Source: Blastococcus haudaquaticus (GTDB lineage: Bacteria > Actinomycetota > Actinomycetes > Mycobacteriales > Geodermatophilaceae). From it: a DNA stretch of 64,000 nucleotides. The stretch lies in the NCBI RefSeq assembly GCF_900230285.1, contig NZ_OCNK01000001.1, forward strand, positions 62,001-126,000, in the 5' to 3' direction. The notes below the pieces were generated by a model that was given only the letters and a program-made list of their open reading frames with translations, was not told where the DNA came from and searched no databases. Position 1 is the first letter of the stretch; every line of letters begins with the position of its first letter. Made by a program: the position numbers and the translations under genes. Positions 1 to 64,000 of this stretch are shown here, in pieces.

Positions 1-149
1 CGGCAGGAGCCAGCCGCCGGTGCTGACGGTCTCCGCGCCGGGGACGGACTCGAAGGTGAACCGGCCGTCGCGCACCCAGACGTCGCGGTGCTCCCCCTCA
101 GGGAGCACCACGCCGGACAGGTGCAGGCCGGAGAGGTGCAGCGGGGCGG

Positions 150-153
<4 letters not shown>
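1..153 (-). CDS. Amidohydrolase family protein, N-terminal fragment (runs off left edge)
   Basis: Only the first 51 codons are present; the gene continues beyond base 1. The GTG start (153-151) overlaps the ffh stop in a GTGA junction, so it is the last visible gene of the ffh transcript. The visible part has a beta-sandwich look (LHLSGLHLSGVVLPEG, then VWVRDGRFTF and GGWLLPG-like ending) that is typical of the N-terminus of metal-dependent amidohydrolases, just before the metal-binding barrel. An amidohydrolase downstream of ffh is also the arrangement I recall in mycobacteria. No catalytic residue is visible, so the call rests on fold pattern and context. Confidence 0.55.
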
Positions 154-1724
<1,571 letters not shown>

Positions 1725-1777
1725 AGCACGTCCTCAGCAGTTGTCACGGGCGCGGGAGACCCGCGCCACCTGACCCC

Positions 1778-1783
1778 AGGGTA
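1778..1783 (-). promoter_or_regulatory. Candidate -10 box for ffh
   Basis: On the minus strand the sequence TACCCT lies 54 bases upstream of the ffh GTG and fits the actinobacterial TANNNT -10 pattern. It sits in the short gap between ffh and the microprotein gene. I see no convincing -35 box, so this is a pattern match only. Confidence 0.35.
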
Positions 1784-1793
1784 TCGACTCGCC

Positions 1794-1985
1794 TCAGGCG
1801 GCGATGCGGGCGCGCACGACGTCGGCCACCGGGGACAGCTCACCCTTCACCACGGCCGAGCCGCACTCGACGCACGCCCACTCGGGGCACTCGCCGCCCG
1901 CGTCGGTGTGCCCGTCGGCGCAGGGCGGCTGGACGTGCTCGGTCGTCTCGCCGCACGGGGGGCAGGGCCACAGTCGGCTGTCCAC
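1794..1985 (-). CDS. Small zinc-ribbon protein of unknown function
   Basis: A 63-residue protein between glnD and ffh. It contains seven cysteines, including CPPC near the N-terminus and CVEC near residue 40, the layout of a small zinc ribbon. The start chosen is the GTG at 1985-1983 because GAAGGAG lies five bases upstream; a longer frame from 2045 lacks such a site. There is no signal peptide or membrane segment. Function is unknown. Location and zinc-ribbon character would suit a nucleic-acid or protein-binding adaptor, but this is inference. Confidence 0.7.
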   Translation of the reverse strand: MDSRLWPCPPCGETTEHVQPPCADGHTDAGGECPEWACVECGSAVVKGELSPVADVVRARIAA

Positions 1986-2061
1986 GTGCACTCCTTCGCC
2001 AGGGGGACGGTTCCGTCCCGGTCGCTCGACCGTCGCACGCGCCACCGACAGTTCTCCGGAG

Positions 2062-4443
2062 CTAGCCCGGCGTGTCGGCCCCGCGGAGCTCCTCGGCCGA
2101 GGCGGCGCCGACGGTCGCCGCCACCAGGGCCACCTCGACCCGCCGGCGCTGGTCGGGCTCGACCGGCGAGCCGGAGGGGTTGCAGACGTAGAAGCAGTCG
2201 ACGGCGTCGGCGCCGAGGGTCTCGATGCGGGCCGACGTCACGTCCAGCCCCTCCCCCGTGATCGCCGCCGTGAGCCGGTACAGGAGCCCCGCCCGGTCGG
2301 CGGCGCGCACCTCGACGATGCCGGTGGCGGCACCGCTGACCTCGCTGTTGTGCCAGGAGATGCGCGGCGGCACGGCCCGGCCGCCGTCCTGCCGGTAGTC
2401 GGCCTCGCGCTGCCGCAGCCGCTCGGCCAGCGGCAGGGTGCCCTCGAGGGCCGCCCGGACGGCGTCGGCGAGGATCTCGGGCACGGGCGCGCGACCGAAC
2501 CGGGGACGCACGGCGAAGACGCCGGTCCCGTACCCGTCCTCGACGGACATCTTCGCGGCCCGGACATCGAGCTGGTTGAGGGCCAGGACACCTGCGCACG
2601 TGCTGAGCAGCCCAGGACGGTCCGGCGCGCGAACGGTGACCTGCTGGCCGTCGGCGACGTCCTCGATCCCCACCGTCACCGCGGCGGCGGTCTCGGCGGA
2701 GTCGGGCAGCGGGGCAATCACCTGGGCCCCGGACGGATGGAGCAACGGCTCCGGCGCGGAGACGGGTCCGCCGCCGAGCTTGCCCTGCACCCGTGCGACG
2801 AGCGCGGCCACGAGATGCGCCTTCCACGGCGACCAGGCCGAGGCGCTGGTCGCGGCCCCGTCAGCCTGCGCGAGCGCGTGCAGCAGCTGGAGGACCGCGG
2901 GGTCGGAACCGATCGTCGACGCCACCCGGTCGATGGTGGCGGGGTCGTCGATGTCCCGGCGGGTGGCCGTCGCCGGGAGCAGCAGGTGGTGCCGGACGAG
3001 GGTCGCCACCGTGGCGACGTCGGCCTCGCCGAAGCCCATCCGGGCGGCGATCCCCGCCGCGATCGGCTCCCCCACCTCGCTGTGGTCGCCGGGCCACCCC
3101 TTGCCGATGTCGTGCAGGAGCGCCGCCACGAGGAGGAGGTCGGGCCGGTCGACGTCGTGGGTGAGCTCCGCTGCTGCGGCGGCGGCCTCGACCAGGTGCC
3201 GGTCGACGGTGAACCGGTGCCACGGATGACGCTGCGGCAGCGACCGGATGCGGTCCCACTCCGGGATCAGCCGGGCGAGCAGCCCCTCCTGGTCCAGCTG
3301 CTCGAGCACCGGGACGGCGGACCGCCCGCTGGCCAGCAGCCGCAGGAACGACCAGCGCACCTCCGCGGGCCAGGGCTCGACCACCGGCGGGCTGTGCACG
3401 GCGAGCACCTTGAGCGTGTACGGCGACAGCAGCAGGTCCGCACGCGCGGCGGCCGCGGCCGCGCGCACCAGCAGCCCCGGGTCGGCGGCAGGCTTGGCGC
3501 CCTGGGCGAGCACCACCTCGTCGCCCTGCCGGACCACGCCCTCGGCCAGCGGCTCCCGGCGCACGCGCCGGTACCGGCCGCGGGGACGGCGGACGAGGGC
3601 TGCCTCCACCCGGCGCCACGTCTCGTCCGCGACGAAGGCCAGCCGCCGCCCGGCCAGGCTCACCTCGCGGAGCAGCGCGTCCTCGTCGGCGAGGCCGAGG
3701 GCGACCGACACCGGGCGCTGCTCCTGGCGGACCAGCACGTCGTTCGGCCGCCCGCTGCGCCGGCGCAGCTCGTCGCGCACGTCGAGCAGCAAGGCGTAGG
3801 CCCGCTCCACCTCGGCACCGGGCTCGTCGCCGAGCTGCGCGGCGGCGACCGCCCGCAGGACCTGCCCCTCCCGCAGGCCGCCGTAGGCCTCCTTGAGGTC
3901 GGGCTCGAGCAGGAACGCCAGCTCGCCCAGTTGCCGGGAGCGGTCACGGCGCAGGTCGCGGAGCTGCGGCAGGAGCCTCGATGCCGACTGGCGCCAGCTG
4001 GCCAGGGTGGCCGTGCGCAGGCGCGCGGCGAGCTCGGCGTCACCGGCCACGAAGCGGACGTCCAGCAGGCCCAGACCCGCCTTCACGTCGGTGGACGCCA
4101 CCGCCACGGCCTCGCCGACGGTGCGCACGGAGTGGTCCAGCCGCAGTCCGGCGTCCCAGACGGGGTACCAGAGCGCGTCGGCGACGGCTGCGACCTCCGG
4201 ACGGCCCTCGTGGACGAGGACGAGGTCCAGATCCCCGTGGGGCGGCAGTTCGCGCCGCCCGAGGCTGCCGACGGCGACCAGCGCCAGTCCGTCGGTGCCG
4301 CTGAGCGGCGGCGGTCCCCCGCGGCGCTGCTTCGGCGGCGGCGTGCCGCCGACGGCGTCGGCCAGCAGGCCGTCCAGCCAGGTGTCGAGCGCCTGGACGC
4401 GCTCGGCGCGGCTCAGTCCCGGCAGTGCCGCGAGGTCCAGCAC
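2062..4443 (-). CDS. glnD: [Protein-PII] uridylyl/adenylyltransferase GlnD
   Basis: Modifies and demodifies the PII protein in response to glutamine; in studied actinobacteria the modification is adenylylation. The 793-aa product has the nucleotidyltransferase motif GS-x10-DLD near residues 59-74, an HD hydrolase domain in the middle (LLHDIGKGWPGDHSEVG) and two C-terminal ACT domains that sense glutamine. The start chosen is GTG at 4443 because GAGGAGG lies five bases before it; an upstream ATG at 4503 is the alternative. It is downstream of amt and glnB but separated from glnB by about 190 bases filled with repeat elements, so its expression may be partly uncoupled from them. Confidence 0.93.
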   Translation of the reverse strand: MLDLAALPGLSRAERVQALDTWLDGLLADAVGGTPPPKQRRGGPPPLSGTDGLALVAVGSLGRRELPPHGDLDLVLVHEGRPEVAAVADALWYPVWDAGLRLDHSVRTVGEAVAVASTDVKAGLGLLDVRFVAGDAELAARLRTATLASWRQSASRLLPQLRDLRRDRSRQLGELAFLLEPDLKEAYGGLREGQVLRAVAAAQLGDEPGAEVERAYALLLDVRDELRRRSGRPNDVLVRQEQRPVSVALGLADEDALLREVSLAGRRLAFVADETWRRVEAALVRRPRGRYRRVRREPLAEGVVRQGDEVVLAQGAKPAADPGLLVRAAAAAARADLLLSPYTLKVLAVHSPPVVEPWPAEVRWSFLRLLASGRSAVPVLEQLDQEGLLARLIPEWDRIRSLPQRHPWHRFTVDRHLVEAAAAAAELTHDVDRPDLLLVAALLHDIGKGWPGDHSEVGEPIAAGIAARMGFGEADVATVATLVRHHLLLPATATRRDIDDPATIDRVASTIGSDPAVLQLLHALAQADGAATSASAWSPWKAHLVAALVARVQGKLGGGPVSAPEPLLHPSGAQVIAPLPDSAETAAAVTVGIEDVADGQQVTVRAPDRPGLLSTCAGVLALNQLDVRAAKMSVEDGYGTGVFAVRPRFGRAPVPEILADAVRAALEGTLPLAERLRQREADYRQDGGRAVPPRISWHNSEVSGAATGIVEVRAADRAGLLYRLTAAITGEGLDVTSARIETLGADAVDCFYVCNPSGSPVEPDQRRRVEVALVAATVGAASAEELRGADTPG

Positions 4444-4543
4444 GTCGTCCTCCTCGTGAACGGCACCGTCGTGGGAAGAGCGTCGGCCGGGGCGGTGGAC
4501 CATCCCACCACCCCGGCCGACGTGCGGCCCCGTCCCCTCCCCC

Positions 4544-4599
4544 GGCCCCCTGCAGGGTCCCGCGGCGAGCGCGCGAGTCGTGGGGGGCAGGGGGTCCTT
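4544..4599 (-). repeat. Palindromic dispersed repeat, type A copy
   Basis: Read on the minus strand this begins AAGGACCCCCTGCCCCCCAC and ends CCCTGCAGGGGGCC, closely matching the element at 59887-59942. The outer arms (GGACCCCCTGC / GCAGGGGGCC) can pair and the centre is a second CG-rich inverted repeat. It lies between glnB and glnD, directly behind a partial type B copy. Confidence 0.75.
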
Positions 4600-4602
4600 C
4601 AA

Positions 4603-4630
4603 CGAGGGATGAGGAGGACGGGGTCCTTAC
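4603..4630 (-). repeat. Partial type B copy of the AAGGACCCC repeat
   Basis: On the minus strand it starts one base after the glnB TGA and reads TAAGGACCCCGTCC, then CTCCTCATCCCTCG, the left half of the element seen whole at 20146-20202. The right half is replaced by the type A copy at 4544-4599, giving a chimeric element. Confidence 0.7.
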
Positions 4631-6315
<1,685 letters not shown>

Positions 6316-6412
6316 GGCAACCTCCTGAGTGGGTCGTCGGCCTGCGGCCGGTATCGGTGTGCCCCCGACGCTCGGGCGAGCGGCGACGTGGCGTTCACCG
6401 TGCCGTCCCCGT

Positions 6413-6451
6413 GTTTCCGCGGCGGTCGCCGCCGCGTTTCGGGGCCGTGAA
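6413..6451 (-). promoter_or_regulatory. Candidate GlnR-binding site upstream of amt
   Basis: On the minus strand the sequence reads TTCAC-n6-GAAAC-n6-GCGAC-n7-GAAAC. The established actinobacterial GlnR element is two tandem half-pairs, GTnAC-n6-GAAAC-n6-GTnAC-n6-GAAAC. Both GAAAC boxes are exact and the spacing is within one base. The site lies 98-136 bases before the amt start, as expected for an activator. The centre also forms a GCGGCGGCGACCGCCGC inverted repeat, so part of the match may be chance. Confidence 0.5.
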
Positions 6452-6506
6452 CTCCGCTCCGCGTGTCACCCCTCCGCATTGCGGTCGTGTTGCGGGGACC
6501 GGGACC

Positions 6507-6522
6507 GGTGACCGCGGTCACC
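6507..6522. promoter_or_regulatory. Perfect 16-bp palindrome in the amt/AHSA1 intergenic region
   Basis: GGTGACCGCGGTCACC is a perfect inverted repeat, followed by an overlapping second GGTCACC copy to base 6531. It lies in the 314-base divergent region (6316-6629), whose other contents are the GlnR-like site and the ribosome binding sites of amt and the AHSA1 gene. GTCAC also resembles the GTnAC half of a GlnR box. It could be an operator for either gene; no function is shown. Confidence 0.4.
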
Positions 6523-6629
6523 GCGGTCACCGCCCGCCGTCCGGGCCGAGCCCGAGCCGGCGGGCTGCGATGAGTTCCTGGCGGGTCGGTCGTCCTACCG
6601 GCGGACCGACCGACCACGAGGAGACCCAC

Positions 6630-7121
6630 ATGACCGAGATCGGCACCCTGGACCTGAGCACCGGCCGCGTCCTGGACGCCCCGCCCGAGGAGGCGTGGCG
6701 GGCGTGGATCGAGCCGGAGCAGGTCGCCCGGTGGTGGGGTCCCGCCGGCTTCACCGTCCCCCTCGCCGACCTCGACGTCCGGGAGGGCGGCACCTCCCTG
6801 CTGTGCATGCGTGCGCCCGCGGAGTACGGCGGCACCGACCACTGGAACACCTGGACCTACCGGTCGATCACGCCCTACGAGCGCATCGAGTTCGACCTGG
6901 CCTTCACCGCGGCCGACCGCTCACCGGTCAGCCCGCCACCCGGCGTGCCGGAGCGGGTGCCGCACGTCGTCACGCTGTCCCCGCGGGCGGGCGGCCGCAC
7001 GGAGCTGACCGTCACCGAGCGCGGCTACCGGACGGACGAGGCCCGCGCCCTGTCGCTCGCCGGCCTCGAGCAGTGCCTGGACAAGATGGCCGCCATGTTC
7101 CCGGCGCGGACCGCCGGCTGA
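6630..7121 (+). CDS. SRPBCC / AHSA1 domain protein
   Basis: A 163-residue protein of the activator-of-Hsp90-ATPase-like branch of the START/SRPBCC fold, a barrel with a hydrophobic ligand cavity. The family pattern is clear: VLDAPPEEAWRAWIEPEQVARWWGP near the N-terminus (residues about 12-35), and a C-terminal helix LAGLEQCLDKMAAMF. The chosen ATG has GAGGAGA upstream. It is divergent from amt and convergent with ftsY, standing alone. The biochemical role of such proteins in bacteria is generally unknown. Confidence 0.85.
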   Translation: MTEIGTLDLSTGRVLDAPPEEAWRAWIEPEQVARWWGPAGFTVPLADLDVREGGTSLLCMRAPAEYGGTDHWNTWTYRSITPYERIEFDLAFTAADRSPVSPPPGVPERVPHVVTLSPRAGGRTELTVTERGYRTDEARALSLAGLEQCLDKMAAMFPARTAG

Positions 7122-7133
7122 CCGCCCCGCCGG

Positions 7134-8339
7134 TCAGTCGGCGCCGCCGACCAGCGCCTCCGCGAAGGCGCGGGGCTCGAACGGCGCGAGGTCGTCCGGT
7201 CCCTCCCCCAGGCCGACGAGCTTGACCGGGATGCCCAGCTCCTGCTGGACGCGCACCACGATCCCGCCCTTGGCGGTGCCGTCCAGCTTGGTCAGCACCA
7301 CGCCGGTGACGGTGACCGCCTCGGTGAACACGCGCGCCTGGACGACGCCGTTCTGGCCCGTCGTGGCGTCGAGGACCAACAGCACCTCGGTCACCGGCGA
7401 CTGCTTCTCCACCACCCGCTTCACCTTGCCGAGCTCGTCCATCAGCCCGGACTTGGTGTGCAGCCGTCCCGCGGTGTCGACCAGTACCGCGTCCACCTCG
7501 CCCTCGACACCGGTCCGCACGGCCTCGAAGGCCACCGACGCAGGGTCGCCGCCCTCGCGCCCCCGCACGGTGAGCACGCCGACCCGCTCGCCCCAGGTCT
7601 CCAGCTGGTCGGCAGCGGCGGCCCGGAAGGTGTCCGCCGCGCCGAGGACGACGCTCTTCCCGTCCCCGACCAGCGCACGCGCGATCTTGCCGACCGTGGT
7701 CGTCTTCCCGGCTCCGTTGACCCCGACGACCAGGACCACTCCGGGCCGGCCCTCGTGGCGGGTGACGCCGAGCGTCCGGTCCATGTCGGGCCCGAGGACG
7801 GCGGTCAGCTCGCGGACCAGCAGCTCGCGCAGGTCGGCGCCCGATGCGGTGGCCAGCACCATCGACTGGGTGCGCAGCCGCTCGACGATCTGGGTGGTCG
7901 CGCCGATGCCGACGTCGGCGGCGAGGAGGGTCTCCTCGACCTCCTCCCAGTCGTCCTCGGTGAGCTTCTCCCGGGCCAGCACGGTGAGCAGGCCGCGGCC
8001 GAGCGAGGACTGCGAGCGCGCCAGCCGGGACCGCAGCCGCACCAGCCGACCGGCGGACGGCGGCGGCGTCTCGAAGACCAGGTCCGGCTCAGCCTCCGCG
8101 GGCGGCAGGTCGACCGGCGGCGCCTCGGCCGTCTCGGGGGGCAGACCCAGACCGGAGGCGGTCGAGCCGCTCGGTCGGGGCTGCTCGACGGGAGCCGGTG
8201 GCCGCGGGCGGGTCAGCGTCGTCCCCGGGAGGGCATCGTCGTCCAGGCGCGTGGTCCTGCGGCCCTTGCCCACCAGCAGCCCGACCCCGGCGATGAGGGC
8301 GACGACGAGGATCGCGATCGCGATGAGGACGAATTCCAT
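7134..8339 (-). CDS. ftsY: Signal recognition particle receptor FtsY
   Basis: Membrane-associated GTPase that receives the SRP-ribosome complex. The 401-aa product begins with a hydrophobic segment (about residues 3-24, IAIAILVVALIAGVG), so it is probably membrane-anchored, followed by a Pro-rich acidic linker to about 100 and the NG domain. Motifs are GVNGAGKTTT, DTFRAAAADQL, DTAGRLHTKSGL and TKLDGTAKGG. It precedes ffh by several kilobases on the same strand. It faces the AHSA1 gene tail to tail with only 12 bases between them. Confidence 0.96.
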   Translation of the reverse strand: MEFVLIAIAILVVALIAGVGLLVGKGRRTTRLDDDALPGTTLTRPRPPAPVEQPRPSGSTASGLGLPPETAEAPPVDLPPAEAEPDLVFETPPPSAGRLVRLRSRLARSQSSLGRGLLTVLAREKLTEDDWEEVEETLLAADVGIGATTQIVERLRTQSMVLATASGADLRELLVRELTAVLGPDMDRTLGVTRHEGRPGVVLVVGVNGAGKTTTVGKIARALVGDGKSVVLGAADTFRAAAADQLETWGERVGVLTVRGREGGDPASVAFEAVRTGVEGEVDAVLVDTAGRLHTKSGLMDELGKVKRVVEKQSPVTEVLLVLDATTGQNGVVQARVFTEAVTVTGVVLTKLDGTAKGGIVVRVQQELGIPVKLVGLGEGPDDLAPFEPRAFAEALVGGAD

Positions 8340-8419
8340 GTGCCGAGTCTTCCAGTCCCGGGGACGGTGCTTCCGGGGACTCTGCGGCAGGACACAGGTT
8401 CGTGAGGGAGGCTGGACCG

Positions 8420-10108
8420 ATGCCGCTGACCAGGAACCCCCACCCGGTCCTCATGCTGGGCCCGTTGCTGCGGCACGTGGACCCCGTCTCCGCCACCGTC
8501 TGGGTGGAGACCGACCGCCCGTGCACCGTCACCGTCCTCGGCCGGACGGCACGCACCTTCTGCGTCGGTGGCCACCACTACGCGCTCGTGGTCGTGGAGG
8601 ACCTGGAGCCGGGCAGCACGACGCCCTACGAGGTGCACCTGGACGACGTCCGCGTGTGGCCGCCGGAGAACTCCACCTTCCCGCCCAGTCGCATCCGCAC
8701 GGCCGGGGGTGACGGCAGCTTCCGCATCGCCTTCGGGTCCTGCCGGTACGCGACGCCGAGCACGGTGGCTGCGGACGAGGGCATCCCGGCCGACGCGATG
8801 GACGCCTACGCCGCCCGCATCGCCGCCCAGCCGGAGGACAAGTGGCCCGACGCCCTCGTCCTGCTCGGCGATCAGGTCTACGCCGACGAGCTGACCCACG
8901 GCACGAAGTCCTGGCTCGAGCTGCGCCGCGAGCGGCACGGCTCACGCCCGACGTCCGCGCCGGACGAGGAGGTTGCGGACTTCGAGGAGTACACGCGGCT
9001 CTATGCCGAGTCCTGGAGCGACCCCCAGGTCCGGTGGCTGCTGTCGACGATCCCGTCGTCGATGATCTTCGACGACCACGAGATGATCGACGACTGGAAC
9101 ACCTCGGCCGCCTGGCGGCGGGAGGTCACCGGTCAGGCCTGGTGGACCAATCGGATCAGCGGCGGGCTGGTGAGCTACTGGGTCTACCAGCACCTGGGCA
9201 ACCTCAGCCCGCAGGAGCTGGACGGCAACAAGACCTGGCAGGCGATCCTCGGCATGCCGGAAGGCAGCGACGACGCCGAGCCGATGCTCCGCGAGATGGC
9301 GGCGCGGGCGGACGCGGAGCCGGCCAGCATCCGGTGGAGCTACGTCCGGCACTGGGGCGACAACCGGCTGATCATGATCGACAGCCGGGCCGGCCGGGTG
9401 CTCGACGAGCAGGACCGGAAGATGGTCGACGACGACGAGTTCAACTGGATCGAAGCGGCCATGCGCCGGGCGGTCGACGAGGGCGTCGAGCACCTGATCA
9501 TCGGCACCTCGCTGCCGTGGCTGCTCCCCCACGCCATCCACGCCATCGAACGGTGGAACGAGACGCTCAACGTCCGCCACCACGGCCGGTGGCGGGGACG
9601 GCTCGCCGAGAAGGTGCGGCAGGCCGCGGACCTGGAGCACTGGGCCGCCTTCAGCGACTCCTTCGAACGCCTCGGCCGGGCCCTGACCTCGGTCGCCCGC
9701 GGCGAGCACGGCCGGGCGCCCGCGACGGCGCTGGTCCTCTCCGGCGACGTCCACCACGCCTACGCCGCCGAGCTCGTGCGACCCGGCGACCTCGACGCGC
9801 GGGTGCACCAGCTGACGGTCTCCCCGCTGCACAACCAGGCGCCGCACCCCATCCGCATCGGCTTCCGGATCGGCTGGAGCCGGTGGGCGCGCACGCTCAT
9901 GGAGGCGCTGGCCCGCGCCGTCCGGGCCGAGCCCAGCTCGCTGTTGTGGGAGAAGCAGGCCGGCCCCTTCTTCGGCAACCAGATCGGCGAGCTCGTCCTC
10001 GACGGGCGCTCGGCCCGCTTCGTGCTCTCCGTCACCGAGCTCGGGCAGCCGGACCTCCGGCAGGTGCTCGACATGCCCCTGGCGCGGGACGGAGAGGGAC
10101 CGGCCTGA
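8420..10108 (+). CDS. PhoD-like metallophosphatase
   Basis: Calcineurin-like phosphatase of the alkaline phosphatase D group. The 562-aa protein shows an N-terminal beta-sandwich (about 1-90), then metal-ligand motifs GDQVYADEL, IFDDHEMIDDWN and SGDVHHAYAAEL. There is no Tat or Sec signal peptide, unlike secreted PhoD phosphodiesterases, so it is probably cytoplasmic and its substrate may differ. The ATG at 8420 has GAGGGAGG nine bases upstream. It is followed 12 bases later by an EEP-family hydrolase gene, suggesting a two-gene phosphoester-hydrolysing operon. Confidence 0.85.
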   Translation: MPLTRNPHPVLMLGPLLRHVDPVSATVWVETDRPCTVTVLGRTARTFCVGGHHYALVVVEDLEPGSTTPYEVHLDDVRVWPPENSTFPPSRIRTAGGDGSFRIAFGSCRYATPSTVAADEGIPADAMDAYAARIAAQPEDKWPDALVLLGDQVYADELTHGTKSWLELRRERHGSRPTSAPDEEVADFEEYTRLYAESWSDPQVRWLLSTIPSSMIFDDHEMIDDWNTSAAWRREVTGQAWWTNRISGGLVSYWVYQHLGNLSPQELDGNKTWQAILGMPEGSDDAEPMLREMAARADAEPASIRWSYVRHWGDNRLIMIDSRAGRVLDEQDRKMVDDDEFNWIEAAMRRAVDEGVEHLIIGTSLPWLLPHAIHAIERWNETLNVRHHGRWRGRLAEKVRQAADLEHWAAFSDSFERLGRALTSVARGEHGRAPATALVLSGDVHHAYAAELVRPGDLDARVHQLTVSPLHNQAPHPIRIGFRIGWSRWARTLMEALARAVRAEPSSLLWEKQAGPFFGNQIGELVLDGRSARFVLSVTELGQPDLRQVLDMPLARDGEGPA

Positions 10109-10120
10109 GAGGCTGGGCCC

Positions 10121-10936
10121 ATGACAGGTCCGCACGGGATCAAGCCGGCTCCTGGCCCCGACCAGCCGCCCGTCCCGGTGCGGCTGGTCACGTTCAACAC
10201 CCACCACGGTGTGGGTGAGGACTCCCGGCACGACCTGCCGCGCCTGGCCAAGGTCCTGGCGTCGGTGGACGCCGACGTGATCTGCCTGCAGGAGGTCGAC
10301 CGGTACTTCGGCGACCGCAGCGAGGACGTCGACCAGGCACTGCTGCTGTCCCGGGCCCTGGACATGCAGCTGGCCTGGGGGCCGGCGATCGACGAGCCGC
10401 GACCGGGTGACCTGCCCCCGCGTCAGTACGGCAACGCGCTGCTCTCCCGCCTGCCCATCCTGGTCAGCGACGTGCACCGGCTGCCCGGCGGCGGCGAGCC
10501 CCGCAGCGCGCTGCGGACGATGCTCGAGCTCGACGGCAGCACACTCTGGGTCACCGCCACGCACCTGACCACCCGGTCGGCGCAGGAACGGTCGGCCCAG
10601 GTGGCCGCGCTGGCGGCGCTGCACACCGAGGACATGGCGGCCGGCGTCCTCGTCGGCGACTTCAACGCGCCCCCCGCCGCCCCGGAACTCGGTCCGCTGC
10701 GGGAGCGGTTCACCGACGCCTGGGAGCTGGCTCCCGAGCGTGGTGACCAGGCAGGCTGGCGCTTCTGGCAGCGCGACGAGGGGCACACCCATCCGGCGCG
10801 CGCCCCGCACCGCCGCATCGACCAGGCGTGGGTGTCCGCCGGGGTGGGCGTCGCCGGTGCGCAGGTCCTCGACGCCGACGGGGCGTCGGACCACCTGCCC
10901 TTCATGGTGGATCTGCAGGTGCCCTCAGGCGTCTGA
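10121..10936 (+). CDS. Endonuclease/exonuclease/phosphatase family protein
   Basis: Metal-dependent phosphodiesterase of the DNase I-like fold. The 271 residues contain the family motifs in order: VTFNTHHG (Asn metal site), DADVICLQEVD (catalytic Glu), LWVTATHL, LVGDFNAPP and the final ASDHLPFMVDL (catalytic His). No signal peptide is seen. GAGAGG lies eight bases before the ATG. The close spacing behind the PhoD-like gene suggests co-transcription. Substrate (nucleic acid, phospholipid or sugar phosphate) cannot be told from sequence. Confidence 0.88.
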   Translation: MTGPHGIKPAPGPDQPPVPVRLVTFNTHHGVGEDSRHDLPRLAKVLASVDADVICLQEVDRYFGDRSEDVDQALLLSRALDMQLAWGPAIDEPRPGDLPPRQYGNALLSRLPILVSDVHRLPGGGEPRSALRTMLELDGSTLWVTATHLTTRSAQERSAQVAALAALHTEDMAAGVLVGDFNAPPAAPELGPLRERFTDAWELAPERGDQAGWRFWQRDEGHTHPARAPHRRIDQAWVSAGVGVAGAQVLDADGASDHLPFMVDLQVPSGV

Positions 10937-10938
10937 CC

Positions 10939-11379
10939 TCAGGCCGACCGGGAGCGCAGGCGCTGCCAGAAGGACGGCCGGTCATCGGCCGGCGGGTCAG
11001 CCCAGCTCTCCCAACTGACCAGTTCCGGTGACGGGACGACCGGCACCGGCTCGTCGAGGGAATGGACCTCCAGGCCCGCCAGCCGACCGTCGGCGAGGAA
11101 CACCTGGACGCCGCCGATCACCTCGCCCGCCGCGTCGACCACCGTGCCCTCGAGAGGCACAGGCCCGGCGGCGGCGGACACCGGGGCGTCCTCGGGCACG
11201 TGCAGGTCGATGGTTACGCAGCCGCACTCGCAGCCGGTCGACGCCGTCACCCGGAGCGCCTGCTCCCGGAGCTCGCTGACGCCGTCGAACTCATGGTCGA
11301 GCAGCGAGTCGAGCAGCGCCCGCTCCGTCGACGTCAGCGGACGCCGCCCCGAGCCCCCGTCAGAGCCCATGTCCCCCAT
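10939..11379 (-). CDS. Conserved hypothetical protein with a CECGC motif
   Basis: A 146-residue acidic protein without signal peptide or membrane segment. An N-terminal helix-rich part (about 15-45, TSTERALLDSLLDHEF) is followed by TGCECGC and a beta-rich part ending VPVVPSPELVSWESW. The three clustered cysteines could bind metal, but no fourth ligand is obvious. The family is unknown to me. It faces the EEP hydrolase gene tail to tail with two bases between, and lies just downstream of smc, to which it may be transcriptionally linked. A second ATG three codons in is an alternative start. Confidence 0.65.
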   Translation of the reverse strand: MGDMGSDGGSGRRPLTSTERALLDSLLDHEFDGVSELREQALRVTASTGCECGCVTIDLHVPEDAPVSAAAGPVPLEGTVVDAAGEVIGGVQVFLADGRLAGLEVHSLDEPVPVVPSPELVSWESWADPPADDRPSFWQRLRSRSA

Positions 11380-11428
11380 CGTGGATCACCGCCGGCCGGT
11401 AGGCACGTCGACGCTCCCGCGGCTGTCG

Positions 11429-14400
11429 TCAGGCGGTCTCCAGCTCCCGGAGCCGCTGGCTGATCACGCCGGTGATGCCGTCGCCCCGCATGCTGACGCC
11501 GTACAGGGCGTCGGCGATCTCCATCGTCCGCTTCTGGTGGGTGATGACGATGAGCTGCGAGGTCGACCGGAGCTGCTCCACCAGAGTCAGCAGACGGCCG
11601 AGGTTGACGTCGTCCAGCGCCGCCTCGACCTCGTCGAGCACGTAGAACGGCGAAGGCCGCGCGCGGAAGATCGCCACCAGCAGGGCCACCGCGGTCAGCG
11701 AGCGCTCCCCGCCGGAGAGCAGCGAGAGCCGCTTGACCTTCTTGCCCGGCGGCCGGGCCTCGACCTCGATCCCAGTGGTGAGCATGCTGTCGGGCTCGGT
11801 GAGGACCAGTCGTCCCTGGCCGCCGGGGAAGAGCGTGGCGAAGACGCCCTCGAACTCCCGCTGCACGTCGGCGAAGGCGGCGGCGAAGACGTCGTGGATG
11901 CGCTCGTCCACCTCGCGCACCACGGTGAGCAGGTCCCGGCGGGTGCTCTTCAGGTCCTCGAGCTGGGTGGCGAGGAAGGCGTGCCGTTCCTCCAGCGCCG
12001 CGAACTCCTCCAGCGCCAGCGGGTTGACCTTGCCCAGGGTGGCCAGGTCGCGCTCGGCCTTCGCGGCCCGGCGCTCCTGCGCCGCCCGGTCGTAGGGCTC
12101 CGGGTCCGGCTCGGGCTCACCCGCCGCCTCCGCAGCGGCGACCTGCGCCGGCGTCGGCGGCACCGGGGCCCCCGGCCCGTACTCCCCCACCAGGGTCGGG
12201 AGGTCGACGCCGTACTCCTCCGCCGCACGCGCCTCCAGCGCCTCGATGCGATACCGCTGCTCGGCGCGCGCCACCTCGTCGCGGTGCACCTCGTCGGTCA
12301 GCCGGTCCAGGTCCGCCGTGGCCGTACGGACCCGGGCGCGGACCTCGAGAAGCTCGGCCTCCTGGCCGCTGCGCGCGGCGGCCAGCGCGTCCCGTTCCGT
12401 CGCGGCGCGGGTCAGCGACCGCCCCAGGGCCACGAGCGCGGCCTCCGCGTCGGCACGGACGACGGCGGCGACGGCTGCTCCCCGTTCCCGCGCGGCCCGG
12501 GCGGCGGCCGCCCGCTCGCGGGCCGCGCGTTCCTGCCGGGCCTGCCGACGCAGGGACTCGGCGCGGCCGTGCAGGGCCCGGGCGCGCTCCTCCGCCGTGC
12601 GCACGGCCAGCCGGGCCTCGGTCTCGGCCTGCCGTGCCGCGGCCACCTCGGCCCGCAACCGGTCACGGGCCTCCGTCGACGGTTCCTCCTCGACCGGCGC
12701 GGCCTCGGCCTCGGCCAGCCGCTGCTCCAGGGCGGCGAGGGTGGCGAGCACCTGCTCGAGCGCACCCTCGGCCCGGACCCGCGCCGCGAGCGACCGCTCG
12801 GCCTCGGCCTCCGCCGACCGCGCGGCAGCGCCCAGCTCGGCGAGCTCGGCGGCCACGGCCGATCGGGAGCGGTCCGATGCCTGCCGCGCCACCAGGGCGG
12901 CGTCGACGTCGGCCGACCGCTCTTGGGCCGCGGCCCGCGCCTCGGCCAGGCGACCGGCCAGGTCGGCAGCGCGCGCGACGGCGTCGGTCAGCTCGCCGTC
13001 GGCCTCGTCCACGCGGGCCCGGACGACGAGGTTGGAGGGGGCGTCGCTCTGACCGCCGACCGCCCAGTCCGCGCCGATCAGGTCGCCGGCGGCCGTGGCG
13101 GCACGCACCCGCGGATGGGTGCTGACCAGCGCCACGGCGGCATCGAGGTCGGGGACCAGGGCCACCCGCTCCAGCGCGCGGGCGAGCGCGGGCTGCAGGT
13201 CGCCGGGCGCCGTGACGGCGTCCAGTGCCCACCGCACGCCCTCGGGCAGGACCGGCCAGCCGTCGCGCGCCACCGGGGGCAGGCCACCGGTGACCAGCAG
13301 CCCGACCCGTCCGCCGTCGTCGTCCTTGAGGTGGGCGATCGCTGCCGCGGCCTCCGCGACGCCGGAGACGACGACGGCGTCGGCCATACCGCCCAGTGCC
13401 GCGGCCACCGCCACCTCGTCGCCGGCCCGCACGGTGAGCCGGTCGGCGACCGGGCCGAGCACCCCGGCGAGCCCCGACTGGAGGACGGCGGCCGCGCCGT
13501 CGACCGGGGTGAGGCCCTGGGCCAGGGCGTCGCGGCGGGCCTGCCAGGAGGCCCGGTCGCGTTCGGCCGCCCGTTCGGCCTCGGTCAGCTCGGCGACCAG
13601 CCGGGCCGCCTCGGCGTGGGCGGCCACCGCCTGCTCGTGGGCTGCGGTCAGCGCGACGTCGCCGTCCGCCTGGTCCGCGACCGACTCCCGTCGCTCGGCC
13701 AGCCGCTCGGCGGCGACCTCGGCGCGGTCGGCGGCCTCGCCGGCGGCCAGGGACAGTCGCTCGATCTCCGCCTGACCGGCTGTGACCCGGGACCGGGCCG
13801 CGGAGACCTCGCCAGAGAGCCGGGCGAGGCCTTCGCGACGATCGGCGAGCGCTCGGGCGGCGGCGACCCAGGCGCGCTCCTCGGCGGCCAGGGCGGTCTC
13901 GAGCTCACCCCGCTGGGCGACGACGGCCGCCAGCCGGGTGCGCTCGGCGTCCAGCCCGGACGCCAGCTCGGTCTCGGTCGCCTCCACCCGGTTCGCCTCG
14001 GCGTCGAGCTGGTCGGGATCCCGTCCGGCCGCAGCGGCGGGCGGGGCCGCGGCGAGGTGCCGGTGCCGCTCGCCGGCGAGCTGGGCAACGCCGCGGAACC
14101 GCTCCCCGAGCGCGGAGAGCCGGTACCAGGTGTCCGACGCCGCCTGCAGCCGCGGAGCACCGGCCGCGAGGGCCGCCTCCAGCTCGGACTCCCGCCGCGA
14201 CACGACCGACAGCTCCCGCTCGACGACCGCTCGGCGCTCGCGAGCCGCGGTCTCGTCGGCCACGTCCTTCTCGAGGGAGTCGCGCAGCTGCACCAGGTCG
14301 TCGGCGAGCAGCCGCAGCCGGGCGTCCCGGAGATCGGCCTGCACGCCCGCGGCACGGCGGGCCACCTCTGCCTGGCGACCCAGCGGCTTGAGCTGGCGGC

Positions 14401-14995
14401 GGAGCTCGACGGTGAGATCGGCCAGCCGGTCGAGGTTGTGCGACATCCCCTCGAGCTTCCGCAGCGCCTTCTCCTTGCGCTTGCGGTGCTTCAGGACGCC
14501 GGCGGCCTCTTCGATGAACGCCCGCCGGTCCTCGGGGCGGCCGGAGAGGACGGCGTCGAGCTGGCCCTGGCCGACTATGACGTGCATCTCGCGGCCGATG
14601 CCGGAGTCGCTGAGCAGCTCCTGCACGTCGAGCAGGCGGACCTTGTCGCCGTTGATCTCGTACTCGCTCTCGCCGGAGCGGTACATGCGGCGGGTGATGG
14701 ACACCTCGGTGTACTCGATCGGCAGCGCGCCGTCGGAGTTGTCGATCGTGAGGGTCACCTCGGCCCGGCCGAGGGCGGGGCGGCCGGCCGTGCCGGCGAA
14801 GATGACGTCCTCCATCTTGCCGCCGCGCAGGCTCTTGGCGCCCTGCTCGCCGAGGACCCAGGCGATGGCGTCGACGACGTTGGACTTGCCCGACCCGTTG
14901 GGGCCGACGACGGCGGTGATGCCGGGCTCCAGCCGGAGCGTGGTGGCGGACGCGAAGGACTTGAAGCCCTTGAGCGTCAGGCTGGAGAGGTGCAC
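11429..14995 (-). CDS. smc: Chromosome segregation protein SMC
   Basis: Condensin ATPase that, with ScpA and ScpB, folds and segregates the chromosome. The 1188-aa protein has Walker A GPNGSGKSN near residue 32, two long coiled coils rich in Ala/Glu/Arg, a hinge in the middle (around 500-650, LQSGLAGVLGPVADRL onward), and at the C-terminus the ABC signature LLSGGERSLTAVALL and Walker B YVLDEVEAALDDV. The start MHLSSLTLKGFKSFA is the usual one. The GTG lies nine bases after a TAGGGT box, so translation may be leaderless. Confidence 0.97.
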   Translation of the reverse strand: MHLSSLTLKGFKSFASATTLRLEPGITAVVGPNGSGKSNVVDAIAWVLGEQGAKSLRGGKMEDVIFAGTAGRPALGRAEVTLTIDNSDGALPIEYTEVSITRRMYRSGESEYEINGDKVRLLDVQELLSDSGIGREMHVIVGQGQLDAVLSGRPEDRRAFIEEAAGVLKHRKRKEKALRKLEGMSHNLDRLADLTVELRRQLKPLGRQAEVARRAAGVQADLRDARLRLLADDLVQLRDSLEKDVADETAARERRAVVERELSVVSRRESELEAALAAGAPRLQAASDTWYRLSALGERFRGVAQLAGERHRHLAAAPPAAAAGRDPDQLDAEANRVEATETELASGLDAERTRLAAVVAQRGELETALAAEERAWVAAARALADRREGLARLSGEVSAARSRVTAGQAEIERLSLAAGEAADRAEVAAERLAERRESVADQADGDVALTAAHEQAVAAHAEAARLVAELTEAERAAERDRASWQARRDALAQGLTPVDGAAAVLQSGLAGVLGPVADRLTVRAGDEVAVAAALGGMADAVVVSGVAEAAAAIAHLKDDDGGRVGLLVTGGLPPVARDGWPVLPEGVRWALDAVTAPGDLQPALARALERVALVPDLDAAVALVSTHPRVRAATAAGDLIGADWAVGGQSDAPSNLVVRARVDEADGELTDAVARAADLAGRLAEARAAAQERSADVDAALVARQASDRSRSAVAAELAELGAAARSAEAEAERSLAARVRAEGALEQVLATLAALEQRLAEAEAAPVEEEPSTEARDRLRAEVAAARQAETEARLAVRTAEERARALHGRAESLRRQARQERAARERAAAARAARERGAAVAAVVRADAEAALVALGRSLTRAATERDALAAARSGQEAELLEVRARVRTATADLDRLTDEVHRDEVARAEQRYRIEALEARAAEEYGVDLPTLVGEYGPGAPVPPTPAQVAAAEAAGEPEPDPEPYDRAAQERRAAKAERDLATLGKVNPLALEEFAALEERHAFLATQLEDLKSTRRDLLTVVREVDERIHDVFAAAFADVQREFEGVFATLFPGGQGRLVLTEPDSMLTTGIEVEARPPGKKVKRLSLLSGGERSLTAVALLVAIFRARPSPFYVLDEVEAALDDVNLGRLLTLVEQLRSTSQLIVITHQKRTMEIADALYGVSMRGDGITGVISQRLRELETA

Positions 14996-15004
14996 AGAAC
15001 GGGG

Positions 15005-15010
15005 ACCCTA
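15005..15010 (-). promoter_or_regulatory. -10 box of a probable leaderless smc promoter
   Basis: TAGGGT on the minus strand ends nine bases before the smc GTG, and no ribosome binding site is present between them. It follows the same layout as the boxes before VOC, serA and FAH genes in this window. Confidence 0.5.
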
Positions 15011-15027
15011 GTCCAGGGAACACCCGG

Positions 15028-15047
15028 AACCCCGGATCTCCGGGGTT
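15028..15047. terminator. Hairpin upstream of smc
   Basis: AACCCCGG-ATCT-CCGGGGTT is a perfect 8-bp stem with a 4-base loop, followed on the plus strand by TT. It separates the small coiled-coil gene from the smc promoter. A T-run occurs only in the plus direction, so its action on minus-strand transcripts is uncertain. Confidence 0.45.
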
Positions 15048-15097
15048 TTGGTACCGGTGTGACGGAAGGGTTCAGCCCACCCGTCCTGCCGGGCCGA

Positions 15098-15289
15098 TCA
15101 GGCGAGCGCGGGCTCGGCGTTCTCGCCGGCCATCGACAGCAGCTCGTGGGCGATCACGGCGTCGCGCTGGGTGCGGAGCTCCTCGAGCTCCTCCTGCAGG
15201 CGGCGCACCTTGGCGCGCAGGACCGCGTTCTCCTCGACGAGGCGGAGCTCCGCGGGTGCTACGACGTGACCGAACAAAGCCTTGGCCAT
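15098..15289 (-). CDS. Small coiled-coil protein of unknown function
   Basis: A 63-residue protein starting MAKALFGHVVAPAELRLVEE. Residues about 15-50 (ENAVLRAKVRRLQEELEELR) form a heptad pattern typical of a short parallel coiled coil; the rest is Ala/Glu-rich. There is no membrane segment or cysteine. The ATG at 15289 was chosen over longer frames because the family-like MAKALFGHV opening begins there and GGAAAGG lies upstream. Short coiled-coil proteins of this look are common near smc in actinobacteria as far as I recall, but no function is established to my knowledge. Confidence 0.65.
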   Translation of the reverse strand: MAKALFGHVVAPAELRLVEENAVLRAKVRRLQEELEELRTQRDAVIAHELLSMAGENAEPALA

Positions 15290-15376
15290 GACTGCGACGG
15301 CCTTTCCGAGCGAGAGGGAGTGCCCGGCGCCCCGGATGTCGGTCGGCGCGGGCTGTGGTATCCCCAGGGTGACAGG

Positions 15377-15424
15377 CCCCGACACGCAGGTCAACGCGGA
15401 GTCTGCCTACTCCCCGTGTCGGGG
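15377..15424. terminator. Inverted repeat between acyP and the coiled-coil gene
   Basis: CCCCGACACG (15377-15386) and CGTGTCGGGG (15415-15424) are perfect 10-bp complements separated by 28 bases. It may act as a terminator behind acyP or form part of the promoter region of the small gene. The remaining bases of the 15290-15438 gap show nothing else. Confidence 0.35.
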
Positions 15425-15438
15425 GGATGTCGTCTTCG

Positions 15439-15705
15439 TCACTCTGTGGTGAACCCCGACCCGCCCCGCACCGGCTCGTCCCGCGAGTCGACCGACGTCA
15501 CGGCGCCGGGTGCGTCTTGTCCGTCCAGCGCGGCGAGCACCGCGGACACGGCGTCGTCCTCGCCCTCGAGCGCCACCTCGACACGGCGGTCGGAGAGGTT
15601 GCGCGCGTACCCGGTCAGGCCGGCCCGTCGCGCGAGCCCGCTGACGAACCAGCGGTACCCGACGCCCTGCACGTGACCCGACACGTGCGCGACGACGCGC
15701 CTCAT
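15439..15705 (-). CDS. acyP: Acylphosphatase
   Basis: Hydrolyses carboxyl-phosphate bonds such as acetyl phosphate or carbamoyl phosphate. The 88 residues contain the active-site signature [11 protein letters not shown] (Arg and the following loop binding phosphate) and the Asn-containing [15 protein letters not shown]. The ATG overlaps the mutM stop (ATGA), so it is translated with mutM. Near the gene order mutM-acyP-smc I recall in mycobacteria. Length and motifs are normal for the family. Confidence 0.94.
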
Positions 15706-16592
15706 GCCCGCTGTCGGCGGGTGGGCGACGTGCGCGGTCGTGGCTGGCACTGCGGGCAGCTGTAGCTCGAGCGGTTCATGAACGACTCCCGCCGGATCGG
15801 CGTCCCGCACCGGGGACAGGGGCGGTCCGCCTGTCCGTAGACGGCGAGGAAGCGGGAGAAGTAGCCGCTCTGACCGTTGACGTCGACGTAGAGCGAGTCG
15901 AACGACGTCCCGCCCTGCGCCAGGGCCTCCCCCAGCACGTCGCGGACGCCGTCGAGCACGTCGGAGACCTGTGCCCGGGTGAGCTTGTCGGTGGGCCGGG
16001 CGCCGTGCAGCCGCGCCCGCCACAGGGCCTCGTCGGCGTAGATGTTGCCCACCCCGCCGATGAGCGTCTGGTCGAGCAGCGCCCGCTTGACCTCCGTGCG
16101 CCGGCGCCGCAGCGCAGCGCTGAAGGCCGCCTCGTCGAAGGAGGCGTCCAGAGGGTCGATGGCGATGTGCGCCAGCCGCGGCGGGATGTCCTCCCCCGCG
16201 CTCTCCTCCACCGCCAGCCCTCCGAAGGTGCGCTGGTCGACGAAGCGCAGCTCCCGGCCGCCGTCGGTGAACGTGAACCGCGCGCGCAGGTGGGTCTCGT
16301 CCGGCTGGCTGGGCTTCTCCACGAGCAGCTGTCCGCTCATGCCCAGGTGACCGACCAGCGCCCGGCCCGACGGCGCCCCGTCGGGTTCTGCGAGCGGCAG
16401 CCAGAGGTACTTGCCGCGGCGGTGCGCGGCGGTCAGCGTGCGACCGGTCAGGGCTGCCACGAAGTGCTCGGTGCCCTCGAGGTGCCGGCGCACGGCGCGC
16501 GGGTGGTGGACCTCGACGGCGGCGACGGTGCGCCCCGCGACCCACTGCTCCAGGCCGCGCCGGACCACCTCGACCTCGGGAAGCTCCGGCAC
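15702..16592 (-). CDS. mutM: Formamidopyrimidine-DNA glycosylase (Fpg/MutM)
   Basis: Base-excision repair enzyme removing 8-oxoguanine. The mature N-terminus [13 protein letters not shown] carries the catalytic Pro1 and Glu2; the H2TH region has [22 protein letters not shown], and a C-terminal zinc finger has CPRCGT and CPQC. The 296-aa length is normal with a short basic tail ([12 protein letters not shown]). The gene starts GTG four bases after the rnc stop and overlaps acyP, so it belongs to the yceD-rpmF-rnc-mutM-acyP operon. Confidence 0.96.
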
Positions 16593-16595
16593 CGC

Positions 16596-17342
16596 TCAGC
16601 CGTCCTGCGCGGGCGCGTCCTGCGTGAGCGCGCGCCAGGCCGCCTCGGCAGCCTCCTGCTCGGCGGCCTTCTTCGTGCGTCCGCCGCCCTGCCCGTAGAC
16701 GGTGCCGGCGAGGAGGACGGCGGCGGCGAACGTCTTGGCGTGGTCGGGGCCGTCGTCCACGACCTGGTAGACCGGGGCTCCCAGGCCGCGGGCAGCGCCC
16801 AGTTCCTGGAGGCTGGTCTTCCAGTCCAGGCCGGCGCCCCGCGTCGACGCCTCGACCAGCATGGGGTCGAAGAGCCGGTGGACGATCGAGGCCGCGGCGT
16901 CCAGGCCGCAGCCCAGGTGGATCGCGCCGATCAGCGCCTCGAGGGCGTCGGCCAGGATCGAGTCCTTCCCCCGGCCGCCGGTGGTTTCCTCACCGCGGCC
17001 GAGCAGGAGGTGGGGGCCGATGCCGCCGTCGCCGAGCCGCCGCGCCACGCCCGCAAGCGACGTCATGTTGACGACGGAGGCACGCAGCTTGGCCAGCTGG
17101 CCCTCGGGGAGGTCGGGTTGACTGCGGTAGAGCTCGTCGGTGACGACCAGACCGAGCACCGAGTCGCCCAGGAACTCCAGGCGCTCGTTGGTCGGCAGGC
17201 CGCCGTTCTCGTACGCGAAGGACCGGTGCGTGAGCGCGAGGCCGAGCAGGCCGTCGGGGAGCTCGACGCCGAGGGCGTCCCGCAGCCAGGCGGTCGACCG
17301 CTCGGCGTGCTCGGGACCGCCCGGTGGGCGGCCGTCAGCCAC
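16596..17342 (-). CDS. rnc: Ribonuclease III
   Basis: Double-strand-specific endoribonuclease for rRNA and mRNA processing. The 248-aa product has the catalytic box [14 protein letters not shown] (about 55-70), the second acidic site [10 protein letters not shown], and a C-terminal double-stranded RNA-binding domain ending [20 protein letters not shown]. The GTG at 17342 begins MADGRPPGG; no ribosome binding site is clear, and GTG at 17360 is an alternative. It lies between rpmF and mutM, the standard actinobacterial order. Confidence 0.95.
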
Positions 17343-17392
17343 GCTCGCGGAGGAGCGCACGCCGGCGACCGGGCCCACCGTGGTACCGGCGA

Positions 17393-17572
17393 TCAGACCG
17401 AGAGAACCTGGCGGCCGTCGTACTGGCCGCAGGTCGGACACGCCTGGTGCGGGGGCTTGAGCTCGCCGCAGGCGCGGTTCGGGCACGGCGACAGGGTCGG
17501 CGCGCTCGCCTTCCACATCGAACGGCGCGAACGGGTGTTGGCGCGGGACATCTTCCGCTTCGGGACAGCCAC
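17393..17572 (-). CDS. rpmF: 50S ribosomal protein L32
   Basis: A 59-residue ribosomal protein beginning [17 protein letters not shown], the standard L32 opening, and carrying four cysteines (CPNRAC and CPTC) that form the zinc ribbon. The GTG start has GAGGAGAA six bases upstream. It follows yceD by two bases, the universal yceD-rpmF pair, and precedes rnc. The four-cysteine form depends on zinc; many actinobacteria keep a cysteine-free paralogue elsewhere. Confidence 0.97.
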
Positions 17573-17574
17573 GG

Positions 17575-18225
17575 TCAGTTCTCCTCAGTGGTGGGGCTCT
17601 CGCCGGGGGCGCCCGGCGAGGAAGAAGGGGTGCCGAACTTGGCGGCGAGGCCGGCCCAGCGGGCGTCGACGATCTCGTGGGCGTGGTCGTCCGGCAGGTC
17701 GTCGAGGCGCTGGCCGCAGTCGACGCACAGGCCGGCGCAGTCGTCGCGGCAGACGGGGGCCAGCGGCAGGGCGAGCACGACCGTGTCGCGGGCGAGCGGC
17801 TCGAGATCGAGGTAGTCCCCCTCGATGCGGCGGACCTCGTCCTCCTCGCTCGTCGCCTCGGTCGTGCTGCCCTCGTAGGCGTAGAGCTCCTGCAGGTCGA
17901 GGGAGAGCGTGTCCTCGATCGACTCGAGGCAGCGCGCGCAGGAGCCGGTGAGGGGGGCCTCGATCTCGCCGCTGACGAGCACACCCTCCATGACCGACTC
18001 CAACCGCAGCCGGAGGTGCACCTCGGTGCCGGCGGGGACGCCGATCAGCTCGACGCGCCAGTCCTCGGGCGCCGGGGCGGTCCGGTCGAGTTCCTGCATC
18101 GATCCTGCGCGGCGGCCCAGCTCCCGGAGGTCGACGCGCCAGGGGTTGGCAGCGGGGCGCCGGGCGTCCTGCGGCCGAGAGCCGGAGGACGGGGCACCTG
18201 AGCGGAGCGGAGAAGCGGCAGACAT
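17575..18225 (-). CDS. DUF177 (YceD-like) protein
   Basis: A 216-residue protein of the YceD/DUF177 family, which in bacteria and plastids is linked to 23S rRNA accumulation. It shows the family cysteine pairs: CARC at about residue 96, then CRDDC and CVDC near 160-175, followed by the conserved acidic [19 protein letters not shown]. The first 35 residues are a disordered Ser/Arg/Pro-rich extension; a start nearer residue 30 is possible but the ATG at 18225 is the only clear codon. It is coupled to rpmF by two bases. Confidence 0.9.
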
Positions 18226-18302
18226 GTCAGTACTCGCGGTAGGCAGTGGGGGAAGTCGGGACCACTCGGCGAAGAAGACACCGGCGGTCGGACCAGGAGT
18301 CG

Positions 18303-18308
18303 AGACTA
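18303..18308 (-). promoter_or_regulatory. Candidate -10 box for the yceD-rpmF-rnc-mutM-acyP operon
   Basis: TAGTCT on the minus strand, 78 bases before the yceD ATG, in the 117-base gap between sepIVA and yceD. It matches TANNNT; no strong -35 is seen. Confidence 0.35.
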
Positions 18309-18342
18309 CCCGATCCCCGGAACCGACCGGCGGCCCCGCCGT

Positions 18343-19032
18343 CTACTGCTCGCGGAGGCTCGAGCGCGCCTGGTCGACGGAGAGCAGCATGTGCTCGAGC
18401 GTCGTCCCGAAGTCCGCGAGCCGGCTGTCGACGTACTGGTCGACCTCGGCCCGCATGCGGGCCACCTCCGCGGCCGTCTGGGCGCCGAGCTCGTCGGCGC
18501 GGGAGACGGCGCCGCGGTAGACCTCGGTCTCGGTGATCAGGCGCTCGTGCTCCACGCGCGCGGCCTCGAGCATCTCCGCCTGCTGTGCCTGCGCGTCGGC
18601 CAGCAGGGCCTCGCGGTGCGCGACGGCCTCCGCGATCAGCCGCTGGGCCTCGGCCTCCGCCTCGGCGAGGATGTCCTCGGCGTCGGCCTGCGCCTGGTCG
18701 AGCAGCTCGTCGCGCTGCCGCCGGGCCGTGCCGAGCAGCTCGTCGCGCTGCCGGCGCGAGGCGACGAGCAGCTGCTCGCTCTCGTCGCGGGTCCGGCCGG
18801 TGAGCCGTTCGGCCTCGGCCTGGGCCTGCTGGAGGATCTCGGTGCGCTGCTCGACGATCGCGCCGGCGGCCTGCACGTCCTCCGGCAGCGATTCCCGCAG
18901 GTCGTCGAGGAGGTCGAGCAGGTGGTCGCGAGGGACCATGCACGAGGCGGACATCGGGACGCTGCGCGCGTTCTCGATGACGGTGGTGAGTTCGTCGACC
19001 GTCTCGTAGAGGCGGTAGACGACCTCGGTCAC
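18343..19032 (-). CDS. sepIVA: SepIVA-like cell-division coiled-coil protein
   Basis: A DivIVA-related protein of 229 residues. The N-terminus (MTEVVYRLYETVDEL then ENARSVPMSASCMVPR) closely resembles the start of the mycobacterial division factor SepIVA (Rv2927c) as I recall it. Residues about 55-190 are a long Ala/Glu/Gln/Arg coiled coil, and the C-terminus ends DQYVDSRLADFGTTLEHML, also like SepIVA. The GTG at 19032 was chosen because GAGG lies seven bases upstream. It sits upstream of yceD and downstream of coaD, the same place as in mycobacteria, supporting a septum or polar-growth role. Confidence 0.85.
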   Translation of the reverse strand: MTEVVYRLYETVDELTTVIENARSVPMSASCMVPRDHLLDLLDDLRESLPEDVQAAGAIVEQRTEILQQAQAEAERLTGRTRDESEQLLVASRRQRDELLGTARRQRDELLDQAQADAEDILAEAEAEAQRLIAEAVAHREALLADAQAQQAEMLEAARVEHERLITETEVYRGAVSRADELGAQTAAEVARMRAEVDQYVDSRLADFGTTLEHMLLSVDQARSSLREQ

Positions 19033-19105
19033 GCGCACACCTCGCTGGCGCTCGGCATCCGCGTGCCCGACGGTGCCCTGTCTCCGCGTGACCTCGCAAG
19101 CTCGG

Positions 19106-19594
19106 TCACGACCGGCCCTCGCGCTGCGCCCGTTCCCGCAACCGGTCGTCGACCGCCTTGGGGACGAGGCGCGAGACGTCGCCGCCGAACTTCGCGATCT
19201 GCTTCACCAGGCTCGAGGAGAGGTGCCCGACCTGCGGGGCGGTCGGGACGAACAGGGTCTCGACCGCTGCCAGCTCCCGGTTCATCTGCGCCATCTGCAG
19301 CTCGTACTCGAAGTCGCTCACCGCGCGCAGACCCTTGACGATCACCGGGATCTCGTGGGTGCGGCAGTAGTCGACGAGGAGGCCCTCGAAGCTGTCCACG
19401 GTGACGTTCGGGAGGTCGGTGACCGCTTCGCGGAGCAGCTCCATGCGCTCCTCGACGGTGAACAGACCGGCCTTGCCCGGGTTCACCAGCACCGCGACGA
19501 CGAGCTCGTCGTACAGCCCCGAGGCCCGGGTGATGACGTCGACGTGCCCGTTGGTCACCGGGTCGAAGGATCCCGGGCAGACGGCACGCCTCAC
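19106..19594 (-). CDS. coaD: Pantetheine-phosphate adenylyltransferase
   Basis: Penultimate enzyme of coenzyme A synthesis, joining ATP and 4-phosphopantetheine. The 162-aa protein starts MRRAVCPGSFDPVTNGH, carrying the nucleotidyl-transferase TxGH motif, and has the second signature SSLVKQIAKFGGDVSRLVP near residue 125. The GTG overlaps the rsmD stop (GTGA), giving translational coupling with rsmD. Length is normal for the family. Confidence 0.96.
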   Translation of the reverse strand: MRRAVCPGSFDPVTNGHVDVITRASGLYDELVVAVLVNPGKAGLFTVEERMELLREAVTDLPNVTVDSFEGLLVDYCRTHEIPVIVKGLRAVSDFEYELQMAQMNRELAAVETLFVPTAPQVGHLSSSLVKQIAKFGGDVSRLVPKAVDDRLRERAQREGRS

Positions 19595-20145
19595 GGGAAG
19601 CGACCGTACCGGAGCTGGGCCTCTCCGTAGCGCCGGTCGCGCAACCCGATCAGGGGTGTCGGCCAGTCCCAGGGGTCCTCGCGGCTGCTGCGCTCGACCA
19701 CGAGCACGGCGTCCGGGGCCAGCCAGCCGCCGCCGGCCAGCGATCGCAGCACGGTCAGCACCTCGTCGACCGGGGTGTCGTAGGGCGGGTCGGCGAGGAC
19801 GACGTCGAACGGCGCCGGCGGTGCGCCGCCCACCACCGTGGGCACCGAGCCCTTCACCACCCGGCCCCCGGGGAGCCCGACGGCGGCCAGGTTCTCCTTG
19901 AGGACCGGGAGGACCCCGGGCGCCGACTCGACGAAGACGACGGTGCTCGCCCCGCGGGAGAGCGCCTCGAGCCCGAGGGCCCCGGTCCCGGCGTAGAGGT
20001 CGAGCACGGCGGCGCCGTGGAGATCGGTGAGGTGGGTCAGGGCGTTGAAGAGCGCCTCGCGGGCCCGGTCACCGGTCGGGCGGACGCCCGCCCGCGGCAC
20101 CTTGAGCCGGCGCCCACCGGCGGTCCCCGAGATCAGCCTCGTCAT
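19591..20145 (-). CDS. rsmD: 16S rRNA (guanine(966)-N(2))-methyltransferase RsmD
   Basis: SAM-dependent methyltransferase modifying G966 of 16S rRNA. The 184-aa protein shows RVREALFNAL-type opening (RAREALFNALTHL), the SAM-binding DLYAGTGALGLEALSRGA, and the catalytic DPPYDTP near residue 120. It is coupled to coaD. The ATG directly abuts the end of a dispersed palindromic repeat, whose GGACGGGGCC is the only purine-rich sequence before the start, so the repeat may supply or hide the ribosome binding site. Confidence 0.94.
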   Translation of the reverse strand: MTRLISGTAGGRRLKVPRAGVRPTGDRAREALFNALTHLTDLHGAAVLDLYAGTGALGLEALSRGASTVVFVESAPGVLPVLKENLAAVGLPGGRVVKGSVPTVVGGAPPAPFDVVLADPPYDTPVDEVLTVLRSLAGGGWLAPDAVLVVERSSREDPWDWPTPLIGLRDRRYGEAQLRYGRFP

Positions 20146-20202
20146 GGCCCCGTCCAGAGGCTCGTCCCGAGCTTGCGAGGGATGAGGGGGACGGGGTCCT
20201 TA
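20146..20202 (-). repeat. Palindromic dispersed repeat, complete type B copy
   Basis: Read on the minus strand it starts TAAGGACCCCGTCCCCCTC two bases after the recG TGA and ends GGACGGGGCC at the rsmD ATG. The ends are inverted repeats (GGACCCCGTCC / GGACGGGGCC); within them CTCATCCC pairs with GGGACGAG around CTCGCAAGCTCG. The whole 57 bases can fold as one long imperfect hairpin, possibly a terminator between recG and rsmD. Confidence 0.8.
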
Positions 20203-20203
20203 C

Positions 20204-22405
20204 TCACGCCTTCTCCAGGTAGTCGGCGCGCTCGTCGGTGGCCAGCCGCGCCACCTCGGCTGCCAGGCCCGGGTGGTCGGCCAGCCCGCGCTCGGTCTCG
20301 AGCAGAGCGGTGGCCTCGGCGCGGGCGGCCGCGATGAGCTCCTCGTCCTCCAGCAGCGACAGCATGCGGACGCCGGAGCGCTTGCCCGACTGCGCGGCGC
20401 CGAGGATGTCGCCCTCCCGCCGGGTCTCCAGGTCCAGGCGCGCCAGCTCGAAGCCGTCGGACGTCGCGGCCACGGCGGCCAGCCGCTGGCCGGTCGGCGA
20501 GGAGCTGGGTGCCTCGGTGACCAGGAGGCAGAGCCCGGGGTGCTTGCCGCGGGCGACCCGGCCGCGGAGCTGGTGCAGCTGGCTGACGCCGAAGCGGTCG
20601 GCGTCCATCACCACCATGACGGTGGCGTTGGGCACGTCGACCCCCACCTCGACGACCGTGGTGGCGACGAGGACGTCGATCTCCCGCTCGGCGAAGGCCC
20701 GCATGCGGGCGTCCTTCTCCTCGGGGGTCAGCCGGCCGTGCAGCACGTCGAGCCGCAGCCCGGCCAGCGGTCCGCTGCGCAGGAGCTCGGCGACGTCGAG
20801 GACGGCGAGGGGTGGGCGGCGGTCGCCCTGCGGCCCGTCCTCGGGGGCGCCGTCGACGTCCTCCGGCTCGTCCTCGGCGCCCGCCGCGTCCTCGGGGCTG
20901 TCCCCGATCCGCGGGCAGACGACGTAGGCCTGCCGGCCGGCGGCCACCTCCTCGCGCAGCCGTTCCCACGCGCGGTCGAGCCAGGCGCGCTTCTCCGTGA
21001 CGGGGACGACGGAGCTCGACACCCCTCCCCGGCCGCTGGGGAGCTGCCGGAGCGTGGAGATCTCCAGGTCGCCGTAGACGGTCATGGCGACCGTCCGCGG
21101 GATCGGGGTGGCGGTCATGACGAGCACGTGGGGCGGCCGGTTCCCCTTGGCGCGCAACGCGTCCCGCTGCTCGACGCCGAACCGGTGCTGCTCGTCGACG
21201 ACGACCAGGCCGAGGTCGGCGAACTCCACGCCCTCCTGGAGCAGCGCGTGCGTGCCGACGACGATGCCGGCCCGGCCCTCCGCGACCTCCGCCCGGGCCT
21301 CGCGCCTGGCGGCGGCCTTCAACGAGCCGGTGAGCAGCGTGACGCGGGTGCCGGTGGGGTCGCCGTCCAGCTCGCCGGCCCGGCCCAGCGGTCCGAGCAG
21401 CGCGCGGATGCCGCGGACGTGCTGGGCGGCCAGCACCTCGGTGGGTGCGAGGAGTGCGGCCTGCCCACCCGCATCGACGACCTGTGCCATCGCCCGCAGG
21501 GCGACGACGGTCTTGCCCGACCCGACCTCCCCCTGCAGCAGCCGGTGCATCGGCTGGTCGCGGTCGAGCTCGACGGCCAGCTCCTCCCCCACGGCCCGCT
21601 GCCCGTCGGTCAGCGCGAAGGGCAGCGCGGCGTCGACGGCGTCGAGCAGGCCGCCGGCGCGCCGGGGGCGTGCCGTGCCGGGTTCCAGGGCGGCGGCACG
21701 GCGCCGGGCGGCAAGGGTGAGCTGGAGGATCAGCGCCTCGTCCCACTTCAGCCGGTGCGCCGCGTGCTCGACGTCCTCCATCGTGGTCGGCCGGTGGATG
21801 TCGAGCAGGGCGGCGGCCAGCGGCAGGATCCCGTGCCGCGTCCGCATGTCCTCGGGCAGCGGGTCCTCGACGAGCCCGCCGAGGTTCCCCTCGGGACCGA
21901 GCAGCAGCTTCAGCGACTTCTGGATCACCCAGCTGGAGACGTCCTTGCTCGCCGGGTAGATCGGGACGAGAGCGCGGGCCCAGTCGTCGTCCCCGGTGTC
22001 GTTGTCGAGCATGTGGCAGTCGGGGTGGGTAAACTGCAGCTTCCCCTGGTAGCTGCCCACGCTGCCGGCGAACAGCCCCCACGCGCCCTGCCGCAGCGCC
22101 GCGTGCTTGTGGTTGAAGAAGACCAGGGTCATCGAGCCGGCGCCGTCGCCGACGGTCACCTCGGTGATGGTGCCGGAGCGCTGCCGCATGCGCCGGGTGC
22201 TCACGCTCCGGACCTGCGCCAGGATCGTGACGCGGTCGCCCTTCTGCAGGTCGTCCAGCCGGGCCATCTCGCCGCGGCTGGCGTAGCGCCGGGGGTAGTG
22301 GCGCAGCAGGTCGCGGACCGTGTGCAGGTTCAGCTGCTCGGCCATGCTCGTCGCCGTCTTCGGCCCCAGGACGCGGGCCAGCGGCGTCTCGAGGGTCACC
22401 GCCAT
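20204..22405 (-). CDS. recG: ATP-dependent DNA helicase RecG
   Basis: Branch-migrating helicase that reverses stalled forks. The 733-aa protein has an N-terminal wedge/OB domain (about 1-200, with ARLDDLQKGDRVTIL), Walker A GEVGSGKTVVAL, motif II VVDEQHRFG, motif III VMTATPIPRT, and C-terminal helicase motifs ATTVVEVGVDVPNAT and QLRGRVARG. An acidic insertion (about 515-545, rich in Glu/Asp/Pro) lies in the second helicase domain. It lies between the DAK2 gene and rsmD in the standard actinobacterial order. Confidence 0.96.
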   Translation of the reverse strand: MAVTLETPLARVLGPKTATSMAEQLNLHTVRDLLRHYPRRYASRGEMARLDDLQKGDRVTILAQVRSVSTRRMRQRSGTITEVTVGDGAGSMTLVFFNHKHAALRQGAWGLFAGSVGSYQGKLQFTHPDCHMLDNDTGDDDWARALVPIYPASKDVSSWVIQKSLKLLLGPEGNLGGLVEDPLPEDMRTRHGILPLAAALLDIHRPTTMEDVEHAAHRLKWDEALILQLTLAARRRAAALEPGTARPRRAGGLLDAVDAALPFALTDGQRAVGEELAVELDRDQPMHRLLQGEVGSGKTVVALRAMAQVVDAGGQAALLAPTEVLAAQHVRGIRALLGPLGRAGELDGDPTGTRVTLLTGSLKAAARREARAEVAEGRAGIVVGTHALLQEGVEFADLGLVVVDEQHRFGVEQRDALRAKGNRPPHVLVMTATPIPRTVAMTVYGDLEISTLRQLPSGRGGVSSSVVPVTEKRAWLDRAWERLREEVAAGRQAYVVCPRIGDSPEDAAGAEDEPEDVDGAPEDGPQGDRRPPLAVLDVAELLRSGPLAGLRLDVLHGRLTPEEKDARMRAFAEREIDVLVATTVVEVGVDVPNATVMVVMDADRFGVSQLHQLRGRVARGKHPGLCLLVTEAPSSSPTGQRLAAVAATSDGFELARLDLETRREGDILGAAQSGKRSGVRMLSLLEDEELIAAARAEATALLETERGLADHPGLAAEVARLATDERADYLEKA

Positions 22406-22426
22406 GTCCTCACCTGCACGTGACCC

Positions 22427-24040
22427 TCACTCGACCCCGGCCTGCAGCGGGATGCCGCCGGGGCCCCCTCCGTACCGGCTGACCTCGATGGTCGGGTGGA
22501 CGGTCGCGAGGTGCCGGCAGACCGTGTCGCCCAGCTCCTCGTCCTCGCCCACGAGCAGGGTGGCCATCTCGCCCCCCGCGGACAGCAGCCGGTCGAGCAG
22601 CTCGCACGCGACGGCGGCGAGGTCGCTGCCGATGACCACCACGTCACCCTCGGCGGATCCCAGCGCGTCACCCGGCTGGCACCGGCCGGCGGAGGTCAGG
22701 GCCTCCTGCTCGGCGACGGTGACCTCGGCCCAGCGGGTGGCGGCGGCGGCCTCGGCCATCGCGACCACGTCGTCGCCGAAGCGGCGGGTGGGGTCGGCGA
22801 CGGCGATGGCCGCCAGACCCTGCACCGGGGACCGGGTGGGGACGACGCCGACCTCGCGGCCGACCTCGCGGGCGCGGGTGGCCGCCCGGGCGGCCACCGG
22901 CAGCAGCGAGGCGTCGTTGGGCAGCACGGCGACCTCGTGCGCCGTGGAGGCGAGGACCGCCTCCAGAACGTCGTCCTCGACGACGCCCTCGGGGCCGCAG
23001 GAGACCACGTGGACGCCCTCGCCCGCGAACAGCTGGGCGAGCCCGTCGCTGGAGACGACCGCCACCACCGCTCGGGTGCCGGGCACCGGGGCGGTGGGCA
23101 GGACGGGAGCCAGCGGGGTGACCGAGATCCGGTGCGGGCGGCCTGCCTCGATGCCGGCCTCGATGGCCGCACCCACGTCGGCGCAGTGCACGTGGACGTT
23201 CCACTCCCGGCCGGTCGGGGTGTCGACGCCGACCACCACGAGGCTGTCGCCCAGGGCGGCCAGGCGCTCGTGCAGTCGGGTGACGGACTCCTCGTCGGCG
23301 TCGGCGAGGAGGAACTGCACCTCGCTGCCCGGCCCGGCCGGCGGCGGGTGCGGGAGGTGCTCCCCCGAGTGCTTGTGTCCGTGCCCGCGCTCGCGGCGCG
23401 CCAGTGGCGGCCGGTCGGGCTCCACGCCGGTGACCGTGGTGACCAGGGAGTCGAGGACCAGGCACAGCCCGGCCCCTCCGGCGTCGACCACGCCGGCCTC
23501 CCGGAGCACGGCGAGCTGACCGGGCGTGGCCTCCAGGGCGACGCGCGCGCCGTCGGCAGCAGCCCGGACCACTGCCGCCAGCGTTCCCCGGTTCCCGTCG
23601 ACGGAGGCGACGGCAGCCTCGCCGGCGGCCCGCGCGACCGTGAGGAAGGTGCCTTCCTCGGGATCGGCCACCGCGCCGTACGCCGTCTCCGCGGCCTTCT
23701 GGAGGGCGGAGGCGAAGGCGGGACCGTCGGCCGGCTGGTGGCCGGCGAGCTGGTCGGCCAGGCCGCGCAGCAGCTGGGCGAGGATCGTGCCGGAGTTGCC
23801 CCGGGCACCGAGGACCGCGCCCCGCGCCAGCACCGACCACGCGGACTCCGTCGTCCGGCGGCCCTCCGCGTCGAGCGCGGCGACGGCGGCCTGCGCGGTG
23901 AGCAGCAGGTTGGTCCCGGTGTCGCCGTCGGGCACGGGGAAGACGTTGAGATCGTCGAGCCGGCCGCGGGACTCGGACAGGACCTCGACCGCGGTCCGGT
24001 ACCACTGCCCGACCGCGTCGTCGTCCAGCGCCTCCACCAC
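22427..24040 (-). CDS. DAK2-domain protein, FakA/YloV family
   Basis: Probable fatty acid kinase subunit: FakA phosphorylates fatty acids held by a DegV-like FakB. The 537-aa product has an N-terminal DhaL nucleotide-binding domain with DLNVFPVPDGDTGTNLLLT (about 28-46) and GARGNSGTILAQLLRG, then a middle domain and a C-terminal DUF1949-like part ending ISRYGGGPGG-type (EVSRYGGGPGGIPLQ). The GTG at 24040 is six bases after a TACCCT box and lacks a ribosome binding site, suggesting leaderless translation. It is divergent from rpmB and precedes recG by 21 bases. No FakB gene is in the window. Confidence 0.88.
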   Translation of the reverse strand: MVEALDDDAVGQWYRTAVEVLSESRGRLDDLNVFPVPDGDTGTNLLLTAQAAVAALDAEGRRTTESAWSVLARGAVLGARGNSGTILAQLLRGLADQLAGHQPADGPAFASALQKAAETAYGAVADPEEGTFLTVARAAGEAAVASVDGNRGTLAAVVRAAADGARVALEATPGQLAVLREAGVVDAGGAGLCLVLDSLVTTVTGVEPDRPPLARRERGHGHKHSGEHLPHPPPAGPGSEVQFLLADADEESVTRLHERLAALGDSLVVVGVDTPTGREWNVHVHCADVGAAIEAGIEAGRPHRISVTPLAPVLPTAPVPGTRAVVAVVSSDGLAQLFAGEGVHVVSCGPEGVVEDDVLEAVLASTAHEVAVLPNDASLLPVAARAATRAREVGREVGVVPTRSPVQGLAAIAVADPTRRFGDDVVAMAEAAAATRWAEVTVAEQEALTSAGRCQPGDALGSAEGDVVVIGSDLAAVACELLDRLLSAGGEMATLLVGEDEELGDTVCRHLATVHPTIEVSRYGGGPGGIPLQAGVE

Positions 24041-24046
24041 GGCCGG

Positions 24047-24052
24047 AGGGTA
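24047..24052 (-). promoter_or_regulatory. -10 box of probable leaderless promoter for the DAK2 gene
   Basis: TACCCT on the minus strand ends six bases before the GTG start, with no ribosome binding site. This mirrors the FAH and VOC gene layout. Confidence 0.45.
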
Positions 24053-24147
24053 CCCAGATGAGCCGACAGGACAGGCGATCCGCGGGTCCGGACGCCCGTT
24101 CCGGGTACCGCTGGAGGGCCCCGGCGGCACCGCCGGCAGGGAACGGC

Positions 24148-24153
24148 TAGACT
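24148..24153 (+). promoter_or_regulatory. -10 box for rpmB
   Basis: TAGACT, 69 bases before the rpmB GTG in the divergent region. It fits TANNNT and the context CTAGACTGGC is common before actinobacterial ribosomal genes. No clear -35 precedes it. Confidence 0.45.
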
Positions 24154-24222
24154 GGCCGACGGTCTTCTGCGGGTGCTGCCTGCCCCGCCGTCTGTGAACG
24201 ATTCTCTGGGAGTGATTCAACC

Positions 24223-24414
24223 GTGGCTGCCGTGTGCGATGTGTGTGGCAAGGGGCCCGGTTTCGGTATGTCGGTGTCGCACTCGCACCGCCGCACGCCG
24301 CGCCGTTGGAACCCGAACATCCAGTCCGTGCGGGCGCTCATCGCCCCCGGCAACCGTCGCCGGATCAACGCGTGCACCTCGTGCATCCGCGCCGGCAAGG
24401 TCGTGCGCGCCTGA
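24223..24414 (+). CDS. rpmB: 50S ribosomal protein L28
   Basis: A 63-residue ribosomal protein with the family opening MAAVCDVCGKGPGFGMSVSHSHRR and RRWNPNIQ. Two CxxC pairs (CDVC near residue 5, CTSC near residue 52) make it the zinc-binding form. Start is GTG. It is divergent from the DAK2-recG unit, as in other actinobacteria, and is followed by a strong hairpin terminator, so it forms a single-gene transcript. Confidence 0.97.
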   Translation: MAAVCDVCGKGPGFGMSVSHSHRRTPRRWNPNIQSVRALIAPGNRRRINACTSCIRAGKVVRA

Positions 24415-24440
24415 CCCAGGCGTGCACCCGCACCAGGGAA

Positions 24441-24470
24441 GCCCGGAGGTCAACGACCTCCGGGCTTCTT
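24441..24470 (+). terminator. Rho-independent terminator after rpmB
   Basis: GCCCGGAGGT-CAACG-ACCTCCGGGC is a perfect 10-bp stem followed by TTCTT, 27 bases after the rpmB stop. Confidence 0.85.
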
Positions 24471-24505
24471 CGCGTCCGCCGGAGCCGGCCCACGCTGAGC
24501 CGCGC

Positions 24506-25036
24506 GTGGCCGCGGTGTCCCGGGACGCCGCCCATCGCTTCAGCAAGCACCCCGTCGTCCAGGTCCGGCTCGTCGCCGGCCTCGGCGTGCAGGATGACGC
24601 GCACGCCGGCCCCACCGTCCAGCACCGCTCGCGGGTGGCGGTCGATCCGCTGCAGCCCAACCTGCGGCAGGTGCACCTCATCCCCGCGGAGCTGCTCAGC
24701 GGGCTGGCAGCGATCGGCTACGACATCGCGCCGGGTCAGCTCGGTGAGAACGTCCTGACCATCGGAGTCGATCTCATGTGCCTTCCACGCGCCACGCGCT
24801 TGGGTCTGGGCGAGCACGCCGTGGTCGAGCTGACCGGGCTGCGCAATCCCTGTCGGCAGATCGACGAGTTCCGCCCCGGCCTGCTGCGGGAGGTCGTGGG
24901 CCGTGCCGCCGACGGCAGCGTGGTGCGCAGGGCCGGTGTCATGGCGGTGGTGATCACGAGCGGGATCGTTCGTCCGGGCGACGCGGTCGCCGTCCAGCTG
25001 CCGACCGGCCCCCACGTCGCACTCGATCGCGTCTGA
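24506..25036 (+). CDS. MOSC domain-containing protein
   Basis: A 176-aa stand-alone MOSC protein, a fold related to molybdenum-cofactor sulfurases that usually carries sulfur on a conserved cysteine. The features are SRDAAHRFSKHPVVQVRLV, GAHAG-like DAHAG, QHRSRVA, LNLR-type LRQVHLIPAEL, QLGENVLTIGVDL and the conserved cysteine in LTGLRNPCRQID. Start is uncertain: GTG 24506 gives the family-like MAAVSRDAAHRFSK, GTG 24515 is the alternative; neither has a good ribosome binding site. It lies between rpmB's terminator and a convergent kinase-like gene. Confidence 0.85.
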   Translation: MAAVSRDAAHRFSKHPVVQVRLVAGLGVQDDAHAGPTVQHRSRVAVDPLQPNLRQVHLIPAELLSGLAAIGYDIAPGQLGENVLTIGVDLMCLPRATRLGLGEHAVVELTGLRNPCRQIDEFRPGLLREVVGRAADGSVVRRAGVMAVVITSGIVRPGDAVAVQLPTGPHVALDRV

Positions 25037-25062
25037 CTCCGGGCCGGGCGCCCGAGCGGGCT

Positions 25063-25701
25063 CTATCGGTCGTCGTCCGAGCCGATCCCCCGGGCCCGGG
25101 CGGCGACCACCACGAGGTCGACGACGGTCTCCACCGGGAGCGCGGTGCCGTCGACCACGAGGTGGTAGTGCTTCGCGGCGGCCGGATCGCAGCGGTAGAA
25201 GTGCCGCACGTAGGCCTCGCGCGTGCGGTCGTTGGCCTCCATCTCGCGGCGCACCTCCTCGGCCGGGCGGCCGGACCGGCGCACCGCCGCCTCGAGTCGG
25301 CGCTCCCGCGGACCGTCGAGGCGCACGTGCAGCACGTCCGGCCGGTCGCGGAGGACCACCGCCCCGGCCCGACCGAGCACCACTCCCCCGGCCCCCGAGG
25401 CGATCTCGGCGAGGACGCGCTCGGTCTGCTCCCGGTAGGACCGCGCGTCCGGCAGCGCCGTCGCCGGTACGACGCCGCCCACGGGGTCGGGCATGGTGCC
25501 GAGGCTCGCCACAAGCCGCCACAGCCCCCGCACCACCGTCTCGTCGTTGGCCTCGGCCTCCTCGACCGGCACGCCCAGCCGCCCCGCGACCTGGGCCGGG
25601 ATGGCGCGGTCGTGGAAGGGCAGGTGCAGTCGCCGGGCGACGGCCGGTGCGACCTCGGCCCCGCCGGCCCCGTAGGCCGCGGAGAACGTCACGACACCCA
25701 C
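25063..25701 (-). CDS. Cytidylate kinase-like protein
   Basis: A 212-aa P-loop protein of the cytidylate-kinase-like family. The N-terminus VVTFSAAYGAGGAEVAPAVA matches the SxxYGxGG nucleotide-binding loop of that family; FHDRAIP and VLGRAGAVVL also fit. Substrate is unknown; the true CMP kinase is normally elsewhere, next to der. GGAGGAG lies seven bases before the GTG. Its start overlaps the upstream GNAT gene by 13 bases, so thiL, the GNAT gene and this gene form one operon. Confidence 0.8.
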   Translation of the reverse strand: MGVVTFSAAYGAGGAEVAPAVARRLHLPFHDRAIPAQVAGRLGVPVEEAEANDETVVRGLWRLVASLGTMPDPVGGVVPATALPDARSYREQTERVLAEIASGAGGVVLGRAGAVVLRDRPDVLHVRLDGPRERRLEAAVRRSGRPAEEVRREMEANDRTREAYVRHFYRCDPAAAKHYHLVVDGTALPVETVVDLVVVAARARGIGSDDDR

Positions 25702-26243
25702 GAGGACTCCTCCTCCCGAGAGACCTCGGGCACGGACAGGGGCTTACCCAGGAAGACGGCGTCGGGCGCACAGGCGTACACGCCGTAGCCGCGGACGGGG
25801 CGGTACCCGAGTTCCGCGTACAGCGTCAGCGCCTCCGGCTGCTCCCGGCCGGAGTTGAGCACGACCTCCGCGTGCCCGGCGGCTGCCGCCCCCTGCTCGA
25901 GCGCAGCCACCACGAGCCGGGCCACGCCCTGGCGCCGGAACGCGGGCTCGACGTAGACCCGCTTGATCTCCGCCTGCCCCGACGGCAGCGCCCGCCAGGC
26001 CCCGCAGCCGGCCGGCACGCCGTCGACCTCGGCGACCAGGAACGCCCCCCGGGGAGGCAGGAACTCGGCGGGGTCGACCACCGCGGCGTCGCGCCCGCCG
26101 TAGCGCCGCACGTACTCCTGCTGCACCGCCTCGACGAGGTACTGCGCCAGCGGGTCGTCGTAGGGCAGCGCGCGCAGGCTCGCCGCCCTGCCGTCCCGCA
26201 GGACGCCCCGACCCCCGGGGCCCTGATCAGCCGAAGTGCACAT
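25689..26243 (-). CDS. GNAT family N-acetyltransferase
   Basis: A 184-aa acetyltransferase. The acetyl-CoA binding motif A is visible as RVYVEPAFRRQGVARLVVAAL (R-x-x-G-x-A at about 120-130), followed by AEVVLNSGREQPEALTLYAELGYRPV (motif B). The acceptor substrate is not predictable. The ATG at 26243 lies 17 bases inside the thiL 3' end, and the stop overlaps the next gene by 13 bases; such nested overlaps indicate translational coupling with thiL and the kinase-like gene. Confidence 0.85.
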   Translation of the reverse strand: MCTSADQGPGGRGVLRDGRAASLRALPYDDPLAQYLVEAVQQEYVRRYGGRDAAVVDPAEFLPPRGAFLVAEVDGVPAGCGAWRALPSGQAEIKRVYVEPAFRRQGVARLVVAALEQGAAAAGHAEVVLNSGREQPEALTLYAELGYRPVRGYGVYACAPDAVFLGKPLSVPEVSREEESSWVS

Positions 26244-27264
26244 GACCCGATCCTTCCGCGCCCACCGCCTGCACGACGTCGGCGGCCGGCTGTCCGTCCA
26301 CCAGCACACCCGTCGTCCGCCCCTTGCGCACCCGGCCGATCGGCGTCCACCCCACCGGCAACGGGGTCCGCGCCGGGAAGGTGGCCACCAGCGCATGGTC
26401 CTCGCCGCCCGTCAGCACCCACGCCAGCGGATCGGTCCCCAGCGCCGAGCCCACCTGCTGCAGCGGACCGGCCGGCTCCAGGCACGCCCGCACGAGGGCC
26501 TCGCGGTCGAGGTCGGCCAGCACACCGCTGTCCCGGGCGATGTGCCCGAGGTCGGCGAGCAGGCCGTCGCTGACGTCGCACATCGCGGTGGCTCCCGCCT
26601 CGGCGGCGCCCGGTCCGGCCGCGTACGGCGGCGTCGGCCGGCGGTGCGCGGCCACCACGGCGATCGGGCTGCTGAACCCCCGCCGGAGGACCGACAGCCC
26701 GCAGGCCGACCAGCCCAGCCGGCCGGCGAGGGCCACCACGTCACCGGGCCGGGCGCCGGAGCGCAGCACCGGAGCCCGTCCACCCAGGTCGCCCAGGGCC
26801 GTCACCGAGAGGACGACGGACTCGCTGTCGGCCGCCGCGGCCACCAGGTCCCCGCCGACGACGGCGGCGCCCAGCGGCGCGCACTCGGCCGCCAGACCGG
26901 CGGCCACGCCCTCCAGCCAGGCGGTCTGGGTCGAGGCCGGGCAGGCCAGGCCCACCAGCAGCGCCGTGGCCACACCGCCCATCGCCGCGACGTCGGCGAG
27001 GTTGGCGGCCGCCGCCTTGTGCCCGATGTCCTCGGCCGAGGACCAGTCGCGCCGGAAGTGCCGGCCCTCCACCAGGACATCGGTGGTGGCGACCACGCGG
27101 CGGTCCGGCGTGCGGAGGACCGCGGCGTCGTCACCGGGGCCCACCTGGGCGGCGCGGGCCGTGCCCGCCTGGGCGAGCACCCGGTCGATCACGGCGAACT
27201 CCCCGACCACCTTCACGGTGTCGGCGGGATCGCCCCGCGGTACGAGCGGGCGAGGGCGAGTCAT
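26227..27264 (-). CDS. thiL: Thiamine-monophosphate kinase
   Basis: Last step of thiamine diphosphate synthesis. The 345-aa protein has the PurM-like ATP-binding motifs GPGDDAAVL, TTDVLVEGRHFRRDW, LADVAAMGG and VVGGDLVAA in the N-terminal half, and MCDVSDGLLADLGHIA and TGGEDHALVATFP in the C-terminal half. GGAAGG lies six bases before the ATG. It is divergent from the RAM-domain gene and heads a three-gene operon. Confidence 0.95.
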   Translation of the reverse strand: MTRPRPLVPRGDPADTVKVVGEFAVIDRVLAQAGTARAAQVGPGDDAAVLRTPDRRVVATTDVLVEGRHFRRDWSSAEDIGHKAAAANLADVAAMGGVATALLVGLACPASTQTAWLEGVAAGLAAECAPLGAAVVGGDLVAAAADSESVVLSVTALGDLGGRAPVLRSGARPGDVVALAGRLGWSACGLSVLRRGFSSPIAVVAAHRRPTPPYAAGPGAAEAGATAMCDVSDGLLADLGHIARDSGVLADLDREALVRACLEPAGPLQQVGSALGTDPLAWVLTGGEDHALVATFPARTPLPVGWTPIGRVRKGRTTGVLVDGQPAADVVQAVGAEGSGHVHFG

Positions 27265-27356
27265 CGGTTGCCTTCCGGTGCTGAGGTAGGTTCGGCGAAC
27301 TGACCGCCACCCGGCGGGGACGACGACCCGGCAGTGCTGCCCGAGAGAGGTTTCCC

Positions 27357-27590
27357 GTGGTCCACGCCTACATCCTCATCCAGACCGAAGTCGGCAAGGC
27401 CGCCCAGGTGGCGTCGACGATCAGCGAGATCGACGGGGTGACCAAGGCCGAGGATGTCACCGGCCCCTACGACGTCATCGTCCGGGCCGAGGCCGACTCC
27501 GTGGACGACCTCGGCCGCCTGGTCGTGGCCCGCGTGCAGTCCGTCGACGGGATCACCCGCACGCTCACGTGCCCGGTCGTCAACATCTGA
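27357..27590 (+). CDS. Stand-alone Lrp/AsnC ligand-binding (RAM) domain protein
   Basis: A 77-aa protein consisting only of the RAM domain found at the C-terminus of Lrp/AsnC regulators: VHAYILIQTEVGKAAQV, GVTKAEDVTGPYDVIVRAE, then VQSVDGITRTLTCPVV. No helix-turn-helix is present, so it cannot bind DNA by itself in the usual way; such proteins may form oligomers that bind amino acids or pair with full-length regulators. GAGAGG precedes the GTG. The next gene (DUF3515) overlaps its 3' end by 22 bases. A TAGGTT -10-like box lies near 27287. Confidence 0.88.
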   Translation: MVHAYILIQTEVGKAAQVASTISEIDGVTKAEDVTGPYDVIVRAEADSVDDLGRLVVARVQSVDGITRTLTCPVVNI

Positions 27591-28207
27591 GTGCCGACGA
27601 GGCCCCTCCGCTGACCGAGGACACCCCCGCCCCCCGGCCGCCCGAGGACCCGCTGCGGCGCATCGCGCTGATCGCGACCGCCGTCCTGGTCCCCGTGGTG
27701 CTCGCCGCGGTGATCCTGGTGAACGTCCTGGGCGGCCGCGAGGTCGACGACGACGGCCGTGGGCCCGCGGCGATCGACGGCAGCACGCCGTCCCAGCGGG
27801 AGGACCTGCCGGTGCTGCCCGTGGAGGTGCCGCCGGCGACCCCCGAGGCCGAGGCCTCCTGCCCCGGGCTGATGGGCAGGCTCCCGCTCGAGCTGGCCGG
27901 CGAGGCGTCGCGGCGGGTGCAGTCCGACACGCCCTACGCGTACGCCTGGGGCGAGCCGCCGATCGTGCTGATCTGCGGTGTGGACCGGCCGGCCGGCTTC
28001 GTCGTCGGCGTCTCGGCCATCCAGATCAACGGCGTCCAGTGGTACGTCGACACGTCGGACCCCGACGTCACGGTGTGGACCACGGTGGACCGCCCCGTCT
28101 ACGTGCAGATGAGCCTGCCGCCGGAGGTCGACAGCGCCCCGGTCACCGCACTCACGCCCGAGATCGCCGCGGCCCTGGAGTACCGGGAGCCCGATCCCGG
28201 CGAGTGA
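27569..28207 (+). CDS. DUF3515 membrane-anchored protein
   Basis: A 212-aa protein with an N-terminal membrane anchor (about residues 30-54, RIALIATAVLVPVVLAAVIL) and an extracytoplasmic domain with two cysteines (SCPGLM and LICGV) that could pair. The DUF3515 family lies next to ddl/thiL in mycobacteria (Rv2980) as I recall; function is unknown. The GTG start is inside the RAM-domain gene; a CTG 18 bases later is the alternative. It ends eight bases from the convergent lipoprotein gene. Confidence 0.8.
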   Translation: MPGRQHLSADEAPPLTEDTPAPRPPEDPLRRIALIATAVLVPVVLAAVILVNVLGGREVDDDGRGPAAIDGSTPSQREDLPVLPVEVPPATPEAEASCPGLMGRLPLELAGEASRRVQSDTPYAYAWGEPPIVLICGVDRPAGFVVGVSAIQINGVQWYVDTSDPDVTVWTTVDRPVYVQMSLPPEVDSAPVTALTPEIAAALEYREPDPGE

Positions 28208-28215
28208 CGCCGGGC

Positions 28216-28881
28216 TCACCGCGGGGGCAGGCGGTCCAGCTGCTCGGTCAGGACGGCGCGGACCTCGTCCTCGGCGACGTCGACGGACGGGGCCACCGCG
28301 GTGACCCCGACGCTGAACACACCGGACCCGCACCACGCGATGACCGTCGGCCCGGTCAGGGCGCTGTCCGGGCCCGGATCGGCCACCGAGAGCAGATCGC
28401 AGCTCCCCGGCAGGTCGAGCGGGTCCTCGTCCAGGACGGCGTCGTAGTGCTCCGCGTCGTTGCGCGCCAGGTCGGTCGCGTAGGCGCCTGCCCCGGCCCG
28501 GGTCTCGAACTGGTCCACGAAGACGCCGGTCAGCACGGTCGGGCCGTCGCCCCAGAACCGCTCCCAGCCGAAGCGGTAGCCGTAGTCCTCCAGCACGTCC
28601 CGCTCGCGCGCCGGGTCCTCTGCGTAGGTGGCGACGTCCTCGATCCGCTTCTCGCCCGCCGGCGGATCCAGCTCCTCGTCGGGGAGACGGGGCAGCCCGG
28701 AGGGCACCGCCGTCACGACCAGCCGCTCGAGGTCCTGCGCGGACCCAGGGATGGCCGTGGGGGTCGCCGCCGAGGGGACGCCGTCCACGGCCACGGTGCA
28801 CCCGGGCAGGCACCCGAGGACGGGCAGGGCGGCGACCAGGACGGCTCCCCGACGGGACCGGGGCAGCCGCCCGGAGCTCAC
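28216..28881 (-). CDS. Putative lipoprotein of unknown function
   Basis: A 221-aa exported protein. The N-terminus has Arg residues, a hydrophobic stretch ([14 protein letters not shown]) and a lipobox LPGC with the lipidated cysteine near residue 28. The mature part is acidic with two further cysteines (GSCDLL and AWCGSG) and no recognised domain. The GTG start overlaps the ddl stop (GTGA), so it is co-translated with the D-Ala-D-Ala ligase, which hints at a cell-envelope role. A longer frame to 28965 lies within ddl and is disfavoured. Confidence 0.75.
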
Positions 28882-30014
28882 CGAACGATCCGGGAGCCGC
28901 CGTCGAGCGCGGACGCGACGAGCCGGTCGACCAGTTCCGGGTAGCTGAGGCCGCTCGCGGCCCACATCCGCGGGAACATCGAGATCGGCGTGAACCCCGG
29001 CATGGTGTTCACCTCGTTGATGACCAGGCGGTCACGACCGTCCGGACCGGTGCCCAGGAAGAAGTCGACCCGGGCCAGGCCGCGGCAGTCCATCGCCTGG
29101 TAGGCCCGCACGGAGGCCGCCTGCACCGCAGCCACCTGCTCGGGCGAGAGGTCGGCCGGCACGTCGAAGTCGACGGAGTCGTCCAGGTACTTGGCCGAGA
29201 AGTCGTACCAGTCGACGCCCGGCCGCAGCCGGATCTCCGCCGGCAGGCTGGCTTCCGGCAGCGCCCCGCCGACGCCCGCCAGCACCCCGCACTCGATCTC
29301 CCGGCCGGGGACCGACGCCTCCACGATCACCTTCGGGTCGACGGCCGCGGCGGTGGCGACGGCCTCGGGGAACTGCGCCCAGTCGGTGACCTTGGTGATG
29401 CCGATGCTGGAGCCCGCGCGCGACGGCTTGACGAAGACCGGGAGGCCCAGCCGCTCCCGGGCCGCCTCGTCCAGCAGGTCGGGGTCGGCGCTGATCGCAC
29501 CGGTCGCGTCCCGCAGGACGACGTGGTCGCCCTGCGGCAGCCCAGCGGCAGCGAGCAGCTTCTTGGTGAACTCCTTGTCCATCGAGGCGGCGCTGGCGAA
29601 CACGCCCGACCCGACGTAGGGCAGCCCGGCCATCTCCAGCAGCCCCTGGATGGTCCCGTCCTCGCCGTAGGCGCCGTGCAGCACAGGGAAGACGACGTCC
29701 ACGCCGGTGAACGCCGGCCCGATCGCGGCGCCCGGGTCCAGGACCGCGAGGCCCCGGCGCGCGGGATCGCCCACGAGGGACACGGCGGTGCCGCCGGAGA
29801 CCTCGGGCAGCTTCCCGTCGGTGATGGCCAGCCGCTGGTCGGGCTCGGCCAGCACCCACCCGCCGTCGGGGGTGATGCCGACCTTCACGACCTCGTAGCG
29901 GTCGGGATCGAGGGCCGCGATCACGCTCCCCGCCGAGACGCAGGAGATGGCGTGCTCGGCGCTGCGGCCCCCGAACACGACCGCGATCCGCAGCTTGCCC
30001 GCCATACCGGTCAT
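28878..30014 (-). CDS. ddl: D-alanine--D-alanine ligase
   Basis: Makes the D-Ala-D-Ala dipeptide for peptidoglycan. The 378-aa ATP-grasp enzyme has [17 protein letters not shown] near the start, [36 protein letters not shown], and the metal site [19 protein letters not shown]. Start choice: ATG at 30014 lies eight bases after TAGGGT, with no ribosome binding site; GTG 30017 and ATG 30005 are alternatives. Its stop is fused to a lipoprotein start. It is divergent from the PC synthase gene. Confidence 0.95.
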
Positions 30015-30022
30015 CACCGCAG

Positions 30023-30028
30023 ACCCTA
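30023..30028 (-). promoter_or_regulatory. -10 box of probable leaderless ddl promoter
   Basis: TAGGGT on the minus strand ends eight bases before the ATG at 30014. No ribosome binding site lies between. It is identical to the smc -10 box. Confidence 0.5.
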
Positions 30029-30055
30029 GTGGAGGGGATGTGACAACCTCTCCGC

Positions 30056-30844
30056 GTGCACGAGAACGCCGCGGCGACCGAGACCGACGCGCCGTCCCCT
30101 GCCTTCTCCCCCGGCATGCGCCTGGCCGGTGCGGCCGTGCACCTCTACACCGCCAGCGGCTCCGTCCTCGGCCTGCTCATCGTCTTCGCCGCCTTCGAGG
30201 GCGACGTGGAGGCCGCGCTCTGGCTGGTCCTTGCCACGCTCTTCATCGACGGCACCGACGGCATGCTGGCCCGCCGCTTCCGCGTGAAGGAGACGATCCC
30301 CTGGTTCGACGGCGCCCTGCTCGACAACATCGTCGACTACCTGACCTACGTGTTCGCGCCGCTCGTGCTGCTGTGGACGACCGGCTACCTGCCCGAGGGC
30401 GCGGTCGGCTGGATCGTGGCGGCGCTGCCCCTGCTCGCGTCCTGCTACCAGTTCTGCCGGGTCGACGCGAAGACGACCGACCACTTCTTCCTCGGCTTCC
30501 CGAGCTACTGGAACATCGTCGCGTTCTACGTGATCGTGCTCGACGTCAGCGAGCTGGTGACCAGCGTGACGCTCGTCGTCTTCGCGATCCTGGTCTTCAT
30601 CCCGATCCGCTACCTCTACCCGTCGCGCACCCGGGCCCTGCAGGGGCTCACGCTGACGCTGAGCGCCGCCTGGGCGGTCCTGTACGGGGTCCTCGTCGTG
30701 CAGCTGCCCGATCCCAACCCGTGGGTGATCGCGGCGTCGCTGGTCTACATCGCCTACTACTGGGGTCTCAGCCTCTGGATGACGGCCCGCGGCGCGCACG
30801 CCCGGCGGGTCGCCCGATCAGTCGAGGGCAACCAGGGCGACTGA
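30056..30844 (+). CDS. pcs: CDP-alcohol phosphatidyltransferase, probable phosphatidylcholine synthase
   Basis: Integral membrane enzyme of 262 aa with about eight hydrophobic helices. The catalytic motif is [15 protein letters not shown] followed by [11 protein letters not shown], that is, the DGxDGxxAR...D...D pattern of CDP-alcohol transferases; the DGALLD ending and length are those of bacterial phosphatidylcholine synthase, which condenses CDP-diacylglycerol with choline. Phosphatidylcholine is reported in Geodermatophilaceae lipids, which agrees. The GTG start is divergent from ddl. The 3' end overlaps the convergent trans-sulfuration gene by 27 bases. A different head-group acceptor cannot be excluded. 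Confidence 0.75.
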
Positions 30845-31954
30845 CAGGTCCTCGACCAGGTCCGCGGTGTCCTCGATGCCGCAGGACAGCCGCACGAACC
30901 CGGGCGCGACGGCGTCCCCGCCCCACTGGGCGCGCCGGTCGATGGTGCTGTGCACGCCACCGAAGCTCGTGGCAGCGGTCCAGAGCCGGCTTCCGGCCAG
31001 CAGGCGCGCCACCGCGGCCTCGTCGGCGAGCTCGGCCGAGACCACGCCGTTGGGCCGCAGCATCTGCCGAGAGGCCAGCGCGAAGGACGGGTCCTCGGGC
31101 CGCCACGGCCACCGGACGCCGGTGACGGCGGGGCTGCTCGCGAGGAGTTCCGCCACCGCGGCGGCGTTCTGCGCCTGCCGCGCCAGCCGCAGGTCCAGGG
31201 TGCTCATCGAGCGGTGGCCGAGCCAGGCCTCGAACGGGCCGGGCGTGCTGCCGGTGCGGTCGCGGAATCCCTTGATCCGCGCCCAGAGCTCGTCGTCGGT
31301 GACGCTGACGTGCCCGAGCAGCAGGTCGCTGTGCCCGGTCAGCGCCTTGGTGTCGCTGCCGACGGTCATGTCGGCGCCGAGTTCCAGGGGCCGCTGGCCC
31401 AGCGGTGTCGCCGTCGTGTTGTCGACGGCGACCAGGGCACCGGCCGCCCGCGCGGCGCGGGCGACGGCGGCGATGTCGCAGACGTCGAGCTGGGGATTGC
31501 TGGGCGACTCCAGCAGCACCAGCCGGACGCCGTCCAGCCCGCCGTCGGCGGCGAACGCCTCGACGTCCGGTGTCGGCACGTAGGCGACCTCGATGCCGAA
31601 CCGCTGCAGCTCCTCGGCCGCCAGCAGCCGCGTCGTGTAGTAGCCGTCCGAGGGCAGCACCACCCGGTCACCCGAGCCGGCGCAGGACAGGACAGCGGCG
31701 GTGAGCGCCGCCATCCCGGTGGCGAAGGACAGGCAGCGGCCCCCGTCGAGCTCGCCGACGGCGGACTCGAAGTCGCGCAGCGTCGGCTGCTCGGTCCGGG
31801 CGTAGGCGTCGGTCCCGCCGGCGCGCGGCGGGAGGTCGGCCAGGTGGAACGGGGCGGCGAAGACCGGCGACGGGCGCAGCGGTGCCCCGGCGACCGGAGC
31901 ACCCTCCCCCGCGCGGACCGATCGCGTGCCGTCGCCCCACGAGCTCCCGCTCAC
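30818..31954 (-). CDS. Cystathionine gamma-lyase-type PLP enzyme
   Basis: A 378-aa Cys/Met-metabolism enzyme of PLP fold type I. The PLP region shows [18 protein letters not shown] (phosphate binding), [14 protein letters not shown] (Asp contacting the ring nitrogen) and the Schiff-base lysine in [12 protein letters not shown]-terminal [16 protein letters not shown] is family-typical. It could act as cystathionine gamma-lyase or a related synthase; the shorter N-terminus and motif set favour lyase. The GTG overlaps the gpsA stop (GTGA), making it the third gene of plsC-gpsA-lyase. Confidence 0.85.
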
Positions 31955-32946
31955 TCCGGCTTCGCCTCGCGGCTCATGATCTCCCGCACCATCTGCGCCG
32001 GGGCCTCCCCCTCGTGGCACACCCGGACGACGGCCTCGGTGATCGGGACGTCGATGTCGTGGGCCCGGGCCAGGTCCAGGATCGACCGGCAGCTCTTCAC
32101 GCCCTCCGCCGTCTGGCGGGTGCTCTCCTGCACCTCCTGGACCGACATGCCGCGGCCGAGCTTCTCGCCGAACGTCCGGTTGCGGGAGAGCGGCGAGCTG
32201 CAGGTGGCGACGAGGTCACCGAGGCCGGCCAGGCCCGCGAAGGTGGTGAGCTCGGCCCCGAGGGCCATGCCGAGGCGGGCCGTCTCGGCGAGCCCACGGG
32301 TGATCAGGGACGCGCGGGTGTTGTCGCCGAAGCCGAGCCCCTCGGCGATGCCGCAGGCCAGCGCGATGACGTTCTTGACCGCCCCACCCAGCTCGCAGCC
32401 GACCATGTCGGGGTTGGTGTACGGCCGGAAGTAGCGGGTGTGGCAGGCCGCCTGCAGAGCGGCCGCACGGTCGGCGTCGGTGCAGGCGATGACGGTGGCC
32501 GCCGGTTGCTGCTCGGCGATCTCCCGGGCCAGGTTGGGTCCGGAAAGGACCGCGACCCGGTCGGGGCCGGCGCCGGTCACCTCGCAGATGACCTCGCTCA
32601 TCCGCTTCGTGGTGCCGAGCTCGATGCCCTTCATGAGCGAGAGCAGCGTGGCGTCGCCCGGGAGCAGCGGAGCCCACTCGGTGAGATTGTCCCGCAGCGA
32701 CTGCGAGGGAACCGCCAGGACGACGACCTCGGCGTCCAGCAGTGCCTCCGCGGCGTCGGCCGTGGCGCGGACCGCCGCCGGCAACCGGACCCCGGGCAGG
32801 TAGTCGCGGTTCTCGCCGTCCTCGGTGATGGCCTTCGCCAGCTCCGGCCGGCGGGCGTGCAGCGTCACGTCGCAGCCGGCGTCGGCCAGGACCTTGGCGA
32901 AGGTCGTCCCCCACGAGCCGGCCCCCAGGACCGCCGCGCGGGTCAT
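31951..32946 (-). CDS. gpsA: NAD(P)-dependent glycerol-3-phosphate dehydrogenase
   Basis: Supplies sn-glycerol 3-phosphate for phospholipid synthesis. The 331-aa protein starts [20 protein letters not shown] (Rossmann GxGxxG), with [32 protein letters not shown], and the catalytic Lys region [26 protein letters not shown] overlaps the plsC stop by four bases. Co-transcription with an acyltransferase that consumes its product is functionally sensible. Confidence 0.96.
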
Positions 32947-33767
32947 GCGGCGCTCCCCGACAGGTCGCCCGGCAGCTCGCGGCGCGGCCTCGGAGAGAAG
33001 GTCAGCGGCGCGGGCTCCCCCCGCAGCTCGGCCAGCTCGTTCCGCACACGGGTCATGATCAGGTCCGTCGTCTCCCTCAGCAGTGCGGCGGGGAGCGGCT
33101 GCCCGTCCCGCACGCGGGCCCGTTGCTCGGTGAGGTCCACCGGCTCTCCGACCTGGTACTCGGCGGGCGCGCGGAAGCGCAGCCGCAGCTTCTTCGTGTG
33201 GTAGTCGTGCACCCGCTGCGGTCCCCACTGGGCCACGGGGAGGACCACGGCGTCGGTGGTCAGGGCCAGTCGGGCGACGCCGGTCCGGGCCTGCATCGGC
33301 CACCACTCCGGATCGCGGGTCACCGAGCCCTCGGGGTAGATCACCACGACGTTGCCGGCGCGCAGGTCCGCCTGGGCCGCGTCCAGCGCCTCGTGCGCCG
33401 CGTCGGAGAACCGGGCGACGGGGATCTGCCCCGCACTGCGCAGCAGCGTGCCCGCGAATCCCCTGAACACCGACTCCTTGGCCAGGAAGTGCGGCAGCCG
33501 GCCGGCGTCGAACACCAGCCGGGCGCAGGCCAGCGGATCCAGGATCGAGACGTGGTTGGCCACCAGCAGGACCGGGCCGGTCGGCGGCAGCCGGTCGGCG
33601 TGCCGGTAGCGCAGGCGGAACAGGAGCGAGGAGACCGGGTGGACGACGACGATCGCGGCGACCATCCCGTAGGACAGGCGGCCCCGGGTGCGCCACTTCA
33701 TCGGGCGCGGGGCGGCGGGCGGCGCGGCCGTCGAGCTCCGTGCCCCCGCGGGCGTCTGCTCCGCCAT
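32943..33767 (-). CDS. plsC: 1-acyl-sn-glycerol-3-phosphate acyltransferase family protein
   Basis: A 274-aa PlsC-domain acyltransferase. Motif I is NHVSILD (His-x4-Asp), motif III is [12 protein letters not shown], and a membrane-associated helix lies at about 40-60. A disordered Ala/Pro N-terminus and a basic C-terminal tail flank the domain. The ATG has AGGAGGTGATC six bases upstream, a near-perfect match to the 16S rRNA tail. It heads the plsC-gpsA-lyase operon and is divergent from cofC. Exact acyl acceptor is inferred from family. Confidence 0.9.
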
Positions 33768-33879
33768 CGGATCACCTCCTCTCCTCGCTGTGATCCTGCC
33801 CATGATCGACCCTGGACGCGCTCCCGACGCGCACCGGGTCCCCCGTGGGCGTGGAGCCCGTGAGCGGGTGTGCTCACAT

Positions 33880-34515
33880 GTGCCCGTGCGCAGCTGGTCG
33901 GTCGTCGTCCCCGCGAAGCGGCTGGGCGTGGCCAAGACCCGGCTCCGCCCGCTGACCGCCGCCCGTCCCGACGCCGAGGAGGCGCACCGCGAGCTGGTCC
34001 TCGCACTGCTGGCCGACACGGTGGCCGCTGCCCTCGCCTGCACCGTCGTGGACACGCTGGTGGTCGTCACCGACGATCCCGCCGCCGCGGCCGTCGTCAC
34101 GGAGCTGGGCGCCCGGGTGGTCGCCGACGAGCCCGACCGCGGCCTCAATCCCGCCCTCGAGCACGGCGTGCGCAGCGCACCGGGCCCGGCCGTGGCCGCC
34201 CTGTCGTCCGACCTGCCCGCCGTGCGCGCCGACGAGCTCGCCGCGGCCCTGGATGCCGCCGCCGGGACCGCCCGCGCCTTCGTCGCGGATGCCCAGGGCA
34301 CGGGGACGACGCTGCTCACCGCGGTGGACGTGCCGCTGCGGCCACGGTTCGGAGCCGGCTCCGCCGAGGCCCACCTGACCAGTGGCGCGGTGGCGCTCGC
34401 CGGCTCGTGGCCCGGGCTGGTGCGCGACGTGGACACGGAGGCCGACCTGCGCGCGGCGCTGCTGCTCGGCGGGGGCCCGCGCACGACCGCCGTGGTCGCC
34501 CGCCTGGCGGGCTGA
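33880..34515 (+). CDS. cofC: 2-phospho-L-lactate / phosphoenolpyruvate guanylyltransferase
   Basis: Nucleotidyltransferase of coenzyme F420 synthesis (CofC/FbiD), activating phosphoenolpyruvate or phospholactate with GTP. The 211-aa product has the opening [21 protein letters not shown], where Lys and Arg bind nucleotide, and the acidic metal sites [10 protein letters not shown] and the late [13 protein letters not shown]. Start is uncertain between GTG 33880 and 33886; neither has a good ribosome binding site. It stands alone between plsC and ppk1, the same neighbour as in mycobacteria. It implies that the host makes F420. Confidence 0.9.
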
Positions 34516-34573
34516 CCGGCCCCCGGGCAGAGTTGATCACTCGCCGTTCACCCAGGTGCGGCACGATGGACGA

Positions 34574-36646
34574 GTGCCCCCCGAGAACCCGTCGAGCACC
34601 CGCTCCCTGCCCGCCGACCGCTTCCTCAACCGGGAGCTGTCCTGGCTGGACTTCAACGCCCGGGTCCTCGAGCTCGCCGAGGACGAGAGCCTGCCACTGC
34701 TCGAACGCGCCAAGTTCCTGTCGATCTTCGCCAGCAACCTGGACGAGTTCTTCATGGTGCGCATCGCCGGCCTCAAGCGCCGTCAGACCACCGGCCTCAC
34801 CGTCCGCTCGCCGGACGGCCTGACCATCCGCGAGCAGCTGGAGCGCATCACCGCGCGGACGCAGGAACTGGTCCAGCGGCACGCCGACGTCTTCATCAAG
34901 GACGTCGCACCCCGGCTGCAGGACGTCGGCATCCGGATCCTGCACTGGTCGGACCTCGCCGACGACGACGCCCGCCGGCTCCGCGAGTACTTCCGGGACC
35001 AGATCTTCCCCGTGCTCACCCCGCTCGCCGTGGACCCCGCGCATCCGTTCCCCTACATCAGCGGGCTGTCGCTGAACCTGGCCGTGTCGGTGCGCGACCC
35101 CGACACCGGTGCCCCGCGGTTCGCGCGGCTCAAGGTGCCCAACAACGTGCCGCGGTTCATCCCGATCGGCGCGCCCGGCAAGACGACGACGTTCCTGCTG
35201 CTCGAGGACCTCATCTCCGCGCACCTCCCGCAGCTGTTCCCGGGCCTCGAGGTGCTGGACCACCACCTGTTCCGGGTCACCCGGAACGCCGACCTGGAGG
35301 TCGAGGAGGACCGGGACGAGGACCTGCTGCAGGCGCTCGAGCGGGAGCTGGCGCGGCGCCGCTTCGGCCCGGCGGTGCGGCTGGAGGTCACCGACTCCAT
35401 GGACCCGCAGATCCTCGAGGTCCTGGTGTCGGAACTGGAGATCAGCACGGCCGACGTCGTCACGGTCCCGGGCCCGCTGGACCTCGCGGCCCTGATGGCG
35501 CTCTACGACCTCGACCGGCCCGAGCTCAAGGACGACCCGTTCGTGCCGGCCACGCACCCCCGGCTGAGCGAGGGCGAGACCCCCAAGAGCGTGTTCGCGA
35601 CGCTCCGCGAGGGCGACGTCCTGGTCCACCACCCCTACGATTCCTTCGCCACGAGCGTGCAGCGGTTCATCGAGCAGGCCGCCGTCGACCCCAACGTGCT
35701 GGCCATCAAGCAGACGCTCTACCGCACCTCGGGCGACTCCCCCATCGTCAACGCCCTCATCGACGCCGCGCAGGCGGGCAAGCAGGTCGTCGTCCTGGTC
35801 GAGATCAAGGCCCGGTTCGACGAGGAGGCCAACATCACCTGGGCCCGCTCGCTGGAGCGCGCCGGCTGCCACGTCGTCTACGGCCTGGTGGGGCTCAAGA
35901 CGCACTGCAAGACGGCGCTCGTGGTCCGGCGGGAACAGGGCGTCCTGCGCCGGTACTGCCACATCGGGACCGGCAACTACAACCCGAAGACGGCGCGGAT
36001 CTACGAGGACCTCGGCATCCTGACCGCCGACCCGCGCGTGGGCGCGGACCTCACCGATCTGTTCAACACCCTGACCGGGTACTCGCGCCAGACGAACTAC
36101 CGCATGCTCATGGTCGCCCCGCACGGGATCCGCGCCGGCCTGCTGGAAAAGATCCGCAGGGAGGCCCGGCACGCCGCCGAGGGCAAGCCGTCGGGGATCC
36201 GGTTCAAGCTCAACTCGCTGGTCGACGAGAAGATCATCGACGCGCTCTACGAGGCGTCGGCGGCCGGCGTCCCGGTGGAGCTGTTCATCCGAGGCATCTG
36301 CGCCCTGCGTCCCGGCGTCCCCGGGCTGTCGGAGACCATCCGCGTCCGGTCGATCGTCGGGCGCTTCCTCGAGCACTCGCGGGTCATGGCGTTCGAGAAC
36401 GACGGCGACCGCGAGTGGTGGATCGGCAGCAGCGACCTGATGCACCGCAACCTCGACCGGCGCGTCGAGGTGCTCCTGCGGGTGTGCGACGAGACGGCCC
36501 GCAAGCAGCTGGCCGGCATGTTCGACGCCGCGATGGCGCCCGACGTCCGCAGCTGGCAGCTGGGAGGCGACGGCAGCTGGGCCCGCTCCGGTGAGCTCGA
36601 CTACCAGGCGCAGCGGCTCGAGGAGATGGGTGAGCGCGCTGGCTGA
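34574..36646 (+). CDS. ppk1: Polyphosphate kinase 1
   Basis: Reversible synthesis of inorganic polyphosphate from ATP. The 690-aa protein carries [17 protein letters not shown] at the start, the [21 protein letters not shown] region, two HKD-like phospholipase D-fold motifs with the autophosphorylated His in [16 protein letters not shown] and [16 protein letters not shown], and [18 protein letters not shown]. The GTG start lies six bases after CACGAT, a one-mismatch TANNNT box, so the transcript may be leaderless. It overlaps the following mutT1 gene by 17 bases. Confidence 0.96.
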
Positions 36647-37559
36647 GCCGGTGACCGCGGCCGCGGGCGGGGTCGTCTGGCGGCCGTGCGAGGACGGCGG
36701 GCTGGAGGTCGCCGTCGCGCACCGCCCCCGCTACGACGACTGGTCCCTCCCCAAGGGCAAGCTCGACCGCGGCGAGCACGCGCTGACCGCCGCCGTCCGC
36801 GAGGTCGGTGAGGAGACCGGCCTCCGGGTGGTCGTCGGCCGGCGCAGCCTCCGCACGTGCTATCCGGTGGCCGACGGGCTCAAGCAGGTCGACTACTGGG
36901 TGATGCAGGCCGTCGGCGGGGCCTTCGAGGCCAACGACGAGGTGGACGACCTGCGCTGGCTGACGCCCGAGCAGGCCACCGACCGGTGCACGTACGAGCA
37001 CGACCGGGCAGTGATCGCCGATCTGGTGCGCGCGGACGTGCCGCGCATGCCCACGCTCCTGCTCGTGCGGCACGCGCACGCGGGCAGCCGCCGCGACTGG
37101 GACGGCCCGGACGACCTGCGCCCCCTCGAGGGACGGGGCCGCCGCGAGGCCGCCCGGCTCGCCGCGGTGCTGCCGGCGTTCGCGCCGACGGCCGTCCTGT
37201 CGGCGCCCCCCACCCGGTGTCAGGAGACCGTGACACCGCTCGCCGAACGCCTCGGGCTCCCGGTGCAGCCACTGCCGGAGCTCGGCGAACAGGAGTTCTC
37301 CGCGGACCCGCAGGCGGGGCTGGCCGCGGTGGAGCGGCTGCTGGCCCCGCGGAGCGGACCGGGCGTGACCGTCGTCTGCAGCCAGGGCGGGGCGATCCCG
37401 TCGGTGCTCCTCGCCCTCGGCGTCCGCTGGGAAGGCGTGCCGGCCCGGCTGCACCCACCGGCCGCCAAGGGCAGTGTGTGGGTCCTCGGCGGGCGGCCGG
37501 GCGCGCTGAGCGCCGACTACCACCGGGACTTCGACGCCGACCCGGCCGCGCCCGCCTGA
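36630..37559 (+). CDS. mutT1: Nudix hydrolase fused to a histidine phosphatase (MutT1 type)
   Basis: A two-domain 309-aa enzyme. The N-terminal Nudix domain has the full box [20 protein letters not shown] plus TGL (about 40-62). The C-terminal domain, from about residue 140, is a SixA/phosphoglycerate-mutase-type phosphatase with LLVRHAHAG and a late [10 protein letters not shown]. Mycobacterial MutT1 with this architecture hydrolyses 8-oxo-dGTP and diadenosine polyphosphates. The GTG start has GAGGAGAT upstream and lies within the ppk1 3' end, so ppk1-mutT1 are coupled, as in mycobacteria. Confidence 0.94.
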
Positions 37560-37584
37560 CCTCCGGGGACCCGACCCCGAAGCT

Positions 37585-38190
37585 CTAGCCCTCGAGGACG
37601 GGAAGGGCCCGCGGCAGCCAGGCCGGGCGGCCGGCTTCGAAGGCCTCGACGTCGGCGAGGTTCCGCTCGGTCAGGCCCACGTCGTCCAGGCCCTCGAGCA
37701 GGCGCCAGCGCACGTAGTCGTCGATCTCGAAGGGCACCGTCGTCGCGCCGTAGGTGACCTGCTTCGCCTGCAGGTCCACCGTCACCGGCGTCGCGGGGTC
37801 CGCCTCGACCGCCGCCCACAACGCCTCGACCTGCTCCTGCGGCAGGACGACGGTGAGCAGCCCCGCCTTGGTCGAGTTGTTGCGGAAGATGTCGGCGAAC
37901 CGGGAGCTGATGACGACGCGGAAGCCGCCGTCCAGCAGTGCCCAGTTGGCGTGCTCGCGCGAGGACCCGGTGCCGAAGTCCGGCCCCGCGACCAGGATCG
38001 ACGCGGCGGCGTACTGCGGCTGGTTGAGCACGAAGTCGGGCTCGTTGGTGCGCCAGGCGATGAACAACCCGTCCTCGAAGCCGGTGCGGGTGATCCGCTT
38101 CAGGTACTCGGCCGGGATGATCTGGTCGGTGTCGACGTTCGACCGGCGCAGGGGGACCGCGGTGCCGGTGTGCGTGGTGAAGGCGTCCAT
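37585..38190 (-). CDS. leuD: 3-isopropylmalate dehydratase small subunit
   Basis: Small subunit of isopropylmalate isomerase in leucine synthesis. The 201-aa protein opens [27 protein letters not shown] and carries [17 protein letters not shown] (the swivelling domain loop) and [13 protein letters not shown]. The ATG lies five bases after the leuC stop, so it is translated with leuC. Length and order are normal. Confidence 0.96.
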
Positions 38191-38195
38191 CGGGG

Positions 38196-39608
38196 TCAGA
38201 CTCCAGCGTTCTCGAGGTCGGCAGGGGCGGTCAGGCGCCCGGTGAGAGCGGTCGCGGCGGCGACCGACGGCGACACCAGGTGGGTGCGACCGCCCTTGCC
38301 CTGCCGGCCCTGGAAGTTGCGGTTGCTGGTCGAGGCCGACCGCTCGCCCGGCTTGAGCTGGTCGGGGTTCATGCCCAGGCACATCGAGCAGCCCGCGCCG
38401 CGCCACTCGGCACCGGCGTCCAGGAAGACCCGGTCCAGGCCCTCGGCCTCGGCCTGCGCCTTGACGCCGACCGAGCCGGGGACCACGAGCATCCGGGTGT
38501 CGGCGTCGATCCGCTTGCCGCGCAGCAGCTCGGCGGCGACCCGCAGGTCCTCGATGCGGCCGTTGGTGCAGGAGCCGAGGAAGACGGTGTCCACCTCGAT
38601 CTCGCGCAGGGGCGTGCCGGGCTCCAGCCCCATGTAGGCCAGCGCCTGCTCGACGTCCCGGCGCTCGCCCTCGTCGGCGAAGTCCGCGGGGTCGGGGACC
38701 GCGCCGGCGATGGGCAGGCCCTGCCCGGGGTTCGTGCCCCAGGTGACGAAGGGAGTGAGCGTCGTGGCGTCGAGCACGACCTCGCGGTCGAAGACGGTCC
38801 CCTCGTCGGTGCGCAGCGTCGACCAGTACTCGACGGCGGCGTCCCAGTCCGCTCCCTGCGGCGCGTGCGGACGGCCCTGGAGGAAGTCGAACGTGGTCCG
38901 GTCGGGCGCGATGAGCCCGGCCTTGGCGCCCGCCTCGATCGACATGTTGCAGATCGTCATCCGAGCCTCCATGGACAGCGCCTCGATGGCACTCCCCCGG
39001 TACTCGATGACGTGCCCCTGGGCGCCGTTGGTCCCGATCTGGGCGATCACGGCCAGGATGATGTCCTTCGCCGAGACGCCCGGGGGGAGCTCCCCGTCCA
39101 CGGTCACGGCCATCTGCCTGGGCTTGTACTGCGGCAGCGTCTGGGTCGCCAGCACGTGCTCGACCTCGCTGGTGCCGATGCCGAAGGCCAGCGCCCCGAA
39201 CGCGCCGTGCGTGGAGGTGTGGCTGTCGCCGCACACGATCGTCATCCCCGGCTGGGTGAGCCCCAGCTGCGGACCGATCACGTGGACGATGCCCTGGTCG
39301 CGGTCGCCCATCGGGGCCAGCCGGATGCCGAACTCGGCCGCGTTCCTCCGCAGCGCCTCGATCTGCGCCCGGCTGACCGGGTCGGCGATCGGGCTGAGGA
39401 TGTCGAGGGTCGGGACGTTGTGGTCCTCGGTCGCCATCGTCAGATCGGGACGGCGGACAGTGCGGCCGGCGGCGCGCAGACCGTCGAAGGCCTGCGGGCT
39501 GGTCACCTCGTGGACGAGGTGCAGGTCGATGTAGAGCAGGTCGGGCTCGCCCGCGGTGCTGCGCACCACGTGGGCCTCGTAGACCTTCTCCGCCAGGGTC
39601 TTCGGCAC
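38196..39608 (-). CDS. leuC: 3-isopropylmalate dehydratase large subunit
   Basis: Iron-sulfur subunit of isopropylmalate isomerase. The 470-aa protein begins [15 protein letters not shown] and shows [45 protein letters not shown], and the three 4Fe-4S cysteines in LGSCTNGRI and [13 protein letters not shown] start with GAGAGGA upstream. It is divergent from an IclR-family gene of the NdgR/LtbR type, the usual regulator of leuCD in actinobacteria. Confidence 0.96.
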
Positions 39609-39668
39609 GGTTCGTCCTCTCGGAGGTCTCGCTGGCGTTCCCATGATGTGGGATGCGAGTATTGCTGT
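39609..39668. promoter_or_regulatory. Divergent leuCD / IclR-regulator control region
   Basis: Only 60 bases separate the two starts. It contains CCCAT (39642 region) and ATGGG at the regulator start as an imperfect inverted pair around GATGCGAGTATTGC, and the least GC-rich stretch in the neighbourhood. By analogy with NdgR/LtbR this should hold the operator for both genes; the exact site is not resolved by eye. Confidence 0.4.
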
Positions 39669-40370
39669 ATGGGACAGCCTAACCCCGTCGCCGTCTTGGA
39701 CAAAGCGGTGACCATCCTCCGCGCCGTCGCCGACGAGCCGGCGACGCTCGCCGAGCTGGTCAGCCGCACCGGACTGCCCCGCGCGACCGCCCACCGGCTG
39801 GCCGTCGCACTCGAGGGTCACCGGCTCGTGCGGCGCACCCCGGAGGGCGCCTGGACGCCCGGTCCCGCACTCGCCGAGCTCGGACGGGGCGGCGCGGACC
39901 TCGCGGACCTGGCCGGGCGCCACCTGGTCGTGCTGCGGGACGCGAGCGGGGAGAGCGCGCAGTTCTACGTGCGGGACGGGGCCACCCGCGTCTGCGTGGC
40001 CGCCGCCGAGCGGACCAGCGGGTTGCGCGACACGGTGCCCGTCGGCGCCCGGCTGCCCATGACAGCAGGGTCGGCCGCGCACGCCCTCCTGGCCTTCACC
40101 CCGGCCGACGAGGTCACCCGCCTGCTGCCGTCGGCGAGCTTCACCGCCCGGACGCTGCTGGACGTCCGCCGCCGCGGCTGGGCGCACAGCGTCGCCGAGC
40201 GCGAGCCCGGGGTCGCCTCCCTCTCCGCGCCCGTGCGCGACGGCGCCGGGACGGTCCTCGGCGCCGTCTCCATCTCCGGTCCGGTCGAGCGCCTGGGACG
40301 GCGTCCCAGCCCGGAGATCATCGGCGCCGTCCTCGACGCGGCCGCTGCCATCGCCCGCGCCGCCCGCTGA
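39669..40370 (+). CDS. IclR-family transcriptional regulator, NdgR/LtbR type
   Basis: A 233-aa regulator with an N-terminal winged helix ([22 protein letters not shown] at about 26-47) and a C-terminal IclR ligand domain ([12 protein letters not shown] near the end). It starts [20 protein letters not shown], the usual opening of the NdgR/LtbR group, which controls leucine and branched-chain genes in Streptomyces and Corynebacterium. The divergent position with leuCD supports this. No ribosome binding site precedes the ATG, so translation may be leaderless. Confidence 0.88.
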
Positions 40371-40387
40371 CGACCCGCCCGTCGGAC

Positions 40388-40417
40388 TTGCGACGGTTCT
40401 ACGTATTTTCGTACTCT
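40388..40417 (+). promoter_or_regulatory. Leaderless promoter with embedded inverted repeat
   Basis: TTGCGA (40388-40393), an 18-base spacer and TACTCT (40412-40417) form a good -35/-10 pair; the ATG begins seven bases after the -10. Within the spacer TACG-TATTTT-CGTA (40400-40413) is an inverted repeat that touches the -10, a natural place for autoregulation by the winged-helix protein encoded next. Confidence 0.7.
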
Positions 40418-40424
40418 AGGACGC

Positions 40425-40931
40425 ATGGACGACGCACGCCTGCGCGACATCGAGGAGCGGCTCGCCGCGCTCGAGCGCGCCGCCGGTGAGCCCCCGGAGC
40501 CCCCTGTCGGGCTCTCGCCACGGTTCTGGGTCCTCGAGGGGTTGGCGGAGGACGCCGGCACGCTTCCCGGCGGCGCGGTGGTCTACGCCGGCCGGGTCAC
40601 CCTGCCGACCGGCGAGGAGTACTCCTGGCAGCGCACCCACGGCGCCGAACAGGCCCGGGGCGACGAGGCCGTCGACAGCGCCGCCGCACCGGTCCTGGGC
40701 GCGCTGTCGCATCCGGTGCGGCTCCGGCTGCTGCGCGAGGTGCTGGCCGGCTGCACCACCACGGCCGCGCTCGCCGCCCTGCCTGGCCTCGGCACCACCG
40801 GCCAGCTGCACCACCACCTCCGGCAGCTGACGTCGGCCGGCTGGCTCCGGACCACCGCCCGGGGGTCCTACGCCGTTCCCGCGGAGCGTGTCGTCCCGCT
40901 GCACGTCGTCCTCGCGGCGGTGTCGGCATGA
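40425..40931 (+). CDS. ArsR-like winged-helix regulator
   Basis: A 168-aa protein. Residues about 1-30 form a short coiled coil (LRDIEERLAALERAAG), followed by a WVLEGLAEDAGTLPGGAVVYAGRV beta region, and a winged helix at about 88-160: VLGALSHPVRLRLLREVLAG, TTGQLHHHLRQLTSAGWL. The N-terminal extension is not part of ordinary ArsR proteins and may sense something or dimerise. It is translated from a leaderless promoter and its stop overlaps the M23 peptidase ATG (ATGA). The pair likely forms a self-regulated unit. Confidence 0.8.
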   Translation: MDDARLRDIEERLAALERAAGEPPEPPVGLSPRFWVLEGLAEDAGTLPGGAVVYAGRVTLPTGEEYSWQRTHGAEQARGDEAVDSAAAPVLGALSHPVRLRLLREVLAGCTTTAALAALPGLGTTGQLHHHLRQLTSAGWLRTTARGSYAVPAERVVPLHVVLAAVSA

Positions 40932-41731
40932 ACGCGCGGATCGCCGTCGCCCGCATCCGTCCCCCGCTGGTGCCGCTCGGCGTGTTCCTCGTCCTCGCCG
41001 GAGTGGTCGGCCTGCCCTTCGGGGAGCTCGTCGGTGTGGTGGCGCTCCTGGCCGGCATCGCACTCGACCGGGTGGCCCCGCCGCCGGCCGAGGTGCGCGT
41101 GGTCGAGCCGCCGGTGCTCGGCCCCTGGCGGGCGCTGAACTCGCCGACGATGGGCGTGCCGTCCCACGGCACCCACGGCTTCGGGCAGACCTGGGCCGTC
41201 GACCTGGTGGCCGAGCCGGCCGAGCGCGAGCGCCCGGCCTTCGGGTCCGGCGGCCAGTGGCGACCGGTGACGGACTACCCGGCCTTCGGCCTCCCGGTGC
41301 TCGCCCCCCTCGACGGCACCGTCGTGCGGGCACACGACCGGCGGCGCGACCACCGGGCCCGCAGCGGCTGGGCGTCGCTGATCTGGCTGATGGTGGTGGA
41401 GGGCTTCGTCCGCCAGGTGGGCGGTACCCGGTGGCTGCTCGGCAACCACCTCGTGCTGGACGACGGCGCCGGCACCTGCGTCGTGCTCGCCCACCTGCGC
41501 CGCGGCTCGGTGCGCGTGGCCGTCGGGGACCGGGTGGCGGCGGGCGAGCAGGTCGCCGACTGCGGCAACTCGGGCAACAGCAGCGAACCGCACCTGCACG
41601 TGCAGCTCACCGACTCGGCCTGGGTGCCCGGCGCCTGCGGCCGGCCCATGGCCGTCCGCGGCGGCGCTGCCGACGGTGGGGACGGGCTACCGGGCAACGG
41701 CGAGCTGATGCACGCCGGCCTCCCGGCGTGA
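40928..41731 (+). CDS. Membrane-anchored M23 family metallopeptidase
   Basis: A 267-aa LytM-like protein. Two hydrophobic segments near the N-terminus (about 10-50, PLVPLGVFLVLAGVVGLPF and LVGVVALLAGIAL) anchor it. The peptidase domain has the zinc ligands in SHGTHGFGQTWAVDL (His and Asp) and HLHVQL, with NHLVLDDGAG and GDRVAAGEQVADCGNSGNS between. Both metal motifs are intact, so an active peptidoglycan hydrolase is possible. It is coupled to the winged-helix gene before it. Confidence 0.85.
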   Translation: MNARIAVARIRPPLVPLGVFLVLAGVVGLPFGELVGVVALLAGIALDRVAPPPAEVRVVEPPVLGPWRALNSPTMGVPSHGTHGFGQTWAVDLVAEPAERERPAFGSGGQWRPVTDYPAFGLPVLAPLDGTVVRAHDRRRDHRARSGWASLIWLMVVEGFVRQVGGTRWLLGNHLVLDDGAGTCVVLAHLRRGSVRVAVGDRVAAGEQVADCGNSGNSSEPHLHVQLTDSAWVPGACGRPMAVRGGAADGGDGLPGNGELMHAGLPA

Positions 41732-41738
41732 GCCGCCC

Positions 41739-42053
41739 TCAGTGCGCCGGTGGCGCCGGTGCGTCGTCCCCGGTCTCCGGCGACGCGACCACGATCGGCC
41801 GCAGGCGCGTCCAGAGCGCGAACGCCAGCGCGAACACGATCATGGCCAGGCCGACCCAGAGGTTGGCATTGAACCCGTCGGTCTTCGCGAGCGCGTCCTC
41901 GTCGTTGTCGACGAGGCCGACCACGACCAGGACGACGCCGTAGAAGCCGATCAGTGCGGCGATGACGTTGCGGACGTCGAAGGCGCCGGCGGCGTGCTTC
42001 TCGCCCGAGCCCGTGCCCGCGTCACTGCCTGCGGAGCTCCCTGCTGTGCTCAT
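41739..42053 (-). CDS. Small two-helix membrane protein
   Basis: A 104-aa protein with a Ser/Gly-rich N-terminus and two transmembrane helices (about 30-48, NVIAALIGFYGVVLVVVGLV, and about 63-82, LWVGLAMIVFALAFALW). It lies 17 bases downstream of the sodium symporter gene and likely belongs to the same operon with galK and galT. It could be an accessory or regulatory subunit of the transporter, but the family is unknown to me. Confidence 0.75.
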   Translation of the reverse strand: MSTAGSSAGSDAGTGSGEKHAAGAFDVRNVIAALIGFYGVVLVVVGLVDNDEDALAKTDGFNANLWVGLAMIVFALAFALWTRLRPIVVASPETGDDAPAPPAH

Positions 42054-42070
42054 CGGTCCAGTCCCCTGAC

Positions 42071-43756
42071 TCAGCGGAAGATGACGTTCAGGATGATCAC
42101 CATGACCAGCGAGATCCCGGCCAGCTTCGTCGGCGACCGGTACCACGGCAGCCGGGACGCCTCGGGATCGGTGCGCTGCTCCTTGGGCGTCTCGGAGTAG
42201 ACCAGCCCGACCAGTTCGGACACCGGCTTCGGCTGCGTCACCTGGGTGACCAGGACGCTCACGACGATGTCGACGACGAACGCGGCGCCGGCGGCCACGA
42301 AGCTCGCCCCCTGCCCACCGAGCGGGATCACGCCGGTGGACAGCGCACCCAGGGCGTCCTCGCTCAGGAAGGCGACGGCGACGGCAGCGAGGGTGCCCGA
42401 CACGAGGCCCGCCCACCCGGCGGTCGGCGTCATCCGCTTCCAGAACATGCCGAGGATGAACGTGGCGAACAGCGGCGCGTTGAAGAACCCGAACAGCGTC
42501 TGGAGGTAGTCCATCAGGTTCGTGTAGCCGGACGCGATGAGCGCCGTCCCGATGGCGGTGACGGTGGCGCCGACCGTCGCCCACCGGCCCACCTTCAGGT
42601 AGTAGTCGTCGGGCCGGTCCTTCCTCACGTACTGCTGCCACAGGTCGTAGCTGAAGACGGTGTTGAAGGCGGAGATGTTGGCCGCCATGCCGGCCATGAA
42701 GGCGGCCAGCAGACCGGCGAGCGCGACACCCAGCAGACCGTTGGGCAGCACGTCGCTGATCAGGTACAGGATCGAGTTGTTGTAGTCGAAGTCCGGGTCA
42801 CCGCTCGCCTTCGCCTCCACGACCTCCGGGACGAGGACGGTGGCGATGAGGCCGGGGATGACCACGATGAACGGCACGAACATCTTCGGGAACGAACCGA
42901 TGATCGGCGTCGCCCGCGCGGCCGAGATCGAGTGCGTGGCCATGGCCCGCTGCACCTCGACGAAGTTCGTCGTCCAGTAGCCGAAGGACAGCACGAACCC
43001 GAGGCCGAAGACGATGCCGACGACCGACCAGAACGGGCTCTCGAAGCCCGTGAGCTCCGTCGCGGGCCAGGACTGCAGCATCTCCTCGTTGCCCGCGTCG
43101 GTGACCTTGTCGATCAGCCCGCCGACACCACCCACCCGGTGCAGGCCGATCAGGGTCAGCGGCACGAGCGCGGCGACGATGACGAAGAACTGCAGGACCT
43201 CGTTGTAGATGGCTGCCGACAGCCCGCCGAGGGTGATGTAGCTGAGCACGACGACCGCGGCGACGATCAGCGACACCCACAGCGGCCAGCCGAGCAGCAG
43301 CTCGACGATGTGCGCCAGCAGGTAGAGGTTGATGCCCGCGATGAGCACCTGCGCGACGGCGAAGCTGATGGCGTTGACCAGGTGCGCCCCGGTGCCGAAC
43401 CGCCGGCGCATGAACTCGGGGACGCTGCGGACCTTGGACCCGTAGTAGAAGGGCATCATCACGATGCCCAGGAACAGCATCGCGGGCACGGCGCCGATCC
43501 AGAAGTAGTGCATGGTCGCCATGCCGAACTGGGCCCCGTTGGCCGACATGCCGACGATCTCGACGGCGCCCAGGTTCGCGGAGATGAAGGCGAGGCCGGT
43601 CACCCACGCCGGCAGCGAACGGCCGGAGAGGAAGAAGTCGAGGCTGTCGGAGACCCGCCGGCGGGCGGCGAACCCGATCCCCAGCACGACGGCGAAGTAG
43701 GCAGCGACCAGCGCGTAGTCGACGAGGTTCGCGTCGAGCTGCAGGGCGTCGTCCAT
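42071..43756 (-). CDS. Sodium:solute symporter (SSS/SGLT family), probable galactose uptake
   Basis: A 561-aa transporter with about 14 hydrophobic helices. The SSS signature region is visible: FFLSGRSLPAWVTGLAFISA, NLGAVEIVGMSANGAQFG, and VRSVPEFMRRRFG. GAAGAGG lies upstream of the ATG. Located 23 bases downstream of galK and galT, which points to galactose (or a galactoside) as substrate, as in sugar-type SGLT homologues; this is inferred from context. It is followed by a small membrane protein. Confidence 0.88.
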   Translation of the reverse strand: MDDALQLDANLVDYALVAAYFAVVLGIGFAARRRVSDSLDFFLSGRSLPAWVTGLAFISANLGAVEIVGMSANGAQFGMATMHYFWIGAVPAMLFLGIVMMPFYYGSKVRSVPEFMRRRFGTGAHLVNAISFAVAQVLIAGINLYLLAHIVELLLGWPLWVSLIVAAVVVLSYITLGGLSAAIYNEVLQFFVIVAALVPLTLIGLHRVGGVGGLIDKVTDAGNEEMLQSWPATELTGFESPFWSVVGIVFGLGFVLSFGYWTTNFVEVQRAMATHSISAARATPIIGSFPKMFVPFIVVIPGLIATVLVPEVVEAKASGDPDFDYNNSILYLISDVLPNGLLGVALAGLLAAFMAGMAANISAFNTVFSYDLWQQYVRKDRPDDYYLKVGRWATVGATVTAIGTALIASGYTNLMDYLQTLFGFFNAPLFATFILGMFWKRMTPTAGWAGLVSGTLAAVAVAFLSEDALGALSTGVIPLGGQGASFVAAGAAFVVDIVVSVLVTQVTQPKPVSELVGLVYSETPKEQRTDPEASRLPWYRSPTKLAGISLVMVIILNVIFR

Positions 43757-43779
43757 CGGGATCCTCTTCTCGGCGTCGG

Positions 43780-44949
43780 TCAGGACAGGCGGCGGGCGCC
43801 GGCGGACGGCACGGTGACGAACGTGCGGGGCGGGGCGGAGCCCTCCCGCTCGAAGCGGGCGGCCACGCCCCCGGTGACGGGGTCGACGGCATCGGCGTCC
43901 ACCAGCGCGATGACGCTCCCGCCGAACCCGCCGCCCACCATCCGGGCGCCGTGGGCGCCGGCCTCGAGTGCGGACTCGACGCAGGCGTCGAGCAGCGGGA
44001 TGGAGATCTCGAAGTCGTCGCGCAGGGACGCGTGGCCGGCGGTGAGGACGGGGCCGATGGCCCGCGGGTCGGCGTCCCCGGAGAGCGCGGCCACGACCTC
44101 CAGGACCCGGGCGTCCTCGGTGACGATGTGGCGGGCCCGCCGGAGCAGCACGTCGCCCTCGGGCGTGCCGTCGTCCAGCACGCCCAGGGACGCCTCGTCC
44201 TCGACCTCCCGCAGGAACTCCACCCCCAGCCGGGCGGCGGCCTGCTCGCACTCGCGCCGCCGGTCGCCGTAGCCGCCCTCGGCGTGGTCGTGCGTGGTGC
44301 CGGAGTCGATGACCAGCAGGGCCAGCCCGGTGGCGGACAGGTCGAAGGGCACCTGCCGGCTGGAACGGTCCCGGGTGTCGAGGAACAGGGCGTGCCCGCT
44401 GGTGCAGAGCAGCGACGCCGACTGGTCGAGGATGCCCGTGGGTGCGCCGACGAAGTCGTTCTCCGCCCGGCGGGCGACGTCGACCAGGTCCCCGGGGGCG
44501 AGGTCGAGACCGAGCAGGTCCCGCAGCGCCAGCGCGACGGAGCACGACAGCGCGGCCGACGACGACAGACCGGCGCCGGACGGGACGTCGCCGTCCACGA
44601 GGATGCTGAACCCGCCCGGGGCACGGTCCCTGAGCTCGTGCACCACGCCGGCGGGGTAGCCCGCCCAGCCGTCCGGACGGCCGGGCGCGAGGTCGGCGAC
44701 GGCGACCTCCACCACCTGGTCGGGGTGCTGGAGCGAGGCGAGCACGACCGTGCCGTCGGTGCGGCGGGCCACCGCGGCCCGGGTGGTGTGCGGGAGGGCG
44801 ATCGGCAGCACGAAGCCGCCGTTGTAGTCGGTGTGCTCCCCGATCACGTTCGCCCGGCCCGGCGCGGCCCAGACGCCCTCGGCAGCGGCGCCGAACCGGT
44901 CCTGGAACGCCTGCCGGGCGCGGACGGCCGCGTCCTCGTCGCTGATCAC
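43780..44949 (-). CDS. galK: Galactokinase
   Basis: Phosphorylates galactose at C1 in the Leloir pathway. The 389-aa GHMP kinase shows the galactokinase signature GRANVIGEHTDYNGGFVLPIAL (about 31-52), the ATP loop VPSGAGLSSSAALS, and MVGGGFGGSVIALV near the end. The GTG start overlaps the galT stop (GTGA). Order galT-galK-symporter-small membrane protein; no galE or regulator is present here. Confidence 0.96.
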   Translation of the reverse strand: MISDEDAAVRARQAFQDRFGAAAEGVWAAPGRANVIGEHTDYNGGFVLPIALPHTTRAAVARRTDGTVVLASLQHPDQVVEVAVADLAPGRPDGWAGYPAGVVHELRDRAPGGFSILVDGDVPSGAGLSSSAALSCSVALALRDLLGLDLAPGDLVDVARRAENDFVGAPTGILDQSASLLCTSGHALFLDTRDRSSRQVPFDLSATGLALLVIDSGTTHDHAEGGYGDRRRECEQAAARLGVEFLREVEDEASLGVLDDGTPEGDVLLRRARHIVTEDARVLEVVAALSGDADPRAIGPVLTAGHASLRDDFEISIPLLDACVESALEAGAHGARMVGGGFGGSVIALVDADAVDPVTGGVAARFEREGSAPPRTFVTVPSAGARRLS

Positions 44950-46031
44950 GGGAGGACGACCGCCCGGAGCTGCTCCGCGACGTCCTCCGGGTTCGTGTCG
45001 GTGATGAACGCGCCCATCCCCGACTCCGAGCCGGCGAGGTACTTCAGCTTCCCCGGGGCCCGCCGGAAGGAGAAGACCTGCAGGTGCAGCCACCAGTCCT
45101 CGCGCCCGGAGTGCACCGGGGCCTGGTTCCACGACGCGATGTAGGGCATCGGCGTGTCCATGCGGTGTGCGAACCGGCCCAGGACGTCGAGGTAGACGTC
45201 GACGAAGGCGTCGCGCTCGTCGTCGGTGAGCGACGGGATGTCGGGCACCCGCCGGGTCGGGAACAGCTGCACCTCGTAGGGCCAGCGGGTGGCGGCCGGG
45301 ACGAACGCCGTCCAGTGCTCGTTGGCGGTGACCACCCGGGGCCCGGAGCGCTCGGCCGCCTCGACCTCGGCGAACAGGTCGCCGCCGGTGTTCTCCCGGT
45401 GGCGCTGCACCGAGGTCAGGATCCGCTCGATCCGCGGCGGCAGGTACGGATAGGCGTAGATCTGCCCGTGCGGGTGCGCCAGCGTCACCCCGATCTCCTC
45501 GCCGTGGTTCTCGAACGGGAAGACGTACTCGACGCCGTCCAGCGCACCCAGCGTCTCCGTCCGGTCGGCCCAGACGTCGACGACCAGCCGGGCCCGGTCG
45601 TGCCCGAGGTCGGCGAAGACCCGTTCGTGGTCATCGGTGAAGCACACGACCTCGGCGCGGCCGTAGCCCGGCCGCAGCTCGGCCAGCGGCGCACCGGGAG
45701 CGGTGGGCGGCACGTCGCGGTCGACACCGGTGGCCAGCGAGGGGAACCGGTTCTCGAAGACGACGACCTCGTACGCGCTCTCCGGGATCTCGGTCGGGCG
45801 TCCGGGGCTCGAGGCGTCGAGCGGGCACTCGTCGGCCGGGGGCAGGAAGGTGCGGGTCTGCCGGTGCGAGGCGATGGCCACCCATTCGCCGAGCAGTGCG
45901 TCGTAGCGGAGCTGGGACCGGTTGGCGACCTGCGGGAGGTCGCGGGTGTCGACGGCGTCGCGGGGTGTCGGCTCCCGGTCGAAGTACAGGATCTCCCGGC
46001 CGTCGGCCAGGCGCCGGCTCGTCCGGATCAC
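44946..46031 (-). CDS. galT: Galactose-1-phosphate uridylyltransferase
   Basis: Exchanges UMP between UDP-glucose and galactose 1-phosphate. The 361-aa protein has the N-terminal RYDALLGEWVAIASHRQTRTFLP, the catalytic HPH-type motif as LAHPHGQIYAYP, and a late PYIASWNQAPVHSGREDWWLHLQVF. The GTG start begins MIRTSRRLADGREI. It heads the galactose operon; a TAGCGT -10-like box lies about 55 bases upstream. Confidence 0.96.
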   Translation of the reverse strand: MIRTSRRLADGREILYFDREPTPRDAVDTRDLPQVANRSQLRYDALLGEWVAIASHRQTRTFLPPADECPLDASSPGRPTEIPESAYEVVVFENRFPSLATGVDRDVPPTAPGAPLAELRPGYGRAEVVCFTDDHERVFADLGHDRARLVVDVWADRTETLGALDGVEYVFPFENHGEEIGVTLAHPHGQIYAYPYLPPRIERILTSVQRHRENTGGDLFAEVEAAERSGPRVVTANEHWTAFVPAATRWPYEVQLFPTRRVPDIPSLTDDERDAFVDVYLDVLGRFAHRMDTPMPYIASWNQAPVHSGREDWWLHLQVFSFRRAPGKLKYLAGSESGMGAFITDTNPEDVAEQLRAVVLP

Positions 46032-46140
46032 CGCTGACCACCCCTCTTGTCGGCCGTGTCACCGAGCGTGAAGGGCCGGGTCGACGCTAGTCCGCCCGAG
46101 GATCACCCTGCCAGTCAGGGGGCCGGTTTCACCCGGAACG

Positions 46141-46176
46141 ACGAGAGCCCCCGACCTGCAGGTCGGGGGCTCTCGT
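46141..46176 (-). terminator. 36-bp perfect palindrome, terminator of the first tRNA-Glu unit
   Basis: ACGAGAGCCCCCGACC, TGCA, then the exact complement: a 16-bp stem that is self-complementary over all 36 bases. It follows the tRNA at 46183-46255 by six bases in the direction of transcription and also separates it from galT. Confidence 0.85.
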
Positions 46177-46182
46177 GCGGTG

Positions 46183-46255
46183 TAGCCCCGAAGGGATTCG
46201 AACCCTCGCTACCGCCGTGAGAGGGCGGCGTCCTAGGCCGCTAGACGACGGGGCC
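46183..46255 (-). tRNA. tRNA-Glu (anticodon CTC)
   Basis: A 73-base cloverleaf on the minus strand: acceptor GGCCCCG pairs with CGGGGCT (terminal G-U), D-arm GTCTAGCGGCCTAGGAC, anticodon stem GCCGCC/GGCGG-T with loop CTCTCAC giving anticodon CTC, T-arm GAGGG-TTCGAAT-CCCTT, discriminator A. CCA is not encoded. It reads GAG codons. Confidence 0.93.
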
Positions 46256-46323
46256 GTGCACCGTGAGTGCGCCGCCATTCTGCCACGGCGGCGGGAGCCG
46301 CCACGCGGGGCCCCCGAGAACCG

Positions 46324-46358
46324 CGAGAGCCCCCGGCCGGGAAGGCCGGGGGCTCTCG
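46324..46358 (-). terminator. Terminator hairpin of the second tRNA-Glu unit
   Basis: CGAGAGCCCCCGGCC, GGGAA, GGCCGGGGGCTCTCG: a perfect 15-bp stem with a 5-base loop, seven bases downstream of the tRNA at 46366-46438. It resembles the hairpin at 46141, showing that the duplicated unit includes the terminator. Confidence 0.85.
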
Positions 46359-46365
46359 TGTGGTG

Positions 46366-46438
46366 TAGCCCCGAAGGGATTCGAACCCTCGCTACCGCCG
46401 TGAGAGGGCGGCGTCCTGGGCCGCTAGACGACGGGGCC
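46366..46438 (-). tRNA. tRNA-Glu (anticodon CTC), second copy
   Basis: Identical to the copy at 46183-46255 except for one base in the D-loop (GGCCCAGG instead of GGCCTAGG). Same anticodon CTC, same discriminator A, no encoded CCA. The two copies lie 183 bases apart, each with its own terminator, as a tandem duplication. Confidence 0.93.
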
Positions 46439-46472
46439 GTGCGGTGCTGCGGAGGACAGAACTTCTTCCTCG

Positions 46473-46544
46473 CTGGGGTACCAGGACTCGAACCTAGACT
46501 AACGGAACCAGAAACCGTCGGGCTGCCAATTACCCCATACCCCA
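46473..46544 (-). tRNA. tRNA-Gln (anticodon CTG)
   Basis: A 72-base cloverleaf on the minus strand: acceptor TGGGGTA pairs with TACCCCA, D-arm GGGTAATTGGCAGCCC, anticodon loop TTCTGGT with anticodon CTG, T-loop TTCGAGT, discriminator G. The last anticodon-stem pair (31-39) is T-T, a mismatch, where related tRNAs usually have A-T. It is transcribed first, ahead of the two tRNA-Glu genes. Confidence 0.9.
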
Positions 46545-46621
46545 TGGGTGGCACCTCGCGGCGCCGCAGAAGACGATACCCGACGCGTCCCGGCCGGGTC
46601 GCACCCACCCCCGGTGACGGC

Positions 46622-47851
46622 TCAGCGCCCGGGCACCGGCGCCGGGTGCGTCGGGGTCCGCAGGTCCAGTGCCCCGGTGAGCGTCTCGGGCCCCAGCCGC
46701 CCCCGGGTCCGGGCGACGACGGCGATGTAGGCGGCCATGGAGGTGAGGCTGAGCACGGCGAACGCGACGCCCAGCCCGGCAGGCACCTGGTCGGTCGCCA
46801 CCCCTTCGCCGAGCGCACCGGCGAGCACGAAGACGAGGACGTTGTTGACGGCGTGCAGGACGATCGCTGCCTCCAGCCCACCGGTCAGCCAGACGACCGC
46901 CGACGCGGTCAGCCCGAAGGCGAAGCGGTCGAGGAACGTCAGGGTGTCCTGCTGGCCGTGCGCCGCGGCGAACAGGGCGGCGCTCAGCACCGCGGCGACC
47001 ACCGCACCCACCTGCGGCGCGCGGATCCAGCCGGCGATCGCCTGGCTGAGGTAGCCGCGGAACACGTACTCCTCGGCGGCGGACTGCAGCGGTGTGGTGA
47101 GCAGCACGACCACGAGGAGCCATCCGTAGGAGGGCACCGGCCCGGTGACCTCCTCTCCCCCGGCGGTGAAGCCGAGCAGTACCGAGAGGCCGATCCCGAC
47201 ACCGAGCGTCGCCAGGGCGAACCCGATGTAGGGCACCAGCAAGCGCCGGCGCAGCCGTCCCAGGACCGACGAGGACCACCCCCGGCGCATCCCGTGCACG
47301 ACGGCCCAGGCCATCCACACGCACGGGATGGCGACGATCAGCGAGGCGTTGAGGAAGAGGAGCACCCAGGGGTCGCTGAACTCGTCCAGCGCCAGGTCGG
47401 GAAGAGCGCCGGGGTCGGCGCCGGAGGCCAGGAGCCCCACGACACCGGCGACCGCGGTGACCACCGCCAGGGCGACGTACACGACCACGAGCAGCAGCAA
47501 CCCGAGCGCCGGCCGCCACCAGGCCCAGTCCCGGGACCGCATGGCCAGCAGGAAGGACGTCGGCTCGTCGTGCGGCGGGGTGCCCGGCGGGGGCGCCCAG
47601 CGCACCACCGGCGGTGGCGGGAAGGCCGGCGCCCAGCCCGGTGGCGGGCCCATCGCGTACGGCTGCGGCGGCCACGGGGACTGCGGGGGCTGCGGTGGCC
47701 ACGCGGACTGCGGCGGCCAGGGCGGTGGCGGACCCCAGGGCGCCGGAGCCCAGGGCGGCGTGACCGGTGCGCCCTGCCAGGGCGCGGGACGGCGCGTCGG
47801 CGGTGGGCCCTCGTACGGCTCGGCGGCCGGGTCGCCGCCCGCACCGGTCAT
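46622..47851 (-). CDS. CPBP family intramembrane metalloprotease with Pro-rich N-terminus
   Basis: A 409-aa membrane protein. Residues 1-95 are a disordered Pro/Trp/Gly-rich cytoplasmic region (PPWPPQ-type repeats); eight hydrophobic helices follow. The CPBP/Abi motifs are present: [11 protein letters not shown] (EExxxR), [11 protein letters not shown] (FxxxH) and LHAVNNVLV (HxxxN). This makes an active CAAX-type protease plausible; substrates are unknown. The ATG overlaps the gltX stop (ATGA), and the tRNA genes follow, so it is co-transcribed with gltX. Confidence 0.88.
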
Positions 47852-49332
47852 CCGGCGGCGCCGCCCGTGAGGGTGCGGGCGGCGGCCAGTCGGGCCAGCG
47901 TGCGCTCCCGGCCCAGCAGCTCGATCGACTCGTACAGCGGCGGCGACACCGTGCGGCCGCTCACCGCCACCCGGACCGGGCCGAACGCCTGGCGGGGCTT
48001 GCGGCCCAGCCCGTCGACGAGGGCGCCCTTCAGCGCCGCCTCGATCGCGGGGGTCGACCAGTCCTCGAGCTGCGCCAGCGCCGAGGTGGCGGCGTCGAGC
48101 ACCTCTGCGGCGTCGGCCCCGGACAGCTGCTTCTCCGCTGCCGACGGCTCGATCTCCACGTCCTCCACGAAGAGGAAGCGCAGGAGGCCCACGGCCTCGG
48201 AGAGCACGATCATGCGTTCCTGGGCCATCGGCGCGATCGCGGTCAGCAGCCGCTGCTGCTCGGGCGTCGGCGGCTCGGTCACCAGGCCCGCGCCCGCGAG
48301 GTACGGCGTCACCTGCTCGGTGAACTCCTCCACCGGCAGGGCGCGCAGATGGGTGGCGTTGATCGCCTCCGCCTTCTTGAGGTCGAAGCGGGCGGGGTTG
48401 GCGCTGACCCGCGTGACGTCGAAGGCCTCGACCATCTCCGCCATCGAGAAGATGTCGCGGTCCTCGGCGATCGACCAGCCCAGCAGCGCCAGGTAGTTGG
48501 CGAAGCCCTCGGGCAGGAAGCCGCGCTCGCGGTAGACGTCGAGGTTGGACTGCGGGTCGCGCTTCGAGAGCTTCTTGTTCCCCTCGCCGGTGACGTAGGG
48601 CAGGTGCCCGAACCGCGGAGTGGCGGAGGCGACGCCGATGTCGGTGAGCGCGGCGTAGAGGGCCAGCTGACGGGGCGTGGAGGGCAGCAGGTCCTCGCCG
48701 CGCAGCACGTCGGTGATGCCCATCAGCGCGTCGTCGACGGGGTTGACGAAGGGGTACAGCGGGGCGCCGTTGCCGCGCACCAGGACGAAGTCGGGGACGG
48801 AGCCCGCCGCGAAGCGGACCTCGCCGCGCACCAGGTCGGTCCAGACCAGGTCCTCGTCGGGCATGCGCAGCCGCAGAACGGGGTCGCGGCCCTCCGCGCG
48901 GAAGGCCGCCTTCTGGGCGTCGGTGAGGAAGCGGTCGTGGTTGTCGTAGCCGAGCTTGGGGTCCTGGCCGGCCGCCCGGCGGCGGGCGTCGACCTCCTCG
49001 TTGGTCGAGAACGACTCGTAGGCGTGCCCGGAGGCCAGCAGCGACGCTGCGACGTCGGCGTAGACCTCGCCCCGCTCCGACTGCCGGTAGGGCCCGTGCG
49101 GTCCGCCGACCTCCGGGCCCTCGTCCCACTCCAGGCCCAGCCAGCGCAGGCAGTCGAGCAGGTGCCGGTAGGACTCCTCGGAGTCGCGGGAGGCGTCGGT
49201 GTCCTCGATGCGGAAGACGAAGGTGCCACCGGTGTGCCGCGCGTGCGCCCAGTTGAACAGCGCGGTGCGCATCAGCCCGACGTGCACCGTGCCGGTGGGT
49301 GACGGGCAGAACCGGGTGCGCACCTCGCTCAT
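47848..49332 (-). CDS. gltX: Glutamyl-tRNA synthetase
   Basis: Class I synthetase of 494 aa. The HIGH-type motif is in [21 protein letters not shown] (HVGL), FRIEDTD follows, and the KMSKS-type loop is [14 protein letters not shown]. Actinobacteria generally lack GlnRS, so this enzyme should charge both tRNA-Glu and tRNA-Gln, with GatCAB correcting the latter. The nearby tRNA-Gln and tRNA-Glu genes fit that. ATG overlaps the FAH gene stop, and its own stop overlaps the CPBP gene. Confidence 0.96.
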
Positions 49333-50141
49333 CGGGCGCCACCGGCGGTCGACACGCCCTCGGCCGCCGCGACGCTGTTGGCCAGCGACCCCAGTCCCTG
49401 GATCGTCACCTCGACGCGCTGCCCGGGCTGGATCGGGCCGACACCGGACGGCGTGCCGGTGAGGACGACGTCGCCCGGCAGCAGCGTCATCACCTGCGAG
49501 ATGTAGGAGATGAGGGTCGGCACGTCGAAGATCAGCTGGCTCGTGCGGCCCTGCTGGCGCGGCTCGCCGTCGACGGTGCAGGCGACCTCGAGGTCGGCCG
49601 GGTCCAGGCCCAGGCCGGGGAGGTCGGTCTCGATCCACGGGCCGATCGGGCAGAAGGAGTCGAATCCCTTGGCCCGGGTCCACTGCCCGTCGCTCTTCTG
49701 CATGTCCCGCTCGGTGACGTCGTTGCCGATCGTGTACCCGAAGATGCTGGCGGCCGCCTGGTCCGGCGTCACGTTGCGGGCACCGCGGGCGCCGATGACC
49801 ACGGCGAGCTCCGCCTCGTGGTGCACGTTGGTGCTGCCCGGCGGGATGCGGATGGCGTCGCCCGGGCCGATCACCGACGTCGAGGGCTTGAGGAACAGCA
49901 GCGGCTCCTTCGGGGCGTCGCCGGTGTTCATCTCGGCGATGTGGGCGGCGTAGTTCTTGCCGACGCACACCACCTTGCTGGGCAGGATCGGCGAGAGCAG
50001 CCGGATGTCCGCCTGCGCGTAGCGCGCTCCCGTGAAGGAGATCCGGCCGAACGGGTGGCCCTCGATCTGGGCCACCTGGCCGTCTCCGTCGAGAACGCCG
50101 AAGGACATGCCCTGGGGGGAGGCGAAACGAACGATGCGCAC
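49329..50141 (-). CDS. Fumarylacetoacetate hydrolase family protein
   Basis: A 270-aa FAH-domain enzyme acting on C-C bonds of acyl pyruvates or related keto acids. Motifs are [41 protein letters not shown] (metal ligands His/Glu), [13 protein letters not shown], and [13 protein letters not shown]. The exact substrate is unknown; an orthologue precedes gltX in mycobacteria (Rv2993c) as I recall. The GTG lies six bases after a TAGCCT box with no ribosome binding site, so it appears leaderless and heads the FAH-gltX-CPBP operon. Confidence 0.92.
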
Positions 50142-50147
50142 GCCCCG

Positions 50148-50179
50148 AGGCTAGTCCGGCCGCTCCGCTGCCCTAGCGT
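50148..50179. promoter_or_regulatory. Divergent pair of leaderless promoters (FAH and VOC genes)
   Basis: On the minus strand TAGCCT (50153-50148) ends six bases before the FAH GTG; on the plus strand TAGCGT (50174-50179) ends seven bases before the VOC ATG. The two -10 boxes are only 20 bases apart and neither gene has a ribosome binding site, so the -35 regions must overlap. Confidence 0.6.
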
Positions 50180-50186
50180 GGCGCCC

Positions 50187-50567
50187 ATGGCCTGCCGCTT
50201 CTCCGAGCTCGTCGTGGACTGCCACGACCCCGAGGCGCTCGCCGCCTTCTGGGCCGCCGTCCTGGACTACCGGGTCCTGGGCCGGGAGGAGGACGGCGCG
50301 GTGGAGATCGGCCCCGAGGCCGGTTTCGGTGGCGCGGCCCCCACCCTGGTGTTCGGCCGGGTCCCCGACCCCACGCCCGGCAAGCTGCGGATGCACATCG
50401 ACGTGAACGCCACCGATCGCGACCAGGACGCCGAGCTCGAGCGGCTGCTCGCGCTGGGCGCCACGCGGGCCGACGTCGGCCAGACCGGCGACGAGGGGTG
50501 GCACGTGCTCGCCGACCCGGAGGGCAACGAGTTCTGCCTGCTGCGCCGTCGGCTCGACCCGCTGTGA
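50187..50567 (+). CDS. VOC family protein
   Basis: A 126-aa glyoxalase/dioxygenase-fold protein: FSELVVDCHDPEALAAFWAAVL at the start, KLRMHIDVNATDRDQDAELERLLALGA in the middle and WHVLADPEGNEFCLL at the end, the two beta-alpha-beta-beta-beta units of the glyoxalase-like domain. The substrate is unknown. Transcribed from a probable leaderless promoter and followed by a hairpin. Confidence 0.88.
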   Translation: MACRFSELVVDCHDPEALAAFWAAVLDYRVLGREEDGAVEIGPEAGFGGAAPTLVFGRVPDPTPGKLRMHIDVNATDRDQDAELERLLALGATRADVGQTGDEGWHVLADPEGNEFCLLRRRLDPL

Positions 50568-50570
50568 CAC

Positions 50571-50589
50571 TGTCGGCCTCCGGCCGACA
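50571..50589 (+). terminator. Hairpin after the VOC gene
   Basis: TGTCGGCC-TCC-GGCCGACA is a perfect 8-bp stem three bases after the VOC stop codon. No T-run follows, as is usual for actinobacterial terminators. The rest of the gap to 50684 shows only GC-rich sequence. Confidence 0.6.
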
Positions 50590-50684
50590 CCGCGGCCAGG
50601 TGCCGTCCCCATCCCGCTGAGCCGTTGCGTCGTCGCTGCGCGGAGCCCTCCGGGCCCCACCCGCCACGACAGTCAGGAGTTCCC

Positions 50685-51014
50685 ATGATCCTCATCGTCG
50701 TGAAGATGCCCGTCCGTCCCGAGCGCGAGCAGGAGTGGGCCGTCCTGGCCGCCGACTACGCCCGGGCCGTGAACGCGGAGGAGGGCAGCCTGTTCTTCGA
50801 GTGGTCGCGCAGCGTCGAGGAGCCGGGTACCTGGGTGTGCATCGAGGGCTTCCGCGACGCCGACGCCGGCGGGGCCCACGTCGGCACCCAAGCGTTCCGG
50901 GACTTCGTCGAGCAGGCCCCCGACCTCGTGTCCGCCCAGCCGCAGATCATCTACGTCGACGCCGCCGACGTCCCCGGGTGGGGACCGATGGGTGAGATCC
51001 AGCCTCGGGGCTGA
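50685..51014 (+). CDS. Putative antibiotic-biosynthesis-monooxygenase (ABM) domain protein
   Basis: A 109-aa protein with the dimeric alpha-beta barrel layout: MILIVVKMPVRPEREQEWAVLAADYARAV at the start, SLFFEWSRSVEEPGTWVCIEGF, HVGTQAFRDFVEQAPDLVS and a final QIIYVDAADV strand. Relatives include quinol monooxygenase YgiN and heme-degrading enzymes, but small stand-alone members have varied roles. CAGGAG precedes the ATG. It is convergent with the ThDP enzyme gene, four bases apart. Confidence 0.85.
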   Translation: MILIVVKMPVRPEREQEWAVLAADYARAVNAEEGSLFFEWSRSVEEPGTWVCIEGFRDADAGGAHVGTQAFRDFVEQAPDLVSAQPQIIYVDAADVPGWGPMGEIQPRG

Positions 51015-51018
51015 CCGA

Positions 51019-52653
51019 TCAGGGGTTGAACTCCCGCTCCGGAGCGACGTCGATGTCCAGCAGCAGAGGCGCGTCCATCGTCCGCAGGCGGGGCAGGACG
51101 TCGTCGAGGACCTCGAGCAGCTGCTCGTAGCTGCTGATCCGCTGGGCCGGGCAGCCCAGGGCGGTGGCCAGGGCGGACAGCCGCACCTCGGGGAAGCCTG
51201 GCCAGGGGGCCTTGCCGCCGGCCCGCTCGGCCAGCTTGTCCATGATCGCGTAGCCCCCGTTGGCGAACACGATGAACAGGGCGCCGACGCCGTAGTTCGC
51301 CGCGGTCCACAGCGACTGGACGGCGTACATCGAGGAGCCGTCCCCGAGGAGCGCGATCACCGGGCGGTCGGGCCGGGCCATGCGGACCCCGATCGCGGCG
51401 GGCATGCCGAAGCCGAGCCCGCCCATGGCGACGCCGAGGTACCCCAGCGGCTCGCGCGAGGGGAGCATCTCCTCGAGGACCTGACGGGTGGACGGGGTCT
51501 CCTCCACGACCACGGTGTCCCGATCGGTGCGCTGGGCGAGCAGGGCGAACACGTGCGGCGCCCGCATCGGCTCGCCCGCTCCCGGCGGGGGCACGGTGGG
51601 CACCACCCGCCGCGCCCTGCCCGAGGGCTGCCGGCGCGCCACGCGCCCCGCAAGACCCGCGCAGAAGACCTCGGGGTCGGTGAGGACCGCCAGGTCGGCG
51701 GGGCTGCGGTGCACCTCGGCCGGGTCCTGGCTCACCTCGATCACGCGGACGCCGTCGGCCACGAAGGGCCCGTCCTCGTAGGGGTACTGGCGGAAGACCG
51801 GGGCGCCGACGACGAGGACCACGTCGTGCCCCTCGAGGGCGCCGCGCAGCCGCCCGCGGGACGCCGGGAGCAGCCCCTGGTAGTTCGGGTGGTCCTGCGG
51901 GAACCCCGCGCGCGCCCCGAAGGCCTCCTGGCGGACCGGTGCGTCGAGGGTCTCCGACAGCGCCACGAGCGCCGCCCGGGTGCCGGCGGTGTCGGCGCCG
52001 GCGCCCACCACGATCAGCGGGGACCGGGCCCCGTCGAGCAGCGTGGCCACCTCGTCGAGGGTCTGCTCGTCGACGCCGGCCGGGCGGCGCACCTCGCGCG
52101 GCGCGGCGGCGGGTCCCGCGCCGGCCATGGGCTGCGACCAGTCGTCCATCGGCACCACGACGATCGCGGGACCGCGGGCGGTCACCGCCTCGTGGTAGGC
52201 CCGGGCGATCGCGCCGGGGACGTCCTGCGCGGTCGCGGGGGTGTTGACCCAGACCGGGTAGTCGCCGGCCAGTCCCTCGAGCCGTCCGGTGAGGAACGGT
52301 TCCAGGGCCAGGTGCCGACGGTCCTGCTGGCCGACCACCACGACCAGGGGCGCCCGGTTGACGCGGGCGGTCGCGAGCGCGCCGACGGCGTTGCCCAGGC
52401 CGGCGGTGGTGTGCAGGTTGACCAGGGCCGGGCGCTCGGCGGCGATCGCCCAGCCGGTCGCGACGCCGACGACCGAGCCCTCGTGCAGGGCGAGGACGAA
52501 CCGGATGTCGTCCGGCAGGCCGGTCAGGAAGGGCACCTCGGTGGAGCCCGGATTGGCGAAGATCGTCGTCAGACCCAGCCGCCGGAAGGTGTCCAGGGTG
52601 GCCTCCCGAACGGTCGGCGCCGCCCCCGTCCCGGTCGTCGTCGTGCCGCCCAC
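51019..52653 (-). CDS. Benzoylformate decarboxylase-like ThDP-dependent enzyme
   Basis: A 544-aa thiamine-diphosphate enzyme closest in pattern to benzoylformate decarboxylase (MdlC). Visible are NPGSTEVPFL (equivalent of Ser26), ALHEGSVVGVATG (catalytic Glu), NLHTTAGLGNAVGAL (His70) and the ThDP/Mg site GDGSSMYAVQS...FANGGY. The position of the second catalytic His (His281 in the Pseudomonas enzyme, in FRYHQY) is Tyr here (FRQYPY), so benzoylformate may not be the substrate. It lies three bases behind the binding-protein gene and shares its regulated promoter. Confidence 0.8.
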   Translation of the reverse strand: MGGTTTTGTGAAPTVREATLDTFRRLGLTTIFANPGSTEVPFLTGLPDDIRFVLALHEGSVVGVATGWAIAAERPALVNLHTTAGLGNAVGALATARVNRAPLVVVVGQQDRRHLALEPFLTGRLEGLAGDYPVWVNTPATAQDVPGAIARAYHEAVTARGPAIVVVPMDDWSQPMAGAGPAAAPREVRRPAGVDEQTLDEVATLLDGARSPLIVVGAGADTAGTRAALVALSETLDAPVRQEAFGARAGFPQDHPNYQGLLPASRGRLRGALEGHDVVLVVGAPVFRQYPYEDGPFVADGVRVIEVSQDPAEVHRSPADLAVLTDPEVFCAGLAGRVARRQPSGRARRVVPTVPPPGAGEPMRAPHVFALLAQRTDRDTVVVEETPSTRQVLEEMLPSREPLGYLGVAMGGLGFGMPAAIGVRMARPDRPVIALLGDGSSMYAVQSLWTAANYGVGALFIVFANGGYAIMDKLAERAGGKAPWPGFPEVRLSALATALGCPAQRISSYEQLLEVLDDVLPRLRTMDAPLLLDIDVAPEREFNP

Positions 52654-52656
52654 GGG

Positions 52657-53637
52657 TCAGTCGGTCGCGAGCAGCGAGTCGACGTCGGCCTGCTCGGAGG
52701 TGATGCCGAACTCCTGCATCAGCTCGGCGACCGTCTCGACCGACTCCACGTCGATCTCGGCCGGGAAGGACGGCAGCGCGATCGCTTCGGCGGCCTCCGG
52801 CGGCACCTGTGTGTAGGTCAGGATGATGCGGCGGACCTCGTCGGGGTTCTCGTTCGCGTAGGTGAGGGACTCCTCCATGGCGGCCTGGAACTCGTCGACC
52901 AGCTCCGGGTCCTCCTGCAGCATCTGCTCGGTGGTGAAGTAGCAGGCCACCGTCAGGTTCTCGATGGGCTCGGCGAACGGCGCGAGGATCGATCGGCTCC
53001 CCTGGTTCTTCGACACCGTCAGGAACGGTTCGACGACCCACGCGGCATCGACGTCGCCGCCGGCCACCGCTGCGGGCATCTCCGGGAAGGGCAGCTCGAC
53101 GAAGTTGACGTCGGAGGGGTCGCCACCGGCGTCCTCGATCGCCTTCCGGATCGTCACCTCGCCGATGTTCTTCAGGTTGTTCACCGCGACGGTCCGGCCC
53201 TGGAGTCCGGAGGCATCCTGGATGGCGCTGTCCCCGGGCACGACGACGCCGGAGAAGTCGGTCTCGGGGTCGCCGGTCGTCGCGACGCCGTTGGCCACGA
53301 TGCGCAGCGGCAGACCCTCGGAGCCCGCCAGGAGCACCGACGTCACGTTGCCGAAGGAGAAGTCGTAGTCGCCCGACACGACGCCGGGGACGGCGGCGGC
53401 GCCACCTGACCCGGGGACCAGCTCGACGTCCATGCCGCGGTCCTCGAAGAAGCCCTGCTCCACACCGAGGTAGATGGGCGCGACGTCGACGATCGGGATG
53501 ACGCCCACGCGGAGCTCGCGGACCTCCTGCGCATCGCCGCCCCCACCCCCGCCGTCCCCGGAGGAGTCGTCACCTCCGCAGGCAGCGAGCGGGATCAGCA
53601 GCGCCAGAGCCGCGACGGGGGTGAGCAGGCGACGCAT
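52657..53637 (-). CDS. ABC transporter substrate-binding lipoprotein, SsuA/THI5-like
   Basis: A 326-aa exported binding protein with signal peptide and lipobox LAAC at residues 17-20, followed by a Gly/Asp linker and a type II periplasmic-binding fold: RVGVIPIVDVAPIYLGVEQGFFEDRGMDV, FSFGNVTSVLLAGSEGLPL, VAVNNLKNIGEVTIRKA, DAAWVVEPFL. The family binds sulfonates, nitrate, pyrimidine precursors or aromatic acids. No permease or ATPase gene is adjacent, so it is an orphan. GAAGGAG precedes the ATG. It is first in a two-gene operon with the ThDP enzyme. Confidence 0.88.
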   Translation of the reverse strand: MRRLLTPVAALALLIPLAACGGDDSSGDGGGGGGDAQEVRELRVGVIPIVDVAPIYLGVEQGFFEDRGMDVELVPGSGGAAAVPGVVSGDYDFSFGNVTSVLLAGSEGLPLRIVANGVATTGDPETDFSGVVVPGDSAIQDASGLQGRTVAVNNLKNIGEVTIRKAIEDAGGDPSDVNFVELPFPEMPAAVAGGDVDAAWVVEPFLTVSKNQGSRSILAPFAEPIENLTVACYFTTEQMLQEDPELVDEFQAAMEESLTYANENPDEVRRIILTYTQVPPEAAEAIALPSFPAEIDVESVETVAELMQEFGITSEQADVDSLLATD

Positions 53638-53669
53638 GGGGACTCCTTCGGCCGGGGAAGGGCGAGCGG

Positions 53670-53686
53670 TGTTCGCATGGCGAACA
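53670..53686. promoter_or_regulatory. Candidate operator TGTTCGC-n3-GCGAACA
   Basis: A perfect 7-bp inverted repeat with a 3-base spacer, about ten bases downstream of the expected transcription start of the binding-protein operon. The size and sequence resemble operators of IclR-family repressors. No regulator gene is adjacent. Confidence 0.65.
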
Positions 53687-53701
53687 TCCGTTCCCTTCCT
53701 G

Positions 53702-53730
53702 AACCTATGGCGTGCCCCAGGTCACGTCAA
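53702..53730 (-). promoter_or_regulatory. Near-consensus sigma-70-type promoter of the binding-protein/ThDP operon
   Basis: On the minus strand TTGACG (53730-53725), 17-base spacer, TAGGTT (53707-53702). This is the best -35/-10 match in the window and lies 65 bases before the binding-protein ATG, with the palindromic operator just downstream. Confidence 0.7.
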
Positions 53731-53791
53731 ACGGGGTCGCCGGGTCCCGTGCTGCAGGGCGGCGAGCCGTCCTCGGGCGAGCGCCGAGCCG

Positions 53792-55393
53792 TCACCCCTC
53801 GGTGGGCGTGCGGCGCACCACGGCATAGGTCAGGGCGTCCACGAGGGCGTGCCAGGAGGCCTCGACGATGTTGTCGTGGACGCCGACGGTGGTCCACTCG
53901 CCCACCCCGTCCGTGGTGGTGATCAGCACGCGGGTGGTGGCGCTGGTGCCGCCCTTCCAGCCGAGGATGCGGACCTTGTAGTCGGCCAGCGACACCCCGG
54001 CCAGCTGCGGGTACCGGCTCACCAGCGCCTGCCGGAGGGCGTTGTCGAGCGCGTTGACCGGCCCGTTCCCCTCGCCGGTGCTGATGACCCGCTCCCGCGT
54101 GCCGTCGGGGTTCACCAGGTGCACCTTCACCGTGGCCTCGCTGACGACGACGCCGTTCCCCCAGTGCTCCACGGAGGTGCGGTAGCTCTCCAGCTCGAAC
54201 AGCGGCGCAGGCGCGTCGGGCAGCTGCCCGCGCAGGAGCAGCTCGAAGGACGCGTCGGCGGCCTCGAAGGACCAGCCGTCGGCCTCCAGCACCTTCACCT
54301 GGTCGACGACCCGGCCGATGGCGTCGCCCTGCCCGACGAGGTCGACGCCGAGTTCCCGGCCCTTGAGCTCGATCGAGGCACGACCGGCCATCTCGGTGAC
54401 CAGGATGCGCATGTCGTTGCCCACGAGCGCGGGATCGAGGTGGTTGTAGAGCTCTGGCCGCACCTTGATGGCACTGGCGTGGAGGCCCGCCTTGTGGGCG
54501 AAGGCGGACGCGCCGACGAAGGGCTGGTGCTCGTCGGGGGCGATGTTCGCGAGCTCGGCGATCGCGTGGCTGACGCGCTGCAGCTCCGGCAGGCACTCCG
54601 CGGGCACGACCGGCAGGCCCATCTTGGTGACCAGGTTGCCGATGAGCGCGAACGTGTCGGCGTTGCCGGCCCGCTCGCCGTAGCCGTTGGCGGTCCCCTG
54701 CACGTGGGTGACGCCGGCCTCGACCGCTGCGAGCGTGTTGGCCACCGCGCAGCCGGTGTCGTCCTGGCAGTGGATCCCGAGCCTTCCCGCCGTCCGCGAG
54801 CGCACGTCGGCGACGACGCGCCCGACGCCCATGGGCAGCATCCCGCCGTTGGTGTCGCAGAGGACCCCGACCTCGGCACCCGCCGCGAACGCCGTCTCGA
54901 GAACCCGCACGCCGTAGTCCGGGTCGGTGGCGTAGCCGTCGAAGAAGTGCTCGCAGTCGAGGAACACCCGGCGGCCGTGGGCGACGAAGAAGGCCACCGT
55001 GTCGGCGACCATCGCCAGGTTCTCCTCGAGCGTCGTGCGCAGCGCCTCCCGGACGTGGCGGACGTCGGACTTGGCGACGAGGCAGACGACCGGCGCCTCC
55101 GCCTCGAGCAGCGCGCGGACCTGCGGGTCCTCCTCGACCCGGACGCCGGCCTTGCGGGTCGCCCCGAACGCCACCAGCTGCGCGTGCCGGAGCTTCAGCT
55201 CGGTGCGGGCGCGGGCGAAGAACTCGGTGTCCTTGGGCAGCGCCCCCGGCCAGCCCCCTTCGATGAAGCCCACGCCGATCTCGTCGAGCAGCCGCGCCAC
55301 GGCGAGCTTGTCGGCCACGGAGTAGCTGACGCCCTCCCGCTGGGCGCCGTCGCGCAGGGTGGTGTCGAAGACGTGGAAGTCGGTGCTGGTCAT
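53792..55393 (-). CDS. cimA: (R)-citramalate synthase
   Basis: Condenses pyruvate and acetyl-CoA to citramalate, a threonine-independent route to isoleucine. The 533-aa protein belongs to the citramalate/isopropylmalate synthase family: FDTTLRDGAQREGVSYSV, FIEGGWPGALPKD, HCQDDTGCAVANTLAAVEAG, GTANGYGERAGN and a C-terminal LeuA-dimer regulatory domain. The GGWPGA and long internal pattern match the CimA/LeuA-type-2 branch. AGGAG is five bases before the ATG. An attenuator with three Ile codons lies upstream, which supports a role in isoleucine synthesis. Confidence 0.94.
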   Translation of the reverse strand: MTSTDFHVFDTTLRDGAQREGVSYSVADKLAVARLLDEIGVGFIEGGWPGALPKDTEFFARARTELKLRHAQLVAFGATRKAGVRVEEDPQVRALLEAEAPVVCLVAKSDVRHVREALRTTLEENLAMVADTVAFFVAHGRRVFLDCEHFFDGYATDPDYGVRVLETAFAAGAEVGVLCDTNGGMLPMGVGRVVADVRSRTAGRLGIHCQDDTGCAVANTLAAVEAGVTHVQGTANGYGERAGNADTFALIGNLVTKMGLPVVPAECLPELQRVSHAIAELANIAPDEHQPFVGASAFAHKAGLHASAIKVRPELYNHLDPALVGNDMRILVTEMAGRASIELKGRELGVDLVGQGDAIGRVVDQVKVLEADGWSFEAADASFELLLRGQLPDAPAPLFELESYRTSVEHWGNGVVVSEATVKVHLVNPDGTRERVISTGEGNGPVNALDNALRQALVSRYPQLAGVSLADYKVRILGWKGGTSATTRVLITTTDGVGEWTTVGVHDNIVEASWHALVDALTYAVVRRTPTEG

Positions 55394-55428
55394 GGGAACT
55401 CCTGGAGCGGTGATCCGGCCCGAACACG

Positions 55429-55484
55429 AAAAAGACCCCCCGGGTACGGGAGGTCTGCGCGCAGTCGGGGAGCTGACTGCGCGC
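55429..55484 (-). promoter_or_regulatory. cimA transcription attenuator (two hairpins, T-run)
   Basis: In the direction of transcription a first hairpin GCGCGCAGTC-AGCTCCCC-GACTGCGCGC (55484-55457, perfect 10-bp stem) begins at the leader stop codon, followed at once by AGACC-TCCCGTACCCGGGG-GGTCT and TTTTT (to 55429), a rho-independent terminator. It ends 36 bases before the cimA ATG. With the leader peptide it makes a classic amino-acid attenuator. The antiterminator pairing was not identified by eye. Confidence 0.8.
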
Positions 55485-55525
55485 TAGCTGATGATGATCG
55501 TGCCGACGGTGTGCATCGCCACCAT
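55484..55525 (-). CDS. Leader peptide of the cimA attenuator
   Basis: A 13-residue open frame MVAMHTVGTIIIS with three consecutive ATC isoleucine codons followed by Ser and a TAG stop. It lies in the 205-base gap between leuB and cimA, just before the attenuator hairpins. Ribosome stalling at the Ile codons when charged tRNA-Ile is low would favour read-through into cimA. No strong ribosome binding site is seen, so the exact start (first or second ATG) is unsure. Confidence 0.7.
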   Translation of the reverse strand: MVAMHTVGTIIIS

Positions 55526-55598
55526 GAAAGCACGCAGGCCGCCCCGCTGGTGCGGCCGGTGGGCCGGTGGCCGACCGCCAGTGGCGGCCGGCCCCGGA

Positions 55599-56621
55599 TT
55601 ATCCGCCGGCGAGCGCGGCGAGCCGGTCGCCGACGTCGGTCGTGCGCACGGGGCCCTGCGGTGAGCGGGTGGAGAGGTCGAAGGCGACCGCCGCGTGGAC
55701 CTTCTTGGCCTGCTCCGTCCGGCCCAGGTGCTCCAGGAGCAGCGCCACCGACAGCACGGTGGCCGTGGGGTCGGCGATGCCCTGGCCCGCGATGTCGGGC
55801 GCCGATCCGTGCACCGGCTCGAACATGCTCGGGTTCGTGCCCGAGGCGTCGAGGTTGCCGCTGGCCGCCAGCCCGATGCCCCCGGTGACCGCGGCGGCGA
55901 TGTCGGTGACGATGTCGCCGAAGAGGTTGTCGGTGACGATGACGTCGTACCGGCCCGGGTCGGTGATGAAGAACATCGAGGCGGCGTCGACGTGCTGGTA
56001 GGCGACGGTGACCTCGGGGAACTCCGCGGACACCTCCTCCACCGTGCGCGACCAGAGCCCGCCGGCATGGGTCAGCACGTTGGTCTTGTGGATCAGTGTG
56101 AGGTGCTTGCGCGGGCGGGCCACGGCCCGCTCGAACGCGTAGCGGACGACCCGCTCCACGCCGAAGGCCGTGTTCAGGCTGACCTCGGTGGCGACCTCGT
56201 GCGGGGTGTCCTTCCGCAGCACGCCGCCGTTGCCCACGTAGGGCCCCTCGGTGCCCTCGCGCACGCACAGCATGTCGATCGGTCCGGGGTCGGCCAACGG
56301 GCTCGTGACCCCGTCGAACAACCGGGCGGGACGCAGGTTGATGTGGTGGTCGAGCTCGAAGCGCAGCCGCAGCAGCAGACCGCGCTCGAGGATGCCCGGC
56401 GGGACGCTCGGGTCGCCGATCGCGCCGAGCAGGATCGCGTCGTGCCCGCGCAGCTCGTCGACGACCGTGTCGGGGAGCAGCTCACCGGTCCGCTGCCAGC
56501 GCATGGCACCGAGGTCGTAGTGGGTGGGCTCGACGTCGGGGGCGACCTCCCGCAGGACCTTCAGGCCCTCCGCGACGACCTCGGGACCGATGCCGTCACC
56601 GGCGATGACTGCCAAACGCAT
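55599..56621 (-). CDS. leuB: 3-isopropylmalate dehydrogenase
   Basis: Oxidative decarboxylation step of leucine synthesis; also oxidises 3-methylmalate in the citramalate route. The 340-aa protein has [37 protein letters not shown], the KTNVL catalytic region and [20 protein letters not shown], then [18 protein letters not shown] (NAD site). AGGAG precedes the ATG. It is transcribed with serA upstream and cimA downstream. Confidence 0.95.
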
Positions 56622-56655
56622 GGGGGACGACTCCTGAGGTCAGTGGGCGGTGAGG

Positions 56656-58269
56656 TCAGCGGGCGTTGAGGTCGGCGGAGCGGGCTTCGCGGGCGCCGAT
56701 GCGCCCGGCGATGTCACCGAGCAGCTCGGCCGGCACGGGACTGTCGACGGTGACGGCCATGAGCGCCTCGCCGCCCCGCGTCGTGCGGCTCACCTGTGCC
56801 CCGGCGATGTTGATGCCGGCCTCGCCCAGGGCGGCGCCGACGGTCCCGACCACACCCGGGCGGTCGGTGTAGACGAAGAAGAGCAGGTAGCCGGAGAGGT
56901 CGAGGTCGATGTCGAACCCGTTCACCTCGGTCAGCTTCGGCACCTGGTTCTTGCCGAAGAGCGTGCCGGAGACCGTGACCTGCGTGCCGTCGGCCATCGC
57001 GCCCCGCACGGTGATCAGGTTGCGGTAGTCGGGGCTCTCGACGTCGCTGGCGAGCGACACCTCGAGGCCCCGCTGCTCGGCCAGCAGCGGGGCGTTCACG
57101 TAGGTCACCTGCTCCTCGACGACGTCGGAGAAGACGCCCTTGAGGACGGCGAGCTGCACCACCGAGACGTCGAACTCGGCGATCTTCCCGCGGACCTCGA
57201 CGGCGACCGACTGCGCGAGCCCGCCGGCGACCGCGGTGAAGACCCGGCCGAGCCGCTCGCCCAGGGGCAGCCCCGGCCGCACGTCCTCGGCGACGATCCC
57301 CCCGGCCTGCACGTTGACCGCGTCCGGCACGAACTCGCCCTGCAGCGCCAGTCGCACCGACCGCGCGACCGCGGTGCCGGCCTTGTCCTGCGCCTCCGTG
57401 GTGGACGCCCCCAGGTGCGGGGTCACGACCGTGTTGGGCAGACCGAAGAGGGGGCTGTCGGTGGTCGGCTCCTGGGCGTACACGTCGAGGCCGGCGGCAC
57501 CCACCTGGCCGGAGACGAGCGCGTCGGCCAGGGCGGCCTCGTCGACCAGGCCGCCGCGGGCGGCGTTGACGATGATCACGCCCTTCTTGGTGGTGGCCAG
57601 TTCCGCGGCCCCGATGAGGCCCAGCGTCTCGGGGGTCTTCGGCAGGTGGATGGTGATGAAGTCGGACTCGCGGAGCAGCTCCTCCAGCGACACCAGCCGA
57701 ACGCCCAGCTGGGCGGCCCGGCCGGGCTGGATGTAGGGGTCGTAGGCGATGAGGGTGACGCCGAAGGCGGCGAGCCGCTGGGCCACCAGGACGCCGATCC
57801 GCCCCAGCCCGACGACGCCGACGGTCTTGTCGGTGACCTCGACGCCCATGAACTTCGAGCGCTTCCAGGCCCCTTCGCGCAGCGAGGCGTCGGCGGCCGG
57901 GATCTGCCGCGCCGCGGCGAGCAGCAGGGCGACGGCGTGCTCGGCAGCACTCACGATGTTCGACGTCGGCGCGTTCACCACCATGACGCCCCGCTCCGTG
58001 GCAGCCGGGACGTCCACGTTGTCGAGGCCGATGCCGGCCCGCGCGACGACCTTGAGGTGCGGTGCCGCCGCCAGCGCCTCGGCGTCGATCTGCGTGGCGC
58101 TGCGGATCATCACCGCCGCGGCGTCGGCCAGAGCCGGGAGGAGGGCACTGCGGTCCGCGCCGTCCACGTGGCGGATCTCGACGTCGGTCCCGAGCACCTC
58201 CAGCACGCTCGGCGCCAGTTCCTCGGCGATCAGGACGACGGGCGAGGTCCCCGGCACGATGGCAGTCAC
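56656..58269 (-). CDS. serA: D-3-phosphoglycerate dehydrogenase
   Basis: First enzyme of serine synthesis. The 537-aa protein is the long actinobacterial form: catalytic and Rossmann domains with TVGVVGLGRIGVLVAQRLA (about 145-163), the NAARGGLVDE segment and the catalytic HLGASTTEAQ, then an intervening ASB domain (about 320-450) and a C-terminal ACT domain (YTDRPGVVGTVGAALGEAGI) for serine feedback. The GTG start lies eight bases after TAGGCT with no ribosome binding site, indicating leaderless translation. Confidence 0.96.
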   Translation of the reverse strand: MTAIVPGTSPVVLIAEELAPSVLEVLGTDVEIRHVDGADRSALLPALADAAAVMIRSATQIDAEALAAAPHLKVVARAGIGLDNVDVPAATERGVMVVNAPTSNIVSAAEHAVALLLAAARQIPAADASLREGAWKRSKFMGVEVTDKTVGVVGLGRIGVLVAQRLAAFGVTLIAYDPYIQPGRAAQLGVRLVSLEELLRESDFITIHLPKTPETLGLIGAAELATTKKGVIIVNAARGGLVDEAALADALVSGQVGAAGLDVYAQEPTTDSPLFGLPNTVVTPHLGASTTEAQDKAGTAVARSVRLALQGEFVPDAVNVQAGGIVAEDVRPGLPLGERLGRVFTAVAGGLAQSVAVEVRGKIAEFDVSVVQLAVLKGVFSDVVEEQVTYVNAPLLAEQRGLEVSLASDVESPDYRNLITVRGAMADGTQVTVSGTLFGKNQVPKLTEVNGFDIDLDLSGYLLFFVYTDRPGVVGTVGAALGEAGINIAGAQVSRTTRGGEALMAVTVDSPVPAELLGDIAGRIGAREARSADLNAR

Positions 58270-58277
58270 AGGGCGAC

Positions 58278-58283
58278 AGCCTA
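58278..58283 (-). promoter_or_regulatory. -10 box of probable leaderless serA promoter
   Basis: TAGGCT on the minus strand ends eight bases before the serA GTG. The matching -35 is not clear. Confidence 0.5.
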
Positions 58284-58306
58284 GGAGCGTCCGCACAGTG
58301 GGACGA

Positions 58307-58328
58307 CACCGCACCCGCGGGTGCGGTG
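58307..58328. promoter_or_regulatory. Perfect 22-bp palindrome between serA and the repeat protein gene
   Basis: CACCGCACCCGCGGGTGCGGTG is fully self-complementary. It lies upstream of the serA -10 box and 74 bases before the divergent repeat-protein ATG, so it could be an operator for either gene. Confidence 0.45.
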
Positions 58329-58401
58329 CGCTTGTGCCTGCGCATCCGCCCCGACATCCTGGCCGCGGGAGTCGGGACGGCCGGCGCCGACGGAGGAGAT
58401 C

Positions 58402-59217
58402 ATGAGCCAGTCCGACGACCAGGGTCGTTCCGAGTCCACCACCCCCGGTTCGGGTGGCCAGCCCCCGTACGGACAGCCCCAGCACGGGCAACCCCAGTAC
58501 GGACAGCCCGAGTACGGACAGCCCGAGTACGGACAGCCGCAGTACGGGCAGCCCCAGTACGGACAGCCCCAGTACGGGCAGCAGGACGCCGGCCAGCAGG
58601 ACTACGGACAGCAGTACGGCCAGCCCCAGTACGGCCAGCAGCCGCAGCAGGCCTACGGTCAGCCCGGCTACGACCAGTCCGGGTACGGGCAGCAGTACCC
58701 GGCCGCCCAGGGCCAGCAGTACGGCCAGCCGCCGGCCTACGGGCAGTACGGCTCGGCCCAGCCGGCCAAGCCGGGCTCGGTGGTCACCGCCGCCGTCCTG
58801 GGGTTCGTCTTCGGCGCGCTCGGCGTCATCTTCACGCTGCTGCTCTTCGTCGCCGGCTCGGCCACCGCCTCGCTCTTCGGGGGCCTGTCCGACAACGACG
58901 ACGTCGAGAACAGCATCTTCGCCGTCGTCGTCGTCTTCGGGGTGCTGATGGCCGCCTGGACCGCGGCGATCATCTGGGGCTCGGTCTGGGCCCTCACCGG
59001 GCGCAGCCGGGTGCTGTTGATCGTCACCGGCTCGATCGCGCTGGCGGTCACCCTGCTGGGACTGCTCGGCAGCGTCGCGGACCCCGACAACTCGGGTGCC
59101 GGCGGGATCCTGTGGAGCCTGCTGCTGTTCCTCGCCGCCCTGGCGATCGTCATCCTGCTGTCCATGAAGCCGGCGGCGCAGTTCTTCGCCGCCCACCGGG
59201 CCCGTCGGGGCCGCTGA
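58402..59217 (+). CDS. Four-helix membrane protein with Tyr/Gly/Gln/Pro repeat N-terminus
   Basis: A 271-aa protein. Residues 1-135 are a disordered, Tyr/Gly/Gln/Pro-rich cytoplasmic region, with eight near-perfect five-residue units of YGQPQ type at 23-62. Four transmembrane helices follow (starting near [18 protein letters not shown]) and a short basic tail (HRARRGR). CGGAGGAGATC precedes the ATG. The low-complexity segment resembles sequences that phase-separate, but no function is known. A shorter relative follows directly downstream. Confidence 0.85.
58468..58587 (+). repeat. Tandem 15-bp coding repeat (YGQPQ units)
   Basis: Eight consecutive 15-base units encoding [35 protein letters not shown] and YGQQD. 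Codons are nearly identical between units, so recent expansion or contraction by slippage is likely. Confidence 0.9.
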
Positions 59218-59333
59218 CCCACCGCCCGCCGGTATCCGCGTCGGGGGGCGGGAACTCCCCCCGTGGAGGTGGCGGGCCCTACACTCCGCCACCGACCGCC
59301 TGACCGGCGGATACGCCTAGGAGGAACCGCCCC

Positions 59334-59888
59334 ATGTCCAGCCCCACCCCCGGATGGGACCAGCCCGGTTCCGACCCGAACCTTCCTTAGGGCGGTGCTC
59401 CGCAGGGCCAGCCCTGGGGTGCACCCCCGCCCCCGCCGCCCGCCCAGGGCTACGGCGCACCGGCGCCGGGCTGGTCCGGCGCTCCCGCGGGGTACGGCGC
59501 CGGCCAGCGGCCCGGCCAGGTGACCGCAGCCGCCGTCATCGGCATCGTCATCGGCGGACTGGGGGCCCTGTTCGGGCTCCTGGGCCTGTCGCTGGTCTTC
59601 GCCTTCAGCGCCGTGCTCGGCCTGCTGAGCCTGGTCTCCCTCGCCATCGCCGTGGTGGTCCTCATCGGCGGGATCCAGGTCCTCACCGGCAAGTCGCCGA
59701 AGCTGCTGCTCCTCGGCAGCTATGCCAGCCTGGCCATCACGGTGCTGTTCATGCTCTGGTCGGTGATCAGCGGCTACGGCTTCGTGGGCTCCAACCTGCT
59801 GAGCCTCGTGCTTCCGGCGCTGATCGTCTTCTTCCTGATGCAGCCGCAGTCCAAGCAGTACTTCGCGTCCCGTGGCCTGAGCTACTGA
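59334..59888 (+). pseudogene. Paralogous four-helix membrane protein interrupted by an in-frame TAG
   Basis: From the ATG at 59334 (GAGGAACC upstream) the frame encodes MSSPTPGWDQPGSDPNLP and then meets TAG at 59388-59390. The same frame continues open for 166 codons to a TGA at 59886-59888: a Gly/Pro/Ala-rich stretch, four transmembrane helices and a QPQSKQYFASRGLSY tail like that of the preceding gene. A CAG-to-TAG change would explain it. GTG at 59520 could restart translation of the membrane part (122 aa), but has no ribosome binding site. A TACACT -10-like box lies near 59280. Confidence 0.7.
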
Positions 59889-59942
59889 AAGGACCCCCTG
59901 CCCCCCACCGCTCGCAAGCTCGCGGCGGGCCCCTGCAGGGGG
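59887..59942 (+). repeat. Palindromic dispersed repeat, type A copy
   Basis: Begins AAAGGACCCCCTGCCCCCCA at the stop codon of the preceding gene and ends GGCCCCTGCAGGGGGCC. Outer arms GGACCCCCTGC / GCAGGGGGCC pair, with CCGC-TCGCAAGCTCG-CGG inside. Same type as 4544-4599, here in plus orientation, in line with the upstream plus-strand gene. Confidence 0.8.
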
Positions 59943-59950
59943 CCTGAAGC

Positions 59951-59989
59951 GACACGGCCCCCGCTGCATCACGCAGCGGGGGCCGTGTC
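59951..59989. terminator. Strong bidirectional terminator hairpin
   Basis: GACACGGCCCCCGCTGC-ATCAC-GCAGCGGGGGCCGTGTC is a perfect 17-bp stem between the convergent membrane-protein gene and ilvC, ending 11 bases before the ilvC stop. Confidence 0.85.
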
Positions 59990-59999
59990 GCGTCTCGGG

Positions 60000-61073
<1,074 letters not shown>

Positions 61074-61601
61074 TTAAGCGGAGCGCTCGACGGGGCGCAA
61101 GGTACCGGCGCCCGACATCGATCGAGGACCCCGGCCCAGGGCCACGGTCCCGGACTGCGCCATCTCCTTGATCCCCAGGGGGGCGAGGACGGCGAGCAGC
61201 GCCTGCAGCTTGTCCGGCGTACCGGTCGCCTCGAGGGTGACGGTGTCGGGGTTGACGTCGACCACCCGGGCGCGGAACAGCTCGGCGGTCTGGAGCACCT
61301 GGGTGCGCTCGGCCAGCGGCGCGCGCACCTTGACCAGCAGCAGCTCGCGCTGCACCGCGGCCCCGGAGTCCAGCTCGACGATCTTGATGATCTCGATCAG
61401 CTTGTTGAGCTGCTTGGTGATCTGCTCGAGCGGCTGGCTCTCGGCGTCGACGACGATCGTCATCCGGGACAGGTCGGGGTTCTCCGTCGGCCCGACGGCG
61501 AGCGACTCGATGTTGAAACCGCGGCGGCTGAACAGCGCCGAGACGCGGGCCAGGACACCGGACTTGTTCTCGACCAGCACGGAGAGCGTGTGGCGTGACA
61601 T
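61074..61601 (-). CDS. ilvN: Acetolactate synthase small (regulatory) subunit
   Basis: Valine-sensing subunit of acetohydroxyacid synthase. The 175-aa protein starts MSRHTLSVLVENKSGVLARVSALFSRRGFNIESLAVG, an ACT domain, followed by the second ferredoxin-like domain RELLLVKVRA through LAPLGIKEMAQSG. The ATG at 61601 was chosen with GGAAGGAAA upstream; GTG 61607 is an alternative. A dispersed repeat occupies the gap between ilvB and ilvN. Confidence 0.96.
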   Translation of the reverse strand: MSRHTLSVLVENKSGVLARVSALFSRRGFNIESLAVGPTENPDLSRMTIVVDAESQPLEQITKQLNKLIEIIKIVELDSGAAVQRELLLVKVRAPLAERTQVLQTAELFRARVVDVNPDTVTLEATGTPDKLQALLAVLAPLGIKEMAQSGTVALGRGPRSMSGAGTLRPVERSA

Positions 61602-61637
61602 GCGCACGTTTCCTTCCAAGGGGGGCGGACGACCGAT

Positions 61638-61694
61638 GGCCCCGTCCAGAGGCTCGCCCCGAGCGGAGCGAGGGGTGAGGGGGACGGGGTCCTT
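61638..61694 (-). repeat. Palindromic dispersed repeat, complete type B copy
   Basis: On the minus strand it reads AAGGACCCCGTCCCCCTCAC starting three bases after the ilvB TAG and ends CTCTGGACGGGGCC. The centre CCTCGCTCCGCTCGGGG replaces CTCGCAAGCTCG of the 20146 copy, with compensating changes that keep the hairpin. It sits 37 bases before the ilvN ATG. Confidence 0.8.
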
Positions 61695-61697
61695 CCG

Positions 61698-63596
61698 CTA
61701 TACCTGTCCGTCGCCGAAGACCGGTCGCAGACCGCGCGCGGCCAGGATGTCGTCGTTGCTGGCACCCGCGGCCACCATCGGCCACACCTGGGCGTCGTGA
61801 CCGACGACGAAGTCGATGACCACCGGGGCGTCGTTGATCGACATGGCCTTCTCGATGACCGCGTCGACGTCGTCCTTGCTCTCGCAGCGCAGGCCCACGC
61901 AGCCCAGCGCCTCGGCGAGCAGCACGAAGTCGGGGATGCGCACCGCCTTCGGGGTGCCGTCGGCGTTGCGGGCGTGCAGCTTCGTGTTGGAGTAGCGACC
62001 CTCGTAGAAGAGGGTCTGCCACTGCCGCACCATGCCGAGGTTGCCGTTGTTGATGACGGCGACCTTGACCGGGATCCCCTCCATCGCGCAGGTGGCGAGC
62101 TCCTGGTTGGTCATCTGGAAGCAGCCGTCGCCGTCGATCGCCCAGACGGTGGTGTCGGGACGGCCGTACTTGGCACCCATGGCCGCCGGCACGGCGTAGC
62201 CCATGGTGCCCAGGCCGCCGCTGTTGAGCCAGGTGCCCGGCTTCTCGTACTTGACGAACTGCGCGGCCCACATCTGGTGCTGGCCGACGCCCGCGGCGTA
62301 GATCGCGTCCGGCCCGGCGATGGCACCGAGGCGCTCGATCACGTACTGCGGGGACAGCGAGCCGTCCTCGGGCCAGTCGTAGCCCAGGGGGTAGCGCCGA
62401 CGCCACTCGTCCAGCTGTGCCCACCAGGCGCTCAGGTCGGGGGCCTCCCCCGCCCCGCGCTCGCTGCGGAGGATCTCGACCAGCTGGGCGATGGTCTCCT
62501 TGGCGTCGCCCACGATGGGGACGTCGGCCTTGCGGTTCTTGCCGATCTCGGCGGGGTCGATGTCGGCGTGCACCACGAGCGCGCCAGGAGCGAAGCTGGC
62601 GAGGTCGCCGGTCACCCGGTCGTCGAAGCGCGCACCGAGGGCGACGAGCAGGTCGGCCTTCTGCAGCGCGGTGACGGCGGTGACGTTGCCGTGCATGCCC
62701 GGCATGCCGAGGTTCTGCGGGTGGCTGTCGGGGAACGCGCCGCGGGCCATGAGGGTGGTCACGACCGGTGCGCCGGTCAGCTCGGCCAGCTCGGCCAGCT
62801 CGTCGGTGGCGCCGGCCTTGAGCACCCCGCCGCCGACGTAGAGGACCGGCCGGCGCGCGCCGGCGATCATCGCCGCCGCCTCGCGGACCTGCTTGCCGTG
62901 CGGCCGGGTGGTCGGCTTGTACCCGGGCAGGTCCAGCCGCGGCGGCCAGGAGAAGTCGGTGGTCGCCTGCAGCACGTCCTTGGGGATGTCCACGAGGACC
63001 GGGCCGGGCCGGCCGGTGCTGGCCAGGTGGAACGCCTCGGCGATGCGCTGCGGGATCTCGCGGGCGTCGGTGACCAGGAAGTTGTGCTTCGTCACCGGCA
63101 TCGTGATGCCGCGGATGTCGGCCTCCTGGAAGGCGTCGGTGCCGATCGCGGCGCTGGGCACCTGCCCGGTGATGGCGACGACGGGCACCGAGTCCATGTG
63201 CGCGTCCGCCAGCGGGGTGACCAGGTTGGTCGCCCCGGGGCCGGAGGTCGCCATGCAGACGCCGACCTTGCCGGTGGCCTGGGCGTAGCCGGTCGCGGCG
63301 TGCCCCGCGCCCTGCTCGTGGCGCACGAGCACGTGCCGCACCCGGGAGTCGAAGAGCGGGTCGTACGCCGGGAGGATCGCGCCGCCGGGGATGCCGAAGA
63401 TGACCTCGACGCCGACGGCCTCGAGCGAACGGACGAGGCTCTGCGCCCCGGTGATGCCGGTCGCCGGCTCGGCGGCGGCCTCGGCGATGGAACGGGCCGT
63501 CGTCTCGACACCGGTGAGGGCGGCGGCCGCCTCACGGGTGGCCGCATCGCGGGCGGTGTGGTCCCGGGACGCGTGCTCGCTCGGGGTGGTGGTCAT
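61698..63596 (-). CDS. ilvB: Acetolactate synthase large subunit
   Basis: ThDP-dependent catalytic subunit of acetohydroxyacid synthase. The 632-aa protein has an Ala/Glu-rich N-terminal extension of about 60 residues, then [35 protein letters not shown] (catalytic Glu), the FAD-binding middle domain, and the ThDP motif [16 protein letters not shown] with [13 protein letters not shown]. The ATG at 63596 has AGGAG nine bases upstream. It heads ilvB-ilvN-ilvC behind an attenuator. Confidence 0.97.
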
Positions 63597-63654
63597 CTCG
63601 GCGTTCTCCTGGCCTTGCAAGGCGGGTGGGGCGGGCGGAACGAGCTCGGGCAAC

Positions 63655-63715
63655 AAAAAACCCCTCGTGCCACAGGCACGGAGGGGTCAGCGCGTCGGTC
63701 GCAGGACCGACGCGC
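63655..63715 (-). promoter_or_regulatory. ilvB transcription attenuator (two hairpins, T-run)
   Basis: In the direction of transcription a perfect 11-bp hairpin GCGCGTCGGTC-CTGC-GACCGACGCGC (63715-63690) starts at the leader stop codon. It is followed by ACCCCTCCGTGCC-TGT-GGCACGAGGGGT and TTTTTT (63687-63655), a textbook rho-independent terminator, 58 bases before the ilvB ATG. With the leader peptide it is a ribosome-controlled attenuator. Mutually exclusive antiterminator pairing was not identified. Confidence 0.88.
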
Positions 63716-63756
63716 TAGGCGACTACGAGAATCAGGGAGGCGCGAGGCACCTGCAC
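63715..63756 (-). CDS. Leader peptide of the ilvBNC attenuator
   Basis: A 13-residue peptide MQVPRASLILVVA, from a GTG preceded by GGTGAGG eight bases upstream, to a TAG. The run Leu-Ile-Leu-Val-Val just before the stop covers all three branched-chain amino acids, the products of the pathway. The design matches ilv leader peptides known from other actinobacteria and enterobacteria. Confidence 0.82.
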   Translation of the reverse strand: MQVPRASLILVVA

Positions 63757-63782
63757 ACTGTGCGCCTCACCGGCGCCGGTCG

Positions 63783-64000
63783 TCAACCAGCCCGTCCCAC
63801 CACGTGGACACTGGTGTCCATTTCCAACGGGCCGGAGCTGAACACCTCCGGGTCGAAGTCGTCGAGGAAGGCGGGCAGGTCCGCCATGGCCATCGGCCGG
63901 CCGATCAGCCATCCCTGGACGAACCGGCACTGCATGGACCGCAGTGCCTGCAGCTGTCCGGGGGTCTCGACCCCCTCGGCGACGACGTCCATGCCGAGGG
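63783..64000 (-). CDS. EAL-domain protein, C-terminal fragment (runs off right edge)
   Basis: The last 71 codons of a cyclic-di-GMP phosphodiesterase-like protein. The signature VVAEGVETPGQLQALRSMQCRFVQGWLIGRPM is the end of the EAL domain, including the conserved Glu of AEGVET and QGW-x-IGRPM. A 30-residue tail without recognisable motif follows. Whether GGDEF or sensor domains precede it cannot be seen. It ends 26 bases before the ilvB leader peptide, so the ilvB promoter probably lies within or close to its 3' end. Confidence 0.88.
   Translation of the reverse strand, partial: LGMDVVAEGVETPGQLQALRSMQCRFVQGWLIGRPMAMADLPAFLDDFDPEVFSSGPLEMDTSVHVVGRAG

Follow-up and report, generated by a model that had tools for sequence, protein, structure and literature searches.

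A REP-like palindromic repeat at gene ends in Geodermatophilaceae, probably a non-autonomous mobile element

Background

What are the hairpins that follow the stop codons of several genes in this part of the Blastococcus haudaquaticus genome, and what put them there? The initial annotation of the window (the whole 64,000-nucleotide stretch that was analysed) described four related elements at gene ends, and proposed that they are either selected 3'-end structures, such as terminators or mRNA-stability elements, or small mobile elements that target 3' ends. The best described repeats with such a habit are the GTAG repetitive extragenic palindromes (REPs), small palindromes of 20-40 bp that lie mostly behind ORFs and often give the TAG stop (PMC3733652). 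Their tag (GTAG or GYRG) lies at one end and is found in >90% of the members of most families, and they are hypothesised to be moved by RAYT transposases (PMC3733652). The same source describes CGTC REPs, which are REP-like, have a CCA-type tail and are without a known dedicated transposase (PMC3733652). A literature search found no title or abstract opening describing the present repeat in Geodermatophilaceae, and on that search the repeat appears to be previously undescribed.

Results

Four elements in the window

A covariance model (CM R1) was built from 30 copies of the B. haudaquaticus genome (4.51 Mb, 11 contigs) and modelled on the strand opposite to gene sense. Related hairpin elements were verified by model and sequence at all four loci, and coordinates of the loci follow the CM R1 boundaries. 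Behind glnB, what had been annotated as one element at 4544-4630 is a composite: a complete type-2 element (4544..4599, minus strand, 75.1 bits) sits inside the loop of an outer, host type-1 element recognised from its sequence. The left half of this host (4603..4628, minus strand) begins 2 nt past the stop of glnB (P-II), and its right arm (4526..4543, minus strand) falls outside the earlier coordinates. A complete type-1 element (20146..20201, minus strand, 85.4 bits) lies between the recG stop (TGA plus two bases) and the start codon of the gene that follows, a Pfam Cons_hypoth95, rsmD-like gene. On the plus strand, a complete type-2 element (59889..59944, 81.4 bits) directly follows the TGA of ORF 59520-59888; its presence had been noted correctly, and its position, given as 59887-59942, is corrected here. 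The fourth, a complete type-1 element with a 3-nt loop variant (61638..61694, minus strand, 76.4 bits), starts 3 nt past the TAG of ilvB.

A start 0-3 bases past the stop, as first described, applies to the outer glnB copy (2 nt, measured from the glnB ORF at 4631-4969), recG (2 nt), ORF 59520-59888 (0 nt) and ilvB (3 nt), but not to the inner glnB copy, which lies 31 nt from the stop because it is nested in the outer copy. Pfam confirmed the identities behind the names glnB, recG and ilvB as P-II, RecG and acetolactate synthase, and gave no match for the two plus-strand ORFs near 59 kb. At 59949-59991, between the 59889-59944 element and a convergent gene at 60000, there is a further, distinct inverted repeat, GCGACACGGCCCCCGCTGC...GCAGCGGGGGCCGTGTCGC, perhaps a native two-way terminator. 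Membership in a known RNA family was ruled out by Rfam: above the gathering score the window yielded three tRNAs only, and the six element loci searched at E<=1 gave one weak match, far below gathering.

Sequence, fold and strand

Read in gene sense, the unit starts with AAGGACC, continues with a stem, an inner region around CTCGC-NN-GCTCG and the returning stem, and ends in GGCC. Its length was 56-59 nt in 48 of 54 pattern-found copies, and a minority bear the tail GTTCCAGCACGTCAC; the 15-nt tail was rejected as a part of every copy, being present in just 30/193 by regular expression. The architecture is that of a two-storey hairpin, two helices separated by an internal loop. On the structured strand the two helices covary and one wobble pair is conserved as G.T; a T close to the base is left unpaired, and the loop reads GAGC-NN-GCGA. 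The compensating stem changes that had been pointed out are borne out by strong covariation within and beyond the genome. Standard pairs made up 97.2% of the pair cells in the 30 own copies, with 49 double changes against 14.0 after shuffling; among 88 matches from other genomes, in an alignment fitted to the CM, 97.1% of 1561 cells were paired, with 189 double changes against 62.5, and sliding the partners lowered pairing to 40-63%.

The conserved wobble of the inner helix is G.T solely on the strand complementary to gene sense, and the position left unpaired close to the foot reads A in gene sense in 94% of 114 and 89% of 63 copies, counted with no filter on that letter. Over all pairs, 105 G.T and 13 A.C were counted on the complement of the upstream mRNA, in a CM alignment that, like the CM itself, is biased toward the modelled strand. 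With the conserved wobble excluded, 39 G.T stood against 13 A.C (p=4e-4, related copies treated as independent), and the bias was alike in after-stop copies (23 against 6) and in the others (20 against 6). A small CM-free test on 44 copies gave 12 G.T against 2 A.C (p=0.013, related copies again treated as independent), and the conserved pair was G.T in 35/44 of that set. The target of selection therefore seems to be the strand other than the upstream gene's mRNA. Since that strand is normally untranscribed in tandem gene contexts, in which 74/114 after-stop copies lie, the structured strand is likelier to act as single-stranded DNA. In four copies that were folded, the mRNA strand reached -26.6 to -32.7 kcal/mol and the opposite strand -35.4 to -39.9 kcal/mol.

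Copy number and taxonomic range

The CM search, with 150 candidates scored, gave at least 149 matches at E<=0.1 in the B. haudaquaticus genome, a few of which overlap one another. The motif AAGGACCCCGTCC occurs exactly 35 times in the 4.51 Mb and 64 times when up to one mismatch is allowed, against 16 for a reversed-pattern control, and a hairpin pattern gave 35 matches (a few overlapping) against 0 in its control. A contiguous 464 kb of the same genome held 26 copies at E<0.001, or 32 when the threshold was relaxed to E<=1, a density that would correspond to about 250 copies per genome.

Under stricter filters and with a limited number of candidates scored, matches were found in 23/25 Geodermatophilaceae genomes, own included, in 0/16 genomes from other families of the order and in 0/147 further genomes of the class; the repeat is family-restricted, found so far only in Geodermatophilaceae. 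Within the genus, strict-filter counts run from 1 match (G015) through 29 (G013) to more than 130, so that species differ about 100-fold. Most relatives of G015 have more than 80 matches; in other genera of the contrast set (G018, G020, G023) counts are 5 or 0, and G020 and G023 represent the zero-match genera of the family. The nearest named relative, Blastococcus mobilis, shares 94% RecG identity, which puts very recent insertions outside our view. Its 196 kb contig had 28 CM matches, with three overlapping pairs, and a 136 kb contig of B. litoris had 2.

Placement relative to genes

The unselected 464 kb (405 called genes, 90.5% coding) allowed position and orientation to be compared with random expectation. 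Nineteen of the 26 copies are oriented like the gene upstream of them; 18 lie at -3 to +3 nt of its stop, and the remaining one is the nested glnB copy. Six others are antisense between opposite-strand genes, one is otherwise placed, and 0/26 lie within a called gene. With randomly drawn intergenic strand-positions, the share expected between -3 and +4 nt of a stop in the same sense is 1.7%, rising to 4.0-6.9% once the flank motif described below is used as a weight. The placement reported by the initial annotation thus withstood the test for random positions and orientations in these 464 kb (18/26 against 2-7%). Its statement that orientation always follows the upstream gene fits the four loci, and in the 464 kb applies to 19/26.

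A wider set, partly picked at known copies or hot junctions, comprised 194 distinct copies from many species, drawn from 216 listed matches by removal of repeats. Left out before the 216 were 6/32 own rows with E>0.001, 2/35 and 5/87 that were overlapping or cut, and 8/83 that were the same copies in overlapping loci. Here 131/194 follow a stop in their own sense. Gene calls place 114 of them no more than 12 nt from it, 54 of these at TGA plus two bases; the other 17 are at rpmB, added separately as the gene caller missed that gene. Among the remaining 63, 18 abut an opposite gene's stop with their 3' side, and 1/194 lies inside a called gene.

Flanks, target and nesting

The left flank tends toward C-N-G-W-R-G in after-stop and other copies alike, with G at -4 in 71% and 73% respectively (138/194 overall against a 37% background). 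GTAG directly 5' of the element was seen in 12/194 copies against 0.21%, and GYRG at the element end in 21/194 against 3.3%; the tag is enriched, not conserved. By itself, the flank motif fails to explain the preference for stop codons. No target-site duplication was found in 193 copies, in which flank 3-mer matches over all offsets numbered 729 (732 expected), 4-mers 201 (215 expected) and 5-mers 63 (59 expected); the strongest single offset, with a z of 4.5, came from 3 copies, and across the 576 cells no offset was consistent. Copies nest inside the loops of other copies. In the stretches examined, no copy with an internal ORF, as an autonomous version would have, was found; there were nested, truncated or chance matches only.

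Filled and empty alleles

Orthologous gene ends are variably occupied. Filled alleles, scored by a regular expression that overlooks no fewer than two at recG (L120 and L142) and includes the doubtful fills L104 (recG) and L101, L115 and L145 (rpmB), made up 20/66 at recG, 20/61 at rpmB and 13/65 at coaD; the CM confirmed 17 at rpmB. At each of the three junctions the copies of different relatives belong to differing stem types. Many relatives have recG and rsmD overlapping (ATGA) or parted by a short spacer, as in B. mobilis, and copies at this junction sit directly 3' of the recG stop, parting genes that overlap in most relatives; one relative carries a reversed copy and several a second, in-loop copy. 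The window's recG site (20146-20201) is empty in B. mobilis and B. litoris. B. litoris also has no element at the 59889-59944 site and none at the ilvB stop, where B. mobilis carries a different copy. The two ilvB copies, 61638-61694 and G041:C63:72270-72328 of B. mobilis, differ in their outer stems and have in common the less common 3-nt loop, a pattern suggestive of an outer stem replaced or converted in place. At rpmB, the copies lie between the stop codon and the native terminator, which, judged by eye, is kept in the 15 of 17 CM-confirmed alleles whose sequence extends far enough.

Two allele pairs define the borders. Empty L123 reads TAGTCG/GCACGGG and filled L113 TAGTCG/AAGG...GTTCCA/GCACGGG, giving the unit AAGG...GTTCCA; empty L137 reads TGAGA/GAGGCC and filled L126 TGAGA/AAGG...GGGGGCC/GAAAAGCC, giving the unit AAGG...GGGGGCC. 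Neither pair has a duplicated target. The first pair may represent a clean loss rather than a gain, as L123 retains tail-like letters, and some 'empty' alleles may be losses. Around the coaD 3' end (L091-L159), several hairpin-free relatives have TGAGAC(G/C)TTCCGCAC, near the tail GTTCCAGCAC, and L140 reads AAGGGGCCGTTCC, resembling the element minus its hairpin; lost copies may quite often have left such remnants.

The element seems able to supply a stop codon, since at coaD the stop type differs between filled and empty alleles: TAG or TAA in 10/13 against 5/52 (Fisher 3.7e-6, related copies treated as independent). At rpmB no such difference in stop type was seen (p=0.54), and every recG stop was TGA, in filled and empty alleles alike, so that stop donation is supported at one locus alone.

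Synteny with B. mobilis and B. litoris was judged by eye. For seven of the 15 own copies compared, one of the two relatives also carries an element in the corresponding gene gap, often of another stem type or orientation; for eight no counterpart was seen, one of the eight being not assessable. Of 26 listed B. mobilis copies, 6 have a counterpart in the own genome. Some junctions are thus shared and others private, and recent private gain does not account for every copy. One B. mobilis sequence, L219:2722-2781, is a near-perfect palindrome in which an element's left half is joined to an inverted copy of itself, the product expected of fold-back template switching.

Search for a mobilising enzyme

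The Y1_Tnp domain (PF01797) of RAYT and IS200 transposases had no Pfam match in any of 76 family genomes, the own genome and 16 family relatives likewise giving none, while a control search detects it in E. coli. Resident RAYT/IS200 mobilisation was rejected on these grounds, and the mobilising enzyme is other than a Y1 transposase detectable by PF01797. Other candidates were also rejected. Reverse transcriptase (RVT_1) had no match in G002, G005, G008 and G010 despite 115-133 element matches there, IS110 transposase had none in the own genome, and the presence of either was unrelated to element copy number. Integron integrase was above cut-off in 0/27 genomes, and weaker hits, of the sort that general tyrosine recombinases give, occurred in all 27.

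Discussion

Comparison with known repeats

The present repeat shares with GTAG REPs a high copy number, an extragenic position mostly 3' of ORFs and stems with compensated changes (PMC3733652, PMC2817692), together with a 5' GWRG tag-like trend and a tag that can provide a stop codon (PMC3733652). It differs in its 56-59 nt with two helices, in its degenerate tag, in family genomes devoid of Y1 matches, in nesting within loops and in its confinement to a single actinobacterial family; the word 'actinobacteria' is absent from the main text of PMC3733652. Although extragenic location near ORF 3' ends and compensated stems are traits of the GTAG superfamily, the repeat departs from three of its defining features (tag, length and Y1 enzyme), and we therefore regard it as REP-like in its working, yet outside that superfamily. 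MITE-like repeats such as Correia/NEMIS, ERIC/RU-1, RUP, CIR and YPAL/RU-2 are likewise small, non-autonomous, palindromic and intergenic (PMC2229807), whereas our element is shorter, registered to stops and without TA ends or target duplication. CGTC REPs recall the long form, which has GTTCCA and ends in CGTCAC, but their tag is terminal, whereas here CGTC lies at +10 to +13 past GGCC in the tailed copies. Integron attC sites are structure-conserved, strand-asymmetric imperfect hairpins with an extrahelical base. Our element resembles them in keeping its fold while its sequence varies, in strand asymmetry and in the extrahelical base; it differs in that its genomes have no integron integrase above cut-off and no cassettes were seen.

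What placed the repeats at gene ends

The repeat is real and spread through the family, it is very probably mobile, and it lies in register with stop codons. Of the two possibilities first proposed, that of a small mobile element with 3' ends as its target is well supported by presence and absence at orthologous ends, nesting, family restriction and the 18/26 copies at stops. A selected RNA element, placed by selection so as to terminate transcription or shield mRNA from 3' exonucleases, would account for the position and orientation behind stop codons, and it is consistent with the strong covariation, with the stable fold of the mRNA strand and with the discussion of published REPs as RNA elements (PMC3733652). 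We nevertheless consider it unlikely, because the conserved structure lies on the strand opposite the upstream mRNA, with wobbles that favour that strand in after-stop and other copies alike. Nor does it agree with gene-end occupancy that varies between species, with a native rpmB terminator retained downstream, or with insertion between recG and rsmD. Flank composition shows no consensus T run behind the element, and in 59700-61800, which contains two of the four elements, neither of 2 terminator-like sites is at an element. Single copies may still have been co-opted as 3'-end elements.

The spread itself might be attributed to a true GTAG REP family whose RAYT was lost from the sequenced genomes or resides on unsampled plasmids or strains. 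The enriched GTAG and the G at -4 speak for such an origin, as does the habit of known families of adjoining ORF 3' ends, where their ends often give a TAG stop (PMC3733652). It is quite unlikely in view of a Y1 domain undetected in 76 family genomes, a length beyond 20-40 bp, a tag far under the >90% conservation of most GTAG families (PMC3733652), and match numbers that range so widely within one genus as to suggest activity inside it. Spread without any transposase, through replication template switching and gene conversion among palindromes, appears very unlikely. Template switching can yield compensated stem arms, which are seen in many types, and it would suit the B. mobilis palindrome (L219 near 2721, on both strands), the ilvB copies that share a loop variant over unlike outer stems, and the 7/15 own copies in shared gaps. 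Yet the G.T wobble, the unpaired T and the purine internal loop persist where repeated correction would tend to erase them, filled and empty junctions alternate among relatives, and species of the genus differ so steeply in matches.

We conclude that the repeats are probably a non-autonomous, REP-like mobile palindrome, and mobility as a single-stranded DNA hairpin is favoured because the wobble pairs mark the strand complementary to mRNA. This strand would fold as single-stranded DNA, be recognised by a trans-acting enzyme and be inserted beside a short target. Stops would be favoured in that TGA and TAG fit the target trend and the element end can restore a stop, and also in that selection would remove most other insertions. 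A more specific version, which we put forward tentatively, is that non-Y1 machinery reads the template-strand hairpin and targets the stop-codon position itself, gene ends serving as genome-wide safe harbours.

Conclusions

RAYT transposases explain GTAG REPs, and here a large REP-like family occurs without a detected Y1 enzyme, which implies either a second route by which such hairpins spread or an enzyme that escapes recognition. Sharp, testable constraints come from the stop-codon register, the switch of stops at coaD and the asymmetry between strands. Annotators of Geodermatophilaceae genomes face at least 100 such repeats between gene ends, and G015, G018, G020 and G023 offer a natural contrast set for the mobilising gene.
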